64,000 nucleotides of DNA, taken from contig NZ_JAXMIH010000006.1 of assembly GCF_034366625.1 (NCBI RefSeq), positions 930,001-994,000 on the forward strand, given 5' to 3'. Position 1 is the first letter of the stretch. Every line of letters begins with the position of its first letter. Shown piece by piece: positions 1 through 64,000 of the stretch. The notes beneath the pieces were generated by a model. That model was not told where the DNA came from, did no database searches, and was given only the letters and a program-made list of their open reading frames with translations. Made by a program: the position numbers and the translations under genes. The stretch is from Prosthecobacter sp. (GTDB lineage Bacteria; Verrucomicrobiota; Verrucomicrobiia; Verrucomicrobiales; Verrucomicrobiaceae).

Positions 1-372
1 AAGAAAGCATTCGAGGAAAAGCAGATCCAAGCGATGGAAGACGGGCCGTATGTGTATGCGATCATCCGTCCGGGTAAAGCCGAGATCAGCATGGGGAAAA
101 ACATGATCCTGAGCTTCGTGCGTAATTTGATCTGTGCATTTTTGATCGCGGCGCTGCTATCACAGACCGCGTTGTTTTATCCGGCGCGGATCGCCTTCGT
201 GGCGGCGGCGGGATTGTTTGCGGGATTGACCTGCGATCTGCCGATGTGGATCTGGATGGAAAGTCCAGGGCGGGACACGATTGTGAACATCGCGGATCAT
301 CTGATCATGTGGATCATCGGCGGCGCGGTGCTGGGGATTTTTGTGGGCAAAGATCCGGTGGCGGAGCGCTGA
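1..372 (+). CDS. Membrane protein of unknown function, 5'-truncated by the window edge
   Basis: The reading frame is open from base 1, so the true start lies upstream; the first in-window ATG (position 34) is internal or an alternative start. The visible 123 residues have a charged N-terminal stretch followed by about three hydrophobic segments (FVRNLICAFLIAALLSQ, then IAFVAAAGLFAGL, then a C-terminal IMWIIGGAVLGIFVG), which points to an integral membrane protein. No motif lets me name a family. It ends 9 bases before the stop of the convergent acyltransferase/glycosyltransferase gene. Confidence 0.65.
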   Translation, partial: KKAFEEKQIQAMEDGPYVYAIIRPGKAEISMGKNMILSFVRNLICAFLIAALLSQTALFYPARIAFVAAAGLFAGLTCDLPMWIWMESPGRDTIVNIADHLIMWIIGGAVLGIFVGKDPVAER

Positions 373-381
373 GCGCAGGCT

Positions 382-2373
382 TCAGACGCCCAGCCCGGCC
401 GTCTTCAAAACGGCTGCGACCACCTCAGCAGGCGGGATCTTCGTCATGCAGTCGTAATGGCCGAAGGGACACTCACGCTCGAAGCATGGACTGCACGGAA
501 CCTTGTGCTGGATCACGATGTGGCGGTTGCCCAGCGGACCGGTTTCAATGGGGCAGGTGGAGCCGAAGATGCTGACGGTGGGAATGCCGAGCGCGGCGGC
601 CAGATGCATGGTGCCTGTGTCGTTGGTGAGCAGGAGCTGGCATTCACGCAGCTTTGCGATGAGCTCGGAGAGCCGTGTTTTGCCGACAAAGTTCTCATGC
701 GGCGCTTGGAGCATCACCGAGAGCTTTTCGCCCATGTCCTTCTCACCCGGAGCGCCGAACAACTGCCAGCGGAACTGCGCATGCTGTGCGGAGATTTGAT
801 TCACCACCTCGGCGAAACGCTCCAACGGCCAGCGTTTGGCGGGACCGTACTCCGCACCGGCGCAGATACCGACGCGGATGGTGCCGTCGGTTGATCCTGG
901 CGGTGATCCGGCATCCCACAGGCCCGCTTGTTCGACATCGGCACCGATGCGTCGAGCCAGGAACATATACAGGTGGGCATGATGCTTGCTCGGAAAGCCG
1001 GCTCTAGGCTCGCGAACCAGATGCGTGAGCAATCTGGCACGGAAGGAGCCTTTGAAGCCAATCCGGTGCGGAATGCCCGCCAGCCAGATCTCCAGGGTGC
1101 TGCGTGTCGAGTTCGTGCAGAGGAGGGCGGCATCGAAATGAACGCCGGTGGCCTTGATGCGTTTGGCAACGGCGAAAAGACCCTCCTTGACCGGCTTGGC
1201 GATGTAACGCGAGACTTCGGGCATCGAGAGCCACAGTTCTTCGAGTTTGTCCGGGCCGAACACGGTGATTTTCATGTCGGGGCGCCCGCGTTTGATGGCA
1301 CGCACCATGGGGAAGGCCATGCAGGCATCGCCAAGCCAGTTGGGGCTGCGAATGAGCAGCTCGAAGGGCTGCAGATGATCCTGGTCATAGCCGGCAGGAA
1401 AAGCGACTCCACGACGGTAGCCCGGAAGCAGGAAGTTGGGATTGGGTGTTTTCCATCGCTCATGAACCCAGAACCAGCTCTCGGGCTGCTGGCGGATGAG
1501 GCGCTCGACGGTGCGGTTGATGTCAGCCGTGACACCACTGATGGTGGGTTTGGTTTCACTCGTGATGAGCGGTCCGTCACAAACAAAGCGCCAGCGTGCG
1601 GGACCGTCATCATAGACCATCATGGGCAAAATCACGGCGTTGGTGCGCAGAGCGCACAGCGCCACGATGTTCGTGGTGGATGCAAGACGGTCGAAGAACG
1701 GGCACCACAGCCCATGATAGCCCGCGTGCTGGTCCACGAGGATGCCGAGCATGCCCATGTCACGCACATGACTGATGGGCGCGTTGAAGCCTTCCTGGCG
1801 GTCGAAGAGCTTATAGCCCAGCTTTTCACGCCGACGCAGCACGAGGACGTTCAGATACGGATTGCGCAGCGACTGGTAGATGCTGGCCGGCTTGTGGCCG
1901 AAGACGTAGAGCGCGGGCACCTGCGTCATGATTTCCCAGCAGCTCGCATGCATGATAGGATGCAGCAGCGGGCGGCCTGCATCGAAGGCCTCCTTGAGAT
2001 GATGCATGCCTTCCACCTTCACTCGCTGCGCCACATCCGCCTCCCTCATCAGCGGCAGCTTGAAACCGCACAGCATGTTCGCAAAGAGGCTGGCGAAATG
2101 CTCGCGGGCGATGCGGCGGCGCTCCGATTCGCTTTTCTCACGGCCAAAGGCGATGCACAGGTTGTTCAGCGCGAGTTTGCGATAGTTGCCGGCTAGAAAA
2201 TAAGCTGCGGTGCCAAGCATGCGCCCCGCATGCCAGATTACGATGAGCGGCAGCAGCCACAAAACGCCTTCAACGCACCGAAACAGCGCGTAAACCATCC
2301 ACTGCCCGGTGCGTGTGAGGATACTGGCGGAGTCCTTGGCGCTTCCCATGGGTTTTCTATGCCGCAACGCCAT
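382..2373 (-). CDS. Fusion of lipid A lysophospholipid acyltransferase (LpxL/HtrB type) and family 9 heptosyltransferase
   Basis: Residues about 15-315 match the LpxL/HtrB acyltransferases, which add a secondary acyl chain to lipid A at the inner membrane: an HX4E catalytic motif (HASCWE), GILVDQHAG, and the HERWKTPNP ending typical of the family. Residues about 335-663 are a GT9 heptosyltransferase of the WaaF type: RSPNWLGDACMAFPMVRAIKR at the start, then TNDTGTMHLAAALGIPTVSIFG and a Cys-rich tail (CSPCFERECPFGHYDC). GT9 enzymes add heptose to the LPS inner core. The two activities are normally separate proteins of about 300 and 340 aa; the 663-aa length and continuous frame support a real fusion. 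Two starts are possible (2373 or the Met eight codons later). Divergent from the sulfatase at 2428. Confidence 0.88.
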   Translation of the reverse strand: MALRHRKPMGSAKDSASILTRTGQWMVYALFRCVEGVLWLLPLIVIWHAGRMLGTAAYFLAGNYRKLALNNLCIAFGREKSESERRRIAREHFASLFANMLCGFKLPLMREADVAQRVKVEGMHHLKEAFDAGRPLLHPIMHASCWEIMTQVPALYVFGHKPASIYQSLRNPYLNVLVLRRREKLGYKLFDRQEGFNAPISHVRDMGMLGILVDQHAGYHGLWCPFFDRLASTTNIVALCALRTNAVILPMMVYDDGPARWRFVCDGPLITSETKPTISGVTADINRTVERLIRQQPESWFWVHERWKTPNPNFLLPGYRRGVAFPAGYDQDHLQPFELLIRSPNWLGDACMAFPMVRAIKRGRPDMKITVFGPDKLEELWLSMPEVSRYIAKPVKEGLFAVAKRIKATGVHFDAALLCTNSTRSTLEIWLAGIPHRIGFKGSFRARLLTHLVREPRAGFPSKHHAHLYMFLARRIGADVEQAGLWDAGSPPGSTDGTIRVGICAGAEYGPAKRWPLERFAEVVNQISAQHAQFRWQLFGAPGEKDMGEKLSVMLQAPHENFVGKTRLSELIAKLRECQLLLTNDTGTMHLAAALGIPTVSIFGSTCPIETGPLGNRHIVIQHKVPCSPCFERECPFGHYDCMTKIPPAEVVAAVLKTAGLGV

Positions 2374-2427
2374 CGCACGCGCAACCGTTCATGCGAGATC
2401 ACGCAATGAGGCTTCGTTTGGCGTTGC

Positions 2428-3756
2428 ATGAAATGGATCGTTCTGCTGCTGCTGCTCTGTCCGCTGTTAAACGCGGCGCCCTCAAAACCGAGCATTGTAT
2501 TCATCATCGCCGACGATCTCGGCTGGGCGGATGTGGCGTTTCACGGCGGCAATGCGCCCACGCCGCACCTCGACCAACTGGCGAAAGAAGGCGTGGAGCT
2601 CACGCATCACTACGTCGCACCGGTTTGCAGCCCCACACGCACGGGATTGATGACCGGCCGCTGCTGGAGCCGTTTCGGCGTCACCACCCCACAAAACAAC
2701 CGAGCGCTGCCTTGGGACACAGTCACGCTGCCGCGGGCGTTGAAATCCGTCGGCTACGAGACCTGCATCACCGGCAAATGGCATCTCGGCTCGAAGCCGG
2801 AGTGGGGGCCGAATCATTTCGGCTTTGATCACAGCTATGGCTCGCTAGCGGGCGGTGTCGGGCCGTGGGATCATCGCTACAAGACAGGCCCGTTCTCCGA
2901 GACGTGGCATCGCAATGAGAAGCTGATCACGGAAACCGGCCATGTGACCGACTTGATCACGAAAGAGGCCTGTGCATGGCTTACGCAGCGCAAGGACGCG
3001 CCGTTCTTCCTCTATGTGCCGTTTACTGCCGTGCATTTGCCGGTCAAAGAGCCACAGGAATGGCTGACGAAGGTGCCTGCGAGCTTCGCCGGTAATCTGC
3101 CGCGTCATTACGCCGCGTGCATCATGCATCTCGACGACGCGGTCGGAAAAATCGTCTCCACACTCGAAAAGACCGGCCAGCGGGAAAACACGTTGGTCAT
3201 TTTCACCAGTGACAACGGTGGCAGCAATGCGGAAAACAACGGCCAGACCTATCCGGCGGATGATTATCCCACCGGTCCGCTGCCAGCCAGCAACCAGCCG
3301 CTGCACGGCCAGAAAGGCAGCGTTTACGAGGGTGGCACACGGGCGCCCTGCATCGCAAGCTGGCCCGGCCGGCTCAAGGCGGGCCAACACGACGCGCCGG
3401 TGCAGATCATCGACTGGATGCCGACGTTCTGCACTCTCGCCGGTTTCAAGGCGGAGACGGATTTGAAGTGGGATGGCGTGAATCTCTGGCCGCAGCTTGC
3501 CGAAGACGTGAAACCGCCGGTGAGGTCGATTTACACCGTTGCTCCGGGATTCAAATCGCGATCATTCCGTGTGGGCGATCTCAAGCTGGTGCTGCAAACC
3601 AAGAACAACGCTGAAAAGGCCGAGCTTTACGACCTCGCCAGCGATCCCAACGAAAGCAAAGACCTCGCGACGCAACTGCCCGCGAAAGTCGCCGAGTTGC
3701 AGGCCGCTCTCGCCGTTTATGCCAAGGCGGACAAGGATGCCGTGGCGAACGATTGA
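2428..3756 (+). CDS. Secreted arylsulfatase-family hydrolase
   Basis: A 442-aa sulfatase. A signal peptide (MKWIVLLLLLCPLLNAAP) leads into the metal-binding segment FIIADDLGWADV. The formylglycine motif C-x-P-x-R is present as C67-S-P-T-R71, followed by GLMTGR, and a second metal-site region appears as FTSDNGGS. Maturation of Cys67 would need a formylglycine-generating enzyme encoded elsewhere. Substrate cannot be read from sequence; the family hydrolyses sulfate esters of polysaccharides, and multiple secreted sulfatases are common in Verrucomicrobia and Planctomycetes. Start chosen at the ATG that begins the signal peptide. Monocistronic by appearance, with a hairpin after the stop. Confidence 0.93.
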   Translation: MKWIVLLLLLCPLLNAAPSKPSIVFIIADDLGWADVAFHGGNAPTPHLDQLAKEGVELTHHYVAPVCSPTRTGLMTGRCWSRFGVTTPQNNRALPWDTVTLPRALKSVGYETCITGKWHLGSKPEWGPNHFGFDHSYGSLAGGVGPWDHRYKTGPFSETWHRNEKLITETGHVTDLITKEACAWLTQRKDAPFFLYVPFTAVHLPVKEPQEWLTKVPASFAGNLPRHYAACIMHLDDAVGKIVSTLEKTGQRENTLVIFTSDNGGSNAENNGQTYPADDYPTGPLPASNQPLHGQKGSVYEGGTRAPCIASWPGRLKAGQHDAPVQIIDWMPTFCTLAGFKAETDLKWDGVNLWPQLAEDVKPPVRSIYTVAPGFKSRSFRVGDLKLVLQTKNNAEKAELYDLASDPNESKDLATQLPAKVAELQAALAVYAKADKDAVAND

Positions 3757-3771
3757 GGCACTCACTGTTTG

Positions 3772-3802
3772 AAAACAAAACGGGCGGCATGTCTGCCGCC
3801 CG
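3772..3802 (-). terminator. Hairpin terminator shared by convergent genes, best on the minus strand
   Basis: CGGGCGGCA, a 4-base loop, and TGCCGCCCG form a 9-bp perfect GC-rich stem. Read on the minus strand it is followed by TTTTGTTTT, giving a good intrinsic terminator for the response regulator/kinase pair. On the plus strand there is no U-run, so it would act only weakly for the sulfatase. Confidence 0.75.
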
Positions 3803-3837
3803 TCCTGGGTTGAATTGAATGAGAGCTGCGTGGAATC

Positions 3838-4476
3838 CTATTTCTCCACCCAGCGCACTGCTTCCATGAGCAGTTCGCGTGCAGAGGCGAGGCCAAGTTT
3901 CTGGCGGATGTTCGCCTTGTGAGCATCGACTGTCTTGGCGCTGAGGCCGAGTTTTTCGGCGATGCTGTGTGAATCGAAGCCGCGCCCGACCATCTCGAAG
4001 ATTTCGAGCTGACGGTCGCTCAGCATGCGGGCGGGTTCGCCACGCGAACCACCACGCGGACCACCGCCGGAGACGATGCTGCCGAGCAAGGAAGCGCTGA
4101 AGAAGAACGAGCCGGCAGCCACCTGGCGGAGGCCCTGCAGCACACGGGTGCTGGGCTCACCCTTCATCACATAGCCCATGGCACCGGCACGCAGGCAACG
4201 CTCGGCGTACACATTTTCATCATGCATCGAGTAAACCAAGATCTGCATGTTCGGATGGCTGGCACGCAGCTTTTTGATGAGATCCACACCACTGCGGTCC
4301 TTCAAAGTGATGTCGAGGACCACAACGTCCGGTTTGAGTTTGGCGATCTGCTGAAGCGCTGTGTTGGCGTCTTCAGCACTGCCCACGACCTGCATGTCTT
4401 CCTGCTGGTCGATCAGTTTCTTAAGCCCTTCGATAACGATAGGGTGGTCGTCGAGTATATAGATTTTGCTTTTCAC
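3838..4476 (-). CDS. NarL/FixJ-family response regulator
   Basis: A 212-aa two-domain regulator. The receiver domain (1-120) has the acidic pair D9-D10, the phospho-acceptor D55 in VVVLDITLKD, and the conserved Lys in VMKGEPS. After a Gly/Arg-rich linker (GGGPRGGSRGEP), residues about 150-205 form a LuxR-type helix-turn-helix (LSDRQLEIFEMVGRG, then SIAEKLGLSAKTVDAHKANIRQKL). It lies 47 bases downstream of the histidine kinase on the same strand, so the two are probably co-transcribed and form a cognate pair, as is usual for HisKA_3 kinases. Target genes are unknown. Confidence 0.95.
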   Translation of the reverse strand: MKSKIYILDDHPIVIEGLKKLIDQQEDMQVVGSAEDANTALQQIAKLKPDVVVLDITLKDRSGVDLIKKLRASHPNMQILVYSMHDENVYAERCLRAGAMGYVMKGEPSTRVLQGLRQVAAGSFFFSASLLGSIVSGGGPRGGSRGEPARMLSDRQLEIFEMVGRGFDSHSIAEKLGLSAKTVDAHKANIRQKLGLASARELLMEAVRWVEK

Positions 4477-4523
4477 GGTGGACTTAGGTGACTCATATTG
4501 AGAGTAATGTCAAGCCGACGTTC

Positions 4524-6422
4524 TTAAGCAAGCTTGAGCGGAAACTGGCAGGTCACACGCACTCCTTTGCCTTTCAATGTTTGAAGTCGTAGTTCGCCAT
4601 TGATCAAATGTGCGCGGTGTTCCATCACCCGCAGACCGATGCCGTCACTGGAGGGCTTGTTTTGGCCGGTAGGGAAGCCCGGACCGTTGTCGCTGATGTC
4701 CAGGATACCGTGCGTGGTGGACTTGTGACGGAGGCTGATCCGCAGCTTCGTGGCGCCGCCATGCCGGATGGCGTTGTTGACCGCCTCCTGGGCGATGCGG
4801 AAGAGGTGTATCTCCGCCTCCTGACCCACGACGGGTGGAGGATCATCGATCTGGCAGGTGCATTCACGGCGGAAATTCTCCCGCACTGTCTCTGCGATCA
4901 GCATAAGGCCTCCAGCCAGGCCGCGGTTCTTCACCGCCGCAGGCGACAGGCCGTGTGACAGCCGTCGTGTCTCGGTGATGGCCGTTTTCACCAGTTCATG
5001 AATGCGTCTGGCGTCCTTCTGTTCTTCGCCCGCCAGCCGACTTTCCAACGCTTCCACCAGCGACGCAATGCCCGTCAGAGTCTGGCCGATGCCATCGTGC
5101 AGGTCATGCCCGATGCGGATGTGCTCCTGCTCCGCCACGCGGATGACCTCCACCTCCAATTTCCGCCGCTCGGTGACGTCCGTGCCGGTGGTGACCAAAA
5201 AGTCGATGCTGCCGTCCGGCTTGTTCACAGCGGTGGATTCGCTTTCGATGTAGCGCGTCTCACCACTGCGGGTGCGCATCGGAATGATGGCAGAGACCTT
5301 TCCCGCACCCTGGGTCAAGGCTTGGAAACGCTGGCGCGAAGGACCGATCTCCTCCGGTCCCATCACCGGCACCATCCACACCGACTTCCCCTTCACCTCC
5401 TTCAATTTGAAGCCAAAGAGCTTTTCCGCCGCCGCATTCACGCGCACGATGGCACCATCGGCGGACAGGAGCCCGATGGCGACGGGAGCGTGATCGATCA
5501 GAATCTTGTTCAAGTCCGATTCACGCTTCAGCGCGGCTTCAGTCCTCTTTCGTTCGGTGATGTCCGTGAGAATCAGCATGCCTTGGTGGAAATCCTTTTT
5601 CTCTCCATGAAGACAAGAGGCTCCGACCATCACCTCCACCTTCTCGCCATCCCGTCTTTCCAGCGTGGTGTCCACATTCAGCGGCGTTTTGGCGCTACTT
5701 TTCAGCGAGCGCAGCAGCTTGTGCATCCCCACACGGACACCCGGCGCGGTCACATCGAGCACACCCAGCCGCAGCAGGGTGCTTGGTTCGTATCCAAGCA
5801 TGCTGCAAACCGCCGGATTGGCCTCAACAATGTGGAACTTGCTGTCAAAGACCAGCACCCCGGCGGTGTTGGATTGAAACAGGTTGTGGCAGCGTGCTTG
5901 TGTCGCACGCAACGCGCTCTCCGCCTCCACCAGCGGTGTGATGATGTTCACCATGCCGATCTCGGAAATCACCCCCTTCTCATCGCTCTCAAACGGACGC
6001 ATGTGGGCCAGAATCCACTCGTAACCACCCTTCTTGCGTTGCACGCGCACCCGCATGGTTTGCACATTCCCCCCATTCCCTTCCAGCACACGGCGGTGCG
6101 CGGCGGTAAACTCCTCCAGATCATCGGGATGAATGATGCTGAACCAGCCATCTTTGCGCTTCTCGATTTCTCCCGCCTTGTAGCCATACAGGCCAGACAC
6201 GTGCTCCTGGCCCAGCACGAAGCGCTGGGCACGATGATCGTAGAGGTAAAAGGCCTGCTGCGGGGCGTTCAGCAGCACCATCGCCAGCTTCTCCAGCCGC
6301 ACGGCCTTCTCCTCCAGCTCATGCAATTCCTCCAAGGTCATGCCAAGGTCAGCGCTGCGCTGGCGGGCCTGCGGCCTTTTGCCCGCTTTCTTCTTCGCTG
6401 GTGGAGGTGAAGCTCGCTTCAT
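4524..6422 (-). CDS. Cytoplasmic multi-PAS sensor histidine kinase (HisKA_3 type)
   Basis: A 632-aa kinase. A basic Ala/Lys/Pro-rich N-terminus precedes three PAS-like domains: roughly 45-165 (with YGYKAGEIEKRKDGWFSIIHPDD), 175-295 (NPAVCSMLGYEPSTLL) and 310-425 (NAAAEKLFGFKLKEVKGKSVW). The dimerisation/phosphoacceptor region carries H439 in GHDLHDGIGQTLTG, followed by the ATPase domain (EAVNNAIRHG, ISDNGPGFP, DGIGLRVMEHRA). No membrane segment is visible, so the signal is probably cytoplasmic (redox, gas or small ligand). I chose the start at 6422 because the longer frame to 6587 would overlap the divergent exbD and gains only non-conserved residues. Partner regulator lies directly downstream. 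Confidence 0.92.
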   Translation of the reverse strand: MKRASPPPAKKKAGKRPQARQRSADLGMTLEELHELEEKAVRLEKLAMVLLNAPQQAFYLYDHRAQRFVLGQEHVSGLYGYKAGEIEKRKDGWFSIIHPDDLEEFTAAHRRVLEGNGGNVQTMRVRVQRKKGGYEWILAHMRPFESDEKGVISEIGMVNIITPLVEAESALRATQARCHNLFQSNTAGVLVFDSKFHIVEANPAVCSMLGYEPSTLLRLGVLDVTAPGVRVGMHKLLRSLKSSAKTPLNVDTTLERRDGEKVEVMVGASCLHGEKKDFHQGMLILTDITERKRTEAALKRESDLNKILIDHAPVAIGLLSADGAIVRVNAAAEKLFGFKLKEVKGKSVWMVPVMGPEEIGPSRQRFQALTQGAGKVSAIIPMRTRSGETRYIESESTAVNKPDGSIDFLVTTGTDVTERRKLEVEVIRVAEQEHIRIGHDLHDGIGQTLTGIASLVEALESRLAGEEQKDARRIHELVKTAITETRRLSHGLSPAAVKNRGLAGGLMLIAETVRENFRRECTCQIDDPPPVVGQEAEIHLFRIAQEAVNNAIRHGGATKLRISLRHKSTTHGILDISDNGPGFPTGQNKPSSDGIGLRVMEHRAHLINGELRLQTLKGKGVRVTCQFPLKLA

Positions 6423-6542
6423 GGGTGGGTTCCGTACTGGCAGAGAGAAGCCGACAACCACTCTCAGGGCCAGTGCCATTTTCAGACTCGTCCCCAAGAT
6501 CTCAATTTCCCAGCCGTGGAGCTTCTCCGGAACCCTCCCACC

Positions 6543-6983
6543 ATGAAACGCATCATCCACTCCGACACCACCACGCTGGGTTTTCAAATCGCCCCCATGA
6601 TCGATGTCGTCTTCGTCATCATGCTGTTCTTCATGGTGGTGACCGGCACCGTGAAGGTGGAGAGTGCGTTGAACACCAAGCTCCCTTCTCCTGGCGACAC
6701 GCTTGTCAAACTGCCCGTCGATGAAATCACCATAGGCATCCTCGAAGACGGCACGGTCACCATGAACGAGGAGGCATTCGACTCACCGCGAGACAAAACA
6801 CTTCCCGCGCTCACTCAAACCCTGCGTCGCCTGGCCGCATCGTCATCGCAGCAACAATCCGTGCTCGTCACCATCCAGGCCGAAGAACAGACCAGCTACG
6901 AACGCGTGATCGATGTGCTCAACTCCCTGCACAAAGCGCAGATTCAAAACGTGACCTTCACGGTGGGTGAGCAGGCGCTTTAA
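6543..6983 (+). CDS. exbD: ExbD/TolR-family biopolymer transport protein
   Basis: A 146-aa protein with the family layout: short cytoplasmic N-terminus, one transmembrane helix (APMIDVVFVIMLFFMVVTG) with the functional Asp at its start, and a periplasmic domain ending in a TolR-like fold (VLVTIQAEEQTSYERVIDVLNSLHKAQIQNVTF). ExbD works with ExbB and TonB to use the proton gradient for outer-membrane transport. No exbB or tonB gene is nearby, although a TonB-dependent receptor sits 3.4 kb downstream. The ATG at 6543 is preferred over the in-frame GTG at 6516 because conserved ExbD sequence begins there. It faces away from the histidine kinase. Confidence 0.88.
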   Translation: MKRIIHSDTTTLGFQIAPMIDVVFVIMLFFMVVTGTVKVESALNTKLPSPGDTLVKLPVDEITIGILEDGTVTMNEEAFDSPRDKTLPALTQTLRRLAASSSQQQSVLVTIQAEEQTSYERVIDVLNSLHKAQIQNVTFTVGEQAL

Positions 6984-7025
6984 GCTCCGCCGACAGTCTC
7001 AGGCGCCAGCGTGCGTTCTTTGCGC

Positions 7026-9770
7026 ATGTCACGCTGCCTTCTGTTTCTGCTGTTCTCGGTCCAAGCATTCGCCCAGCTCGCCAATCGTCCGCCTGCACCG
7101 ATGTGGCTGCACGATGAGTTCAATGAGCTTGTCACTTATACAAAAGAGGTGAAACACGACGGCAAGCTGCTCAAAGCTGTGCTGCTCACCGCGAGCGAGG
7201 TGCCACATGAGATTCTGGTGGATGGGAAAGTCGTCACAAAAAAAGGCGTCGCTCAAGACAGCGCCACAGGGACAGACCTCACCACCTATCTTGGAGACGG
7301 AAAGGCTCATCAAATAGGCATTCGCGTCTCCGGCAAAGCCCTGACCGCCGCGCGGCTCGAACTCAACGGCGACCTCGCCGCAGTGCGGTGGATTCCGACG
7401 GATGCGACCTGGAAGAATGGCAAAGCACTGTATCCCACCGACGATGATCCTGCCAAAGACCCGTTCGATTTGAAGAAAACCTTCGACGCCTACAACTCCT
7501 GGCAGCTCGCGAAGCCTGGCGCACAGAATCAGGCCACCAATCCGGCCACGCTGACTCTTCTCCCCGGCTTCAAAGCCGAACTCATCCGCTCATCGCAGCC
7601 CGGCGAAGACTCGTGGGTGTCGATGGCCTTCGATCCGCAGGGCCGCATCACGCTCGGCAAGGAAAAGAAAGGACTGCTGCGCCTCACCCTCAGCGGCAGC
7701 GGCGAGCAGAAAGTGGAAGTCATAGATGACGAATTGCTGGAGTGCCGCGGACTGCTCTACGCACACGGATCGCTCTTCGCGAACGCGAACAACACGAAGG
7801 CCCTCATCCGCCTCACCGATAAAGATGGCGACGGCATGTTTGAAGAACGCAAAGAACTCGTGCGCAGCGGGGGGGGCGTCGGCCATGGTCGCAATCACAT
7901 CAAACTCGGCCCCGATGGCGACATCTACGTCGCACACGGCAACAACGTCCTGCTGCCAGAAAACATCGATCCCGATTCACCGCTCAAAAACTACGCCAAC
8001 GACCAGCTCATCCCCAATCCGTGGGATGGCAGCATGTTCGACGGCAACGTCGAGCTACCCGCCGGCCACATCCTCCGTGTGAAGCCCGATGGCAGCAAAG
8101 TCACCCTCCTCGCCGGCGGCCTGCGCAACCCGCTCGACATCGCTTTTAATTCACGCGGCGATCTCTTCACCTTCGACGCCGACATGGAGCGCGATGTCGG
8201 CACGCCGTGGTACATGCCCACGCGCGTGCTCCACGTCGTTCCGGGCGCGGATTTCGGCTGGCGTCGCGGCACGGGGCGTTTCCCAGCGTGGTATGCGGAC
8301 ACGTTGCCAAGCGTGATCGACATCGGCCTCTCCTCGCCGACCGGGATTTACTTCGGTTACGGCTCCGACTTCCCGCAGAAGTATCAAGACGCGCTCTACA
8401 TCCTGGATTGGAGCTACGGCCGCATCATCGCGGTGCATTTGAAGAAAGCCGGAAGCACTTACACCGCGACGCAGGAAGACTTCGTCACCGGAAGACCACT
8501 CAACGTCACCGACGGCTGCATCGGCCCGGATGGCGCGATGTGGTTCACCACGGGAGGTCGCGGGACGCAAAGCGGGCTTTATCGCGTGACTTGTTCATCG
8601 CAAAAGTCGGACCTGTCCGACAAATCTCGTTCCTCCAATACGAACGAAGAGCGTTTCGAGCGCCACTTTGCACGCATGAAGCTCGAAAACCGTCCTGCGA
8701 CCGAGTGGCGTGAAAAAGCCGTCCGATCCGGCGAGATGCACGAACTCCTCGCGCTGGCCCGTGTCGGCGAAAAAGCTGATTTGGAGCCGATTCTGGCCGC
8801 TGCGATGAAAGCAGCTCCAAAACCAACCCTCGATGCTCTCCGTGTTATTTCCGTCGCGATCTCACGGCACGGTGAGCCCGCTCAAAAAGACAAACTGCAT
8901 GCTTGGGCTGCCTATCCAGCTCGTGAAACCTTTCTCAACCGAGAACTCTGCCGTCTGCTGGTCTATTTGAAATCACCGAAGGTCATTGAAAAGAGCATGC
9001 CGTTGCTCAAAGCGGCCACAACCTCGGAAGACCTGCTGTTTTACCCCTTCATGCTGCGCTATCTCAAAGACGGCTGGACGCTGGAACAGCGGAAGGTCGC
9101 ATTCGAGGCGCTGAACAAGGCGGAGAAGATGAACGGGGCTTCGACCTTCTTCAAAGCCATCAGCGACACACGCAGCGAGCTGGCGGCGGCGTTGAAGCCG
9201 GAGGAGGCGGTGACACTGGCGACGCTCATTCATCCGCCGAAGCCCGCAGCGCTTTCGCCGCATGCGCTGCCGGGGCACACGTTCAAGAACTGGAAGATGG
9301 AGGATCTGGAACCGCTGCTGGCAAAGATGGATGCGAAGACACGCAACCGCGACAACGCGAAGGACGCGCTGATCCGCACGCAATGCGTGTTCTGCCATCG
9401 GGTGAGCAATGATCCCACGCTGCCCGCCGGTGTCACCGGCCCGGATCTGGTGCAGGTGTCGGCACGCTTCAACCGCCGCGACCTGTTGGACCATATTTTG
9501 AACCCCTCGAAGTTCATCGACGAGAAATTCCGCTACGTAACGGTCAAAACGAGCGATGGAAAAACGATCACGGGCAGTCTGGAGAGCGAAGATGACGAAC
9601 GTGTCGTGCTGCGGCCCAATCCGCTCGCGCCGGAAAAGAGCGAGATCGCGAAGGCGATGATCAAGGAACGCACGATCTCCGAAATTTCGCCGATGCCCGC
9701 CGGTCTGCTGAATTCGCTGAAGGCGGAGCAGATTCTCGACCTGCTGGCGTGGTTTGAGACGATGAAGTAG
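7026..9770 (+). CDS. Secreted beta-propeller dehydrogenase-like protein with C-terminal c-type heme domain
   Basis: A 914-aa exported protein with a signal peptide (MSRCLLFLLFSVQAFAQ). After an N-terminal domain of about 170 residues comes a propeller resembling the Planctomycetes/Verrucomicrobia membrane-bound dehydrogenase domain (PGFKAELIRSS, SWVSMAFDPQGRITLG, GGLRNPLDIAFNSRGDLFTFDADME, DGAMWFTTGGRG). A HEAT-like helical stretch follows, then the terminal heme domain with one covalent heme site C787-V-F-C-H791, and the usual ending (GSLESEDDERVVLRPN ... ILDLLAWFETMK). This architecture is typical of PVC bacteria; substrate is unknown. The ATG at 7026 is preferred to the GTG at 7011 because it begins the signal peptide. 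Confidence 0.87.
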   Translation: MSRCLLFLLFSVQAFAQLANRPPAPMWLHDEFNELVTYTKEVKHDGKLLKAVLLTASEVPHEILVDGKVVTKKGVAQDSATGTDLTTYLGDGKAHQIGIRVSGKALTAARLELNGDLAAVRWIPTDATWKNGKALYPTDDDPAKDPFDLKKTFDAYNSWQLAKPGAQNQATNPATLTLLPGFKAELIRSSQPGEDSWVSMAFDPQGRITLGKEKKGLLRLTLSGSGEQKVEVIDDELLECRGLLYAHGSLFANANNTKALIRLTDKDGDGMFEERKELVRSGGGVGHGRNHIKLGPDGDIYVAHGNNVLLPENIDPDSPLKNYANDQLIPNPWDGSMFDGNVELPAGHILRVKPDGSKVTLLAGGLRNPLDIAFNSRGDLFTFDADMERDVGTPWYMPTRVLHVVPGADFGWRRGTGRFPAWYADTLPSVIDIGLSSPTGIYFGYGSDFPQKYQDALYILDWSYGRIIAVHLKKAGSTYTATQEDFVTGRPLNVTDGCIGPDGAMWFTTGGRGTQSGLYRVTCSSQKSDLSDKSRSSNTNEERFERHFARMKLENRPATEWREKAVRSGEMHELLALARVGEKADLEPILAAAMKAAPKPTLDALRVISVAISRHGEPAQKDKLHAWAAYPARETFLNRELCRLLVYLKSPKVIEKSMPLLKAATTSEDLLFYPFMLRYLKDGWTLEQRKVAFEALNKAEKMNGASTFFKAISDTRSELAAALKPEEAVTLATLIHPPKPAALSPHALPGHTFKNWKMEDLEPLLAKMDAKTRNRDNAKDALIRTQCVFCHRVSNDPTLPAGVTGPDLVQVSARFNRRDLLDHILNPSKFIDEKFRYVTVKTSDGKTITGSLESEDDERVVLRPNPLAPEKSEIAKAMIKERTISEISPMPAGLLNSLKAEQILDLLAWFETMK

Positions 9771-9775
9771 CGCGG

Positions 9776-9804
9776 TTGACAGCCAATCACGCGCTTCCCA
9801 TACT
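9776..9804 (+). promoter_or_regulatory. Sigma-70-type promoter with near-zero leader
   Basis: TTGACA (9776-9781), 17 bases, then CATACT (9799-9804). The predicted transcription start is about 9811, only two bases before the ATG at 9813, so the message would be essentially leaderless. Confidence 0.5.
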
Positions 9805-9812
9805 CGCCTACC

Positions 9813-10223
9813 ATGCTCTCCCAACCCAAACCATCGCTGCTGCCGCGAATCGCGCGGCTGGTGGTCGTGGGAGCGATCTGCCTCTCGCTCGGCATGCACT
9901 GGGCGCTGCTGCAAGGGATCGCGTGGACGGGGATGCTGATTTCGTTCGCGAGCGAGGGAACGGTCATCGAGGCGGTGGAAAAGACCTTCGACGGCCAGCA
10001 TGGCTGCGCGCTGTGCGCGAAGGTGAAGGAAGGCCGTGATTCCAATCAAAAGCAGCCGCAGCAGGCGGGGCAGTCCTTGAAGAAGATCGACGCAGTGCTG
10101 GTGGAGGTCACGAGACTGGTCGCTCCTGCGGGAGAAAGAATTTCATTCGCGATGATTCGCGAGTTGATGGTGAAACGAAACGAGATGCCGGAGACGCCGC
10201 CGCCACGACGCGGGCTGGCTTGA
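9813..10223 (+). CDS. Small membrane-anchored protein with an HGCALC motif, in a TonB-receptor cluster
   Basis: A 136-aa protein of unknown family. The N-terminus has a basic stretch then hydrophobic residues LVVVGAICLSLGMHWALLQGIAWTGML, which could be a signal anchor or two short membrane segments. It is followed by a soluble tail that contains HGCALCAKV, a Cys-x2-Cys with an adjacent His that could bind a metal. The C-terminus ends in a Pro/Arg-rich stretch. It precedes the TonB-dependent receptor and PepSY protein on the same strand, so a role in metal uptake or sensing is plausible; that is inference from context only. Confidence 0.72.
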   Translation: MLSQPKPSLLPRIARLVVVGAICLSLGMHWALLQGIAWTGMLISFASEGTVIEAVEKTFDGQHGCALCAKVKEGRDSNQKQPQQAGQSLKKIDAVLVEVTRLVAPAGERISFAMIRELMVKRNEMPETPPPRRGLA

Positions 10224-10228
10224 GCCTG

Positions 10229-10314
10229 TAGATCGAACTTCCAAGTTCGATCCATCGAACCGCCGGACTGGTCCATTCTCCGAAGCTTTCTGCGAAGGAT
10301 GAAAAAGTCCGGCC
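10229..10314. repeat. REP-like palindromic element between the Cys protein and TonB receptor genes
   Basis: Two nested palindromes: GATCGAACTT-CC-AAGTTCGATC (10229-10250, 10-bp perfect arms) and GCCGGACT (10263-10270) paired with AGTCCGGC (10307-10314). The layout, two adjacent hairpins of unrelated sequence in an intergenic space, resembles bacterial interspersed palindromic repeats. It could also stop or stabilise transcripts. A genome-wide copy count would decide. Confidence 0.55.
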
Positions 10315-10370
10315 TACAAAACAGCGCATGCCGCCATTCTTGCGGCTGCCTTTCTCCCCCTCTCGCTTTC

Positions 10371-12494
10371 ATGAAACCATTTCCCATTCTCATTTTACTC
10401 TCACTCTCCGGCGCTGCGCTCGCGCAGACCGCCTCCACGAAAAAAACCACGACCCAGCTCAACGAAGTCGTCATCACGGCGGACAAAGAGTCGCCTTCCC
10501 TCACGGTTCCGAGCCTTGAGGCCCGCAAAGAACAGATCGCGCAAACCGTCCCTGGCGGCGCGGGCGTCGTCGATGCGGAGGATTACAAGCGTGGTCGCGC
10601 CAGCACGCTGAAGGACGCGCTCGATTTCGCGCCGGGCGTGCTGATTCAATCACGCTTCGGCGCGGAGGAATCACGCCTTTCGATCCGTGGCAGCGGCATC
10701 CAGCGCACCTTCCACGGGCGCGGCATCTGGCTGATGCAGGATGGCGTGCCGTTGAACCTCGCCGATGGCGGCTTTGACATGCAGGCCATCGAGCCGTTGT
10801 CTTCCAATTACATCGAGGTTTATCGCGGGGCAAACGCTCTGCAATATGGCGCGACGACTCTGGGCGGCGCGATCAATTTCATCTCGCAGACCGGTCACAC
10901 GGCCAGTCCGTTCCAGTCGCGCTTTGAGATCGGCAGCTTCAACACGCGGCGCGCGCAAATCTCCTCCGGCTTCGTGAGCGGGGACATGGATGTGTATGCG
11001 AGCATCAGCGCCTCGCAGACGGACGGCTTCCGTGACTACAGCGAGCAGGAAAGCCTGCGCATCTTTGCCAATATCGGCACGAAGCTCAGCGCAAACCTCG
11101 AAAATCGCTTCTACCTCACTTGGGTGGACAGCAAGTCGCAGCTTCCGGGCTCACTGCTCAAAACCGAGCTGAATGCCAATCCCGAGATCGCCGCACCAGG
11201 TGCGCAGGTGCCGCTGGTGCCAGGTGGAGCGGGGTATCAACGCCGTGATTACCAGCTCTTCCGCCTCGCCAACAAGCTGACCTTCTCCGACGGCGACAAC
11301 TCGCTGGCGCTCTCCCTGTTCTGGTCGTGGAAAGACCTCGATCATCCGATTTTCCAGGTGATCGACCAGCTCAGCAACGACATCGGCTTCGACCTGCGTT
11401 ACGACGGGCACAATCATCTCCTCGGACTGAACAACGGCCTGACCGTGGGTCTTGGCTTCATGTATGGGAACACCGAGGACAACCGCTACGCGAACGTGGC
11501 CGGCAATCGCGGCGCCCTGCTGGCGCAGAACCGGACGCAGTCGATGAACCTGAACTTCTACTTTCAGGACCAGCTTCATCTCACGGACACCCTGTCGTTC
11601 ATCTTCGGTTCTTCAGTCACCTATGCGAACCGCGATTTGAATGAGGAATTGCTCTTCGGTCTGAACAACACCGACCGGCAGGAGTTCTGGGGCTTCAGTC
11701 CGAAGCTGGGACTGCTGTGGGACATCACGCCGAAGTCGCAGGTCTATTTCAATGCCAGCCGCAGCTTCGAGCCGCCTTCATTTGGCGAACTGACCGCCAT
11801 TGGCGCCGGTTTTCCTTCACTGGTGTCTCTGCGGCCGCAGACGGCCACGACATTGGAAATTGGCACACGTGGCGAGGCAGATCGCATCGCCTGGGACTTC
11901 AGCTACTACTACGCATGGCTGGATGACGAGATGCTCACGCTCGGCGTGCCGGGCAATGCCACGCTGACGACGAACGCGGGCCGCACGATCCACCAGGGCA
12001 TCGAATTCGCGCTCAATGCCGATCTGTGGCGCAATCTGACCACGGCATCCGCCGAGGATTATGACCGCCTCGTGCTGCGGCAGAACTTTCTGTGGAATGA
12101 CTTCCGCTTCGCCCGTGACGCGCGCTGGGGAGACCGCATGCTGCCGGGCATCCCACCGTTCTACTATCGTGCGGAGCTGCTGTATGAGCATCCCTGCGGC
12201 TTTTACTTCGGCCCGAACGTGGAATGGTCGCCGCGCCGCTTCGCCGCCGATCTGGCGCGCACGACTTTTGCCGATCCATATGCCCTGCTCGGCTTGAAGC
12301 TCGGCTACCGCACCAAGAAGGGCGTCTCCTTCTTCGTCGAGGTACGCAATCTCACGGATGAAACCTACGCGCCTACCACCGGCGTCGTGCAGGATGCCTC
12401 CATCGCTCCCACCCCCTTCAATCCACGACCCGGCGCCGTCTTCATGCCGGGTGATGGCCGTGCGTTTTACGCCGGTGTCGAGTTTAAATGGTAG
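10371..12494 (+). CDS. TonB-dependent outer-membrane receptor (siderophore or iron-complex type)
   Basis: A 707-aa receptor. Signal peptide MKPFPILILLSLSGAALAQ; a TonB-box-like stretch LNEVVITAD near residue 33; a plug domain of about 50-175 (ASTLKDALDFAPGVLIQSRFG, LSIRGSGIQRTFHGRGIWLM, IEVYRGANALQYGATTLGGAINF); then a beta-barrel with repeated aromatic-rich strands, ending in an aromatic residue (YAGVEFKW) as expected for BAM-assembled proteins. Such receptors import chelated iron or other metals using TonB energy. The ATG at 10371 starts the signal peptide; an upstream in-frame extension to 10299 is unlikely. It is followed by a PepSY-type membrane protein, a common partner of iron-siderophore receptors. 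Confidence 0.93.
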   Translation: MKPFPILILLSLSGAALAQTASTKKTTTQLNEVVITADKESPSLTVPSLEARKEQIAQTVPGGAGVVDAEDYKRGRASTLKDALDFAPGVLIQSRFGAEESRLSIRGSGIQRTFHGRGIWLMQDGVPLNLADGGFDMQAIEPLSSNYIEVYRGANALQYGATTLGGAINFISQTGHTASPFQSRFEIGSFNTRRAQISSGFVSGDMDVYASISASQTDGFRDYSEQESLRIFANIGTKLSANLENRFYLTWVDSKSQLPGSLLKTELNANPEIAAPGAQVPLVPGGAGYQRRDYQLFRLANKLTFSDGDNSLALSLFWSWKDLDHPIFQVIDQLSNDIGFDLRYDGHNHLLGLNNGLTVGLGFMYGNTEDNRYANVAGNRGALLAQNRTQSMNLNFYFQDQLHLTDTLSFIFGSSVTYANRDLNEELLFGLNNTDRQEFWGFSPKLGLLWDITPKSQVYFNASRSFEPPSFGELTAIGAGFPSLVSLRPQTATTLEIGTRGEADRIAWDFSYYYAWLDDEMLTLGVPGNATLTTNAGRTIHQGIEFALNADLWRNLTTASAEDYDRLVLRQNFLWNDFRFARDARWGDRMLPGIPPFYYRAELLYEHPCGFYFGPNVEWSPRRFAADLARTTFADPYALLGLKLGYRTKKGVSFFVEVRNLTDETYAPTTGVVQDASIAPTPFNPRPGAVFMPGDGRAFYAGVEFKW

Positions 12495-12512
12495 CGGCTG
12501 CGCCACCGCGTA

Positions 12513-12609
12513 GAGCAAAGGGCGAAGGGCGTAGAGACGCGAATCGCCCTTTGCCTGCGCTTCAATTTTCTGTCCCTTTGCCCTTTGCCCTCTGCTCTTC
12601 GCCCTTCGC
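12513..12609. repeat. Purine/pyrimidine inverted repeat between receptor and PepSY genes
   Basis: GCGAAGGGC (12522-12530) on the left pairs with GCCCTTCGC (12601-12609) on the right, inside a longer purine-rich arm and a matching arm of repeated CCTTTGCC/CCCTTTGCC units. The right arm abuts the ATG of the next gene. It looks like another member of the local REP-like class and could fold in the receptor-PepSY transcript. Confidence 0.5.
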
Positions 12610-12611
12610 TC

Positions 12612-13316
12612 ATGAATCCAAAGCTCCTCCGCAAACTCCATCGCTGGCTCGGCCTCGTGTTCAGCCTCTCCGTGCTCATCGCCTCCGGCAGCGGCGTCCT
12701 GCACAATGTCATGACGCGCACGCAGGCTCCGCCACCGCAGGCAAAGCCTTCCGGCGGTGGCATGGATGTGAACGCGATCAAGCTCAGCGTCGCCGAAGCG
12801 GTGTCGAAGATCAGCGAGGCCAATCCCGAAGTGCAGGCCGTGAACCTACGCGGCATCGGCGGCCAGCCGTGGTATCAGATTTACACCAAGACCTCACGCG
12901 GACCGCAGTACGTCAGCGCGATCGATGGCAAGGTCGATTCATCTCGCGATGAAGCCTACGCCGCCGAGATCGTGAAAAATTTCCTCGCCGGCTCCGAGGT
13001 GAAGAAGACGGACTTCCTCACCAGCTTCAACAGCGAATACATCAACATCTTCCGCATCCTGCCGGTGTATCGTTTCGACATCGGCGATGCGCTGGAGACA
13101 CGCGTCTATGTCTCGACCACGACTGGCAGTGTCACGCGTCACACCGACAAGCAGCGCCAGTTTGAGGCCACGATCTTCACGAACTTCCACAAGCTCGGCT
13201 TCATCCCGGACAAAAACCTGCGCGACCTCGTGCTGACGGTGCTCACGTTCGGCATCTTCCTCGTCGCATGCCTCGGCATCGCGCTGTTCTTTGCCACACG
13301 GCCAAAGAAACGATGA
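12612..13316 (+). CDS. PepSY-domain inner-membrane protein
   Basis: A 234-aa protein. LLRKLHRWLGLVFSLSVLIASGSGVL is the hallmark N-terminal helix of PepSY-associated membrane proteins. The periplasmic middle contains PepSY-like sequence (VAEAVSKISEANPEVQAVNLRGIGGQPWYQIYT, YVSAIDGKVDSSRDEAYAAEIVKNFL). A second helix closes the protein (LVLTVLTFGIFLVACLGIALFFATR), with His residues in NFHKLG just before it. Related proteins act with siderophore receptors, some as ferric-chelate reductases; that function is inferred. It follows the TonB receptor by 117 bases. The ATG at 12612 is preferred over the TTG at 12585. Confidence 0.82.
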   Translation: MNPKLLRKLHRWLGLVFSLSVLIASGSGVLHNVMTRTQAPPPQAKPSGGGMDVNAIKLSVAEAVSKISEANPEVQAVNLRGIGGQPWYQIYTKTSRGPQYVSAIDGKVDSSRDEAYAAEIVKNFLAGSEVKKTDFLTSFNSEYINIFRILPVYRFDIGDALETRVYVSTTTGSVTRHTDKQRQFEATIFTNFHKLGFIPDKNLRDLVLTVLTFGIFLVACLGIALFFATRPKKR

Positions 13317-13348
13317 AACTCGGCGGCGATTGCGTACGATTGAGCATC

Positions 13349-14353
13349 ATGCGCCGATCCTTCCTTGCCTCTGCTGTTGTTTTGATTTCCGCCGCCCTGC
13401 TGCACGCGCAGGCTCCGAAAGCGGAGCTGGTTCACGTGGAAAAGATCTGGGACAAGGCTCCGCACAACGGCTTCACCGATCTCACGCGCTTTCAAAACCT
13501 GTTTTATCTCTGCTTCCGCGAGGCGGATTCTGCCACCACGGGTGAAGGAGTGATCCACACCATGATCTCCGCCAGCGGCAAGACCTGGGTGGACAACGTC
13601 ATCGTCAAAGAAAGCGGTGTCGATCTGCGCGACCCAAAACTCATTGTCACCCCCGATGAAAAACGCCTCTATCTGCTCTGCGGTGGTCAATCCGCCACAC
13701 AGGGCCGCCAGCCACGCTATGCGACCACGATGGACGGCAAGGTCTGGACGCCGATGCAGAAGCTGCTGGCCAAGGGCGACTGGCTGTGGCGCACGACGAT
13801 CAATCCGGCGGACAAACGCTTCTACGGTGCCTGCTACAACATTCACCCGAACTCCGGCGGCCCCGCGCCCGAGAAGGAATGGTCATTGAAGACCTACGCC
13901 AGCACCGATGGTGCCGTCTGGCAGCTCTCCTCGATCATGAACGTGCCGGGCCAGGCGGGCGAAACCACGCTGCGTTTCCTCAAGGACGGCAGCGCTCTGG
14001 CACTCGTCAACAGGCAGGGCGGCGATCGCAAAGGCGTCATCGGCATGGCGAAGGCCCCGTATCGCGATTGGACCTGGGCGGCGACCGGATTGCCGCTCGG
14101 CGGCCCGAACTTCATCGAACTGCCGGATGGAAAACTCATTGCCGGATCACGCGGCTTCGGCGCCACGCCCGGCCCTCATATGGTGCTCTTCGCGATGACA
14201 GCGAACAGTCTCACACCGATCCTCGAACTCCCCAGCGGCGGCGATTGCAGCTATCCGGGCTTCTACTGGCACGATGACCTGCTGCATGTGACCTATTACT
14301 CTAGTCACGAAGGCAAAGCCGCGATCTACTACGCGCAGGTGCGGATCAAGTAA
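13349..14353 (+). CDS. Secreted sialidase-like beta-propeller protein
   Basis: A 334-aa exported protein with signal peptide MRRSFLASAVVLISAALLHAQ. The body resembles exo-alpha-sialidase/BNR-type propellers: repeated strands of the kind TWVDNVIVKESGVDLRDPKLIVTPD, YATTMDGKVWTPMQ, TYASTDGAVWQLSS. I do not see a full set of sialidase catalytic residues, so enzymatic activity is not claimed. A start at 13313 would overlap the PepSY stop by four bases (ATGA) and suggests translational coupling, but the signal peptide fits best from 13349. It is the last gene of the apparent TonB receptor cluster. Confidence 0.75.
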   Translation: MRRSFLASAVVLISAALLHAQAPKAELVHVEKIWDKAPHNGFTDLTRFQNLFYLCFREADSATTGEGVIHTMISASGKTWVDNVIVKESGVDLRDPKLIVTPDEKRLYLLCGGQSATQGRQPRYATTMDGKVWTPMQKLLAKGDWLWRTTINPADKRFYGACYNIHPNSGGPAPEKEWSLKTYASTDGAVWQLSSIMNVPGQAGETTLRFLKDGSALALVNRQGGDRKGVIGMAKAPYRDWTWAATGLPLGGPNFIELPDGKLIAGSRGFGATPGPHMVLFAMTANSLTPILELPSGGDCSYPGFYWHDDLLHVTYYSSHEGKAAIYYAQVRIK

Positions 14354-14504
14354 GCGCGGCCGAACGCTTCGGATCAGGCGACGGCGAGCGGGAGGCGTCG
14401 ATGACACGACAGATGCCATTCGAGCCGTTGCCTGCATCCGTTTTGTTCGGCCTCTTGTTGGCAAAAGCTCGCCCAAAAAGATGCGTGTGAAGAATGAGTT
14501 CATA
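14354..14504. other. Intergenic stretch without a recognisable gene
   Basis: This is the first part of a 556-base interval before pyrE. I see no conserved frame, promoter or strong hairpin in it; the rest of the interval holds a possible small membrane protein gene (14505-14690) and a cluster of stem-loops (14722-14773). Confidence 0.5.
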
Positions 14505-14690
14505 TCACTCAGCCCAAAATCGACAGAAGCAGGCGACGACGAGAAGCACAATGCCAGTGAGAAGAATGTGTGGTGATGCCCCCTCTTTCAGTCCTCCTGG
14601 CCCCATCAGCACTGTCGTAACACCACATAGCATCGCTCCACTGAATGCCACGAGTCCGAAAGCCCGCTTGCTGTTTCGATATTGGCTCAT
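14505..14690 (-). CDS. Possible two-helix small membrane protein
   Basis: A 61-aa frame starting with ATG: MSQYRNSKRAFGLVAFSGAM, a hydrophobic helix continuing through LCGVTTVLMG, a Gly-rich turn, and a second helix (ILLTGIVLLVVACFCRFW). Basic residues at the N-terminus fit a membrane protein with both ends inside. No ribosome-binding site is evident, but that is true of most genes here. It lies downstream of pyrE on the same strand, separated by stem-loops. No family recognised. Confidence 0.5.
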   Translation of the reverse strand: MSQYRNSKRAFGLVAFSGAMLCGVTTVLMGPGGLKEGASPHILLTGIVLLVVACFCRFWAE

Positions 14691-14721
14691 GGCGTGTTGC
14701 AGTTGGCCGAACGTTGTTTAG

Positions 14722-14773
14722 CCACACTTAATTGTGGACGAATCAGATTCGCCCACAGTTTTTTGTGGTTTTT
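14722..14773. other. Cluster of short stem-loops downstream of pyrE
   Basis: CCACA/TGTGG (14722-14737), then a CGAAT/ATTCG hairpin, then CCACA (14753-14757) with TGTGG (14764-14768) followed on the plus strand by TTTTT. The same CCACA/TGTGG arms are used twice, so alternative pairings are possible. It may end transcription in this interval. Confidence 0.4.
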
Positions 14774-14909
14774 CAAGGGTGCATTGAGGGGAAAGGAGCT
14801 TCACGAGCAAGAACAAAGGTTTTGTGAATCAGCCGATGGAAGCGCGCTGGGATCGACAAACAGGCAGCGTAACCGTGTAGCGAATGTCTGTCGCGCCGGC
14901 CCAGCGAAT

Positions 14910-15479
14910 CTACACCAAGTCCGCGCGTGTGAACGCCGCGACAACTGGGTAGCCCGCGCTTTCGATGTTTTCGCGACCGCCTTCGTCGCGATCAACGAGG
15001 ATGAGTGCGAAAGCGATCTTGCCGCCTTCATCTTGAATCGCCTCGATAGCCTTCAAGGTCGATCCGCCAGTGGTGACCACGTCATCGACGACGACGACGG
15101 GTTCGTCGGGAGTGAAATTCCCCTCGATGCGTTTGCCGCGGCCATGGCCTTTGGGCTCCTTGCGCACGACAAAGGCTTGCACCGGCTTTGCATCGCCCGC
15201 CATGCTGGAACTCATCGCCACCGCAAGCGTGATCGGGTCCGCGCCCATCGTCAGACCGCCGAGCGAGCCGATGCTGAGACCGCGTTTCGCCTCTTCCTGG
15301 CGCAGCAGATCATGCAACACGCGCCCCACGAGCACCGCGCCGCGCGAATCGAGCGTGGTGACACGGCAATCGACATACAGATCACTCTCCTTGCCCGAGG
15401 CGAGGGTGAATTTGCCGGTCTTAACGGACTTGGTTCTGAGAAGCTGGCGGAGTTCTTCGCGGTCTTGCTGGAGGGACAT
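14910..15479 (-). CDS. pyrE: Orotate phosphoribosyltransferase
   Basis: A 189-aa enzyme that joins orotate and PRPP to give orotidine 5'-phosphate in de novo pyrimidine synthesis. The PRPP-binding motif is clear (VVVVDDVVTTGGSTLKAIEA), preceded by the N-terminal TGKFTLASGKESDLYVDCR signature and the catalytic flexible loop region VVRKEPKGHGRGKRIEG. Length is in the usual 180-215 range. It stands alone on the minus strand, divergent from the secreted Lon-like protease gene with 109 bases between them. Confidence 0.95.
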   Translation of the reverse strand: MSLQQDREELRQLLRTKSVKTGKFTLASGKESDLYVDCRVTTLDSRGAVLVGRVLHDLLRQEEAKRGLSIGSLGGLTMGADPITLAVAMSSSMAGDAKPVQAFVVRKEPKGHGRGKRIEGNFTPDEPVVVVDDVVTTGGSTLKAIEAIQDEGGKIAFALILVDRDEGGRENIESAGYPVVAAFTRADLV

Positions 15480-15551
15480 GAAAGCGAGATAAAGGGAATG
15501 ATGGCAGCTTACAAGCGCCGACTTGCATTTTCCTTTTCAAAGGATTTAGCG

Positions 15552-15581
15552 TTGACTCACGGAATCGTGCCTCGCTATTTT
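15552..15581 (+). promoter_or_regulatory. Sigma-70-type promoter immediately before the Lon-like protease gene
   Basis: TTGACT (15552-15557), 18 bases, TATTTT (15576-15581). The expected start of transcription is about 15588, one base before the ATG at 15589, again implying a leaderless message. Confidence 0.5.
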
Positions 15582-15588
15582 CTATGAC

Positions 15589-17673
15589 ATGAAGGTCCAA
15601 TTCTTTCTCGGCTGCCTGTTTCTTTTGCCGATCTTTCAACTCTCTGCACTGACCCCGTCGTGGTACCAGCATCCAGTGGACGAACTGCGGCTTTGGAAAA
15701 GCCAGACGGTGACTGCAGGAGGCATTTACTCTTCACCCACAGAAAAAATCGTGGTGAATCCCGCAATGGCGGCGGAGAGACCGCAGTTCTTGGAGCTGGT
15801 CTTTGAAAAGGAGCCTCACATCACCGCCACCACGTTCGAGGTGGCGGCGGGCGGCAGGCTTATTTTCCGAAATTGCCGGCTTAACCGCGTCTGTCTCATC
15901 TGTCAGCCCGGCGGGGAGATCCGGTTGGAAGGATGCGCAATGATGCAGGTTTATTTTTCCGCCAACAATGGCTATGGCGGCACGGCCAAGCCGGCGCCGA
16001 AAATTGTGCTGGAAGAGTCTGCCGTGCATTTCTCCGCGATCGATTCTCCCATGATGACGGGGCTGACGGCGAAGAACTGCAAGTTCATCAGCTGTGAGTT
16101 GAATGCCACGGAAAAGGATGGCGCAAACACGGTATCGAGCATCAGCCAGTGTTATCTTGCAGAATGCAAGCTGCATGCGGCGGAAGTTCTCATGTGCAGC
16201 AGCAACTGCTGGTTTTATCACTGCATCTGCCTTGGCGAATTTCCTTCAGACCTCGGCTCGTATCTCCCAAAGCCGGTGCTGGTTCAGTTGGAATGGAACG
16301 GCTTGAATCCGCCCAGCCTCCCCACCCAGGCTGGAAAGGTACACTTCCAAGGCCTGAAGAGCATCGAAGCATTGCTGGGGCTGGCACGCGCAGCTCCCGA
16401 AGCGGCTTCGTCTGGAGCGCCGGGCAGACACCTCATGGAATTTCTTACTTTGGTGGATGCGGAGGGTAAAAAAGCGAGCGCGGTGCAAGCGAGTCGGCCG
16501 CCATCCCGCACGCCAACCGAAACTGCCATTACTTCCTTTGTGTCTGCGAGCGGAGCCTTCAAAAGTCGCCAGACAAACGTGAACGGCCTGTTGATCGCAC
16601 AACTTGCCGGAGGCGAAGCCGGGCAAGTGACACGCATGAGCCTGACCGCACTGCCTTCTCTAGGCGGTTCGTCTTCAACATTGAAGTTCAATCAGTCCGT
16701 CGGGAAGGACATGGAGAAGGCGCTTAATGAAGTCAGCAAGTTCTCGCAACTGCGGCACAGCGGTTGGCCGGCGGGACATCAGATGGAGATCGGTTTCGAG
16801 GACAAGTATGTTGCCAAAGACGGTCCCTCCGCTGCCGTTGCCTGTGCTTTGCTGCTGGAAGCGGCAATCACCGGCAAGAAGTGGGATCCGGTCTTTGCGG
16901 TGACGGGTGACATGAACGCGGACGGCAGCGTGCAGCCCATCGGCGGTGTGCAGGCGAAGATTCGTGGGGCGACCAAGGGTGCCTGCAAAATCGTGGGAGT
17001 ACCGGTGAAGAATGAAAAGGCGGTGGCAGACATTCTGGTGATGGATGGGCCGGCACCCTTGGTGGGAATCACCATCTTCGGCATCAAGACCTTTGAAGAC
17101 GCCATGCTGCTTTCTGATCCTGAGCGGCCGCAAGCCCTGCAGAACGCGCTCACCGACTTTGACAACATGCGCACGGTGATGATGCGCGATCCGCGGCAGA
17201 TCGTGCCGTTGCTGCGCACGCCGCAGGCCGCGCAACGCCTGCAGACGCTGCTGGCCGCCGCCCCCAACTGCTACTCAGCCAAATACCTGCTGCTCTACCT
17301 ACAAGGGCGCGCCCCGCGCACGCTTTCCATCGGCGGTTCCATTGAGGCGGCACAAAACAGCGCCGATTCCATCGTGGCGGCCATTGACCATGACGTGGAC
17401 ACCAACATGTCCAGCCTCAAAGGCGACGAACTGGGCTCCAGCTTGAACAAACTGCGCAACCTGCGTCCTCTGCTGGACCAGCGTGTGTGGCCGTATGTGG
17501 ACGGCCTCATTTCGTACGGCGAAGTCATTCGCGGCTCAGTACTGAATCCGGTGCGTTCCGGTGCGCGCTATTCCGATTTGGTCACCAAGGCAAACTTGGC
17601 GGCTGGGAGCGCCAAGGCAGCCTACACCAAGTTGCTCGGTGATGTGCAGGTGCGCGAGGAACTCGGACTTTAG
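15589..17673 (+). CDS. Exported protein with Lon-type (S16) serine protease domain
   Basis: A 694-aa protein with a signal peptide (MKVQFFLGCLFLLPIFQLSAL). Residues about 70-240 carry short repeated beta-strand segments rich in Cys, Asn and Gly (RLIFRNCRLNRVCLICQPGG, KNCKFISCELN), resembling a parallel beta-helix. Residues about 325-510 match the Lon proteolytic domain: catalytic Ser414 in KDGPSAAVACALL and Lys457 in PIGGVQAKIRGA. The 43-residue spacing equals that of E. coli Lon (Ser679/Lys722). There is no AAA+ ATPase module, so unfolding power would have to come from elsewhere or the substrate is already unfolded. An alpha-helical tail completes the protein. Likely periplasmic or surface-exposed. 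Function unknown. Confidence 0.85.
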   Translation: MKVQFFLGCLFLLPIFQLSALTPSWYQHPVDELRLWKSQTVTAGGIYSSPTEKIVVNPAMAAERPQFLELVFEKEPHITATTFEVAAGGRLIFRNCRLNRVCLICQPGGEIRLEGCAMMQVYFSANNGYGGTAKPAPKIVLEESAVHFSAIDSPMMTGLTAKNCKFISCELNATEKDGANTVSSISQCYLAECKLHAAEVLMCSSNCWFYHCICLGEFPSDLGSYLPKPVLVQLEWNGLNPPSLPTQAGKVHFQGLKSIEALLGLARAAPEAASSGAPGRHLMEFLTLVDAEGKKASAVQASRPPSRTPTETAITSFVSASGAFKSRQTNVNGLLIAQLAGGEAGQVTRMSLTALPSLGGSSSTLKFNQSVGKDMEKALNEVSKFSQLRHSGWPAGHQMEIGFEDKYVAKDGPSAAVACALLLEAAITGKKWDPVFAVTGDMNADGSVQPIGGVQAKIRGATKGACKIVGVPVKNEKAVADILVMDGPAPLVGITIFGIKTFEDAMLLSDPERPQALQNALTDFDNMRTVMMRDPRQIVPLLRTPQAAQRLQTLLAAAPNCYSAKYLLLYLQGRAPRTLSIGGSIEAAQNSADSIVAAIDHDVDTNMSSLKGDELGSSLNKLRNLRPLLDQRVWPYVDGLISYGEVIRGSVLNPVRSGARYSDLVTKANLAAGSAKAAYTKLLGDVQVREELGL

Positions 17674-18320
17674 GATTGGACCGCCACCGATTCCTTTGAC
17701 GCTTCCGAGTCGGCTTCGGCTGTGTTGTCGCCTTCCTCTTTCGGTTCTTCAGTCGGGACGACACCATCCACCGTCAGCGTGATGCCCACGGCTTTCGCCG
17801 CCTCGGCGGCAGGACCGCCGAAAGCAAGAAGAGTGGCGACTTCGTCCTGCATCTGGGTGATTTCGTCGAGCTTCAGCTCGGGATCGCGCACGATGAAGAT
17901 TTCGCCGGTCTTTCTATTTTCGTAGAAGAGCATCTTCGCGCCATCGACTTCCTTCTCGGCGGTCTGCACGAGCTGGCGTTTGCGTTCGAGCATGAGGGCC
18001 AGGATGTAGCGCGCGTTTTCGGTGCGGGGGTCGCCCTCCTCGATGAAACGCTGCAGCAGGCTCTGCGCGCTTTCCTTCGGGGCGATCTCGGGCCTGGCCT
18101 CGACGAGGACTTTTTGATACACGGTCTTCCAGGAGGCCACGGGCTGGCGCTGCTCGACCTCCTGCGGCCAGGCTTCATTGCAGACATCGCGGCGGACGTA
18201 GCCGTTTTCCTGCGGATCAAAGTAGATGGCGGTGTGGAAGCTCTCGCCGTCCTCGAAAGGACGGCCGGTGAGGGCGCATTCGTGGGCGCGGCTGCGGATG
18301 GACCAGTTCTGCTGCATCAA
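17670..18320 (-). CDS. Conserved hypothetical protein with an N-terminal CxxTGRPF-like segment
   Basis: A 216-aa soluble protein. The N-terminal 55 residues (HECALTGRPFEDGESFHTAIYF ... YVRRDVCNEAW) hold two Cys and two His and look like a small metal-binding or folded treble-clef-like module; the rest is helical and acidic (ENARYILALMLERKRQLVQ, ELKLDEITQMQDEVATLLAFGG) with a Glu-rich tail. I recognise no named family. Its stop overlaps the stop of the Lon-like gene by four bases, convergently. It lies 36 bases downstream of the LptF/LptG-like gene and may share its transcript. Confidence 0.75.
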   Translation of the reverse strand: MMQQNWSIRSRAHECALTGRPFEDGESFHTAIYFDPQENGYVRRDVCNEAWPQEVEQRQPVASWKTVYQKVLVEARPEIAPKESAQSLLQRFIEEGDPRTENARYILALMLERKRQLVQTAEKEVDGAKMLFYENRKTGEIFIVRDPELKLDEITQMQDEVATLLAFGGPAAEAAKAVGITLTVDGVVPTEEPKEEGDNTAEADSEASKESVAVQS

Positions 18321-18356
18321 ATTTCCTTATGGGTTCCAGGTTTGAAGTTTCAAGCC

Positions 18357-20081
18357 TCAAGTTGCGGACGCACCGGGCAAAGGGGCGTCTCCACTGCGGT
18401 TGCGGGGGCGTGCGATGCGGGGTTTGAGCTTGGAGAGTTTGAATTGGAAGCGCGGCAGATCGCGGTTCTGCGAGCGGTAGTGGAAGAGAGCCAAACCCAG
18501 CGCGCCAAACAGCAGGTGCGGCATCCAGACCGTGAGCCAGGAGGGCAGATGGCCTCCTTTGCCGAGGTTCAGGAAGAGATTGTTCACGAACATGAAGATG
18601 AAAAAGATGAACACGCTGGCCGCGATGCCGCCCACCGAGCCGCGCCGCGAGTAGGCCACTCCGAGCGGCGCCGCGACGAGCACCAGCGCAAGCGCCTGCC
18701 AGGGCAGGGCGAAACGATGCCAGAAATGCGTGCGGAAGGGCGCGAGTTTCTCATCGGCCGCCTTCGGATGCGCATGAAGATAGGAAACGATCTCCGGCAC
18801 GCTCATGAAGTCAGCGCGCAGCGCGTAGCTGACAATGCTCCACGGCGTTTCCTCGATTCCTGGCACTTCGAGAACGTGCATTCCATCCTTGCGGGTGGGG
18901 AAGGGCCGGATCATCGCCACGCTGCCGTTTTGATAGATCATTTCACTGCCGTCATAAAAGCGCCAGCCACCGCGCGGCGTCCAGCCTGCGGAAGATGCCA
19001 GGATGGTGCGCGAAGGCGTGCCATCGGCGTTTTCCTCGCGGATCTGCACGCCATGCATGCGCTCATGGCCGCTGCGCAGCGAGAAGGGGAACGTCGCCAC
19101 ATACCAAGTGCGGCGTGTCTGCTCATCACGAAACATGATGGCAGACGCCATGATGGAGTCCGCCGCACGCTCGCTCATGGCACGTACCACGGCTTTGCGA
19201 TTTCCTTCCGCCCGCGGCGCCCAGTAATAGTTTGCCGCCAGGCTGAGCAAGCAGATGAATGCGGTGGTAAGAAAGATGGGGCGCAACACTTGGGCGAGGC
19301 TGAGGCCCACACCCAGCATGGAGATGATCTCGTTGGCCCGTGACATGCGGGTGAGCGCGTACAAAACGGCGAGCAGCAACGCCACCGGCATGACCGTGAC
19401 ATAAATGTAGGGCAGCAGGCCGAGGTAGAAACCCAGCACCTCACCAAAACTGGACTTCGCCTGCTGAAAGTCCTTCAGGTTGTCCAGCAGATCCATGATG
19501 ATCCACAACGAGCAGAACGACACGAAGCAGAACACCAGGGGATGAACAAACGTGCGCAGAGTGTAGCGCTCCAGAATCGAGGTCTTGCGGTAATAGCGCA
19601 GGGCGAAGGGCACCGATCCCAGTGCGAGCGCGATGAAGATCAGTTTGAATGCAAACGCCACGGGGGCCGGAGGCTCGCCCATCTCCGTCATGTGCGCATG
19701 GGCGATGTATTCCACCAGCTCGCTGGCGATGGCCCAAACGGCCACGGACGCGGAGGCGATGCTCACCGGCAGCATCAGGCGGCGCAGATCGCCCCAGCGC
19801 CGCCAGATGACGAACAACAGCAGGGGCACACCGAGCGAAACCCACAGATTCAGGTACGGCAGCACGCTGGAGAGCACCAGGATGCCCTTCGGCACCGAGA
19901 TCTGCGCCTGCTGCGCCTGCTGGATCGCATCGCCGACCTCATCATCGGGATGCGTACGGTGCCAGCCGAGCGCGATGGCGAGGATCAGCAGCAGGATGGT
20001 GAAGGCAAACGAACCACGCCCCAGATAGGGGAGTTCACGCGCCTTTTGCCAGGCCTGGATCACACGTTGCAGCCACTTCAT
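18357..20081 (-). CDS. LptF/LptG-family (YjgP/YjgQ) permease with an extra N-terminal membrane domain
   Basis: A 574-aa inner-membrane protein. From about residue 170 it follows the LptF/LptG layout: ILERYTLRTFVHPLVFCFVSFCSLWIIMDLLDNL, paired helices (YVTVMPVALLLAVLYALTRMSRANEIISMLGVGLS, the diagnostic motif), a periplasmic beta-jellyroll, and three C-terminal helices. LptFG with LptB drive LPS to the outer membrane via LptC/A/D. The family is usually 360-400 aa; here about 165 residues with roughly four more hydrophobic segments precede the core. No partner lpt gene is nearby. Start chosen at 20081, the first ATG (MKWLQRV). Confidence 0.87.
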   Translation of the reverse strand: MKWLQRVIQAWQKARELPYLGRGSFAFTILLLILAIALGWHRTHPDDEVGDAIQQAQQAQISVPKGILVLSSVLPYLNLWVSLGVPLLLFVIWRRWGDLRRLMLPVSIASASVAVWAIASELVEYIAHAHMTEMGEPPAPVAFAFKLIFIALALGSVPFALRYYRKTSILERYTLRTFVHPLVFCFVSFCSLWIIMDLLDNLKDFQQAKSSFGEVLGFYLGLLPYIYVTVMPVALLLAVLYALTRMSRANEIISMLGVGLSLAQVLRPIFLTTAFICLLSLAANYYWAPRAEGNRKAVVRAMSERAADSIMASAIMFRDEQTRRTWYVATFPFSLRSGHERMHGVQIREENADGTPSRTILASSAGWTPRGGWRFYDGSEMIYQNGSVAMIRPFPTRKDGMHVLEVPGIEETPWSIVSYALRADFMSVPEIVSYLHAHPKAADEKLAPFRTHFWHRFALPWQALALVLVAAPLGVAYSRRGSVGGIAASVFIFFIFMFVNNLFLNLGKGGHLPSWLTVWMPHLLFGALGLALFHYRSQNRDLPRFQFKLSKLKPRIARPRNRSGDAPLPGASAT

Positions 20082-20143
20082 GCCAGAGAGGGGCGAGAGT
20101 CGGCCAGAGGGCCGGATGCGTCAAGGCTGCACGGCCACAGGGC

Positions 20144-20177
20144 AAAAAAGAAGCCCGGAGTTTGTGCTCCGGGCTTC
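20144..20177 (-). terminator. Intrinsic terminator of the PQQ-like gene
   Basis: GAAGCCCGGAG (20150-20160), loop TTTGTG, CTCCGGGCTTC (20167-20177). The 11-bp stem is followed on the minus strand by TTTTTT (20149-20144), a textbook intrinsic terminator. Confidence 0.88.
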
Positions 20178-20203
20178 GTGGCAAATTTGCGTGATGGTTG
20201 CGA

Positions 20204-21472
20204 TCAGTTCAGATCGAGGCAGACGCCTTCCTTGGTGCTGCGGGCGTAGATCTTGCCGTTGGCGAGGATGGGGTAGCTCCAGACCTTGCCGTCGAGCACA
20301 TCTTTGCGCTTCAGTTCGGCGTATTTGTCGGGTTTGGCCACGGCGATGATGATTTCGCCTTTGTCGCTGGTGGCGATGATCTTGTCGCCCGCGAGGATGA
20401 CCTGGCCGGGGCCGAAGCCTTTTTCAGCCCACTTGTCCTCGCCAGTGCGGATGTCCACGCAGGCGAGCGGGCCGGAGCCGTACTCCTTGAAGCTGAACAT
20501 GCCGTAGAGATAGCCATCTTTGAGGACGGGGGTGCTCCAGTGGTTCATGCACTGGTTTTCACGACGCCAGATCTGCTTGGCCTCGAAGCCGCTGCCGCTC
20601 TTGCTGATCTTGAAGGCGCCCGCGCCCACGCCGTAACCAGCGGAGCAATAGACAATGTCTTCAAACACAACCGGGGAGGCGGCGGTGCTCACTTTGTAGG
20701 GGAACTCGGCGCGCCAGAGGACGTCGCCCTTCTGGGGATCCACGCTGACGAGGCCGGTCTGCGTGAAGAAGATGGCCTGATGCACGCCGTGGATGTCAGC
20801 GAGGATCGGGGTGGCGTGGGTCATCTTGTCGTCCTGGCCTTTCCACACGACGGCACCGGTGTTTTTGTTCAAACCGAGGAGCGCTTCACCTTTGCCACCA
20901 CCGGCGAGCAGGAGGATCTCACCGTCGATGAGCGGGGAGGCGGCGTTCATCCACGGAATGGGCTTGCCGTTGTGCTCCTTCATCGTGTCGTGTTCCCAGA
21001 CTTTTTTGCCGTCGGCGGCATTGACGCAATGCACGCCAAGGTTGGTGTCGATCACATAGACCTTGCCGCCGTCGATGACAGGCGTGGAGCGGGGACCGTC
21101 GCCACCATTGTTGTCCGGGGTGCCGGCGTCACCATCCTTGCCAGCGTTGCCGTACTTGGCCACCAAGGTCATGGATGTTTGCCAGAGGGTCTTGCCGCTG
21201 TTGGCGTCTAAACAGACGAGCGTCTCGCCAGGATTGCCGTCAACTTCGGCCACGACGAGGGTGTATGCCTTGCCATCGGCGACGGAGAAGGAACTGAAGC
21301 CCGTCTGAGTCGGTTGTTTCCAAACTTCCTTGAGGCTCCATTTGACGTCTTTCAACGCCGGGATGACGCCATCGCGATTCGGACCGCGAAAAGCAGGCCA
21401 GTCGGTGGGTGCGGAGAAAGCGGTCGTGGCGAGAGCCAGGCCGAGGACGGTGGTGAGGTGGGTGCGTGTCAT
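20204..21472 (-). CDS. Exported PQQ-like beta-propeller protein
   Basis: A 422-aa protein with signal peptide MTRTHLTTVLGLALATTAFSAP and the PVC-typical opening DWPAFRGPNRDGVIP. Repeated PQQ-propeller blades are visible (VCLDANSGKTLWQTSM, CVNAADGKKVWEHDTM, LGLNKNTGAVVWKGQ, VSVDPQKGDVLWRAEFP, CVDIRTGEDKWAEKGFG). Whether PQQ is bound cannot be told; many such proteins are scaffolds or lack cofactor. Start at 21472 rather than 21538 because the signal peptide begins there. It lies 90 bases downstream of nuoC on the same strand and ends in a strong terminator. Confidence 0.87.
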   Translation of the reverse strand: MTRTHLTTVLGLALATTAFSAPTDWPAFRGPNRDGVIPALKDVKWSLKEVWKQPTQTGFSSFSVADGKAYTLVVAEVDGNPGETLVCLDANSGKTLWQTSMTLVAKYGNAGKDGDAGTPDNNGGDGPRSTPVIDGGKVYVIDTNLGVHCVNAADGKKVWEHDTMKEHNGKPIPWMNAASPLIDGEILLLAGGGKGEALLGLNKNTGAVVWKGQDDKMTHATPILADIHGVHQAIFFTQTGLVSVDPQKGDVLWRAEFPYKVSTAASPVVFEDIVYCSAGYGVGAGAFKISKSGSGFEAKQIWRRENQCMNHWSTPVLKDGYLYGMFSFKEYGSGPLACVDIRTGEDKWAEKGFGPGQVILAGDKIIATSDKGEIIIAVAKPDKYAELKRKDVLDGKVWSYPILANGKIYARSTKEGVCLDLN

Positions 21473-21562
21473 GATGGAGAAGGAAAATGCAAGGGCGAGG
21501 GTGAACGGCCAGGCAACCGGAGCTCTTTCGCAGCTCACGGAAGGTTTGCGCCCACAGAAGTC

Positions 21563-22135
21563 TTACTCCAACGGTTTGCGGGAGCGCGGTTCGCGCGTGA
21601 CGGTATCACCAGCGCCGGGGCTGGTGACGAAGGGACCGTCGGCCATCGGGGCGACTTTGGTGAAGCCGACATCGGGCATGTCGCTGGGCAGGCCTTCGAG
21701 CGGGAAGTCTTTGCGCAGCGGGAAGTAGGGGTAGCCTTCCCACATCAAAATGCGGCGCAGGTCGGGATGACCGGTGAACTTGATGCCCATCATGTCGTAC
21801 ACCTCGCGCTCATGCCAGTCCGCAGTAGGCCAGAGGTCGCTGACGGTGGGGACTTCCACGTCCTCGGCCACGGCGGCGCGGATACGGAGGTGCTGGAGAT
21901 GGCCGTAGCCGTAAAGCTCGTACACCATTTCAAAGCGCGGTTCTTTGCCCAAGTAGTCGAGGCTGGAGACATCCACGAGATAATCGAAATTCAGTTCGTC
22001 GCGGCAGTACTTGAGCAGCGGCTTCGCGCTGGCGAGTTTGACGACGAGCGTCTGCTCACCACGGAACTCCTTCACTTCCAGCACGGCATCACCGAACTTT
22101 TGCTTCAAGGCCTCGGCCATTTGGGCGGCATTCAT
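21563..22135 (-). CDS. nuoC: NADH-quinone oxidoreductase subunit C
   Basis: A 190-aa subunit of the peripheral arm of respiratory complex I. The 30-kDa-subunit signature is present (WHEREVYDMMGIKFTGHPDLRRILM, then YPLRKDFPLEG-type sequence), with the N-terminal fold NFDYLVDVSSLDYLGKEPRFEMVYEL. It lies 11 bases downstream of nuoB, clearly co-transcribed. The usual neighbours nuoA and nuoD are absent here: downstream is a PQQ-like gene and upstream of nuoB is an intergenic region, so complex I genes must be dispersed or this pair is separate. Confidence 0.95.
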   Translation of the reverse strand: MNAAQMAEALKQKFGDAVLEVKEFRGEQTLVVKLASAKPLLKYCRDELNFDYLVDVSSLDYLGKEPRFEMVYELYGYGHLQHLRIRAAVAEDVEVPTVSDLWPTADWHEREVYDMMGIKFTGHPDLRRILMWEGYPYFPLRKDFPLEGLPSDMPDVGFTKVAPMADGPFVTSPGAGDTVTREPRSRKPLE

Positions 22136-22146
22136 GGTCGTAAAAA

Positions 22147-22683
22147 TTAAGCGGACAGTTCGTCGATGAATTCCTTCTTCTGATCAAGGAAGGAGTGCTC
22201 GGTTTCGATCTTGCGCTGGAGGCGCATCATGCCTTCGAGCAGCGCCTCGGGGCGCGGCGGACAGCCTGAGATGTAAACATCCACCGGAATGATCTGATCG
22301 ACGCCCTGGAGCACCGCATAGCTGCGATACATGCCGCCGCTGCTGGCGCAGGCACCCATGGCGATGCACCACTTCGGCTCGGGCATCTGATCCCACACAC
22401 GCTTCACCGCGAGGGCCATCTTGTAGGTCACCGTGCCGGCCACGATCATCACATCGGCCTGACGGGGGGAGAAACGCATCACTTCGGCGCCGAAGCGGCT
22501 CAAATCGTAGCGGCTGCAGGCGGCGGCCATCATTTCGATCGCACAGCAGGCCAGGCCCATCGGCATCGGCCACATGGAGTTCTTGCGCATCCAGTTGATG
22601 GCGGCATCCATCTTGGTGAAGATGATATTGCCTTCGATCTTCGAATCGTAAGCAGCAACGGTGGATTCAGCAGGGGCGACCAT
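22147..22683 (-). CDS. nuoB: NADH-quinone oxidoreductase subunit B
   Basis: A 178-aa subunit that binds the N2 4Fe-4S cluster, the last electron carrier before quinone. The four ligands are visible: the adjacent Cys pair in [11 protein letters not shown], the Cys in [13 protein letters not shown], and the Cys in [15 protein letters not shown]. Start at 22683 (MVAPAEST) is chosen because upstream residues of the longer frame have no complex I similarity and run through a palindromic intergenic element. First gene of a nuoBC unit. Confidence 0.96.
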
Positions 22684-22742
22684 GGGACGTGGGGTGAGAG
22701 AGCCGTGAGAAATACGCCCCGTGCGAAGGAGCGGCAAACAGA

Positions 22743-22760
22743 TTGTGAATCTTTTCACAA
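22743..22760. promoter_or_regulatory. Perfect inverted repeat upstream of nuoB
   Basis: TTGTGAA-TCTT-TTCACAA, 7-bp perfect arms, 60 bases before the nuoB ATG. Its AT-rich centre and symmetry suit a dimeric regulator operator; the regulator is unknown. Confidence 0.4.
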
Positions 22761-22768
22761 AGAGGGAA

Positions 22769-22852
22769 CGCACGCGTCTCGCGTGCTGCATTCACTCGCG
22801 CTGGGCAGGTTTTCCGCGAGGACGCGGAAAACAGCACGCGGGGACGCGTGCG
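22769..22852. repeat. Long palindromic (REP/BIME-like) element between nuoB and dnaK
   Basis: Outer arms CGCACGCGTC-T-CGCGTGCTG (22769-22788) and CAGCACGCG-GG-GACGCGTGCG (22832-22852) pair over 19 positions. Inside sits a second hairpin TTTTCCGCG-AGGA-CGCGGAAAA (22810-22831). It occupies the centre of the divergent 375-base nuoB/dnaK interval; no gene is visible in the interval. Confidence 0.65.
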
Positions 22853-22860
22853 CTCCATCC

Positions 22861-22903
22861 CAACTGTGCCAAGTGCCAGCTCAACTGTGCCAAAACCTGG
22901 CAC
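22861..22903. promoter_or_regulatory. Direct and inverted repeats upstream of dnaK
   Basis: CAACTGTGCCAA occurs at 22861-22872 and again at 22882-22893, exactly 21 bases (two helical turns) apart. The second copy also forms GTGCCA-N5-TGGCAC (22887-22903). Further TGGCAC copies follow at about 22923 and 22990. The phasing suggests an operator or activator array for dnaK. No CIRCE element is present. Confidence 0.45.
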
Positions 22904-23004
22904 TTTGGCGGTCATCGCGGCTGGTGGCACTTTGAGGCCAACACGCTGGAGCCTCGTAGAATCAAGGCCTCCAGCGCCGCCGACCCCACTTGGCACGCGT
23001 CTAG

Positions 23005-25011
<2,007 letters not shown>

Positions 25012-25059
25012 TCGCCAACGAACGATGCGAAAAACGACAACAGCACGTGGATTTCATGA

Positions 25060-25082
25060 AGTGCCGATGATGAGTCGGCACT
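25060..25082 (+). other. Hairpin after dnaK
   Basis: AGTGCCGA (25060-25067) and TCGGCACT (25075-25082) form an 8-bp perfect stem with a 7-base loop. There is no U-run, so it is a weak terminator at most, or a processing or stabilising structure between dnaK and the next gene. Confidence 0.45.
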
Positions 25083-25128
25083 CTGTGTCACATCGCGTTT
25101 GGGTCGCTACCTCAACCCCGATTTCACG

Positions 25129-25710
25129 ATGAGTTTGGAGGCGCTCAAGGAACTGTCTGCACTCGATGGAGAGGCCAAGGGCCTTCTCCATCGTTATGAC
25201 GAGCTCCTGCTGGCGATGCGCCGTCGTTTTCTCAATCAGATCGTCGAATGCTTCACCTCGCTGACCGAAACCGAGGGCTTTCGCATCAAGCGTGATCCGA
25301 TGGGCGCGAGCGCGCGTCTTGATCAAACCGAGCTGGCGATCAGTTGCACCGATCCTTCCCACACGCTGGTAGATTCGCAGGCCAAGTATTCGGTGACCTG
25401 CTCCCTGGCCCCGAACAAGGCCTACGGCATCCTGCTGTGCCGCCAGCCGCTGGTGGAGTTCACCAACCAGAGTGCCGACACCAACGACCAGATCACCAAC
25501 AAGCGGCTGGAGATCCACTACTTGAAGTCGCTGATCGAAACGCACGGCAACGACCAGTGGTTCGTCATGGGTCGCCTCGAGAACATCGCCGATGTGCGCA
25601 GCATGACCGGGCAACTGCCGCCGCCTTACGAATCCTTCCAAACCTTCGAGCAGGCGGTGAAAACGGCCCTGCGCGACATTTCCAACGCCGCCCTCGCCCC
25701 ACGCGCATGA
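25129..25710 (+). CDS. Conserved hypothetical protein between dnaK and groES
   Basis: A 193-aa soluble protein, start at the ATG at 25129 (an in-frame TTG at 25099 is the alternative). The sequence is mixed alpha/beta with no membrane segment: MSLEALKELSALDGEAKGLLHRYDELLLAMRRRFLNQIVECF, then strands such as ELAISCTDPSHTLVDSQAKYSVTCSLAP, and a final part ENIADVRSMTGQLPPPYESFQTFEQAVKTALRD. No family recognised. Its stop overlaps the start of the downstream lipoprotein gene (ATGA), so the two are translated together; a link to the chaperones on either side is possible but unproven. Confidence 0.78.
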   Translation: MSLEALKELSALDGEAKGLLHRYDELLLAMRRRFLNQIVECFTSLTETEGFRIKRDPMGASARLDQTELAISCTDPSHTLVDSQAKYSVTCSLAPNKAYGILLCRQPLVEFTNQSADTNDQITNKRLEIHYLKSLIETHGNDQWFVMGRLENIADVRSMTGQLPPPYESFQTFEQAVKTALRDISNAALAPRA

Positions 25711-26321
25711 AAACCGCCACCTTCCATGCTTCTGTGGTGGCTGCGATGGCCATCGCCCTCCTCGCCTCCTGCGGCAAATCGCCCGAGGCCGCGAAGCCGG
25801 CTGCTCCCGAAGCTCCCAAAGCCGCCGGGGTGTCCGAAACGAAGCTTGATGCCGCTATTGCCGATGCTTTGAATGCTCCGGCACCCGTCCCGGCCAGTGC
25901 CAGCGATCTCGAAAACGAGGCGAAGGCCATCCTGGCCAAATACCCCGGCAAAACCGCGCAGGATTTGCTCAACGTGCCTGAGGTGAACCAGAAACTTCGC
26001 AACGCGCTCGCGAAACTCTCGCAGGACAAACCGTTGCTGGCGCGTATCAATTCCAGTGTCGATCTCGCTGCGCAGATCAAAGGCCTCGAAGGCTCTGCCA
26101 AGCTCGATCTCGACATGACCAAGTACGATCAGGCCCGCACCACGCGCATGCTGCAGGCCGTGATCTCCGAAGATCCGAAGCAGATCGTCAGCTTCCTCGT
26201 CGGCGAGATCGGCGAGGCCGCCCCGGACATCAGCTTCGGCGGCCTTGACCGCGCTCCGAACGGCGTCTCCATCGTCCCCAATCCGGCCGCTGCGCCTGCC
26301 AAACCCGACCTTCCCGACTGA
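25707..26321 (+). CDS. Predicted lipoprotein of unknown function
   Basis: A 204-aa protein with a lipoprotein signal: hydrophobic stretch FHASVVAAMAIALLASC with the lipobox LASC, followed by an Ala/Pro/Lys-rich linker (GKSPEAAKPAAPEAPKAAG). The mature part is helical (LENEAKAILAKYPGKTAQDLLNVPEVNQKLRNALAKLSQDK, INSSVDLAAQIKGLEGSAKLDLD) with a C-terminal Pro-rich tail. Membrane-anchored on the periplasmic side by inference. Coupled by a four-base overlap to the preceding gene. Confidence 0.8.
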   Translation: MKTATFHASVVAAMAIALLASCGKSPEAAKPAAPEAPKAAGVSETKLDAAIADALNAPAPVPASASDLENEAKAILAKYPGKTAQDLLNVPEVNQKLRNALAKLSQDKPLLARINSSVDLAAQIKGLEGSAKLDLDMTKYDQARTTRMLQAVISEDPKQIVSFLVGEIGEAAPDISFGGLDRAPNGVSIVPNPAAAPAKPDLPD

Positions 26322-26336
26322 ACCCACCCAATTTCC

Positions 26337-26380
26337 GCCCGGCCAGCCGACACACCAACCCGTGTGACAGCAGGCCGGGC
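26337..26380 (+). promoter_or_regulatory. Two-tier stem-loop in the groES upstream region
   Basis: GCCCGGCC (26337-26344) pairs with GGCCGGGC (26373-26380); inside, CACAC pairs with GTGTG. The structure lies 56 bases before the groES ATG. It has no U-run, so it is more likely a leader structure or processing site than a terminator; a heat-responsive leader is one possibility. Confidence 0.5.
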
Positions 26381-26436
26381 AGACAACCCGAAACCAAACC
26401 AGAACCGCAACCCTCAAAGCACAAACCAGACCAACT

Positions 26437-26733
26437 ATGGCTACCTCCATCACCCCGCTCGGACGTCGCGTCCTCGTGAAGCGCTCCAACAGCGAAGAAA
26501 AGACCGCCGGCGGCATCTTCCTCCCCGACACCGCCAAAGAAAAACCGCAGGAAGCTGAAGTGCTCGCACTCGGCACCGGCAAAGACGACGAAGGCAAAGA
26601 CGTGTCCACCCTCTTCACCGTGAAGAAGGGCGACAAAGTCCTCATCTCCAAATACGGCGGCACGGAAGTGAAGCTCAATGGCGACGATGTCCTCATCATC
26701 AACGAAACCGACATCCTCGGCATCATCTCCTAA
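26437..26733 (+). CDS. groES: Co-chaperonin GroES
   Basis: A 98-aa Hsp10, the lid of the GroEL folding chamber. Family landmarks: [12 protein letters not shown] at the start, the mobile loop region [60 protein letters not shown] at the end. It lies 40 bases before groEL in the conserved order. No CIRCE operator precedes it. Confidence 0.98.
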
Positions 26734-26767
26734 TTCATCCCCCCTCACCCCCTAACTCATCCCTTAA

Positions 26768-28396
<1,629 letters not shown>

Positions 28397-28454
28397 GACG
28401 TTTGACCGCGATGTGACCCAACCCTCATCGCGAATCAAAACCCAAAACCTCCAC

Positions 28455-28486
28455 GCGGCCCGGAAGCAATTCCGGGCCGCTTTTTT
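28455..28486 (+). terminator. Intrinsic terminator of the groESL operon
   Basis: GCGGCCCGGAA, loop GCAA (a GNRA tetraloop), TTCCGGGCCGC, then TTTTTT. An 11-bp perfect stem with a U-run, 59 bases after the groEL stop. Confidence 0.95.
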
Positions 28487-28554
28487 GTGCCCTTGGAACG
28501 CGATGAGGACGAATGAAGCCAAGATCATCGCCCCAGCATCGTTCTCATCGGCCC

Positions 28555-29919
28555 ATGAGCCGCCGCACTGTCCTTTTCCTCCTCGCGTTCGCGAGTTTTG
28601 CCATCGCCGCCGACAAACCAAACATCATCTTCATTCTCAGCGACGATCTCGCGCAGGGTGATCTCGGCTGCTACGGGCAAAAGCTGATCCAGACACCGAA
28701 TCTCGACCGCATGGCAAAGGAAGGCACGCGTTACCTCCAGGCGTATTGCGGTACGAGTGTGTGCGCGCCCTCTCGTTCATCACTGATGACCGGCTTGCAC
28801 AGCGGCCACTGCCCGATCCGTGCCAATCGTGAAATCCAGCCGGAAGGCCAGAAGCCGCTGCCTGCGGGCACGATCACGGTGGCGAAGATCCTGAAGGATG
28901 CCGGTTACGCGACGGCCTGCTGCGGCAAGTGGGGCATGGGCATGTTCGACACGAGCGGAAGCCCGCTGAAGCTCGGGTTCGATCACTTCTTCGGCTACAA
29001 CTGCCAACGCCACGCGCACAGCTATTTCCCAAGCTTTCTCTACAACGACGATCGGCGCTTTGAGCTGCCCGGCAACACTGGCAAAGGCATCGGCAAGACT
29101 TACGCGCAGAGTTTGATCGCCGATGAGACGCTGAAATTTGTCCGCGCGAACAAGGACAGGCCGTTCTTCCTCTACTACGCCATCACGCTGCCACACGGCA
29201 ACCACGAGATCGACGACCTCGGCATTTACGCAAAGGAGAACTGGACACTCACCCAGAAATCCTACGCAGCGCAGGTCACACGCCTCGACAGCGATGTCGG
29301 ACGGCTGCTCGCGCTGCTCAAAGAACTCAAGCTCGACGAAAACACGCTCGTCATGCTCTCCGGCGACAACGGTTCCTCCTTCGATCCAAAATCCGAGGTC
29401 GGCAGCCTGTTTGATCAAGCCTCCAACGGCCTGCGTGGTTTCAAACGCGGCCTCTATGAGGGTGCGTTGCGCCAGGCGGCGCTGGCACGCTGGCCGGGCA
29501 AGGTCCCTGCGGGCCGGGTGAGCGACGAACCCTGGGCCTTCTGGGATTTCCTGCCCACTGCCGCCGAACTCGCCGGTACGCCGATTCCTGCCGAATGCAA
29601 AACGGACGGCCTCTCACTGGTTTCCTTCCTCAAAGGCGGCCCCGCGCCCAAACGTGATCACTTTTACTGGGAACTGCACGAAGGCGCCTCGCTTCAGGCC
29701 GTGCGCTTTGACCACTGGAAAGCCGTCCGCCAAGGCCCTGAGAAGCCCATCGAACTCTACGACCTCCAAACCGATGCCGCAGAGTCCAACGACCTCGCCA
29801 AGACCAAACCCGATCTCGTCGTCAAAGCGGAGGCTCTCATGCAGTCTTCCCGCACCCCCGATCCAGACTGGCCGCTGGTCCAGAAGAGGCCAGGGAAGGG
29901 GAAGAAAAAGGCGAAGTGA
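28555..29919 (+). CDS. Secreted arylsulfatase-family hydrolase
   Basis: A 454-aa sulfatase with signal peptide [20 protein letters not shown]. Metal residues in [17 protein letters not shown]; formylglycine motif C70-A-P-S-R in [26 protein letters not shown]; and MLSGDNGSS for the second metal-site region. The C-terminus is Lys-rich ([10 protein letters not shown]). Substrate not predictable. The start at 28555 is preferred to 28513 because it begins the signal peptide. It follows the groESL terminator, so it has its own transcript. Confidence 0.93.
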
Positions 29920-30059
29920 AGCTCGAATCAGGACTTTGGCTGCGGTTTGGGTCTGTCTTGAAATTTGAACGGACTTATTCTGGAAATTTTGAAATAACAT
30001 GGCCTTGAGAGTGAAGAAGGCTTGATTATTTATGGAATTTTTAATAGATTTGGCCTCGC

Positions 30060-30497
30060 ATGAGTTCCCGCCCTCTCACCGCCGCCCTGCCTTCCTCCAG
30101 TTTGCCTGCCCGCTCTGGAGATCAGTTCGCTCATGAACTGGCGGCACTCGTGGACGACATCCAACGCACGCGCGATTGGTTCAACACCCAACTCGACACC
30201 CAGCTCGCCAGCCTGCACCAGCTTCGCACGGCCATGCAGGAGTCCAAGCAGCCGGTCTTCAGCCCATCCATGGCGACCTTGTTCGAAGCACCGCGCCCCG
30301 TGACGCCTCCCCCAGATCCAGAACCACCACCCCCGGCAGCGAACAGCATCCGCACCGTGCATCAGGCGATCATCCTGCCACCCACCTTGACGACCACGCT
30401 CGATCCGCAGCTCGAACAGGCCACGCTGCACGAGCTGAACAATGCTTTGGCACGGGCGTTTTCAGAGATCTCCTCCCGCGGCGGCATGCTGGGCTGA
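30060..30497 (+). CDS. Hypothetical protein with coiled-coil and Pro-rich linker
   Basis: A 145-aa soluble protein. Ser/Pro-rich start, a helical segment (FAHELAALVDDIQRTRDWFNTQLDTQLASLHQLRTAMQ) that could form a coiled coil, a proline-rich linker (PPPDPEPPPPAA), and a C-terminal helix (LEQATLHELNNALARAFSEISSRG). No family recognised. The 140 bases before it are unusually AT-rich, consistent with a promoter region. Confidence 0.6.
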   Translation: MSSRPLTAALPSSSLPARSGDQFAHELAALVDDIQRTRDWFNTQLDTQLASLHQLRTAMQESKQPVFSPSMATLFEAPRPVTPPPDPEPPPPAANSIRTVHQAIILPPTLTTTLDPQLEQATLHELNNALARAFSEISSRGGMLG

Positions 30498-30573
30498 CGT
30501 CGGCCGTGATCCGGCTGCGGCGAAGATTCTTCGGCAAGCTCCCAAGCATCGGTAACGTACATGAGCGCTCCTC

Positions 30574-32073
30574 ATGAACACCACCTCTGACCCTGCCTCC
30601 GCGTCACGTCGCGAATTTCTCAAAACCACCACGAAGACCGCCGCCGGTCTCTCCGTGCTTTCCGGCATCAGCATCCCGTATGTGCATGCCGCCGGCAGCG
30701 ATGAAATCCGCACCGCGTTGATCGGCTGCGGTGGTCGTGGCACCGGTGCGGCAAGCAATGCGATGGGCATTCAGGCGCGCATGACCCGCTTGGTCGCGAT
30801 GGCGGATGTCTCGGAGAACCGCCTGAAAGGCAGCTTTGAAGCGCTCAGCGCGAAGCACCCCGACCGCATGTCTGTCTCTGAAGACGCGAAGTTCATCGGC
30901 TTCGATGCGTACAAGAACGCCATCGACACGCTGCGCAAAGGCGACGTGGCCATCTTCACCACGCCCGTGGCCTTCCGCTGGGTGCATTTCAAATACGCCA
31001 TCGAGAAAGGCGTGAACATCTTCATGGAAAAGCCGATCTGCACCGACGGCCCCACCGCACGCCGTTTGCTCGCTTTGAATGAAGAGGCCAAAAAGAAAAA
31101 CCTCAAAGTCGGCGTCGGCCTGATGTGCCGTCACTGCCGCGTACGTGGCGAACTCTTCAACCGCATCCAGGACGGTGAGATCGGCAAGCTGCTGCTTATG
31201 CGCGCCTACCGCATGCAAGGCCCTGTGGGCTCCGCCTTCACGCTCCCGCGTGATCCGAACGTCGATAAGAACGAACTCGCCTGGCAGATTCAGCGCTTCC
31301 ACAGCTTCCTTTGGGCCAGCGGAGGTGGCTTCAGCGACTTCAACATCCACAACATCGACGAAGCCTGCTGGATGAAAAACGACTGGCCCGTCGAGGTCCA
31401 GGCCAGCGGCGGCCGCACCGACCGTGGTGATTACATCGATCAAAACTTCGACCACTACAGTTGCGAATACACCTTCAAGGACGGCGCGAAACTCTTCCTC
31501 GAAGGCCGCACTGCCATCGGCACGCACAACCAGTTCGCCACCCAGGTGCATGGCACCAAGGGCAGTGCCATCGTCTCCACCGCCGGCCATTTCCCGTCGA
31601 AAGCGATGACCTTCAACAGCCAGAACATGCAGCGTGCGAACATCATCTGGCGCGGCAAGCAGCCCGAGCCGAACCCGTATGACCTCGAGTGGCAGGATCT
31701 CGTGGAGGCGATCATCAAAGACAAGCCCTACAACGAAGTCGAGCGCGGCATCAAATCCAGCGTCACCACCGCCATGGGCCGTGCCGCCGCGCACACTGGC
31801 CAGGTCGTCCGTTACGACGACTACATCAACAGCGCCTTCGAGTTCGCCCCCGGCGTCGATCAACTCACCCTCGACGGCCCCCCTCCCATCATCGCTGACG
31901 CCAAAGGCAAATACCCCGTCCCGCAGCCCGGCATCCTCAAGGATCGCGAATACGCCATGGAACCGCAGGCCAATCCCTTCCCGCTCATTCCCATGGCTCC
32001 GCCCCCGGTGACTGAACCTCTCACTCCGCCCGAACGGCCCAAGGCGGCGGCGAAGAAGAAGGCCAAGGCTTGA
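30574..32073 (+). CDS. Tat-exported Gfo/Idh/MocA-family oxidoreductase
   Basis: A 499-aa protein. A twin-arginine signal is clear (SRREFLKTTTKTAAGLSVLSGI). The Rossmann domain starts IRTALIGCGGRGTGAASNAMG and contains the family motif EKPICTDGP, followed by VGLMCRHCRVRGELFNRIQDGEIG. Family members oxidise or reduce sugars and related compounds with NAD(P). The C-terminus is Pro-rich and Lys/Ala-rich (PPPVTEPLTPPERPKAAAKKKAKA). Exported family members with Tat signals are frequent in PVC bacteria, where they are thought to take part in carbohydrate breakdown. Followed by a strong terminator. Confidence 0.93.
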   Translation: MNTTSDPASASRREFLKTTTKTAAGLSVLSGISIPYVHAAGSDEIRTALIGCGGRGTGAASNAMGIQARMTRLVAMADVSENRLKGSFEALSAKHPDRMSVSEDAKFIGFDAYKNAIDTLRKGDVAIFTTPVAFRWVHFKYAIEKGVNIFMEKPICTDGPTARRLLALNEEAKKKNLKVGVGLMCRHCRVRGELFNRIQDGEIGKLLLMRAYRMQGPVGSAFTLPRDPNVDKNELAWQIQRFHSFLWASGGGFSDFNIHNIDEACWMKNDWPVEVQASGGRTDRGDYIDQNFDHYSCEYTFKDGAKLFLEGRTAIGTHNQFATQVHGTKGSAIVSTAGHFPSKAMTFNSQNMQRANIIWRGKQPEPNPYDLEWQDLVEAIIKDKPYNEVERGIKSSVTTAMGRAAAHTGQVVRYDDYINSAFEFAPGVDQLTLDGPPPIIADAKGKYPVPQPGILKDREYAMEPQANPFPLIPMAPPPVTEPLTPPERPKAAAKKKAKA

Positions 32074-32112
32074 GGATACCAGCAAGATCTCGCAGTCCCT
32101 CATCACTCACCC

Positions 32113-32145
32113 AACCGCTGCCTGGCTCCAGGCAGCGGTTTTTTT
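32113..32145 (+). terminator. Intrinsic terminator of the Gfo/Idh gene
   Basis: AACCGCTGCCTG, loop GCTC, CAGGCAGCGG, then TTTTTTT. A 10-bp perfect stem extended by A-U pairs. The 170 bases from here to the next gene hold nothing I recognise. Confidence 0.93.
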
Positions 32146-32317
32146 GAGTAGCCAAGCCTCCCTTGAGGAAACACTGAGCGTCCATTTACAAGTTGGAGCC
32201 TGACGCTGGTTGGAACTAGACTCTGAGACCGGCCCGCACAACTGCACCGTCGCTAAATCCTTGATCATCAGGGTCTGTTTTGAATTTCCATCGGGGGCAG
32301 AATGAAACTCAGTTTAC

Positions 32318-32935
32318 ATGTGTGGAAACACTTCGGCGGTAGCCTCCCGCATGAAAGTTGACTCGCTTGTTTCCACTGTGCCAAAGACGTTGGAAAACAC
32401 TTCCGAGGCCCAGTGTGTGCGACAAATGTACAGCCGCAGGCATTGGCTGAATCTCAGCCTCTGGGGGGTCTTGGGTACCGTCAGCGGCGGCCTGGAATAC
32501 TACCGCGAGCAACCGCCCGCCATCGTGCCGCTCTACTTCAACGGTTTGCACGCCTACGCCCACTTCACGCATCCGCCGATCGTTCATTCCATCGTCGCTC
32601 TCGCCAATCAACTGGTGGACAAGCCCTACAAATGGGGCGGCGGTCACCGCGTCTTGTTTGATGACGGCTTTGACTGCTCGGGGTCCATCTCGCATGTGCT
32701 CTACCGCGCCAGATTGTTAGATCGTCCGCTCACTTCCTCGACCTTCGCGAATTATGCGCTGCCGGGGCCTGGACGTTATGTGACCGTGTACGCCAATCCA
32801 GGCCGCCATGTCTTCATGGAGGTCTGCGGTCTGCGCTTCGACACCACCGGCTCTCGTGTCGGTGAAGGTCCGCGCTGGCGCATCCCCAGCCGCCACAAGG
32901 ACGGCTTTTACGTGCGCCATCCCGTCTATCTCTAG
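32318..32935 (+). CDS. NlpC/P60-like cysteine peptidase
   Basis: A 205-aa protein. The NlpC/P60 catalytic start is present: KPYKWGGGHRVLFDDGFDCSGSISHVL, with nucleophile Cys120 and the preceding GG. The His is likely in NPGRHVFMEVCGLRFDTTG. Such enzymes cut peptide cross-links of peptidoglycan. A hydrophobic segment near residues 43-55 (NLSLWGVLGTVSGG) could be a signal or anchor if translation starts at the Met of MYSRRHWLN (32429); the ATG at 32318 gives a longer N-terminus without obvious function. It ends convergently against the next gene, overlapping its stop by four bases. Confidence 0.75.
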   Translation: MCGNTSAVASRMKVDSLVSTVPKTLENTSEAQCVRQMYSRRHWLNLSLWGVLGTVSGGLEYYREQPPAIVPLYFNGLHAYAHFTHPPIVHSIVALANQLVDKPYKWGGGHRVLFDDGFDCSGSISHVLYRARLLDRPLTSSTFANYALPGPGRYVTVYANPGRHVFMEVCGLRFDTTGSRVGEGPRWRIPSRHKDGFYVRHPVYL

Positions 32936-33474
32936 TGGCCGTGCAAAAGCGCCAGCGCCGCCTCACGATGCGGATGCGCGGCCAGCTCCTTCCGCAGCGC
33001 CAGCAGCCTCACGAACAGTTCCTCGCCAAGTCGCTCGCGCAGTTGCGCATGCAGGGTTTCATCCAGCGCCTGATGCCGCACCGCCTGCTGCCACGGTGCC
33101 GTGAAGATCCGGTGGATCGCGTGATGCAGGTTCCCTGCCTTCAAAGCTTCCCACTCGCCGCCGTCCAGCCAGATGCCTCCGGTGCGCGAGCGGTCCACGC
33201 GAAACGGCTGTCCATGTCCCACGCGATACCGCATCATCACCGTGCCGGATTCCGGGCAGAGCTTCACGGTGTCGTCGAATTCGCTCACCGGCGTGTTGTC
33301 CATCGCTTCCACGTCCTCATGTTCCACCTCCGCCGCGGGCTGCGTGCCATGCCAGCGCCAGTAGTTCTCCGCCGGAATCCAATGCCCGCCGGTTTCAGGA
33401 CAGCGAAACGCGATCAAGCCGCGCTCCAGTTCAACACGTTCCAGACCTTTGTGACTGCCCAGGGGACTTTGCAT
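32932..33474 (-). CDS. zf-TFIIB-like domain protein with degenerate Cys ligands
   Basis: A 180-aa soluble protein. The middle (KLCPESGTVMMRYRVGHGQPFRVDRSRTGGIWLDGGEWEAL) matches the zf-TFIIB domain of bacteria, in which two CxxC pairs bind zinc, but here the ligands are largely replaced: CPES and VDRSRTGG where CPxC and CxxCGG are expected. The N-terminal RCPETGGHWI repeats the pattern. The C-terminal half is helical (LDETLHAQLRERLGEELFVRLLALRKELAAHP). Function unknown; zinc binding looks lost. Confidence 0.7.
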   Translation of the reverse strand: MQSPLGSHKGLERVELERGLIAFRCPETGGHWIPAENYWRWHGTQPAAEVEHEDVEAMDNTPVSEFDDTVKLCPESGTVMMRYRVGHGQPFRVDRSRTGGIWLDGGEWEALKAGNLHHAIHRIFTAPWQQAVRHQALDETLHAQLRERLGEELFVRLLALRKELAAHPHREAALALLHGH

Positions 33475-33597
33475 GATGGATGAAGAAAGGGTTGGGGACG
33501 ATCATCCGTGCAGCCGTGATTTTGTCAGCCTCTTTCCGGGTTTTGTCAGATTCACCGGCATCGACAACTCCATTGCGCCGCACATCCTTCCGCCATC

Positions 33598-33963
33598 ATG
33601 GCAGCTCGTGGAAAATCCATCGCCTTTGCCCGCATCCGTGCGGAAGTCATTCGTCTCGTCGCGTTGATTCCGCCGGGAAAATTCACCACCTACGGCAGCA
33701 TCGCCATCCACATGAACGTCATCGCCCGTCACGTGGCCACCGTGCTGCGCCGGCTTAGCGACGAAGAATCCGCCACGCTCCCCTGGCACCGCGTCGTCTC
33801 CGCCGACGCACGGATCAGTCCGAACATGGACGCCGCGCTTTCGCGCAAACAACGCCGCCTCCTGAAAGCCGAAGGTCTGCGCATCGACAAGGATGGCTGC
33901 ATCCAAGATGCGGATGCGCATTTCCATCACGTCGGCGTGCGGCGGAACATCCGCTGGGGGTGA
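33598..33963 (+). CDS. Alkyltransferase-like (ATL) DNA-lesion recognition protein
   Basis: A 121-aa protein of the MGMT/Ada C-terminal fold. The helix-turn-helix and Arg finger region (IPPGKFTTYGSIAIHMNVIARHVATVLRRL) are present, and the active-site motif PCHRV of methyltransferases is replaced by PWHRVV, with Trp63 in the Cys position. That substitution defines ATL proteins, which bind O6-alkylguanine and hand it to nucleotide excision repair instead of repairing it directly. Length fits the family (about 100-120 aa). It is followed by the convergent GYD gene. Confidence 0.87.
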   Translation: MAARGKSIAFARIRAEVIRLVALIPPGKFTTYGSIAIHMNVIARHVATVLRRLSDEESATLPWHRVVSADARISPNMDAALSRKQRRLLKAEGLRIDKDGCIQDADAHFHHVGVRRNIRWG

Positions 33964-33985
33964 AGATGCGCCGCCTCCGGCTTTC

Positions 33986-34285
33986 TCACATCTTCGGTGC
34001 TTTTTCCACCACCGCCGCAAACTCTGCCGCATCGAAGGCCCGCATCGTGGAGGTGTGAACGTTGCCCAACGCGGACAACGCCATCATCAGGCCGGTGGCG
34101 GCCACGTCGTCCTTCGCTTGAAACATGATCACGCCGTCATGAGCCCCCAGCGTCCACAGCAGGTGCTGGATCTTGCAGCCGGCTTTCTTCGCCGCCGCCT
34201 TGAAAGCTCCCGCTCGGTGTGGTGACTCGTGGATGTTCTGCAGACCCTGTTGGGTAAAATTCAAAAGAGCGACGTAGGTGGACAT
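33986..34285 (-). CDS. GYD-domain protein
   Basis: A 99-aa protein: MSTYVALLNFTQQGLQNIHESPHRAGAFKAAAKKAGCKIQHLLWTLGAHDGVIMFQAKDD. The layout (Thr-x-Gln-Gly-x3-Ile, then a GAHDGV core where the family has G-x-YD) matches GYD-domain proteins of ferredoxin-like fold, whose role is unknown. Start at 34285 is the first ATG and begins the conserved domain; the longer TTG frame to 34387 adds unrelated residues. Confidence 0.8.
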   Translation of the reverse strand: MSTYVALLNFTQQGLQNIHESPHRAGAFKAAAKKAGCKIQHLLWTLGAHDGVIMFQAKDDVAATGLMMALSALGNVHTSTMRAFDAAEFAAVVEKAPKM

Positions 34286-34483
34286 GACGTGATGGGTTGG
34301 ATGTTCACCCAACACAACGATCTCCCGGCCCTCCAGACTGCGCCCGCATGGCGAAGCACTGCTCCCTTCTTGCCTGGGTTGTTGCAACGCCGTTTCGGCG
34401 GTCGGAGGCGGAAGAACATGGGAAGACCTCCAGATCCACGCTCAAGATAAGGGAAAAGCCCCTTGTTGATTTGTAATCAAAGT

Positions 34484-34512
34484 TTGATATAGCGTAAGAA
34501 GCGGCTTGTTAT
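34484..34512 (+). promoter_or_regulatory. Sigma-70-type promoter
   Basis: TTGATA (34484-34489), 17 bases, TGTTAT (34507-34512), in an AT-rich patch before the gene at 34562. The remaining 200 bases back to the GYD gene hold no recognisable feature. Confidence 0.45.
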
Positions 34513-34561
34513 TTGCTTACTCTCGATAAGACTCTTTTGTGTTCCACCCGAGAATCTCTTC

Positions 34562-34849
34562 ATGAACACCCACCCAACTCCCGCGCAGACTCATCCGGTG
34601 GCTTCGCGCCCTGCGGACGGCTCCAGTCTGCTTGCGAGAGTTTTGGGCATGCCGCAGAAGCCGCCACACTTTCGCCAGGCTGCGGTCACCAGCCATGAAC
34701 TGGTGCAGAAAGACCATCAAAAAGAGATCGATCGCATTGCCAAGGCCTCGGGGGACGACCTGTCCGGCGATTACATCAGCTACGTCATGCTGCCGTTAGC
34801 CGCGCTCGTGTGCGTGATGATCGCTCTGCGCAAAGTTTTGGCCCCTTGA
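34562..34849 (+). CDS. Small tail-anchored membrane protein, unknown
   Basis: A 95-aa protein. The first 65 residues are polar (including GSSLLARVLGMPQKPPHFRQAAVTSHELVQKDHQKEIDRIAK); the C-terminus is one hydrophobic helix YVMLPLAALVCVMIAL followed by RKVLAP. This suggests a C-terminally anchored protein. No family recognised. It lies 51 bases before the flavin-reductase-like gene and may share its promoter. Confidence 0.62.
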   Translation: MNTHPTPAQTHPVASRPADGSSLLARVLGMPQKPPHFRQAAVTSHELVQKDHQKEIDRIAKASGDDLSGDYISYVMLPLAALVCVMIALRKVLAP

Positions 34850-34900
34850 TTCCCGCAGGCTTCAGGTGGCAGATTGCGTGGAGAATGAGAGAGTCGCGGC

Positions 34901-35464
34901 ATGAAGGGACTCACTCAAAAGCAAGTCCTGCCACTGGCGCAGGTGTATGGCGTGCTGGAACCCGGGCCCGTGGTGCTGGTCACCACCGCCCGTGCAGGCC
35001 GCGCCAATATCATGACGCTGACCTGGCACACGATGATGGAGTTTGAGCCCCCGCTCGTCGGCTGCGTCATCAGCGCGCAAAATGACAGCTTCGACCTTCT
35101 GCGTGAAACCGGCGAATGCGTCCTCAACGTCCCCACCGTCGAACTGATCGAGCAGGTCGTCGGCTGTGGCAACACCACCGGGCGGAAGGTGAACAAGTTC
35201 CGCCGCTTCGGCCTCACGCCCATGCCTGCCTCCAAGGTTCAGGCTCCACTCATCGCCGAATGTTATGCCAATCTGGAATGCCGCGTCGTCGAGCGCCGCT
35301 TGGTGACGAAGTACAACTTCTTCGTCCTGGAAGTCGTCCAGGCCTGGATCGATCCCCGCCAGAAACGCCCGAAGACCCTGCATCATCAGGGCGAAGGCAT
35401 CTTCCAAGTCACCGGCCGCCGCCTCAAGCGCCCCTCGCCCAAAACATCGCTCCTCGCGGAGTGA
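34901..35464 (+). CDS. Flavin reductase-like FMN-binding domain protein
   Basis: A 187-aa protein of the flavin reductase/DIM6-NTAB fold: GPVVLVTTARAGRANIMTLTWHTMMEFEPPLVGCVISAQNDSFDLLRETGECVLNVPT, the typical FMN-binding core, then NKFRRFGLTPMPASKVQAPLIAECYANLECRV. Relatives reduce FMN or use bound flavin for oxidoreduction; no specific substrate can be assigned. Start ATG at 34901 is 15 bases from the beginning of the conserved fold. Confidence 0.88.
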   Translation: MKGLTQKQVLPLAQVYGVLEPGPVVLVTTARAGRANIMTLTWHTMMEFEPPLVGCVISAQNDSFDLLRETGECVLNVPTVELIEQVVGCGNTTGRKVNKFRRFGLTPMPASKVQAPLIAECYANLECRVVERRLVTKYNFFVLEVVQAWIDPRQKRPKTLHHQGEGIFQVTGRRLKRPSPKTSLLAE

Positions 35465-35506
35465 GCCGTTCTCCAAGTGCCGCCACAAATCCGTTGAGCT
35501 AGAAAG

Positions 35507-37069
35507 CTATGGAGCGCCTGCCTTGAGCGGCATGGACGCATTGTCCATCGGCCAGTCGTCCGTGCGGAACGGGCCTGCGGGCAGACCGGCACCGTTGATC
35601 AGGTTCACCTCAGGGTTGTTGGCCCAGGCATAACGCACGGCCACTGGTGTCTGGATGCCGGGATGGGACACGATAACCTGCCCGCCTTCGATGCGTGCTT
35701 CGGCCCACTGCCATTTCTGCGTTGCGTCAGCCATCGCAAAACCCTTCAAGGCTGCGCTGCCATCCGCCGTCTTGAGCCCGTCCGCATGCTGAAACTGGAT
35801 CACCACTTGGTTGCCTTTGATCGCATGACTTTGGTACAGTGGACCGCTCCACGGAATTTTTTCACCATACACCTTCGCCCGGGCCCACAGCGCGAGACGA
35901 CGCCCGATCTCCTGCTTGTTCAGGGGATGAATGTTGCCCGCTTCGCCAATGTCGAGGTTGATGGTCATGCCGGTGTTGGGTACAGCCAGCGACTTGGATT
36001 GCGCTTCGCGCAGCCGTGCCCAGGTGGAGGCGGCCCTTGGTTCCGTTTCACGCTTCAGGAAATTGGGCAGTTGCACCCAGGCGAAGGAAAATTCATTGCC
36101 CCAGCGTGTGCGCCAGTCGCGGATCATCAGTGGAAGTTGCGTGGCATAGAGCGGGCCGTTGCCAGCATTCGACTCGCCCTGATACCAAATGGCCCCACGA
36201 ATCGCGAAGGGGACAATCGGAGCGATCTTGCCGTTGAACAGATTGCCGGGACGGTTGGCATTGAGCGGATCACGGCCCACCACGGGTGGCTGGGGAGGCG
36301 GGGGCTGACTGGCCGCCTGCGCCGCCTTCACCGCATCCTGCCACTGCTTCTTGGCGGCCTCGTTCTTCGCCAGAGTTTCCGGCTGCTCAAACAACGCCAC
36401 CTCCTTGCGCCATTGCTCCAGCAACGGTTGCAGCTCGGGCTGCTTCTCCATCACCTTCAGGCTGGTCCAGGATTCAATCGCCGTGCCCCCGACCGACGAG
36501 TTGATCAGCCCCACGGGCACCTTCAGCGTCTGGTGCAGGTCGCGGCCAAAAAAATAGGCGGCTGCGGAGAAGTTCAGGATCGTCTGCGGTGAGCAGGCCT
36601 GCCACACGCCCTTGCACTGTTCCTGCGGGGAAGTGGCCGTGAACGACTGCACGAAAAACATGCGCATCTTGGGGAAATTCGCCGCCGCCATCTCCTTCTC
36701 CGCATCCTGCACGCCTTTGACGGTCATGGCCATGTTCGACTGGCCTGAGCACAGCCACACCTCCCCCACCAGCACATCTTTGACCACCACCGTGTTTTGG
36801 CCGGACACCATCAGATTCTGCCGGTCGTTGGAGGCCTTCAGAGGATCCAGCGTCACCTTCCATCGGCCGTCCTTGTCAGCTTTCGTGGTCTTGGTCTGAC
36901 CCGCAAACTTCACGTTCACTTCTCGACCCGCCTCCGCCCAGCCCCACACCGGCACCGGCCGTTCGCGTTGCAGCACCATGTGGTCGGTGAAAATCACCGG
37001 CAGGGAGACCGTGGCCCGGGCGCTAAGCGCCAGACCGAGAACAAACAGGATGAAGAAAGAGGTTCGCAT
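35507..37069 (-). CDS. Secreted sialate O-acetylesterase-family protein
   Basis: A 520-aa protein with signal peptide MRTSFFILFVLGLALSARA. The opening VSLPVIFTDHMVLQRERPVPVWGWAEAG is the family's N-terminal beta domain; the SGNH-type nucleophile motif is LCSGQSNMAMTV, and later blocks are GLINSSVGGTAIESW and AIWYQGESNAGNG. The enzymes remove O-acetyl groups from sialic acids or plant and algal glycans. The 45-residue Gln/Pro-rich stretch (AAQAASQPPPPQPPVVGRD) is an insertion or linker. Start 37069 begins the signal peptide. Confidence 0.9.
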   Translation of the reverse strand: MRTSFFILFVLGLALSARATVSLPVIFTDHMVLQRERPVPVWGWAEAGREVNVKFAGQTKTTKADKDGRWKVTLDPLKASNDRQNLMVSGQNTVVVKDVLVGEVWLCSGQSNMAMTVKGVQDAEKEMAAANFPKMRMFFVQSFTATSPQEQCKGVWQACSPQTILNFSAAAYFFGRDLHQTLKVPVGLINSSVGGTAIESWTSLKVMEKQPELQPLLEQWRKEVALFEQPETLAKNEAAKKQWQDAVKAAQAASQPPPPQPPVVGRDPLNANRPGNLFNGKIAPIVPFAIRGAIWYQGESNAGNGPLYATQLPLMIRDWRTRWGNEFSFAWVQLPNFLKRETEPRAASTWARLREAQSKSLAVPNTGMTINLDIGEAGNIHPLNKQEIGRRLALWARAKVYGEKIPWSGPLYQSHAIKGNQVVIQFQHADGLKTADGSAALKGFAMADATQKWQWAEARIEGGQVIVSHPGIQTPVAVRYAWANNPEVNLINGAGLPAGPFRTDDWPMDNASMPLKAGAP

Positions 37070-37221
37070 AACGATGGGAAGAATGGAGCATAACCCATAC
37101 GTCTGCGACACGCCAAAAGCTTCCATTCCGATCTTGGGAGATCGTGGCAACGCTTAAAAAGGCAGCATGCAGTACCCGCTTTGCGTTCATCCCGCCCTGA
37201 TGGAGGAGTGACGTGCTTCCA

Positions 37222-37524
37222 TCACTTGTTTTGAGCATCCACCTTGGCCTTCTCGGCGGCTGCATCGGCGTCGGCTTTCTTCTTCACGGCGTCGAGCTGT
37301 GCCTGGGTGGCCGCTGTGCTGGCTTCGATGTTCGCCTTGTCGATCTTGGCCTTGATGTCTGCCTGCTCTTTCGCTTCCTTGGCGGCGGCATCCACGGCCT
37401 CCTTCTGATGGTCAATCGCGTTTTTGGCGGCTTCGTTTTGGGCATCAATGGCCTGTTTCTGCTTGTTGCAGCCCACGGCGAGGACGCTGACGGCTGCGAG
37501 GATGGCAAATGTAATGTGTTTCAT
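37222..37524 (-). CDS. Ala/Lys-rich coiled-coil lipoprotein
   Basis: A 100-aa protein. MKHITFAILAAVSVLAVGC gives a lipobox (LAVGC); the mature part is almost entirely charged helix rich in Ala, Lys, Asp and Glu (KQKQAIDAQNEAAKNAIDHQKEAVDAAAKEAKEQADIKAKI), consistent with a long coiled coil or periplasmic spacer. No family name. It is divergent from another Ala/Lys-rich lipoprotein gene at 37701 with 176 bases between. Confidence 0.78.
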   Translation of the reverse strand: MKHITFAILAAVSVLAVGCNKQKQAIDAQNEAAKNAIDHQKEAVDAAAKEAKEQADIKAKIDKANIEASTAATQAQLDAVKKKADADAAAEKAKVDAQNK

Positions 37525-37700
37525 AATAGGGTGGGTTGTCTGATGGCTATTCGTCCATGGAACGGCGCGCGGATGGGCCGATCTTGAATGATGACGGCCG
37601 GCCCTCCTATGGGGTGTAACCCTGACCGCTGCGGTCAGCGTGAACCTCGACACTGTGTTTCGACTTGTCAGCCGCTCCTGCTGCGTAAAGCTTCCTGGTC

Positions 37701-37985
37701 ATGAAGTCCCTCCCCTTGCTCCTCAGTCTGCTGTTTATGTGCGGCATGGCGGCCTGCCATAAAGAAGCGGAGAACGTGAAGCCCAACCCTGACCCGGCTG
37801 CGGAGAAAAAAGCCATTGAAATCAGGGAGGCCACCGACAAGAAAACGGCCGCACTCAAAGAAGCCGAGGCACTCAAGGAGGCCGCCCGCAAAGAGGCTGC
37901 TCTCAAGGAGGCCGCTGCCAAAAAAGCTGCCGATTCTGCAACACCCACGCCTGCCGTGCCCGCAGCTCCCGCACCGCCAAAATAG
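37701..37985 (+). CDS. Ala/Lys/Glu-rich lipoprotein
   Basis: A 94-aa protein. Lipobox GMAAC in MKSLPLLLSLLFMCGMAAC, followed by a repetitive helix with the six-residue-type pattern EALKEAARKEAALKEAAAKK and a Pro/Ala-rich tail (TPAVPAAPAPPK). It resembles its divergent neighbour in composition though not in detail; both could be cell-envelope tethers or fillers. Confidence 0.72.
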   Translation: MKSLPLLLSLLFMCGMAACHKEAENVKPNPDPAAEKKAIEIREATDKKTAALKEAEALKEAARKEAALKEAAAKKAADSATPTPAVPAAPAPPK

Positions 37986-37999
37986 TGCCAGCGACTACT

Positions 38000-38851
38000 T
38001 CATGCCTTCCCGTTCAGGATGGAGGCAGGCGTCTCTTTTGCCGCTGCCTCCATGAATGCATGCTTCGCCTGCTTTCTGGCCTCCAAGGTCCAATCGCGGA
38101 GTTCTGCGGCGCTGATTCGGACATCGCGTGCCGTGCGCGCATCCGCATAGCCCCACTGCTCCACATCATCGAGGTATTGAAGGCGTGACAACAATGTGCC
38201 GCGACAAAGGTGCCCTGCTTCGGCTGCCGCTTCAGACCTTAGTTTTGCGACCATGCCGTCCATGACCCATTGTGGCACGGTCTTCTGCTCCCCTGGGTAA
38301 ACATACGTGAACAAGACGAGATGAGAGAACAACACCTGCCAGTCCGGCCCAAAGCGCCGGAGGAGGCGTTGCCAGTCCATCAACCTGCCGCAACTCCGCA
38401 GCAGATGCTGCACGTCGGCGCCATCGAAGCGCTCACGCTCCATGATATAGGCCTTTTGCCACAGCATCTCCTCCGGCGGGCAGACCGGCAGTGGTATGCC
38501 GAGAACGTCCGTCTCACGGGCGTACTCGAACCATTCGTCGTCCACATCGCATAGGCCGTTGCCGGAACGGAAGATGAGATCAATGAAATGACTGCCATGC
38601 CGCACCTTGGCCAGCCAGTGGGGAAAGGTCAGCTCGGCGTGGAATCCCGCTGATCGAAACGCTGTCAGCATCCGTTCGATGTCCTGTGGGCGCACCAGCA
38701 GATCGAAGTCTTTTGTGTCACGCTTGATGCCTGCATACACCCGCAGCGCAAAAGCTCCCCCGACGAGGAAATCCAGCGATGCAGCACGCAGGACACCAAT
38801 GGCGGCACGGTAGAATTCGTGGCCATCGGAGGATTGTATGGGAGGCTGCAT
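38000..38851 (-). CDS. Nucleotidyltransferase-fold protein
   Basis: A 283-aa protein. The N-terminus has the Pol-beta-type nucleotidyltransferase signature: LDFLVGGAFALRVYAGIKRDTKDFDLLVRP, with GG and the D-x-D metal pair (KDFDLLV), then a third conserved Asp in HFIDLIFRSG. The C-terminal half is helical. Substrate is unknown; relatives include proteins of AbiEii-like toxins and tRNA or antibiotic modifiers, but no antitoxin-type partner is adjacent. Divergent from the phosphoesterase gene. Confidence 0.78.
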   Translation of the reverse strand: MQPPIQSSDGHEFYRAAIGVLRAASLDFLVGGAFALRVYAGIKRDTKDFDLLVRPQDIERMLTAFRSAGFHAELTFPHWLAKVRHGSHFIDLIFRSGNGLCDVDDEWFEYARETDVLGIPLPVCPPEEMLWQKAYIMERERFDGADVQHLLRSCGRLMDWQRLLRRFGPDWQVLFSHLVLFTYVYPGEQKTVPQWVMDGMVAKLRSEAAAEAGHLCRGTLLSRLQYLDDVEQWGYADARTARDVRISAAELRDWTLEARKQAKHAFMEAAAKETPASILNGKA

Positions 38852-38966
38852 CCAGCGGTCCCATCGGACGCCATAGGATGGCTGCGTGCATCGTTTTCGA
38901 GCGGTTTTGACAAGGCGGAAGCGGCAGTGGTAAACGATTCAGAAGTTAAAGCCCGTTCATCACACC

Positions 38967-39737
38967 ATGCGGATCGCCGCCACTGCAGATCTTCACTATG
39001 GCAAGTCATCGCAAGGTGCCCTGCAGGCGCTGTTCGTCGAGGCCTCGACTGCTGCGGACGTGTTGCTGCTCTGCGGCGATCTCACGGACTATGGCCTGGT
39101 GGAGGAGGCCCGGGCGCTGGCGCATGACATCCAGGCCCACGCCAGGATTCCCGTGCTCGCGGTCTTGGGAAATCATGATTACGAGTCGGGCCATGCGGAC
39201 AAAGTCACCAAAATCCTCGTGGACGCCGGGGTGACGCTCCTCGACGGGGAGTGCCACGAACTCAACGGTGTGGGATTCGTCGGCGTCTGTGGTTTTGGGG
39301 GCGGCTTTGGCAGCAGCATGCTCAATCCCTGGGGCGAACCGTTGATCAAAGCGTTCGTGCAGGAGGCCGTGGACCAGGCGATGCGGCTGGAGCGTGCGCT
39401 GGCACGGGTGGAAACGACTCAGCGCGTGGTACTGCTGCACTACGCGCCCATCCGGGAAACCGTGGTGGGCGAGAACCCGGAAGTTTTTGCCTTCATGGGG
39501 TCCACGCGCCTGGAGGGACCGCTCAACCGTCACCATGTCACCGCCGCCTTTCATGGCCACGCGCATCATGGCTCGCTGGAAAGCCGCACCAGCGCCGGCG
39601 TGCCGGTTTACAACGTCTCCCTGCCTCTGCTCAAAAAAGCGAATCCCGCCCGACCGTGGTTTCGGCTCCTGGAATTAGAGCAGATCCCGGACTCCGGCAG
39701 CAGCGAGGAAGGAGCCATCGTTCAGGGGCAGTCCTGA
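38967..39737 (+). CDS. Calcineurin-like metallophosphoesterase
   Basis: A 256-aa phosphoesterase with all family blocks: MRIAATADLHYGK (D-x-H), VLLLCGDLTDYG (GD), VLGNHDYE (GNHD), VLLHYAP, and AAFHGHAHHG (GHxH). The metal site is complete. Substrate (phosphomonoester, diester or nucleotide) cannot be told. Upstream lies TTGACA with a weak -10 (GTAAAC) at 17 bases, a possible promoter near 38907-38935. Confidence 0.9.
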   Translation: MRIAATADLHYGKSSQGALQALFVEASTAADVLLLCGDLTDYGLVEEARALAHDIQAHARIPVLAVLGNHDYESGHADKVTKILVDAGVTLLDGECHELNGVGFVGVCGFGGGFGSSMLNPWGEPLIKAFVQEAVDQAMRLERALARVETTQRVVLLHYAPIRETVVGENPEVFAFMGSTRLEGPLNRHHVTAAFHGHAHHGSLESRTSAGVPVYNVSLPLLKKANPARPWFRLLELEQIPDSGSSEEGAIVQGQS

Positions 39738-39819
39738 GGCGCTGTTCCCATCCATCTTCCAGCTCCTGTGCGATTTCGTCCGCTCAGTCATCATCGCAAC
39801 CTTTAACGCACCGCACACC

Positions 39820-40209
39820 ATGGGACAACTCGGCTACACACACGGCGACCTCGGCTGGTCGGAACTCAGCACCACCAACGCGGCAGACGCGCTGGACTTC
39901 TACTCCGCCCTCGTCGGCTGGGAGCGCAAAGGCGAACCCATGCCAGGCTATCACCTCTTCGGCCGCGATGGTGAAATGCTCGGGGGCATCACGGATGCCA
40001 AAAGCGGCGACGGCAAGAACAAGACGCCGCAGTGGATGCCCTACATCACCGTTGATGATCTGGACGACACCCTGTCCGATGTCGAAGGACTCGGCGGCAC
40101 CATCCTCATGCCACCGTGTGACCTTCCCGACGACGGTGGACTCATCGCGATCATCCAAGATCCGCAAGGGGTCGCGACCGGCCTTGCCCAATACAAAAAA
40201 CAGGCCTGA
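39820..40209 (+). CDS. VOC-superfamily (glyoxalase-like) protein
   Basis: A 129-aa protein with two beta-alpha-beta-beta-beta halves: GDLGWSELSTTNAADALDFYSALVGWERKGEPMPGYHLF, then TVDDLDDTLSDVEGLGGTILMPPCDLPDDGGLIAIIQDPQG. This is the pattern of the VOC family (glyoxalase, dioxygenase and antibiotic-resistance proteins), often metal-dependent. Substrate unknown. The 285 bases after it hold only a doubtful tiny frame. Confidence 0.85.
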   Translation: MGQLGYTHGDLGWSELSTTNAADALDFYSALVGWERKGEPMPGYHLFGRDGEMLGGITDAKSGDGKNKTPQWMPYITVDDLDDTLSDVEGLGGTILMPPCDLPDDGGLIAIIQDPQGVATGLAQYKKQA

Positions 40210-40398
40210 ATTCACCTGAATCGGTGGCGGCGGGGTATTCCCATCCGGGATCAAGCGGCCTTCGCCAAAAATGTCTCTCCTCGCGAAGTAGCGTCTGGGT
40301 TTACCCGTCTTCAAGTCTCCACTTCTCCGTGTCTGGACAAACCCTTGCCATCCCTGCGCCACTCCGCTTGAATGGCACGGCCTCTACAAATACCCGTC

Positions 40399-40470
40399 AT
40401 GAACCGGAACCCGTTGATCATCTCTTGGCTGGCCGGGGTGTTTGCCGCCGTGCTGCGGCTTGCCTTGTGA
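40399..40470 (+). CDS. Possible 23-residue single-helix micropeptide
   Basis: A short ATG frame (MNRNPLIISWLAGVFAAVLR plus LAL) that is nearly all hydrophobic with basic ends, 24 bases before the metallopeptidase gene. It could be a leader or a membrane micropeptide, but such frames arise by chance. No ribosome-binding site is evident. Confidence 0.25.
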   Translation: MNRNPLIISWLAGVFAAVLRLAL

Positions 40471-40494
40471 TCAAATTCCGTTCTCTCACGCGCC

Positions 40495-41619
40495 ATGAAG
40501 CATGCCATGCTCCGCCCCTGCCTCGCCGTGTTGACAGCGGCACTCACTGCAATGCTGCCAGCGAGCGCGCAGGAGCCACCGTTGCCCAAAATCAACCTCG
40601 TGCTGTTCACACCGGCGGATGTCGCGCCGCCGAAGGACGCAGCGCGAAGGCTGACGCAGGTGGCCGATTACACCGAGGCGTTCCTCGTGAAGTGGATGAA
40701 GCACTGGGGCTATCCGCCGGAGCGGGAGAAATTCCTCGACCGCAATCCTGACGGCACGGCGCGCGTGCTGTTCGTCGCCGGCAAGGAAAAACGCGCGAGC
40801 GGCAAATACGACAAGCCGGGCTTCGAGGTGGAGGTGCGGCAGTCGGCCAACGCGAAATACCAGCTCGGCCAGCACGGGCATGTGTGGTGGGTCTGGGTTT
40901 ACCTGGGCGATCCGCCCTTGCGCTTCGAGGGCTTCGAAGGCCGCGGCACGATGCGCGCCGGTGGCACGGCGTTCGCCAACTACCTCAATGCCCCAGGCGA
41001 GATTCGCGTGACCGATGAGATCGGTGCGCCGTTCCTCGAAACCTTTGCGTTGAAGGGCGGCATTCATGAGCTGGGCCATGCCCTCGGCCTGCCGCACGAC
41101 GGCCCCTTGGACAAACAACCACTCGGCATGCCGTTGATGGGCGCGAACATTCCGAACTACCGCAAGCACACCGGTAAAAACGAGACACGCGGCTTTGTCT
41201 CCCCCGCCGAGGCGGCGATGCTCTGGAAGCACCCGGTTTTCACCGGCACGGCAAAGGACCGCCAGGTGACGCCCAAGTTCACCGCCACCGGCCTGACCAC
41301 CGCTTACGACATCCTCACGAAAAGCGTGCGGTTGCGCGGCGTGTTGAAGGCGGATTACCCCGCGCACAGCGTGGTGGTGTACGACAGCGTCCCCGAGCTG
41401 CATGAGAACTACTGGCAGAAGCCCTATGTGGGGCGCATCGGCAAGGACGGACAGTTCGAGGTGCTCATCACGGAACCCGCGGCCAAAAACGGCACGCTCC
41501 GCATCCTGTTTTGTTTTCAAAACGGCGCGAGCAGTGGCAACAGCCAGACCTACGGCATCGCGAGCATGCTGGAGAAACCGTATCGCGTCATGGCAGGCGC
41601 GTATCAACTGCTGCCCTAG
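40495..41619 (+). CDS. Secreted zinc metallopeptidase-like protein
   Basis: A 374-aa exported protein (signal peptide: MKHAMLRPCLAVLTAALTAM followed by LPASAQ). The zinc motif HExxHxxGxxHD is complete: H191-E-L-G-H-A-L-G-L-P-H-D, as in metzincin-type peptidases, where three His residues bind zinc and Glu acts as base. The rest is beta-rich and unlike families I can name (WVWVYLGDPPLRFEGFEGRGT upstream of the site). A role in protein breakdown outside the cell is inferred from the motif and export signal. Confidence 0.82.
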   Translation: MKHAMLRPCLAVLTAALTAMLPASAQEPPLPKINLVLFTPADVAPPKDAARRLTQVADYTEAFLVKWMKHWGYPPEREKFLDRNPDGTARVLFVAGKEKRASGKYDKPGFEVEVRQSANAKYQLGQHGHVWWVWVYLGDPPLRFEGFEGRGTMRAGGTAFANYLNAPGEIRVTDEIGAPFLETFALKGGIHELGHALGLPHDGPLDKQPLGMPLMGANIPNYRKHTGKNETRGFVSPAEAAMLWKHPVFTGTAKDRQVTPKFTATGLTTAYDILTKSVRLRGVLKADYPAHSVVVYDSVPELHENYWQKPYVGRIGKDGQFEVLITEPAAKNGTLRILFCFQNGASSGNSQTYGIASMLEKPYRVMAGAYQLLP

Positions 41620-41634
41620 CGCGGTGCTGGAGAG

Positions 41635-41731
41635 GAGCGCGGACACTTTTGTCCGCCTCTTATCCATGCGGCTCCGCCCGCCATGATGAAAGCGGACAAG
41701 CTGCGCAGCCGCGAAGCGAATGTCCGCGCTC
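41635..41731. repeat. REP-like palindromic element after the metallopeptidase gene
   Basis: Terminal inverted repeats GAGCGCGGACA (41635-41645) and TGTCCGCGCTC (41721-41731) are perfect over 11 bp. Inside, GCGGAC-ACTTTT-GTCCGC forms a hairpin, and a second GCGGAC at 41692 can pair with GTCCGC at 41722. The element fills most of the interval between two convergent genes. Possibly a non-autonomous mobile palindrome. Confidence 0.6.
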
Positions 41732-41781
41732 CCTTGGCTGCATGCAGACGCAAAGATCGCCGGATTTGCCAAGCGGATTGA

Positions 41782-42351
41782 TCACCCCTGCGAACGCACG
41801 GCAGGTGAGGGAAGCAGCGGCGGTTGATGTTCGAGAAAGCTCACCAGATCCGCCACTCTCTGCACCTTCCCGCTGAATGGATTCTTCTCGCCATCCGCCG
41901 TGGAGCGTTGGGTCAGCTCGGCGACTTCCAGATACACCTCGTCCAAATCGTCGCCATCCAGGTCCAGATCCTCGGCAAACCGATCCGTGCAGCGGATCGG
42001 CACGGCGGGCGTGCCCATCTGAGCTTGTACCGTTTCATATACGGCCCGGACGAGTACCGGGTCGAGTGACGCTCGCGGAAACGAACGTGCAAACTCGCAG
42101 ATGGATTCGTTGGCCCGACTCGCCGCCAGTTCTGCCCGCTGTTGCGCCGCCACGGCCAACACCCGCCAGCCCATTAAGACCAGCACCCCCACGATCGCGC
42201 CCGTAGCCCGCCAGTCACCCGACGCTTGATGAAGCAACCAGATCGGAACCGCCAGCACCCCGGCAATGATGAGCCAGCCCAGCCACGGCCGCTGCTCGGC
42301 GGTCATTCGTCGCCGTCGTTCTCGCAGGACACTTTTGGAAGCAGGCTTCAT
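41782..42351 (-). CDS. Two-helix membrane protein with an acyl-carrier-like C-terminal domain
   Basis: A 189-aa protein. A basic N-terminus (KPASKSVLRERRRRM) precedes two hydrophobic helices (WLGWLIIAGVLAVPIWLL and ATGAIVGVLVLMGWRVLAVA). The soluble tail has FAEDLDLDGDDLDEVYLEVAEL, which resembles the helix-II region of acyl carrier proteins or DUF1493-type proteins, but the phosphopantetheine Ser is Asp, so a carrier role is unlikely. Function unknown. Start at 42351 avoids an overlap with the upstream gene. Confidence 0.62.
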   Translation of the reverse strand: MKPASKSVLRERRRRMTAEQRPWLGWLIIAGVLAVPIWLLHQASGDWRATGAIVGVLVLMGWRVLAVAAQQRAELAASRANESICEFARSFPRASLDPVLVRAVYETVQAQMGTPAVPIRCTDRFAEDLDLDGDDLDEVYLEVAELTQRSTADGEKNPFSGKVQRVADLVSFLEHQPPLLPSPAVRSQG

Positions 42352-42434
42352 CGCATGTTTCGAGGTTCCCAGCATTGCGGAGAAACACGTCCTGTCGAGC
42401 GCGTGATCGGCAAAGCAGGAACAGGCTGCTGGCC

Positions 42435-43214
42435 TCACGGGTGATACTTGATCTCTCGTTTGTTCGTCTCGGTGGGCAGGGGAATCGTCTCGCCTTTGGC
42501 CTGATGCAGAACCTGCTTCTTGATCTGGACGAGCCAGTTTCCCGCCGCATCGACCTCCGGATACTCGAACGTCACGACGATGCGATCCCCGCCCTCATCG
42601 TGCATGATCATGGTTTCCTGGGTCTGGAATCCCTTGTCTGACCATTGGATGGACATTTCGGTGGTCTTCTTCCCCGGCGGTTCCTCAAACACCACCCGCT
42701 CCTCCTTGTTCGCCGCGTTGCGCTGCATCGTGGTTTGCTCCTCGACCTTGCCCGTTGAGGTTTTGGTGACCGTGCCCAATTCGAAGCCTTGGGCGGAATA
42801 CGTGTAGAACTCCGTCTGCTTCGATTTGGCATCCACATGCGCGATACGCCTTGATGCCGCGTCCAGGAAGATGCGAAACGTCGTGGGAGACGCTCCGCCG
42901 GATTGCTCGACGAGGGCGGTCCAGGTTCCCTCAGCATCATACTGATAGATTTCCGAGTCCGTCTTCTTCTCCACTTCATCGACTTCCTCGATCCGCAGCG
43001 CGTTGCCGTCCGCATCAAACTCGGAGCGCGTGGTGGACAGTAGCTTCGGTGCCTTGCCATCGTCTCCCTCAAAGCAGCGCTCGATCACCTGCTGTGGCTT
43101 GCCATGAAAATCTTGCTGTCGGCTGAGCGGAGCCATGATTTCAAGATGCTTGCCACCGCCCAACGCCACCGTCAGTGGCAGGAGGGCGAACAGGAGAATT
43201 CGGCAGGTGTTCAT
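42435..43214 (-). CDS. Secreted beta-rich protein with YD-like repeats
   Basis: A 259-aa protein with a signal peptide (MNTCRILLFALLPLTVALG). The body contains repeated segments of the type FDADGNALRIEEVDEVEKKTDSEIYQYDAEGTWTALVEQ and FYTYSAQGFELGTVTK, reminiscent of YD/RHS repeats, though too short to form an RHS shell. No catalytic motif. Located 83 bases upstream of the membrane protein gene on the same strand. Confidence 0.65.
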   Translation of the reverse strand: MNTCRILLFALLPLTVALGGGKHLEIMAPLSRQQDFHGKPQQVIERCFEGDDGKAPKLLSTTRSEFDADGNALRIEEVDEVEKKTDSEIYQYDAEGTWTALVEQSGGASPTTFRIFLDAASRRIAHVDAKSKQTEFYTYSAQGFELGTVTKTSTGKVEEQTTMQRNAANKEERVVFEEPPGKKTTEMSIQWSDKGFQTQETMIMHDEGGDRIVVTFEYPEVDAAGNWLVQIKKQVLHQAKGETIPLPTETNKREIKYHP

Positions 43215-43378
43215 GGAGGTAGCTGTCGATGAAAACCAAATTCGGTGAGATTCGTCAATGGTTTTGAGGACCTTTTGCCCGGCATCCCGAATCCATCTCG
43301 CTCTAGCCGCGCTTTCTTGAATACCATCGCCAGCGATTAGCCTGGGCAGGCACGGACCGTTTGGTTAATGATGCGACC

Positions 43379-45445
43379 ATGCACCTCATCTCCCACGCAT
43401 TCACGTTGCTCACCGCGTTCTGTCTCGCGGTCACCGCTGCCGCAGCGCCGGATATCGTCGCCGATGCCAGCACGGTGTTTCTGCTGCGAGCGGATGCGGC
43501 CAAGGGCGCACTGGTGGATGTGACGGGACGGTTTCAGCCAGAGGTGAGCGGTGGCGAAGTCGTCGCTGATCCGGTTTGGGGCGCGTGTTTGAAACTGAGC
43601 GCGGGCGACAAGAATGGCATCACACTCAAGGACGATGGTAAGATCAACTTCGAGCGCGGCATGACGCTGGATGCCTGGGTGTGCTTTGACGAGCTGCTGC
43701 CGCTCAAGGGCGCGTCGCTGGCGCTGAAGGTCGGTTCGTTTTCGTGGGACTTGCAGAAGGGCAAGCTCAACACCGCGTGGCTGGTGTTTCCGAGCGAGGA
43801 AATCTTCACCACCGCGCCGCCGCAGTTCAAATACTTCCCCGTGGGCGGCGACACCATCAACGGCCTGATGAATGTGCCGCTGAAAAAGTGGACGCACCTG
43901 ACCATGAGCTACGATGAGTCGCTCGGCGTGGTGACGACGCTCATGGACGGCCTCGTGGACCGGCGGCGCTTTCGCTATCGCGGTGCGCAGCGGTTGCAGT
44001 GCGATGGCAAGAGTCAGCTCAGCCTGTTCAGTGGTATGAAAAATTGCCGCATTGCCGCCATCAAGCTCACTACCGGCACGCCCGATGTGCTGCCACCGAC
44101 GATGGAGGCCTACTTGAACGCGCTGCCGTATCGCGGGCAGGTGATGCTGACGCTCGACCACATCGATCCGCGACTGCCGCTGCCCATCGAGGTGGCCATC
44201 GTCTGGGAACAGGCCAGCGGCTCCTCCGCGACGCTGCAAACGCTCACGCTCGACTCGCACGCGCGGCGCGATCTCATGTTCGACGCGCCGACGTGGCTGA
44301 ACAGTCTGCACACCTACACCGTCAGCGCCGCCGCGGGCGGACGGCAGTGTTTCAGCCGCAGCCTGCGCCTCGGCAATGTGAAGCCCGCCGGACGCGCGAC
44401 GATTCATGCGGACCTCACGCTTTCACGCGAAGGGAAGAAGTTCTACCCGCTGATGATGTATCACGCCATGCCGCAGGATTACGCGCGGATGCGGGAGCTG
44501 GGCATCAATCTCGTGCTGAATGATTTCAACCTCTACCGCGCGCATCGCACCGACCCGGCCGGTTATGTGCGCGAACTCGTGCAATGCCTCGACGCGGCCC
44601 AGCAGCACGGCCTGGGCATGATCGTCAGCGCCAACGCCGCGTTTGGCAAACTCCACACCCTCGCCGCCGCGAAGGATCATCCCGCCGCGCTGCTCTGGTA
44701 TGGCGACGACGAGCCGTGGGGCGACCTCGGGCGTCTGCATGAGAGCTACAACACCATCAAGCTGCTGGACCCGCACCTGCCCGTGCTCGTCGTGCAGAAC
44801 AACTACTCGCGCCTCCAGGACACCGCACCCGCCGCCGACATCCTCGCCACCGATCCCTATCCCGTGCCGAACGTCTCGCTGCGCGCCGTCGCCGATGCCA
44901 CGCAGTCCGCCATCCGCGCCGTCGCCGGCCGCAAGCCGGTGTGGACGGTGCTGCCGCAATACGGCGGCAAAGTGCCGACGCGCGAGGAACTGCGCTGCAT
45001 GGTCTGGATCGCCATCGCCAGCCGTGCCAACGGCCTCGGCTTCTTCACCTGGGACGAACGCATTCGCGATGCCAGCACCGGCGCGCTCAAAGGCTGGTTC
45101 ACGCCCGAGCATCCCGAGCAAATCGAAGACCTCCGCATCGTGCTCCAAGAACTGCGCCCGCTCGAACCCATGCTCCTCGCCCCTCCCGCCGCACAACAGC
45201 CGACCCTGCAACCCGCCAACCCCGCGCTTCACGTCCTCATCAAAGAAGCCGATGGCAAACGCTGGCTCATCGTCGCCAACGACTCTCGTCGAACCGAGGA
45301 AACCACGCTGGAGTTCGGCGCGACACCCGATGCCGACGCGCAGCCTCTCAGTGCAGGCAGCGCGACACTGAGCCTTCGTAATGGCAAAGCGCCACTCAAG
45401 CTGCCACCGCTCGGGGTGGCGGTGTTTGAGTTGAAGACGCGATGA
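43379..45445 (+). CDS. Secreted protein with LamG-like domain and TIM-barrel-like domain
   Basis: A 688-aa exported protein (signal peptide MHLISHAFTLLTAFCLAVTA then AAA). Residues 20-240 resemble a concanavalin A-like (LamG) sugar-binding domain: GVTLDAW-type text appears as ERGMTLDAWVCFDELLPLKG. Residues about 345-600 look like a glycoside-hydrolase-type barrel: FYPLMMYHAMPQDYARMRELGINLVLNDFNLY, HPAALLWYGDDEPWGDL, DILATDPYPVPN, and GFFTWDERIRD. The acidic residues in WYGDDEP and TWDE could be catalytic. A short beta domain ends the protein. Likely acts on polysaccharide; substrate unknown. ATG at 43379 chosen over the TTG at 43361. Confidence 0.78.
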   Translation: MHLISHAFTLLTAFCLAVTAAAAPDIVADASTVFLLRADAAKGALVDVTGRFQPEVSGGEVVADPVWGACLKLSAGDKNGITLKDDGKINFERGMTLDAWVCFDELLPLKGASLALKVGSFSWDLQKGKLNTAWLVFPSEEIFTTAPPQFKYFPVGGDTINGLMNVPLKKWTHLTMSYDESLGVVTTLMDGLVDRRRFRYRGAQRLQCDGKSQLSLFSGMKNCRIAAIKLTTGTPDVLPPTMEAYLNALPYRGQVMLTLDHIDPRLPLPIEVAIVWEQASGSSATLQTLTLDSHARRDLMFDAPTWLNSLHTYTVSAAAGGRQCFSRSLRLGNVKPAGRATIHADLTLSREGKKFYPLMMYHAMPQDYARMRELGINLVLNDFNLYRAHRTDPAGYVRELVQCLDAAQQHGLGMIVSANAAFGKLHTLAAAKDHPAALLWYGDDEPWGDLGRLHESYNTIKLLDPHLPVLVVQNNYSRLQDTAPAADILATDPYPVPNVSLRAVADATQSAIRAVAGRKPVWTVLPQYGGKVPTREELRCMVWIAIASRANGLGFFTWDERIRDASTGALKGWFTPEHPEQIEDLRIVLQELRPLEPMLLAPPAAQQPTLQPANPALHVLIKEADGKRWLIVANDSRRTEETTLEFGATPDADAQPLSAGSATLSLRNGKAPLKLPPLGVAVFELKTR

Positions 45446-45663
45446 AAAAGCCTGCTGGCGGATTGAAGCGAGCCTCAGGTAAGCCAGTGCATAGTGCCTC
45501 GTCTCGATTTCTTCAACTCTCCGAGTCTCCCGGGCACAGCGATTCTCTTGGGCTGCGTCTTGCGCAATTCCTTGCCATCCCGACACGTCTCCGCTTTCAT
45601 GACATGCCTTCCCGGCAAATTTCGGATGCCATCACCGTGTCCCAGCTCGAATTTTTCTTGTGG

Positions 45664-46053
45664 AACCTCTTCTACAACTCACCCATGGAAACCTGCGTCA
45701 TCGTCTGCCGCGTGCAGAAGCCCAAGTCCCGGCGCTGCACAATCCTCTTCATCAACGCGGTGAACAAAGTCACCCGCGAACGCGCTCAGAGCTTCCTCGC
45801 CGACGAACACGTCCGCGCCTATCAGGACTTCAAAGACGAGCCCGGTTTTACCCGCATCGTGCCGATTGAGGAGATCCGGGCGAAGGGGAGAAATCTCGGC
45901 ATCTCGCTTTATGTCGGCAGGGAAACGCAGGAGCAACCAGATGCCGCCACTGAGACTGCCACCTCGGCGCTACCGGATGCGCTTGTGGGTTGGTTAGAAA
46001 GCGCCGTCACCGTCCTTTTAGCTCTTGGAAACTTACTGGAGTTGAAACCATGA
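45664..46053 (+). pseudogene. hsdM: 3' remnant of a type I restriction methylase (HsdM)
   Basis: The frame encodes the HsdM C-terminal region: LFYNSPMETCVIVCRVQKPK, then FINAVNKVTRERAQSFLADE and YQDFKDEPGFTRIVPIEEIR, and a tail like the HsdM end (ALVGWLESAVTVLLALGNLL). The AdoMet-binding and NPPF catalytic parts, about 350 residues, are absent, and residues upstream of 45664 in the same frame show no HsdM similarity. The ORF is open from 45442 and its stop overlaps the ATPase start (ATGA), so it may still be translated, for example to couple expression of the downstream pair. Confidence 0.82.
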
Positions 46054-47543
46054 GTAACGCCTCAGTGTTCAGGTTCAAACAAGCGACCTTCGATTTCGGC
46101 AATGGGCACCCAGTCGGAGTGGATTTGGTGGCTGACCAAAGCGTCAAAGCTAAGAATACTCATTTTACACTCTTGATGGGTGCAAATGGCACTTGCAAGA
46201 GTCGCATCCTCTCCTGCTGCGTGAACTTATTGAAGGGTATTCATGAGAGGGCGAACACAGAGCTACCGAGAAAAGAAAGACGCCTCTTCCGCACCGATGA
46301 GCCAGATCGGGACATGCAGTGCAGTTCAGCTACTCTCCTGCGGGATGGCGCTACATGCACAGTTGGAGAGGGACCATTGTTTGAGTCTGGTGCATTGCTG
46401 CCCTCTCGGGTTCTTGCCATAGCTAATCTCGTTCGCGACCGTTTCACTTTTGTCGATTGGGACAACTTCGAAGATCCTTTCTATTATTACCTTGGGGTTA
46501 GACAGTCATCAAACCTCACCACAACGGGAGCGATGGATCGCCTCGTCTGTGATGCTGTTCTGAAATTATTGGCCAATGAGAGCAAATACCCATCCTTCTC
46601 GAAGTGGACTAGAAGCATTTTCCCGAGCAGCGACATTGGTCTTAGTTTTTCGCGATTTTCGATGCGTCGCTTTCATGATTTCTTCGACGACCCTGAAAAA
46701 TCGATAGGGCTTCAATTGGGTAGAGGTCGTCGTGGAGAAGTCCCGCACCGGCTGAATGCGATCAAACCGCATTTAGATGACATGCGCCGCGTAGTTAGAC
46801 TTATCGAAGAAAATGCCCTCGCTCTTGGTGACAGTGGAAGCCTCGGAATGAAACAAGGAGGGACCGTCACAATTTGTCTAGATGAGTTGACTCCAACAGT
46901 CAGGCAACGATTGGGCAAGTTGAGCCAAGCTATTTCGATTGCTGCTTCAATAAGGCTGATTGGACGGCCATCACTGGTTCTGAATGTAGGGAAGTGGCTG
47001 GATTTTACTCAGTTAAGCTCAGGTGAACAAAACTTGCTTTCTACAGGTGCCCGGCTTCTAGCGTTTGGGGCCCCGGGTTCATTGATCGTCATTGATGAAC
47101 CCGAGGTGAGTCTGAATATAGCATGGCAACAGCGATATATTGACCTCATCTCGGATGCTCTGGTTCATGCCAAGGGTTCCCATGTCATCATCGCCTCACA
47201 TTCTCCGTATTTGGTTTCCGATTTGCGTGCCGAAAACTCGACGGTGGTCGTGGTCGAACGAGGTGCTGAAGGATTGAAATTTCGTTCGCACCCTGGCGAG
47301 TTCTGGGGCTGGGGATCGGAAGCAATCCTCTACGAGGTCCTCGGTTTGCCCTCCGCTTCGAACTATCATTTTTCGCGGGAATTGGCCGGTGTATTGAAAC
47401 TCGTTTCGGAGAAGTCCACCGATGCCGAACCGTTCGCCAAGTTTCTCAGCAAGTGTGATCAACTGGACTTCGGACCGGAAGCAGAACCGCTAAAAGCGGT
47501 GATCGGAGATATTCGAAAGTATGCGGGGAGGTTAAAATCGTGA
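46050..47543 (+). CDS. Septu-like ATPase (PtuA type)
   Basis: A 497-aa ABC/SMC-like ATPase. Walker A is G44-A-N-G-T-C-K-S51; the signature is QLSSGEQNLLSTG near 321; Walker B is SLIVIDEPEVSL near 345; the switch His is in HVIIASHSPYLVSDL. No membrane or nuclease domain is seen. Paired with an HNH nuclease directly downstream, this is the arrangement of the Septu anti-phage system (PtuA/PtuB) and of retron-associated ATPase-HNH effectors. A GGAG sequence lies 8 bases before the ATG, unlike most genes here, and the gene is more AT-rich than its surroundings, so recent transfer is likely. Confidence 0.85.
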   Translation: MSNASVFRFKQATFDFGNGHPVGVDLVADQSVKAKNTHFTLLMGANGTCKSRILSCCVNLLKGIHERANTELPRKERRLFRTDEPDRDMQCSSATLLRDGATCTVGEGPLFESGALLPSRVLAIANLVRDRFTFVDWDNFEDPFYYYLGVRQSSNLTTTGAMDRLVCDAVLKLLANESKYPSFSKWTRSIFPSSDIGLSFSRFSMRRFHDFFDDPEKSIGLQLGRGRRGEVPHRLNAIKPHLDDMRRVVRLIEENALALGDSGSLGMKQGGTVTICLDELTPTVRQRLGKLSQAISIAASIRLIGRPSLVLNVGKWLDFTQLSSGEQNLLSTGARLLAFGAPGSLIVIDEPEVSLNIAWQQRYIDLISDALVHAKGSHVIIASHSPYLVSDLRAENSTVVVVERGAEGLKFRSHPGEFWGWGSEAILYEVLGLPSASNYHFSRELAGVLKLVSEKSTDAEPFAKFLSKCDQLDFGPEAEPLKAVIGDIRKYAGRLKS

Positions 47544-48160
47544 AGAAGCTGAAACCTGCGACGATTGATTCGGCTCTACTAAAGAAATTGCAGAAGAAAA
47601 CTGGCAAGCTTCAGCAGAAGTCCTGGGACTACACCAGCGGCCATCCGCGGACTTTTAAAGATGCGATTACCACTCAAATGGTCGTAATCCAATCAATGCG
47701 GTGTGCGTATTGCGGGTCGCGACTTTATGGAACCAAGCATCACCGGGACCACATTGCGCCAAAGGAGTCACATCCCAAGTTTACGTTCGTCCCGGCCAAC
47801 CTAGTTCTTGCGTGCTATCACTGCAATACAGACTGCAAGGGGACGACGGACACTGTCATCACCAAAGACAAAACATACGGGAAGTGCGTGTTTTCAATTG
47901 TTCATCCACATTTCGATGACCCCAAAGAGCACCTGGCGTTCGTTGGAGGGACAAATGCGATTCTGATTCAGGTCGTTAATGCTTCATCTAAAGGATCTGC
48001 AACCGTTGCTTTGTTCCATCTCGATAGTCCCGAGATGACCAAGCAGCGGGCCAAAGATGTCCTCATTGACACTGATCTCGAACATCTTCCCGGCAAATGG
48101 AAGAAGGCTTTTAGGTTTGTCCCGCCGGCCAATCTAAAGATGAAAATTCGCACCGCCTGA
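47540..48160 (+). CDS. HNH endonuclease (PtuB type)
   Basis: A 206-aa nuclease starting at GTG, overlapping the ATPase stop (GTGA), so the two are translated together. The HNH/zinc core is complete: MRCAYCGSRLYGTKHHRDHIAPKESHP, NLVLACYHCNTDCKG, giving two CxxC pairs, the HRDH catalytic His and the Asn. The C-terminal half has no recognised motif. In Septu the HNH protein is the effector that attacks nucleic acid, with the ATPase controlling it; here that role is inferred from family and context. No reverse transcriptase or retron RNA is visible nearby. Confidence 0.85.
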   Translation: MKKLKPATIDSALLKKLQKKTGKLQQKSWDYTSGHPRTFKDAITTQMVVIQSMRCAYCGSRLYGTKHHRDHIAPKESHPKFTFVPANLVLACYHCNTDCKGTTDTVITKDKTYGKCVFSIVHPHFDDPKEHLAFVGGTNAILIQVVNASSKGSATVALFHLDSPEMTKQRAKDVLIDTDLEHLPGKWKKAFRFVPPANLKMKIRTA

Positions 48161-48249
48161 TCACCACCACCCTCCCATCACTCGCCAAACCAAAGCCCAA
48201 TTCTGTATGGGCCTCTCTACTGCTATTTGACCACACCGGCTGGAAGCGC

Positions 48250-48474
48250 ATGGCGGTTGGGGAGCGAGCGGAGGGCGAAGGGCAACTGGCCGCCAGCTTT
48301 CCCGCCGTGCGCATCGATTTCGAGCAGCCGCTGGCGGACGCGCAAATGACAGTCGCCGACAGCGCCGCTTGTGCCCTCACCTACTCCTGGCGAGATGACG
48401 CGTCGTTTTTCTTCCTGCGCGGCAGCGCTGCCGTGAATGCCTTTGACTGCGGGCTGCACGAGGTGACGCACTAA
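48250..48474 (+). pseudogene. Orphan 3' gene fragment
   Basis: This frame has no ATG further upstream, but it is open back through the HNH stop region to before 48163 (TTTLPSLAKPKPNSVWASLL). It has ordinary protein composition (FEQPLADAQMTVADSAACALTYSWRDDASFFFL). I recognise no family. The simplest reading is the tail of a gene cut off by arrival of the island; a chance frame is possible. It starts the 653-base gene-poor interval that also holds the tandem array. Confidence 0.35.
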
Positions 48475-48545
48475 AACCGCGTCTCGCCAAAGATCAGTTA
48501 ATTCATTGATAAATAGCGAGTTAACCACTAAAACGACCGACCTCC

Positions 48546-48785
48546 GGGGTCGGATGCCGAAGCAAAAAGGTCGGAATTCGGCCCCCCGGAGGTCGGACCT
48601 CAGACCAAAAAGCTTCGAATGCGAACCTCGGAGCTTCGATGGCGAAGCCCGCAAGCTCTGAACGCCGAGCAGAGAGGTCGGATGCCAGACCTCATAACTC
48701 GGAATGCGAACCTCAGTGGGTCGGACATCGAACCTACAGGGGTCGGAGCACGCACCTCTGAGGTCGGGCATCGAAGCCGAAAGCA
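48546..48785. repeat. Degenerate 21-22 bp tandem repeat array, 11 units
   Basis: TCGGA-like anchors (TCGGA, TTCGAA or TCTGA) fall at 48550, 48571, 48593, 48615, 48636, 48657, 48678, 48699, 48721, 48743 and 48764, i.e. spacings of 21 or 22 bases. A typical unit is GAGGTCGGATGCCGAACCTC; many units are themselves palindromic (for example AGGTC-N8-GACCT at 48675-48692, GAGGTC-G-GACCTC at 48589-48601). The period equals two helical turns, and reading frames across it show a seven-residue periodicity. There are no unique spacers of CRISPR type. It lies between the HNH gene and the Fic gene. Confidence 0.85.
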
Positions 48786-48813
48786 CTGCGCTGGACCTTT
48801 GTTTGGGCGGGTT

Positions 48814-49950
48814 TCAGGAACTGAAGAGTTCGTAGTAGTCTTTGAAGTAAAAGACACGATTGCGGCGCTTGCCGGTGAGCTCATGGAGGATGCCGAGTTT
48901 TTGCAACTCGCTCAGGACGCGATCAGCCGTGGGCTGGCTGAGCTCCAGGCGGGCAGCCAGACTGCTGCTGGTGACGGTTGGTTTGACATAGAGGATGTCC
49001 AGCACCCGGAGGGCATTGGCCGAGCGCTTGCCAAGGGTCTGTACCTGAGCGGTGGCGGTCTGGCGAAGCTGGTGAATGGCCTGAAAGGTACGCACGCCTT
49101 TTTTGGCCGTTTCATTGATGGCCACGAGGAAGAATCGCACCCAATGAGCGAGGTCGCCACGGGTGCGGACGGCGGTGAGCGCATCGTAGTAGGCGGCACG
49201 GTGCTGCTCCAAGTGAGCGGAGACATACAGGCAGGGCAGTCGCAGAAGACCTTTGCTGACGAGATAGAGGGTGATGAGCAGGCGGCCAATGCGACCATTC
49301 CCATCGAGGAAGGGGTGGAGTGTCTCAAACTGATAGTGGCTAATGGCGATGCGGATGAGTTCGGGCACAAAGAAAGACTCGTTGTACCAAAAGGCTTCGA
49401 GGTCGCTCATGAGAGCAGGGAGGTTTTCGTGATGCGACGGGATGAAAACCGCGTCTGCCAAGGTCGCTCCGCCGATCCAGTTTTGACTGCGGCGGAATTC
49501 GCCGGGGGTTTTGCCCTCGCCACGAACACCTTGCATGAGAGTGGCATGAGCTTCACAAAGCAGTCGATTGGAGAGCGGCAGGGTTTGAAGCCGCTCGATG
49601 GACTGGTTCATGGCTTGGATGTAATTGCGCACTTCCTTCCAGTCGTCGCGCTTCTCGGGACTGATCTCTTCGGGGTCGTCCTCCAAGGCTTCGTCCATCT
49701 CGGTCTGGGTGCCTTCGATGCGACTGGAGGTTTGCGCTTCTTTGACGACGTGCATCTGGATGAAGCGGTCCACATCCGGGACGATGAGGGAGAGTCCGTT
49801 CAATTCGCCGACATGGCGACTGGCTTCCGCAAGGAGGTGATGAATCTCTGGCGAGTCCCAAGTCCATGATTGATTGATCAACGGCGGATCGAAGCTGCGG
49901 TATTGGAACTGCTGTTTGTAGGTTCCGGGCTGGAAGTCTTCGATCTTCAT
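48814..49950 (-). CDS. Fic-family protein (AMPylation type) with N-terminal inhibitory motif
   Basis: A 378-aa protein. The Fic core motif is intact: H212-P-F-L-D-G-N-G-R-I-G-R. An inhibitory helix motif [ST]xxxE[GN] precedes it (S75-SRI-E79-G80), so the enzyme is of the self-inhibited class II. The C-terminus is a winged-helix-like domain (PTVTSSSLAARLELSQPTADRVLSELQKLGILHELTGKRRNRVFYF) that could bind DNA. Fic proteins transfer AMP to target side chains; targets are unknown. Start at 49950 chosen; a longer frame to 50013 is possible. It sits at the edge of the defence-type island, reading towards the repeat array. Confidence 0.9.
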   Translation of the reverse strand: MKIEDFQPGTYKQQFQYRSFDPPLINQSWTWDSPEIHHLLAEASRHVGELNGLSLIVPDVDRFIQMHVVKEAQTSSRIEGTQTEMDEALEDDPEEISPEKRDDWKEVRNYIQAMNQSIERLQTLPLSNRLLCEAHATLMQGVRGEGKTPGEFRRSQNWIGGATLADAVFIPSHHENLPALMSDLEAFWYNESFFVPELIRIAISHYQFETLHPFLDGNGRIGRLLITLYLVSKGLLRLPCLYVSAHLEQHRAAYYDALTAVRTRGDLAHWVRFFLVAINETAKKGVRTFQAIHQLRQTATAQVQTLGKRSANALRVLDILYVKPTVTSSSLAARLELSQPTADRVLSELQKLGILHELTGKRRNRVFYFKDYYELFSS

Positions 49951-50084
49951 GGCGGCTGGTGAATATAACGCCGCCGTTAAATAAGGGAAACGCGTTTTCT
50001 TTATTTTAGTCACCCACCAACAGACATAAACGGACTTTGTTTGAGCGAAGTTGTGGGTCAGACAAGTTTACCCAGAAACACGGA

Positions 50085-52025
50085 TCACTCTCCACCACCT
50101 CGTTTCAGCATCACTGCCAATAGCGCAATGTCCGCCGGGTTCACGCCTTGGGCTCTCGCGGCTTGGCCGAGGGTGGCGGGGCGGAGGGCGGTGAGGCGGT
50201 GTTTGGCTTCGGTTTTGAGGCCGGGGATGGCGTGGTAGTCGAAGTCGGCGGGGATCATCTTTTCCTCCATGCGGGAGGTCTTGGCGACCATGTCTTCCTG
50301 GCGGGTGATGTAGCCGGCGTATTTGACGTCGTTCTCGACCAAGGACCAGACCTCGGGGGTGAACTGGGCGTGGATCTCGGCGGGCAGGGTAGTGGGGGTG
50401 TTTTCGGGCCGACGCAGCCATTTTTCCAGGGTGATGCCGTCGAGCCGGGCTTGCTGGAGGAGGACGCGGGCGGCGGCGAGCTGGGCGATTTTTTCCTCGG
50501 TGTGCCGGACGCGGAAAGGGGAGGCGAGGCCGATGGCGGCGACGAGGGGAGTGAGGCGGAGGTCGCAGTTGTCCTGGCGGAGGAGGAGGCGGTATTCGGC
50601 GCGGGAGGTGAAGAGGCGGTAGGGCTCGGTGGTGCCTTTGGTGACGAGGTCGTCGATCATGACGGCGAGGTAGGCCTGGCTGCGCTGGAGCAGGAAAGGG
50701 GGGCGGCCGGTGGCCTTGAGGGCGGCATTGGCTCCGGCGATGAGGCCCTGGCCAGCGGCTTCTTCATAGCCGGAGGTGCCGTTGATCTGCCCAGCGAAGT
50801 AGAGACCAGCAATACGCTTCGTTTCAAGGGTGGGGTGGAGCTGGGTGGGCGGGCAGTAGTCGTACTCCACGGCGTAACCGGGGCGGACGATCTCGGCGTT
50901 TTCGAGGCCGGGGATGGACCGGATGAACTCATACTGGACCTCGAAGGGCAGGGAGGTGGAGACGCCGTTGACGTAGAATTCGCGTGTGTGGCGTCCCTCG
51001 GGTTCCAGGAAGATCTGGTGCCGGTCCTTCTCGGCAAAGCGCACCACCTTGTCCTCCACCGAGGGGCAGTAGCGTGGGCCGACACCCTCGATCTTGCCCG
51101 AATACATCGCCGACTTGTGGATATTGGCCCGGATGATGTCGTGCGTCTGGGGGGTCGTGTAGGTGATCCAGCAGGGGATTTGTTCCACGTGGAACTTTTC
51201 GGGGGACCAGGAATTGAGGGTAAACTGGTTCGGGCCGGTCGTCGGAAGACTTTGAGAAGGGGAGACTGGGAGACTGGGAGACTGGGAAAAGGTCTCATCC
51301 TCGTCCTCGGGAAGGACGCCGGAGAGGTAGCTGAAGCGGGGGGCGGGTTCGTCGCCGGGCTGAAGCTCGCACTTGGAGAAGTCGATGCTGCGGCTGTTGA
51401 GGCGACAGGGGGTGCCGGTTTTGAAGCGCTGCACGTCGAAGCCGAGATGCCGGAGGCTGTCGGACAGGGTGGAGATGCTGTCGCCCATGCGACCGCCGGC
51501 CTGGTTCTGCTGACCGACGTGGAGGAGGCCACGCATGAAGGTGCCGGAGGAAATGATGATCGCCTTGGCCCGGTAGATCATCCCTAGGCTGGTGCGGACG
51601 CCGATGATGGCGTCGTTTTCGACGAGCAGTTCGGCGGCGTTGCCTTGATGCAGGTCGAGGTTGGGCTGGTTCTCGATCAGCCACTTCATGCGAAACTGGT
51701 AGGCCTTCTTGTCGCACTGAGCACGAGGGGCCTGGACACTGGGGCCTTTGCGAGCGTTCAGCATGCGGAACTGGATGCCGGTGGCGTCGGTGTTGCGGCC
51801 CATGACCCCGCCGAGGGCGTCGATCTCGCGCACCACATGACCTTTGGCCAGACCGCCGATGGCTGGGTTGCAGGACATCTGGGAGATGGTGTCCAGGTTT
51901 TGGGTGAGGATGGCCGTCTGGCAACCGAGCCGTGCCGCCGCCATCGCCGCCTCCACTCCCGCGTGTCCGGCTCCGCAGACGATGACATCGTAGTGCTTGG
52001 GATAGGTGTAGAGGCTCTCGGACAT
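50085..52025 (-). CDS. mnmG: tRNA uridine-34 carboxymethylaminomethyl modification protein MnmG (GidA)
   Basis: A 646-aa FAD protein that, with MnmE, makes cmnm5U34 in tRNA anticodons. The FAD motif is [21 protein letters not shown]; other landmarks are [34 protein letters not shown]-type sequence (here [15 protein letters not shown]), and [20 protein letters not shown]. Residues about 250-275 carry a low-complexity insert ([19 protein letters not shown]) encoded by an 8-bp tandem repeat. A perfect parS-like site lies inside the gene and a weaker one at its 5' side. Neither mnmE, rsmG nor parAB is nearby in this window. Confidence 0.96.
51181..51196. promoter_or_regulatory. parS-like ParB-binding site inside mnmG
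   Basis: TGTTCCACGTGGAACT: a perfect 14-bp palindrome GTTCCACGTGGAAC, matching the bacterial parS consensus TGTTNCACGTGNAACA except the last base. Such sites cluster near oriC and recruit ParB for chromosome segregation. Confidence 0.72.
51260..51287 (-). repeat. 8-bp tandem repeat (3.5 units) within mnmG
   Basis: GGGAGACT repeated three times (51260-51283) plus GGGA. Three units add 24 bases, so the frame is kept, but a change of one unit would shift it. Confidence 0.85.
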
Positions 52026-52055
52026 GGGGCGGCGAGGATAGCACACCGTGCAAAT

Positions 52056-52071
52056 TGTTCCATGTGGAACG
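52056..52071. promoter_or_regulatory. Second, imperfect parS-like site
   Basis: TGTTCCATGTGGAACG, 860-875 bases from the first site, in the mnmG/pdhA intergenic space. It differs from the parS palindrome at one core position (T for C) and at the last base. Confidence 0.5.
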
Positions 52072-52150
52072 CGGATTGCTGGGAGGGGTTGAACAATCCT
52101 TTGCGTCCGTTGGGACGTTGGCTAGAATGAATTTTCCACTCTGCCTGAAC

Positions 52151-53227
52151 ATGTCTAAAGCCAAAACCCCCAGCGCCGCGCACGCCGCCGATCCCATCAA
52201 TCAGAAGCTCACCGCAGCGGACAAAGTAGGGCTTTACCGCCAGATGGTGCGCATCCGCCGTTTCGAGCAGGTCTCGCTCCAGCACTACCAAGCCGGGCGC
52301 ATGGGCGGCTTCCTCCATCTTTACATCGGTCAGGAATCCGTGGCCGTCGGCACGGTTTCAGTCATGGGCCCGAACGATCATGTGATCACCGCCTACCGCG
52401 ATCACGGGCATGCTTTGGCCGTGGGCATGGGCATGAATGAGTGCATGGCCGAGCTCTTCGGCAAGGCGACCGGTTGCTCCCGTGGCAAGGGCGGCTCGAT
52501 GCATTACTTCGCGCCGGAGAAGAATTACTGGGGCGGTCACGGCATCGTGGCCGGTCAGACCCCGCTCGGTCTCGGCCTCGCCTACGGCTTGAAATACCGC
52601 GGCATCAAAGGTGCCGCGCTGTGTTTCCTCGGGGACGGTGCGGTGAACCAGGGTGCCTTCCATGAGTCTCTGAACTTGGCCGAACTCTGGGATCTGCCGG
52701 TGATCTATGTGATCGAAAACAATGGCTACTCGATGGGCACCAGTCAGGGACGCTCCTCGGCCTATCAAGACTTTCTCGCCAAACGTGCCGAAGGTTACGG
52801 CATGGCCTGGGAGCAGTTTAATGGCGAAGACGTTTACAGCGTGCGTGCCGGAGTCAGCAAGGCCATCGAACGCGCCCACAACGAATCGAAGCCCAGCATC
52901 CTCGAAATCGCCACCTACCGCTGGGAAGGCCATTCCGTGGCCGACGCCAACAAGTTCAAGTATCGCACCAAGGAAGAGGTCGAGAAATTCCAAAACGATC
53001 ACGACCCGATCCAAGTCTGGAAGCGCAACCTTCTCGCTGAAGGCGTCGCCACCGAGGACGAGCTGAAGAAGATCGACAAGGAAGCGCAAAAGGAAGCGGA
53101 GGACTCGGCTGAGTTCGCCAAGGCCAGCCCGTATCCCGAGCCGGAGACCATCTTCGAAGATGTCTATTGGGAAGTGGACAACAAAACCGAAGCCGGCCAG
53201 ACCGGACGGCATTTCTTCAACGACTGA
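52151..53227 (+). CDS. pdhA: Pyruvate dehydrogenase E1 component, alpha subunit
   Basis: A 358-aa thiamine diphosphate enzyme subunit. Start MSKAKTPSAAH, then YRQMVRIRRFEQVSLQHYQAG, the TPP/Mg motif GDGAVNQGAFHESLNLAELWDLPVIYVIENN, and the phosphorylation-loop-like region YRWEGHSVADANKFKYRTKEEV. It decarboxylates pyruvate and passes the acetyl unit to E2. The usual partner pdhB does not follow: the next gene is on the opposite strand. The ATG at 52151 is preferred to the longer frame starting at 52055, whose extra residues are translated parS-like sequence. Confidence 0.94.
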   Translation: MSKAKTPSAAHAADPINQKLTAADKVGLYRQMVRIRRFEQVSLQHYQAGRMGGFLHLYIGQESVAVGTVSVMGPNDHVITAYRDHGHALAVGMGMNECMAELFGKATGCSRGKGGSMHYFAPEKNYWGGHGIVAGQTPLGLGLAYGLKYRGIKGAALCFLGDGAVNQGAFHESLNLAELWDLPVIYVIENNGYSMGTSQGRSSAYQDFLAKRAEGYGMAWEQFNGEDVYSVRAGVSKAIERAHNESKPSILEIATYRWEGHSVADANKFKYRTKEEVEKFQNDHDPIQVWKRNLLAEGVATEDELKKIDKEAQKEAEDSAEFAKASPYPEPETIFEDVYWEVDNKTEAGQTGRHFFND

Positions 53228-53254
53228 CCGAGGCCGAAAACCGACCCAAGTCTT

Positions 53255-53830
53255 TCATTTCGAGGGCTTTGCAGTCGTTTCAGCGGTCGAGGTCACGGTG
53301 TCTGCCATGGTGGTCAAAATGACGGCATGCTTGTCGTAGGTGGCCTTGGAACTGGTGAGCTGGGTCACATAACTCAGTGCCTCAGACAGCGGGATGTTCG
53401 CCAGCGAAAGGGAGAGCTTCCGCTGCCCCAATTCCTCGCCTTTGACGATCACATTCGGCACCACTTTGCCATTGCTGGCGTTCTTCGAGAGCGCCCGCAA
53501 CCCCTCGATCGCCTCGGTCAGCGTCACATCCGCCATCTCCACCTTCGGCAGGATCACGGTGGCGTATTGATCTTTGAGCGTGGTGTCCACCTGCCGATGA
53601 TTGGCCCGGATGTAGGCCAGCATGTTCATCGTCTCCGGATGCTTCGGATTCGCCGCGGCGACCCTCGACAAGAGCTGCTGCGCTTTGGCGAAGTCACCTT
53701 GATAAAAAGCCGCGCGCCCCTGCTGATAGACCTGATTCAGATCTTCCGCCGACGCAGGAGCCGCGACCAAAAAGAAAGCCGCGAGAAACGCGGCCACAGA
53801 AACCTTTGCCCTAATCGAGTGTGTTTTCAT
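53255..53830 (-). CDS. Exported TPR protein with STN-like C-terminal domain
   Basis: A 191-aa protein. Signal peptide MKTHSIRAKVSVAAFLAAFF followed by LVAAPASA. A TPR-type helical pair follows (LNQVYQQGRAAFYQGDFAKAQQLLSRVAAANPKHPETMNMLAYI). The C-terminal part (TLTEAIEGLRALSKNASNGKVVPNVIVKGEELGQRKLSLSLANIPLSEALSYVTQL) resembles the secretin/TonB short N-terminal (STN) fold. Possibly an envelope assembly protein; the function is not determinable. Divergent from holA. Confidence 0.78.
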   Translation of the reverse strand: MKTHSIRAKVSVAAFLAAFFLVAAPASAEDLNQVYQQGRAAFYQGDFAKAQQLLSRVAAANPKHPETMNMLAYIRANHRQVDTTLKDQYATVILPKVEMADVTLTEAIEGLRALSKNASNGKVVPNVIVKGEELGQRKLSLSLANIPLSEALSYVTQLTSSKATYDKHAVILTTMADTVTSTAETTAKPSK

Positions 53831-53937
53831 AGGATGGTTTGGATTTGAAATGATTTCACCAGATCGCCATGGGCATGTCAAGATCACACCACGCCGCGAA
53901 GCTTGATGCCGCGCACATCCTGCTCCATCGGTGAACC

Positions 53938-55062
53938 ATGCCGCCGCCGAAAAAACCCACCGCCAGCCAGGTGAATGTTCTCCTTGGCACGGACGAAGCA
54001 CGCGTGAAGGAGGCTGCGCTCATGCTCGTTCGCAGCCTCACGCCACCGGATGCCGGCGACTTCAGCAACGACATCATCGACGGCACCGCCGACAACTCCG
54101 AGCACGCGGGCACCATCTGCTCGAACGTGACCATGGCGCTGCAAATGCTGCCGTTCTTCGGCGGCACCAAAGTCGTGTGGTTGAAGAACGCCAACTTCCT
54201 CTCTGACTCCGGCCCTGGTCGTGGTCAGGATGCGGTGAACGGTTTTGAACGCATCCTCGATGTCGTTGAATCCGGCCTCGGCAGCGATGTACGTTTCGTC
54301 ATCAGCGCCACCGGCATCGACAAACGTCGCACCGCTTACAAGCGCATCTCCAAGATCGCCACCTTCGAAGTCTTCGACAAACCCGACACGTCGAGAGCAG
54401 GCTGGGAAGGCCCCGTGCTTGCCATCGCTTCGCGCAAAGCGAAGGAACTCGGCATCACCTTTGAAAGTGGTGCTTTGGAGTTGCTCGTGCAGATGGCGGG
54501 CGATGACACGCGGCAGATGGAGAACGAACTCGAAAAGATCGACCTCTACCTCGGCGAACGTCGCCGTGCCGGGCTCAAAACGGTGCAAAACTTGGTGTCC
54601 ATGAGCCGCGCCGGTGTGCTGTGGGATCTTGGGAATGCCATCGGCAAACGTGACCTGCCACGTGCGCTCGAACTGCTCGGCACGCTCATGTATCAGGGGC
54701 AGAATGCCATCGGCCTGCTGCTCGCCGCCATCGTGCCACGCGTGCGAAGTTTGCTGCTCATCAAGGATCTCGGCTCACGCTACAAGCTCAACAAGTTCAA
54801 CTACACCGGCTTCTGCACCTCGCTCGAAGGTCTGCCATCTTCCGCCACAGCCCATCTGCCGCGCAAGAAAGACGGCACCGGTTTCAACGCCTACCCGATG
54901 TTTCTCGCCATTCCCGAGACTGGCAACTTCGCGCTCGAAGAACTCCACGCCGCCTTCAAAGCCTGCCTCACTGCCAACACCAAGCTCGTCACCTCCTCGC
55001 TTGATCCCAAGCTCGTGCTGGAGCGTCTGCTCGTCGGCATGCTCGCCAGACAATCCCGCTGA
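53938..55062 (+). CDS. holA: DNA polymerase III subunit delta
   Basis: A 374-aa clamp-loader subunit. It lacks Walker motifs, as expected for delta, and has the family features: LLGTDEARVKEAALMLVRSL, FGGTKVVWLKNANFLSD, RKAKELGITFESGALELLVQMAGDDTRQMENELEKIDLYLG, and RDLPRALELLGTLMYQGQNAIGLLLAAIVPRVRSLLLIKDL. It opens the sliding clamp during replication. ATG at 53938 begins the conserved N-terminus. Confidence 0.9.
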   Translation: MPPPKKPTASQVNVLLGTDEARVKEAALMLVRSLTPPDAGDFSNDIIDGTADNSEHAGTICSNVTMALQMLPFFGGTKVVWLKNANFLSDSGPGRGQDAVNGFERILDVVESGLGSDVRFVISATGIDKRRTAYKRISKIATFEVFDKPDTSRAGWEGPVLAIASRKAKELGITFESGALELLVQMAGDDTRQMENELEKIDLYLGERRRAGLKTVQNLVSMSRAGVLWDLGNAIGKRDLPRALELLGTLMYQGQNAIGLLLAAIVPRVRSLLLIKDLGSRYKLNKFNYTGFCTSLEGLPSSATAHLPRKKDGTGFNAYPMFLAIPETGNFALEELHAAFKACLTANTKLVTSSLDPKLVLERLLVGMLARQSR

Positions 55063-55068
55063 TCCATC

Positions 55069-55440
55069 ATGACCACCACCACCATCCTCACCTGTCTCGC
55101 CATCGGCATCGTCAGCGGCGTCATCGCTGCGCTGTGTGGTGTCGGCGGCGGCGTGGTGATGGTCCCTGCGTTCGTGTTCCTGCTCAAGCTGTCGCAAAAA
55201 ACCGCCGTCGCGACTTCCTTGGCGATCATCATCCCCACGGCATTGATGGCGACCACACAGAACGCGCGCTCCGGCCTCGTCGATTGGAAAGTGGCCGTCA
55301 TCACGGCGATCTCCGCCTCCATCTTCGCCTACTTTGGTGCTGGCTGGCTCAAGACGATGAGCAATGAAACGCTCACCCGCATCTTCGGCACCGTGCTCGT
55401 CATCTTCGGCCTGCGCATGCTGCTGCAAGGCAAGGCGTGA
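55069..55440 (+). CDS. Short TSUP-family (TauE/SafE-like) membrane protein
   Basis: A 123-aa protein with about four membrane helices: ILTCLAIGIVSGVIAALCGVGGGVVMVPAFVFLL, QKTAVATSLAIIIPTALMAT, WKVAVITAISASIFAYFGAGWLK, and RIFGTVLVIFGLRMLL. The GVGGG-x-VMVP start is the TSUP signature. Typical members have about 250 aa in two repeats; this is one half, so it probably works as a dimer. Anion export (sulfite, sulfonate) is the known family function. Six bases after holA. Confidence 0.85.
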   Translation: MTTTTILTCLAIGIVSGVIAALCGVGGGVVMVPAFVFLLKLSQKTAVATSLAIIIPTALMATTQNARSGLVDWKVAVITAISASIFAYFGAGWLKTMSNETLTRIFGTVLVIFGLRMLLQGKA

Positions 55441-55443
55441 GTC

Positions 55444-55992
55444 TCACCACACCAGCGCATCAAGGAAAAAAGTCGCCACCATTCCCAAGGCGACGATCAA
55501 ACGCAGCACCAGGCCCACGCCAGTGCCCAGCAGCGATCCCCAGGCTGATTTGGCAGCCGGTTGCAGACGCTTCTTGGCAAAGACGAGCTCAAAGGCCACG
55601 CCACCGATCAGTGGACCCAAGATCAAACCGAACGGCACAAAGAACATCCCCACGATGCCGCCGACAAACACTCCCGCGATGCCCCAGCGACTCGCGCCAA
55701 ACCAGCGCGCGCCCATTGCACCGCTGACGAAATCGATCACATAAGACAACACCAGGCCCAGCGACAAAAGTACAAAGCCCCAGGCGCTCATTCCTGACTC
55801 AGGTCGCAGCAGCGTGTGAACAATGCCAGCGATGAAAATCAGGAACGGCCCCGGCAAGAGCGGCACCACCGAGCCAATGAGGCCGACGAGCAGAAGACAG
55901 ATCGTCAGCGACCACACGCCGAGCATGTCCCACGGCATCTCTGTGAAAAACTGCGCGGTCGCATTCCAAGCGCTGGTGAACCACTCACTCAT
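55444..55992 (-). CDS. DUF456-family membrane protein
   Basis: A 182-aa protein with six hydrophobic segments: LGVWSLTICLLLVGLIGSVVPLLPGPFLIFIAGIVHTLL at the start, GFVLLSLGLVLSYVIDFVSGAMGARWFGASRWGIAGVFVGGIVGMFFVPFGLILGPLIGGVAFEL in the centre, and GVGLVLRLIVALGMVATFF at the end. The PLLPGP and GARWFGASRWG motifs fit DUF456. Function unknown. Its start overlaps the stop of the nitroreductase gene by eight bases, indicating one transcript. Confidence 0.88.
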   Translation of the reverse strand: MSEWFTSAWNATAQFFTEMPWDMLGVWSLTICLLLVGLIGSVVPLLPGPFLIFIAGIVHTLLRPESGMSAWGFVLLSLGLVLSYVIDFVSGAMGARWFGASRWGIAGVFVGGIVGMFFVPFGLILGPLIGGVAFELVFAKKRLQPAAKSAWGSLLGTGVGLVLRLIVALGMVATFFLDALVW

Positions 55993-56587
55993 CGCACCAC
56001 CTTGTTTTCGATTCGACTGGCTGCCGCACGCTTCGCGGCCAGTTCAATCCTGCACGCGGCCAGCCGAGGTAAATCAGCCCCACGCAGCGATCTTCCACGC
56101 CGATTTGCAGCCATTCAGCAAACTGCTTCGTCCCCAGCAGCGGCGGTGTGGACCAGTAGCAGCCCAAACCAGCCGCCGTGGCCGACAGCATCAAGTTTTG
56201 CAATGCACAGGCCACCGCTTCGATCTCTTCGATCTCTGGGATCTTCACTCCACCGCGACGTTCCATCACACCCGCGATCACCACGGACGCGAGCAACGGG
56301 TTCTCACCCATCTTCTTCATCTTGTCCTCGCGGAACTCATTCGCCGGTGTCGTCTCACGATAAATCTGCTGCATCGCCTCGGCGAGTCGCGCTCGACCGA
56401 CACCTTGATGCACCACAAACTTCCACGGCTCAGTCAATCCATGCGTCGGCGCCCACGTCGCATCTTCGAGCACCTGCGTGAGCAACGCACGCTCCACGTC
56501 TCGCGTCGCATCCATGTCCACCGGCTTGATCGACCGACGATGGCGGATGAGCGCGCTAAGTTGGGAATGCGAGGAGATGTCCGTCAT
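55985..56587 (-). CDS. Nitroreductase-family FMN oxidoreductase
   Basis: A 200-aa flavoprotein. Family marks: LIRHRRSIKPVDMD at the N-terminus, VLEDATWAPTHGLTEPWKFVVHQG, and MLSATAAGLGCYWSTPPLLGTKQFAEWLQIG (close to the YdjA/NfnB group). These enzymes reduce nitro compounds or quinones with NAD(P)H; the natural substrate is unknown. Co-transcribed with the DUF456 gene through an eight-base overlap. Confidence 0.9.
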   Translation of the reverse strand: MTDISSHSQLSALIRHRRSIKPVDMDATRDVERALLTQVLEDATWAPTHGLTEPWKFVVHQGVGRARLAEAMQQIYRETTPANEFREDKMKKMGENPLLASVVIAGVMERRGGVKIPEIEEIEAVACALQNLMLSATAAGLGCYWSTPPLLGTKQFAEWLQIGVEDRCVGLIYLGWPRAGLNWPRSVRQPVESKTRWCDE

Positions 56588-56598
56588 GAATATCAGTC

Positions 56599-56988
56599 TT
56601 ACAAGACCAGCAAAGAGCGGAACAACTCGGCAAGACTGGCTTTGTCCATCCTTTTCTCTGCGACGGCATGCATAGCAGCGTAGAGAGCGTCATCCCACTG
56701 CGTCTTTGTCTCAACACCGCTCCGCTCCAGGAACACCAGCGCAGCGCCAATCGCAGTGCGCTTGTTGCCATCCAGAAAGGCCTGGGCCTGGGCGATGTGG
56801 AATGCATACGCCGCCGCGATGCCTGCGAGATCGGCAGCCGCGTAGCGGAAGTCATTCATGGCCGCACCGAGTGCTGAATGAATGAGGTGTTCGTCACGGA
56901 TCCCATGCGTGCCGCCGAAACGCTCAATCGAAGCCGCGTGAATGATTTCAATCTCCCGCCAAGAAATGAACCCGGGTTCCTTCATCAC
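56599..56988 (-). CDS. Doc-type toxin (death-on-curing) with Gln at the motif His position
   Basis: A 129-aa Fic/Doc-fold protein. The N-terminal part EIEIIHAASIERFGGTHGIRDEHLIHSALGAA is characteristic of Doc. The core motif reads Q69-A-F-L-D-G-N-K-R-T where Doc has H-x-F-x-D-x-N-K-R, so the catalytic His is replaced. P1 Doc phosphorylates EF-Tu; this version may be inactive or use a different mechanism. The gene overlaps the antitoxin stop by three bases (ATG within ATGA), a standard toxin-antitoxin arrangement. Confidence 0.88.
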   Translation of the reverse strand: MMKEPGFISWREIEIIHAASIERFGGTHGIRDEHLIHSALGAAMNDFRYAAADLAGIAAAYAFHIAQAQAFLDGNKRTAIGAALVFLERSGVETKTQWDDALYAAMHAVAEKRMDKASLAELFRSLLVL

Positions 56989-57173
56989 TGAGCGAGACGT
57001 TCCATGAGTTTGCCGTGTTTGTCGAAAACACGCTGAACGAGTCCTTTGAACTCCGCCTGCGACTCTTGTTCCGACTCCTTGGGAGCTGAAGTCTTGCCGA
57101 CATGTTCGGCAACAAGCAGTTGCTCTTGCTTCGGCAGGGCATCGTAAAGCTCAATGACTTGGGTCGCACTCAT
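56985..57173 (-). CDS. Antitoxin partner of the Doc-type toxin
   Basis: A 62-aa protein: MSATQVIELYDALPKQEQLL, then a charged helical region ending in GLVQRVFDKHGKLMERLAQ. It precedes and overlaps the Doc gene, and its N-terminal pattern (EL-x-ALPKQEQ) fits small antitoxins of such pairs, with the C-terminal part as the likely toxin-binding region. Confidence 0.75.
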   Translation of the reverse strand: MSATQVIELYDALPKQEQLLVAEHVGKTSAPKESEQESQAEFKGLVQRVFDKHGKLMERLAQ

Positions 57174-57241
57174 GGCACCCTGATCATACCAGACAGTCCC
57201 CTCGTTTCCATCATCATTTCAAGCAGGACACGGCGCGACCC

Positions 57242-58735
57242 TTACACCATCGGCAGCAGTTTGCTCAGGACGAGTGTCACCAACAATCCGATGATCGAAT
57301 CCGCTGTGAGCTGGAGCGACCAAGTGCGCAGTGTTTCTTTTTCGGTCATGCCGCTGAGGCGGGAGACGACCCAAAAGCCGCTGTCATTCATCCAGGAGCA
57401 GAACATCGCGCCGAAGCCGATGGAGGTGAAGAGATAGAGCGGATGGCAGCCGAGATCGGCTCCCACCACCATGGGCGCCATGATTGATGCGGCGGTGAGC
57501 ATCGCCACCGTGGCTGAGCCCTGCGCCACGCGCACGACCGCAGCCACGATCCAGCCGAGCAGGATGAGGTTAAGGCTGTAGTTCTTCGCCAGCTCCGCCA
57601 CCGCACCGCCCACGCCTGCAATCCGCAGCGCGTAGCCAAACGCACCGCCGGCGCTGGTGATGAGAATGATCATGCAGGCGGTCTCCAGCGGCGGTCCCAT
57701 CAGATCCTCAATCTTTTTCAGGCCAAAGCGGCGCTGCTTCGCCAGCACGCCCACCGAGATCGCCGCGCCGATGAGCAGCGCGATGTTCTTGTGGCCGATG
57801 AAGTCCACCCAGGCACGGATGCCGTTGAAGCCAGGCTCCCCACCGAACGCATTCACCATCGTCAGGCCCCAGCCTGCGCCTTTGGCCGCACCGGCATGCG
57901 CCAGTTCAAAGACAGTCGTCAAGCTGATGAGCAAGATGGGGAGGATCACCGGCGTGATGCTCCAGAAGAACGAGGGCAGCTCGTTTTCCGGCTTGGCGCT
58001 GACGCCTTGCAGTTCCTGCAACGAAACACCGCCCGACTCACGCAGCGGCACATCCGTACGCGCATTGAGCCACTTGCTGAACAGGAAGCCGAAGAAGCAG
58101 GTGATCGCGCCGATCACCAATCCGCCCACCAGCGACTCGCCCACATTGAGCTTCAGGCTCTCCACCACCGCCACCGGTCCCGGATGCGGCACCGTCATGG
58201 AATGTGTCACCGTGCCGCCGCAGCAGATCGCCATCAGGTAGAGTGTGTAATCCTTGCCCGTGCGCATGCGCAGCGCCATCGCCAGCGGCACCATGAGCAT
58301 GAACATCGTGTCGAAGAAAATCGGCGCGCTCAGAATGAAGGTGCTCCACAGCAGCGCCCAGCCCGCGCGCTTCTCGCCAAAGAACGCGAGGAAACGCCGC
58401 ACCACCTTGTCCGCGCCACCGCTTTCCATGAGGCACATGCCAATGATCGCCGCGAGGGCGATAGAGATCGCGATGTCACGCGCCGAGTCACCGAGCCCCT
58501 TGGACACCATCTCCACCGCGCCCACCAGGGCGGGCATCGTCTTCACCTTGCCATCCTTCTGCACCACATCCCACGAAGCATTCCCTGCCAACAGGCAGGC
58601 CAGCAACGCCGCCAGGATGAGCGCCAGAAAGGGATGCATGCGCAGCTTGCTGATCGCTATAATGATGAAGGCGACGCTGACAGCGAGAACGACGAAAGGC
58701 CAGTAACTGGCCGAGGTGGCGGCAAGGAAAAACAT
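57242..58735 (-). CDS. GntP-family gluconate/anion:proton symporter
   Basis: A 497-aa transporter with 12 or so hydrophobic segments. Family marks: FIIIAISKLRMHPFLALILAALLACLLAG at the N-terminus, TVTHSMTVPHPGPVAVVESLKLNVG, MIILITSAGGAFGYALRIAGVG, and VVRVAQGSATVAMLTAASIMAP with HPLYLFTSIGFGAMFCSWMNDSGFWVVSRLSGMTEKETLRTWSL near the end. The ligand could be gluconate, a related sugar acid or lactate; neighbours do not decide it, although the adjacent sugar-lactone-type oxidase suggests aldonate use. Start 58735 avoids overlap with the next gene. Confidence 0.9.
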   Translation of the reverse strand: MFFLAATSASYWPFVVLAVSVAFIIIAISKLRMHPFLALILAALLACLLAGNASWDVVQKDGKVKTMPALVGAVEMVSKGLGDSARDIAISIALAAIIGMCLMESGGADKVVRRFLAFFGEKRAGWALLWSTFILSAPIFFDTMFMLMVPLAMALRMRTGKDYTLYLMAICCGGTVTHSMTVPHPGPVAVVESLKLNVGESLVGGLVIGAITCFFGFLFSKWLNARTDVPLRESGGVSLQELQGVSAKPENELPSFFWSITPVILPILLISLTTVFELAHAGAAKGAGWGLTMVNAFGGEPGFNGIRAWVDFIGHKNIALLIGAAISVGVLAKQRRFGLKKIEDLMGPPLETACMIILITSAGGAFGYALRIAGVGGAVAELAKNYSLNLILLGWIVAAVVRVAQGSATVAMLTAASIMAPMVVGADLGCHPLYLFTSIGFGAMFCSWMNDSGFWVVSRLSGMTEKETLRTWSLQLTADSIIGLLVTLVLSKLLPMV

Positions 58736-58795
58736 GGCCGCGATGCTGGCGGGTCTTCGCAAGATGATCCAGCCGAAAATGCCGCACACGCAACT

Positions 58796-60319
58796 TCACC
58801 CACGCGACGCGTAATTCTGAAAGAAGCGGTTTTGCAACAGGCCGTGGGGATCGTGGCGGCGTTTCAGGGCAAAGAAGCGGGCGGACATCGGATAGGCACG
58901 GGTGAACTGGTCACGCCGGGCATGCAGACGGTAGGGCAGGTAATAGGTGCCGCCACAGGCCAGCGCCGCATCCACCAAGCGCTGCGTGTACTGAATCATG
59001 CGCTCCTCATCCGCGCTGGAGCCACGACGTTGATGGAACAACATCACCAGGCCAAAGACTTCCTCGCGGGCATAGCGCAGAAAGGTGCTGCGGTCCGGCT
59101 TCACATTGCGCACGGTGATGTTCAGCAAATCAGGACACGCCATGTCCGCGTGGATGGCGCGCATTTTTTCGAGGAACAGCGCCAGCCGCTCTTTCGGAAT
59201 GAAGTATTCATGCAGAACCTCCGTGAACCGTGGATCGTGATTGCCGAAGAGCGCGGCGGGCTCGCTCAGGATGTCGCTGCGTCGAAGCACCTGACCGCCG
59301 GTCTCACCATGTTTCTTCTCCATCACCCAGCGGAAGTCCTTGCCCCGGTCATTGCCCACCGCGTTACGAAACACCGTGCGCTTGGCCTTGGTCAGGAGCG
59401 CGTCGAAAACGCCGTTGTGATGGCGATTCGACGGCGCGGGCACAGGATGCAGCACCGTCACCATGCTCTCGCGCAGAAACGAACTCGGCGCGGTGCTGAT
59501 CCGGCCATAGGCCATGCCGGTGGCCTGACCGCTCGTCATTTCCTCAAACGTGGCCACATATTCCGCTGGCGGCACCAGTTTCTGCCGCGCCTGATAATAC
59601 TCGTCCGGCACCACCTTCAGCGTGGCCTCCAAAATGATGCCAAACAGCCCGTAGCCGCCCAGCGCGAGGGAAAACAGCTCCGCGTTCTCGCTTCGGCTGC
59701 ATGTCCGCACCACGCCGTCCGCCGTCATGAGCCGGATCGAATCCACCGTGCTGGCGATGGGTTCCGAATTGTGCTGCCAGCCATGGCAGTTCACCGACAG
59801 CGATCCGCCCACGGTGAAATCGCTGTTCGATTGCATGACCTTCGGCGCATAGCCCTGCGCGCGCAGCTTCGGCACGATCTCCAGCCATCGCGCGCCCGCG
59901 CCCACGGTCATCCAGCGGCGCCGCGGGTCGTGTGCTCGTTGAAACACCTCGCCAATGTGGTTCAAACCCAGCATATCGACTGTCCAGGCGCCCTTCGCAC
60001 CCAGTGTCTGTCCGCCCATGGAATGACGTGCCCCGGCGATGCTGACATGCGTTCCATGGGCACGGGCTGCCGTCAGCAATTCCCGCAGCTCGCTCTCCGC
60101 CTTGTCGGGATTCGAGGAGACCTTCAACACGCGATCCGGCTCTGCTCCTGAATGCAAGCGGCTCACATCATTGCGGCCCGCCTCCGGCAGCGGCAGCGCT
60201 TTCCGATCCAGCAGCCCGCAGCCCACACAACGCAGTGCTTGGTCCGGCATCGAGCAGCCCACCATCCCAAACAACTCCAGCATCAAAAGAACCTGCGCGA
60301 ACGAAGGGCGGTGCGTCAT
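58796..60319 (-). CDS. FAD-linked oxidase of the sugar-1,4-lactone oxidase family
   Basis: A 507-aa protein. The PCMH-type FAD-binding domain is visible (AHGTHVSIAGARHSMGGQTLGAKG, YAPKVMQSNSDFTVGGSLSVNCHGWQ), and the substrate domain has ELFSLALGGYGLFGIILEATLKVVPDE and HVRVAR-type text near RYAREEVFGLVMLF. The C-terminal HPR-like end (RRHDPHGLLQNRFFQNY) is typical of D-arabinono- or L-gulono-1,4-lactone oxidases. An N-terminal lipoprotein-like stretch (FGMVGCSMP) may anchor it. The start at 60319 avoids running into the MMPL gene; 61 bases separate it from the GntP gene. Confidence 0.85.
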   Translation of the reverse strand: MTHRPSFAQVLLMLELFGMVGCSMPDQALRCVGCGLLDRKALPLPEAGRNDVSRLHSGAEPDRVLKVSSNPDKAESELRELLTAARAHGTHVSIAGARHSMGGQTLGAKGAWTVDMLGLNHIGEVFQRAHDPRRRWMTVGAGARWLEIVPKLRAQGYAPKVMQSNSDFTVGGSLSVNCHGWQHNSEPIASTVDSIRLMTADGVVRTCSRSENAELFSLALGGYGLFGIILEATLKVVPDEYYQARQKLVPPAEYVATFEEMTSGQATGMAYGRISTAPSSFLRESMVTVLHPVPAPSNRHHNGVFDALLTKAKRTVFRNAVGNDRGKDFRWVMEKKHGETGGQVLRRSDILSEPAALFGNHDPRFTEVLHEYFIPKERLALFLEKMRAIHADMACPDLLNITVRNVKPDRSTFLRYAREEVFGLVMLFHQRRGSSADEERMIQYTQRLVDAALACGGTYYLPYRLHARRDQFTRAYPMSARFFALKRRHDPHGLLQNRFFQNYASRG

Positions 60320-60430
60320 GCGCCGCACCAAACGGCAAATGCGCCACGTTGCAACCCGGCATGCGGCGGGCAAAACCCTTCTTGAGCTTCTCCTGAAATC
60401 ATCTAACGGCAGGCTTCTCCAGGCCGCCGC

Positions 60431-62875
60431 ATGAAACCCGCCCCGCTTCGCTTGCTGTTTGTGCTGCTCGTCATCGTGGCGGGCTGGTTTGGTGTGTCGC
60501 GGCTGGATTTCGATGTCGATCCGCTCAGCCTGCTGCCGCAGGAACTGCCGGGCCTGCAAGGCACGCGCTTATTGCGCGAGCAGAATCGCGATCTGCTGCT
60601 CATTGCCGTGCAAGCCGATGATCCAGCGCTCGTCGAGGTCACAGCGGAAGCATTGGCAGAGCATCTCGCCTCAAAGCCGGAACTCTGCGCCAGCGTGCGC
60701 AGCAAATCGCTGCTACAATCCGATTCCGCGATCATCGCGGAAGTCGTCGCTTATCTCTGGCTCAACGCGCCGCCGCAGGAGGTCGCGAAACTGACCGCCT
60801 CACTGGATGCCTCGTCACTCTCCGCCCTGCTGACGAAAGCGAAAGAAACCGCCGGCACCTCGCTCGATCTACAAAACGCCACCATGAGCGGTTACGATCC
60901 GCTCGGACTCGCACGCGGAGCCATGCAGCTCCTCAGCGGCGGCGCGGACATGAGCAGCCTGATGAGCGATGAGTTCAGCAGCGCCGACGGCACGCTGCGC
61001 CTGTTGTTTGTCACACCACCGGGCAAGGCGCTGGCTGATTACCGTGCCGCAAACGCCTGGCTCACGCAGATCAAGAGCGAGGTGCGGGAAAAGTGGCTGC
61101 CGCAGCAGGGCGAACTCACCGGTGTGAAGATCGGCTTCACTGGCGATCCTGCGTTTCAGGCCGAGATCGCCACCGGCATGGAAGGAGACATGCGGCAGTC
61201 GATTGGCGCGGTCACGTTCATCGTCGGCTTCCTCTTCTGGCTGTTGCATCGCAGTGTGAAGCCCCTGTTCTGGCTGCTGCTGGCGATTCTTTGCGCAAAC
61301 TTGATCACGCTGGGCACCGCCGGTGTGATCTATGGCGCGCTCAATGTCATGTCGATGGGATTCGCGGCCATCCTGACCGGTTTGATCGAGGATTTCGGTG
61401 TCGTGGGCCTGCATGTGGCGCGGGAGCATCCGGGCGAGAGTTTTGCGAGCATCCGCCGCCGCGTGCAGCCAAGCGTAGCGTGGTCAGCGGTCAGCATCGC
61501 GGGCATCTTCGCCATGCTAGGGCTCAGTCAGCTTCCAGGAGTCGCGCAACTCGGTGTGTTGTCCGCGCTCGGCGTTTTGATCGGCGCGGCGGTCATGCTG
61601 TTTGGCTTTTTGCCGCTCGCCATGGGTAGGACGGGTGTGGCGACAGCCCGCCCGTCTTCAAACGCGCCCGCCAGCACAACGTCCCCCCAAACGCCGAACG
61701 ATTCGGCCAAGGATGCCACCAACCTCGCCCTGAAAATGCAGAGCGTCATGGGCTGGCTCGTCGGCATCGCTTTGATCGCCGCAACGCTCGTCTTGATCGC
61801 ACAAGGCATGCCCAAAATGGACTTCGGTTCCGCCGTGCTGCGTCCAGACAAGAGCGAGGCCTTCGATGTGTTCGAGGACATCGAAAAACTCATGATGGAC
61901 GCGAACTCCGAGCCAGGGCGCAACATCCCGCTCATCTTCGCCGCAAGCGATGCCACCGCCCTGCGCCAGAGCATCACCACCGCGCAAGGCGTGCTGAAAA
62001 CCGACGAGGTCGAAAGCCACATGCTGCCGCTGGCGCTCGTGCCTGATGCCGAGGCGCAGAAAGCCAATCTCACCGCGCTGCAAGCTCTCGCCCAACGTGA
62101 GGAAGAACTCCGCCGAGCCGTGGATGCCGCCGGATTCACCGAGGTGGCGTTCGCGCTCACGCAGAACGTCTTCAAACAATGGCGCGAATGGACCACCACC
62201 GAACCCACGCTGCCGCTGTGGCCTAAACCCGTCGTGCTGGAAAACCTCGGCGGCATTGTCTCCAAGCACGAGGAACACGGCTGGATGGCATTGGGATCGC
62301 TCCGCCTCTCCGCAGGCCGGGAGGTGGAAAAAACCGCCGTGCTGCATGCGCTGGAGAAAATTCCTGGGGCGCATCCCGCAGGCTGGGCCTTCCTGCGCAC
62401 CTCGTTGGAGCCGCTGTTGCAGCGCGAGATCCTGCGGGTGTGCGTTCCGACGGCCGTCATCGCCATCCTCCTGTTTTTCCTCGTGTTTCACGGCTGGCGG
62501 GAGCGTGGGTTTGCCTTCCTCGTGCTCGCGGCCAGCGGATGGATTTTGCTCGGCGGCATGAGCGCGTTCGGCCTTACCTGGAACCTCATGAGCGTGGGCG
62601 CGGTGCCGCTTTGCCTCGGCCTGGGCCTCGATTTCACCATTCATGTGATGCACGCGCTGCGGGAGCCGGACATGACCCGCGAACGCGTCGCCGCGCTGGG
62701 CCGTTCGCTCGCTTACTGCGGCCTCAGCACCGGCCTGGCCTTCGGCTCTCTCGCCACCGGCAGCAATCGCGGCCTCATCACCCTCGGCATGACCGCCATG
62801 ATCGGCGTGCTCACCGTCCTCATCACCGCTGCCTTCGCGTTGCCCTGGCTTTGGTTCCGTAAGAGTGTTCAATGA
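60431..62875 (+). CDS. MMPL/RND-family exporter
   Basis: An 814-aa inner-membrane protein with the RND layout: one helix (RLLFVLLVIVAGWFGVSRLDFDVDPLSLLP), a large outside loop (26-255), a bundle of helices (256-400), a central helix near 440, a second loop (460-670) and a final bundle (675-805) containing GLGLDFTIHVMHALREPD, the conserved membrane Asp region, and AYCGLSTGLAFGSLATGSNRGLITLG. Related proteins export lipids such as hopanoids. At residues about 400-410 a palindromic repeat is inserted in frame. Its stop overlaps the next gene (ATGA). Confidence 0.9.
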   Translation: MKPAPLRLLFVLLVIVAGWFGVSRLDFDVDPLSLLPQELPGLQGTRLLREQNRDLLLIAVQADDPALVEVTAEALAEHLASKPELCASVRSKSLLQSDSAIIAEVVAYLWLNAPPQEVAKLTASLDASSLSALLTKAKETAGTSLDLQNATMSGYDPLGLARGAMQLLSGGADMSSLMSDEFSSADGTLRLLFVTPPGKALADYRAANAWLTQIKSEVREKWLPQQGELTGVKIGFTGDPAFQAEIATGMEGDMRQSIGAVTFIVGFLFWLLHRSVKPLFWLLLAILCANLITLGTAGVIYGALNVMSMGFAAILTGLIEDFGVVGLHVAREHPGESFASIRRRVQPSVAWSAVSIAGIFAMLGLSQLPGVAQLGVLSALGVLIGAAVMLFGFLPLAMGRTGVATARPSSNAPASTTSPQTPNDSAKDATNLALKMQSVMGWLVGIALIAATLVLIAQGMPKMDFGSAVLRPDKSEAFDVFEDIEKLMMDANSEPGRNIPLIFAASDATALRQSITTAQGVLKTDEVESHMLPLALVPDAEAQKANLTALQALAQREEELRRAVDAAGFTEVAFALTQNVFKQWREWTTTEPTLPLWPKPVVLENLGGIVSKHEEHGWMALGSLRLSAGREVEKTAVLHALEKIPGAHPAGWAFLRTSLEPLLQREILRVCVPTAVIAILLFFLVFHGWRERGFAFLVLAASGWILLGGMSAFGLTWNLMSVGAVPLCLGLGLDFTIHVMHALREPDMTRERVAALGRSLAYCGLSTGLAFGSLATGSNRGLITLGMTAMIGVLTVLITAAFALPWLWFRKSVQ
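61627..61658. repeat. REP-like palindrome inserted in frame in the MMPL gene
   Basis: GACGGG (61630-61635) pairs with CCCGTC (61651-61656) with inner TGT/ACA pairing. It encodes part of a low-complexity linker (GRTGVATARPSSNAPASTTS) between two helices. Confidence 0.5.
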
Positions 62876-63573
62876 AAGGAGACCGTAGAACTGCCGCTTG
62901 CCTCCTCACATACCCTATGAACGCGAACCTTGAGCAGATGACAGTCAAACCAAAGCAGGGTGACGAAACGTTTCACTCCGATGGCAAGCAGCTTGGCTTT
63001 ACTCTTCAGGATTTTTGGAGATGGGGCGTCTCCGATTTGGTCAGCAATGCCACTCGGGGTCGCCTTGCCGAGTTCATTGTCGCGAAGGCATTGGGTGTCC
63101 AAACGGAAGCGGTCCGGGACGAGTGGGGGGCATTTGATTTGATGACATCGACAGGATTGAAGATCGAGGTCAAATCAGCAGCATACATCCAAAGCTGGGC
63201 GCAGCGTGACTATTCGACCATTCTGTTTTCCACTCCGAAAACGCGCGTCTGGAATCCAGAAACCAACGAGACAAGCAATGAACCCAGGCGGCAGGCGGAC
63301 GTTTATGTGTTCGCATTGCTGGCACACAAGGACAAGGCGACCCTCGACCCATTGGATGTTCATCAGTGGCGGTTTTTTATTCTACCCACCCGTGTTTTGG
63401 ATCAACGGACACGCAGCCAGCATTCGATCACACTGAAGTCCCTGGAGCCATTGAGCAGTGGAGCCATAAGCTTCGGTGAATTAAAGGAGGCGGTCCAAAA
63501 AGTCATGTTAATGGCTGAGGGGGGAGCGCACCCGGGACCGCCCCCTGAATTTTCGCTGGCGCAACCTCTCTGA
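62872..63573 (+). CDS. PD-(D/E)XK nuclease-like protein, unknown
   Basis: A 233-aa protein. Residues about 62-105 contain a restriction-nuclease-like core: helix GRLAEFIVAKALG with Glu67, then D89 in WGAFDLMT, and E99-V-K101 in LKIEVKS. This E...D...ExK pattern fits the PD-(D/E)XK superfamily. The rest (YSTILFSTPKTRVWNPETNE, QADVYVFALLAHKDKATLDPLDVHQWRFFILPTRVL) matches no family I can name. The ATG at 62872 overlaps the MMPL stop (ATGA); 62917 is an alternative start. No cognate methylase is nearby. Confidence 0.78.
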   Translation: MKGDRRTAACLLTYPMNANLEQMTVKPKQGDETFHSDGKQLGFTLQDFWRWGVSDLVSNATRGRLAEFIVAKALGVQTEAVRDEWGAFDLMTSTGLKIEVKSAAYIQSWAQRDYSTILFSTPKTRVWNPETNETSNEPRRQADVYVFALLAHKDKATLDPLDVHQWRFFILPTRVLDQRTRSQHSITLKSLEPLSSGAISFGELKEAVQKVMLMAEGGAHPGPPPEFSLAQPL

Positions 63574-63605
63574 CCGGTTAGTATCCGCGCACTCTCGATT
63601 GAGAT

Positions 63606-63681
63606 GGTGGCCGTAGTTCAACGGTAGAGCCCCAGATTGTGATTCTGGTTGTTGCGGGTTCGAATCCCGTCGGTCACCCCA
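63606..63681 (+). tRNA. tRNA-His (GTG anticodon)
   Basis: A complete cloverleaf. G-1 (63606) pairs with C73, then acceptor GTGGCCG with CGGTCAC, U8-A9, a D arm (GTTCAACGGTAGAGC), anticodon stem CCAGA/TCTGG with loop TTGTGAT (anticodon GTG at 63639-63641), the T loop GGGTTCGAATCCC, and an encoded CCA end (63679-63681). The extra 5' G is the histidine identity element. Confidence 0.96.
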
Positions 63682-63729
63682 CTTTTCACTGGAGCACAGG
63701 TGTTCCAGCGGCTTTGATCGCCGCCACGC

Positions 63730-64000
63730 ATGGACACGCTGGAAACCATCATCGGACACACCTTTCGCGATCCCGCGCTGCTCCAGCTCGCGCTCACGCA
63801 CGGCAGCGTCGGCTATGAGGCGCAACGCGCTCACGCCGACAACCAGCGCCTCGAATTCTTGGGCGACGCCGTGTTGCAGCTCACCCTTTCCCATCTGCTG
63901 TTCCAACGGCTGCCACAGGCCGATGAAGGCGTCCTCACGAAGGCACGTGCGCAACTGGTCTCCACCAAGGCACTCGCCCGCATCGCCCGCCGCATCGGGC
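63730..64000 (+). CDS. rnc: Ribonuclease III, N-terminal part (cut by the window end)
   Basis: The frame begins at ATG 63730, 48 bases after the tRNA, and runs open to the last base. It encodes MDTLETIIGHTFRDPALLQLA and the RNase III signature NQRLEFLGDAVLQLTLS, which holds the catalytic Glu and Asp, then ADEGVLTKARAQLVSTKALARIA. RNase III cuts double-stranded RNA in rRNA maturation and regulation. The 3' end, with the rest of the catalytic domain and dsRNA-binding domain, lies outside the window. Confidence 0.95.
   Translation, partial: MDTLETIIGHTFRDPALLQLALTHGSVGYEAQRAHADNQRLEFLGDAVLQLTLSHLLFQRLPQADEGVLTKARAQLVSTKALARIARRIG

Follow-up and report, generated by a model that had tools for sequence, protein, structure and literature searches.

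A predicted exported Lon-type (S16) protease of Prosthecobacter with a beta-helix front half and no ATPase motor

Introduction

Lon is the textbook ATP-driven protease, and S16 domains are also found in other proteins such as SepM, which carries a PDZ domain beside S16. At a functional level, SepM of Streptococcus cleaves a pheromone and is active outside the cytosol (PMC11197336). YlbL of Bacillus subtilis is likewise a Lon-domain protease without ATPase; it bears a PDZ domain, and its target outside the cytosol is an inhibitor of division (PMC6051672). With these two, exported S16 proteases lacking an ATPase are a kind already known, and a preliminary description of the present locus, which took Lon domains to be cytosolic with few exceptions, makes such forms out to be rarer than they are. 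A further case is MtaLonC, a Lon-like protein without ATPase activity that degrades unfolded substrates without ATP; the portion of that study available to us mentions a possible non-functional AAA-like domain in LonC and does not describe the protein as exported (PMC3391209). In a 2008 survey, the Lon_C domain occurred alone or with LON-AAA, Sigma54, Mg-chelatase or PDZ partners, among which beta-helix and lectin domains do not figure (PMC2605481).

Here we describe a gene for a 694-amino-acid protein in a 64,000-nucleotide stretch of Prosthecobacter sp. DNA, the whole of which is referred to as the window. The protein has in common with YlbL and SepM an S16 Ser-Lys domain without AAA+; however, it belongs to another phylum and has, instead of PDZ, a predicted beta-helix and a C-terminal helical domain. 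The coordinates of its parts and of the flanking genes are given in Table 1.

Table 1. Features of the protease locus (positions in the window)
Feature	Position	Strand	Basis
Complete protease gene, 694 aa; predicted exported serine protease, S16 (Lon-like)	15589..17673	+	ORF, Pfam
Predicted signal peptide, from residue 1 up to about 21 (MKVQFFLGCLFLLPIFQLSAL)	15589..15651	+	own heuristic, not SignalP
Cys-rich parallel beta-helix, residues about 30-240	15676..16308	+	model, trustworthy to about residue 170
Linker, variable, low confidence, residues about 241-324	16309..16560	+	model
Lon-type (S16) protease domain, from about residue 325 to about 510	16561..17118	+	Pfam, PDB matches, model
Ser414 codon, putative catalytic	16828..16830	+	alignment with Lon, family conservation
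Lys457 codon, putative catalytic	16957..16959	+	alignment with Lon, family conservation
C-terminal helical domain, residues about 510-694, family-specific	17119..17670	+	model, profile searches
Phosphoribosyltransferase (pyrE-like), divergent neighbour, kept in genus	14910..15479	-	Pfam, synteny
Convergent neighbour, 4-base tail-to-tail overlap with protease gene, syntenic in close relatives	17670..18320	-	synteny

Results

A Lon-type protease domain without a motor

The only Pfam domain above its cut-off in the protein is Lon_C (residues 403-482, E 1.2e-12, 48.3 bits against a curated cut-off of 21.1 bits), and solved Lon domains in the PDB are matched by sequence at E 3.8e-11. Ser414 lies within KDGPSAAVAC and Lys457 within PIGGVQAKIRGA; the 43-residue spacing, noted in the preliminary description, can be read off the sequence, and both residues align with the motif positions of E. 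coli Lon and of solved Lon protease domains. Chance spacing of a Ser and a Lys is ruled out by the Lon_C profile and by the matches to PDB Lon structures. An AAA+ family (by Pfam) and a Walker A motif (GxxxxGK[ST]) were both absent from the 694-residue chain, in agreement with the proposed Lon-type domain without ATPase. No Pfam match to a PDZ (up to E 1) or a LON domain was found in the protein, and the SepM_fam_S16 model scored 15.1 bits, its cut-off being 200.

The S16 region failed in the full-length AlphaFold2 model, probably as a result of a shallow alignment. A second model, of residues 319-694 (pLDDT 81), shows an S16 fold followed by a helical domain. The loci collected by the genome search did not enter the modelling. 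The S16 part superimposes on B. subtilis LonBA (8dvh, Z 21.6, 170 residues, 2.1 A) and on E. coli Lon (Z 20.8), with Ser414 and Lys457 placed as in Lon, an agreement that is partly built in because the alignment behind this model held Lon domains from viral (phage) contigs; the sequence matches to Lon are independent of it. Taken together, these data make it very likely that the S16 domain is genuine. It shares the fold, the dyad and the KDGPSA motif with LonA and LonB; however, these carry AAA+ with Walker A, which the 694-residue protein lacks, and their extra domain precedes S16 whereas here it follows. LonC is Lon-like and without ATPase activity (PMC3391209), and the match to TTC1975 (LonC) is limited to the S16 region, the N-terminal half of our protein being modelled as a beta-helix.

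The dyad is intact in 84 of the 100 sequences collected (the window protein and 83 of the 99 others), and the surrounding motif is highly conserved. The exceptions fall mostly into a separate set of degenerate paralogues, whose presence in the family would suit a non-proteolytic scaffold, with an S16 fold kept solely for assembly or binding. Given the retention of Ser, Lys and motif in the window protein and in the bulk of its relatives, we regard such a scaffold as very improbable.

The protein is likely exported

The N-terminus, MKVQFFLGCLFLLPIFQLSAL, resembles a signal peptide according to our own heuristic (not SignalP), as the preliminary description had read it, and such a start is retained in orthologues and in more distant members. 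Leaving the degenerate set aside, 76 of 86 family members scored positive for signal-peptide or lipobox-like N-termini, as did 10 of the 12 degenerate ones, under a lax heuristic by which 16 of the 43 window genes also score as signal-bearing. The 10 members without a signal mostly resemble cases of wrong start choice or truncation. As the N-termini of the family are mostly signal peptides, lipoprotein signals or anchors, the 694-residue protein is likely carried out of the cytosol, judging from sequence.

A predicted beta-helix before and a helical domain after the protease domain

Cysteine makes up 5.5% of residues 22-240 versus 1.3% in the window genes, which bears out the Cys-rich N-terminal half of the preliminary description. 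AlphaFold2 models this half as a parallel beta-helix, to which we give medium confidence (for most of residues 30-170, pLDDT is about 60-83). Its structural matches are PL3 pectate lyases, tailspikes and pentapeptide-repeat proteins, with Z from 13.2 (best match, over 156 residues) down to about 10.5, so that model and fold matches agree on the beta-helix-like character first read from the sequence. PL3 pectate lyases and phage tailspikes share the fold at an identity of at most 15%, and Pfam returned no match on this half, pectate lyase family 3 included.

Residues from about 510 to the C-terminus form a separate conserved helical domain that had been overlooked in the preliminary description. 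In a sample of 288 genomes from the phylum, a profile of this domain found matches in 12, all within one order and only alongside the S16 domain of the protease family; in the window genome it recovered the protease gene only. Searched alone against the PDB, it gave weak matches (best E 0.0017), several of them to coiled-coil proteins.

Gene context

Within the genus the protease gene adjoins the divergent pyrE, and in the nearest relatives it is followed 3' by the convergent gene and then by an LptF/G-family gene. The gene is probably transcribed alone, because it lies between a divergent and a convergent neighbour. A promoter-like site at 15552-15581 does not exceed what chance would give. 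The convergent neighbour gave no match in a Pfam search, and neither it nor the pyrE-like gene is part of the protease system. No conserved operon partner or substrate gene was found, the neighbours varying beyond the genus.

A cytosolic Lon fragment or pseudogene is ruled out by (i) the intact reading frame, (ii) synteny in the genus and (iii) a separate canonical Lon (L001), the one other Lon of the window genome. The third Lon_C match of this genome, L003, reads as a ComM/YifB-like protein outside the protease family. A copy in another genome of the genus (G075:C17:70753-71593) has an in-frame TAG and appears broken.

An order-wide family with exchangeable N-terminal modules

A protein search gave matches in 149 of 289 genomes of the order, in some of them to canonical Lon solely. 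Full-length matches to a profile of S16 plus the C-terminal domain are confined to this one order of Verrucomicrobia, and the named close relatives are Verrucomicrobia, among them a Prosthecobacter, from which we take the order to be Verrucomicrobiales. In the sample from other classes of the phylum, S16 matches are short and mostly lie within Lon-sized frames. As an exception, one S16-like frame of another class (L087:1264-1809, + strand), partly N-masked, has a signal-peptide-like start and may, from its sequence, be a distant exported relative. No relatives were found among viral contigs and plasmids, and searches with Pfam and NCBIfam gave no model specific to the protease family. The open-access papers searched held no description of it, and nothing relevant emerged on exported Lon in Verrucomicrobia or on S16 with lectin; the family is apparently undescribed so far.

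The architecture of the window protein recurs in a beta-helix group of 21 rows within this order-wide family. Beside it stand a helical group (28 rows, degenerate copies included), a C-type lectin group (5 rows) and three others with 8, 6 and 2 rows, all without detectable sequence similarity to one another. Lectin_C (E 1.3e-12) and CBM96 (E 3.5e-23), both typical extracellular binding domains, were identified by Pfam in N-terminal modules. A different family of the order has the S16 unit fused to C-type lectin-like modules at L055, L056, L058, L060 and L064, the assignment resting on a Pfam match in L055 and L064 and on N-terminal similarity in the other three. At L125:500-2776 (+), a carbohydrate-binding module of family 96 precedes the S16 unit.

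A tree of the catalytic unit, which was quickly built with SH-aLRT support only and contains long branches, requires at least 12 changes of N-terminal state, the states being otherwise strongly clustered. The N-terminal module is absent in 20 of the 86 tree members, with the same S16 plus C-terminal unit. The preliminary description had suggested a self-processing or a specialised protease. Self-processing, in which S16 would cut its own chain and thereby release or mature the beta-helix, draws on the presence of both module and protease on one chain and on the variable, low-confidence linker between them. However, since many members have the same catalytic unit and no module, the beta-helix is no obligatory substrate, and the modules belong to unrelated groups; we therefore consider self-processing improbable.

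Seven syntenic orthologues share on average 88% identity in S16, 87% in the C-terminal domain and 35% in the N-terminal part. A front part that varies beside a constant catalytic unit is the pattern expected of a targeting or recognition part, which is how we would read it from these comparisons, although relaxed constraint could also lie behind the fast N-terminal change.

The missing modules of many members would also suit a general envelope quality-control protease for unfolded exported proteins, LonC-like or DegP-like, with the N-terminus as anchor or cap; MtaLonC degrades unfolded proteins without ATP (PMC3391209). However, we hold such a housekeeping role to be rather unlikely, because the patchy occurrence (with the Lon-only matches included in the count) and the fast-changing modules suggest specialised targets. 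A specialised protease, the other suggestion of the preliminary description, fits these data.

Dyad-less paralogues next to active copies

At 11 loci in eight genera, counted by genus code (L072, L073, L075, L077, L109, L117, L123, L124, L133, L136 and L145), a dyad-less paralogue lies directly upstream of a copy judged active by its dyad; at L075 and L077 the assignment of the upstream partner comes from the profile alone, without a reading of its dyad, and two pair partners are cut by contig ends. The paired genes overlap by 4 bases at 4 of the 11 loci. Two sets of degenerate copies could be linked to the active unit by profile comparison, with probabilities of 99.8 and 100%. It is possible, from this arrangement of genes, that active and dyad-less partners form heteromers. 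The window genome has no dyad-less partner gene. Some close relatives have, beside the beta-helix copy, a second dyad-bearing copy with only an anchor-like segment at its N-terminus. In the middle gene of a triple tandem (L054:9852-12101, - strand), the Ser is kept and an Arg occupies the position of Lys457.

Discussion

We consider it probable that the 694-residue protein, as a member of the Lon (S16) superfamily, is exported and acts as a Ser-Lys protease without ATP, its beta-helix perhaps serving for docking. Its most likely role is to work in the envelope or at the surface as a protease that needs no energy supply and is directed by the N-terminal module. With regard to proteolytic activity, ATP non-use, oligomeric state, docking, substrate and exact compartment, we infer the following course. 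The signal peptide would carry the protease out of the cytosol, where the beta-helix would dock it on a surface, a polysaccharide or a partner. Substrates of the S16 domain would be peptides or stretches of protein that are unfolded or flexible; Ser414 would be the nucleophile and Lys457 the general base. The C-terminal helical domain may stand in for AAA+ in a structural or gating capacity, and the enzyme would perhaps assemble into a ring as in Lon.

More tentatively, and with the balance still against it, the order may harbour an exported motor-less Lon family in which the S16 and helical domains form a constant unit, targeting modules are exchanged in front of it and, in several lineages, active and dead subunits from adjacent and at times overlapping genes form heteromers. 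Such a family would be an extracytoplasmic counterpart of the compartment proteases with active and inactive subunits. If it did move outside the cytosol with the protease domain, an own C-terminal domain and interchangeable binding modules and without a motor, it would show how such machines are rebuilt in places that lack ATP. It offers many natural architectures for comparison, and the pairs of active and dead copies would allow a direct test of heteromeric S16 assemblies.
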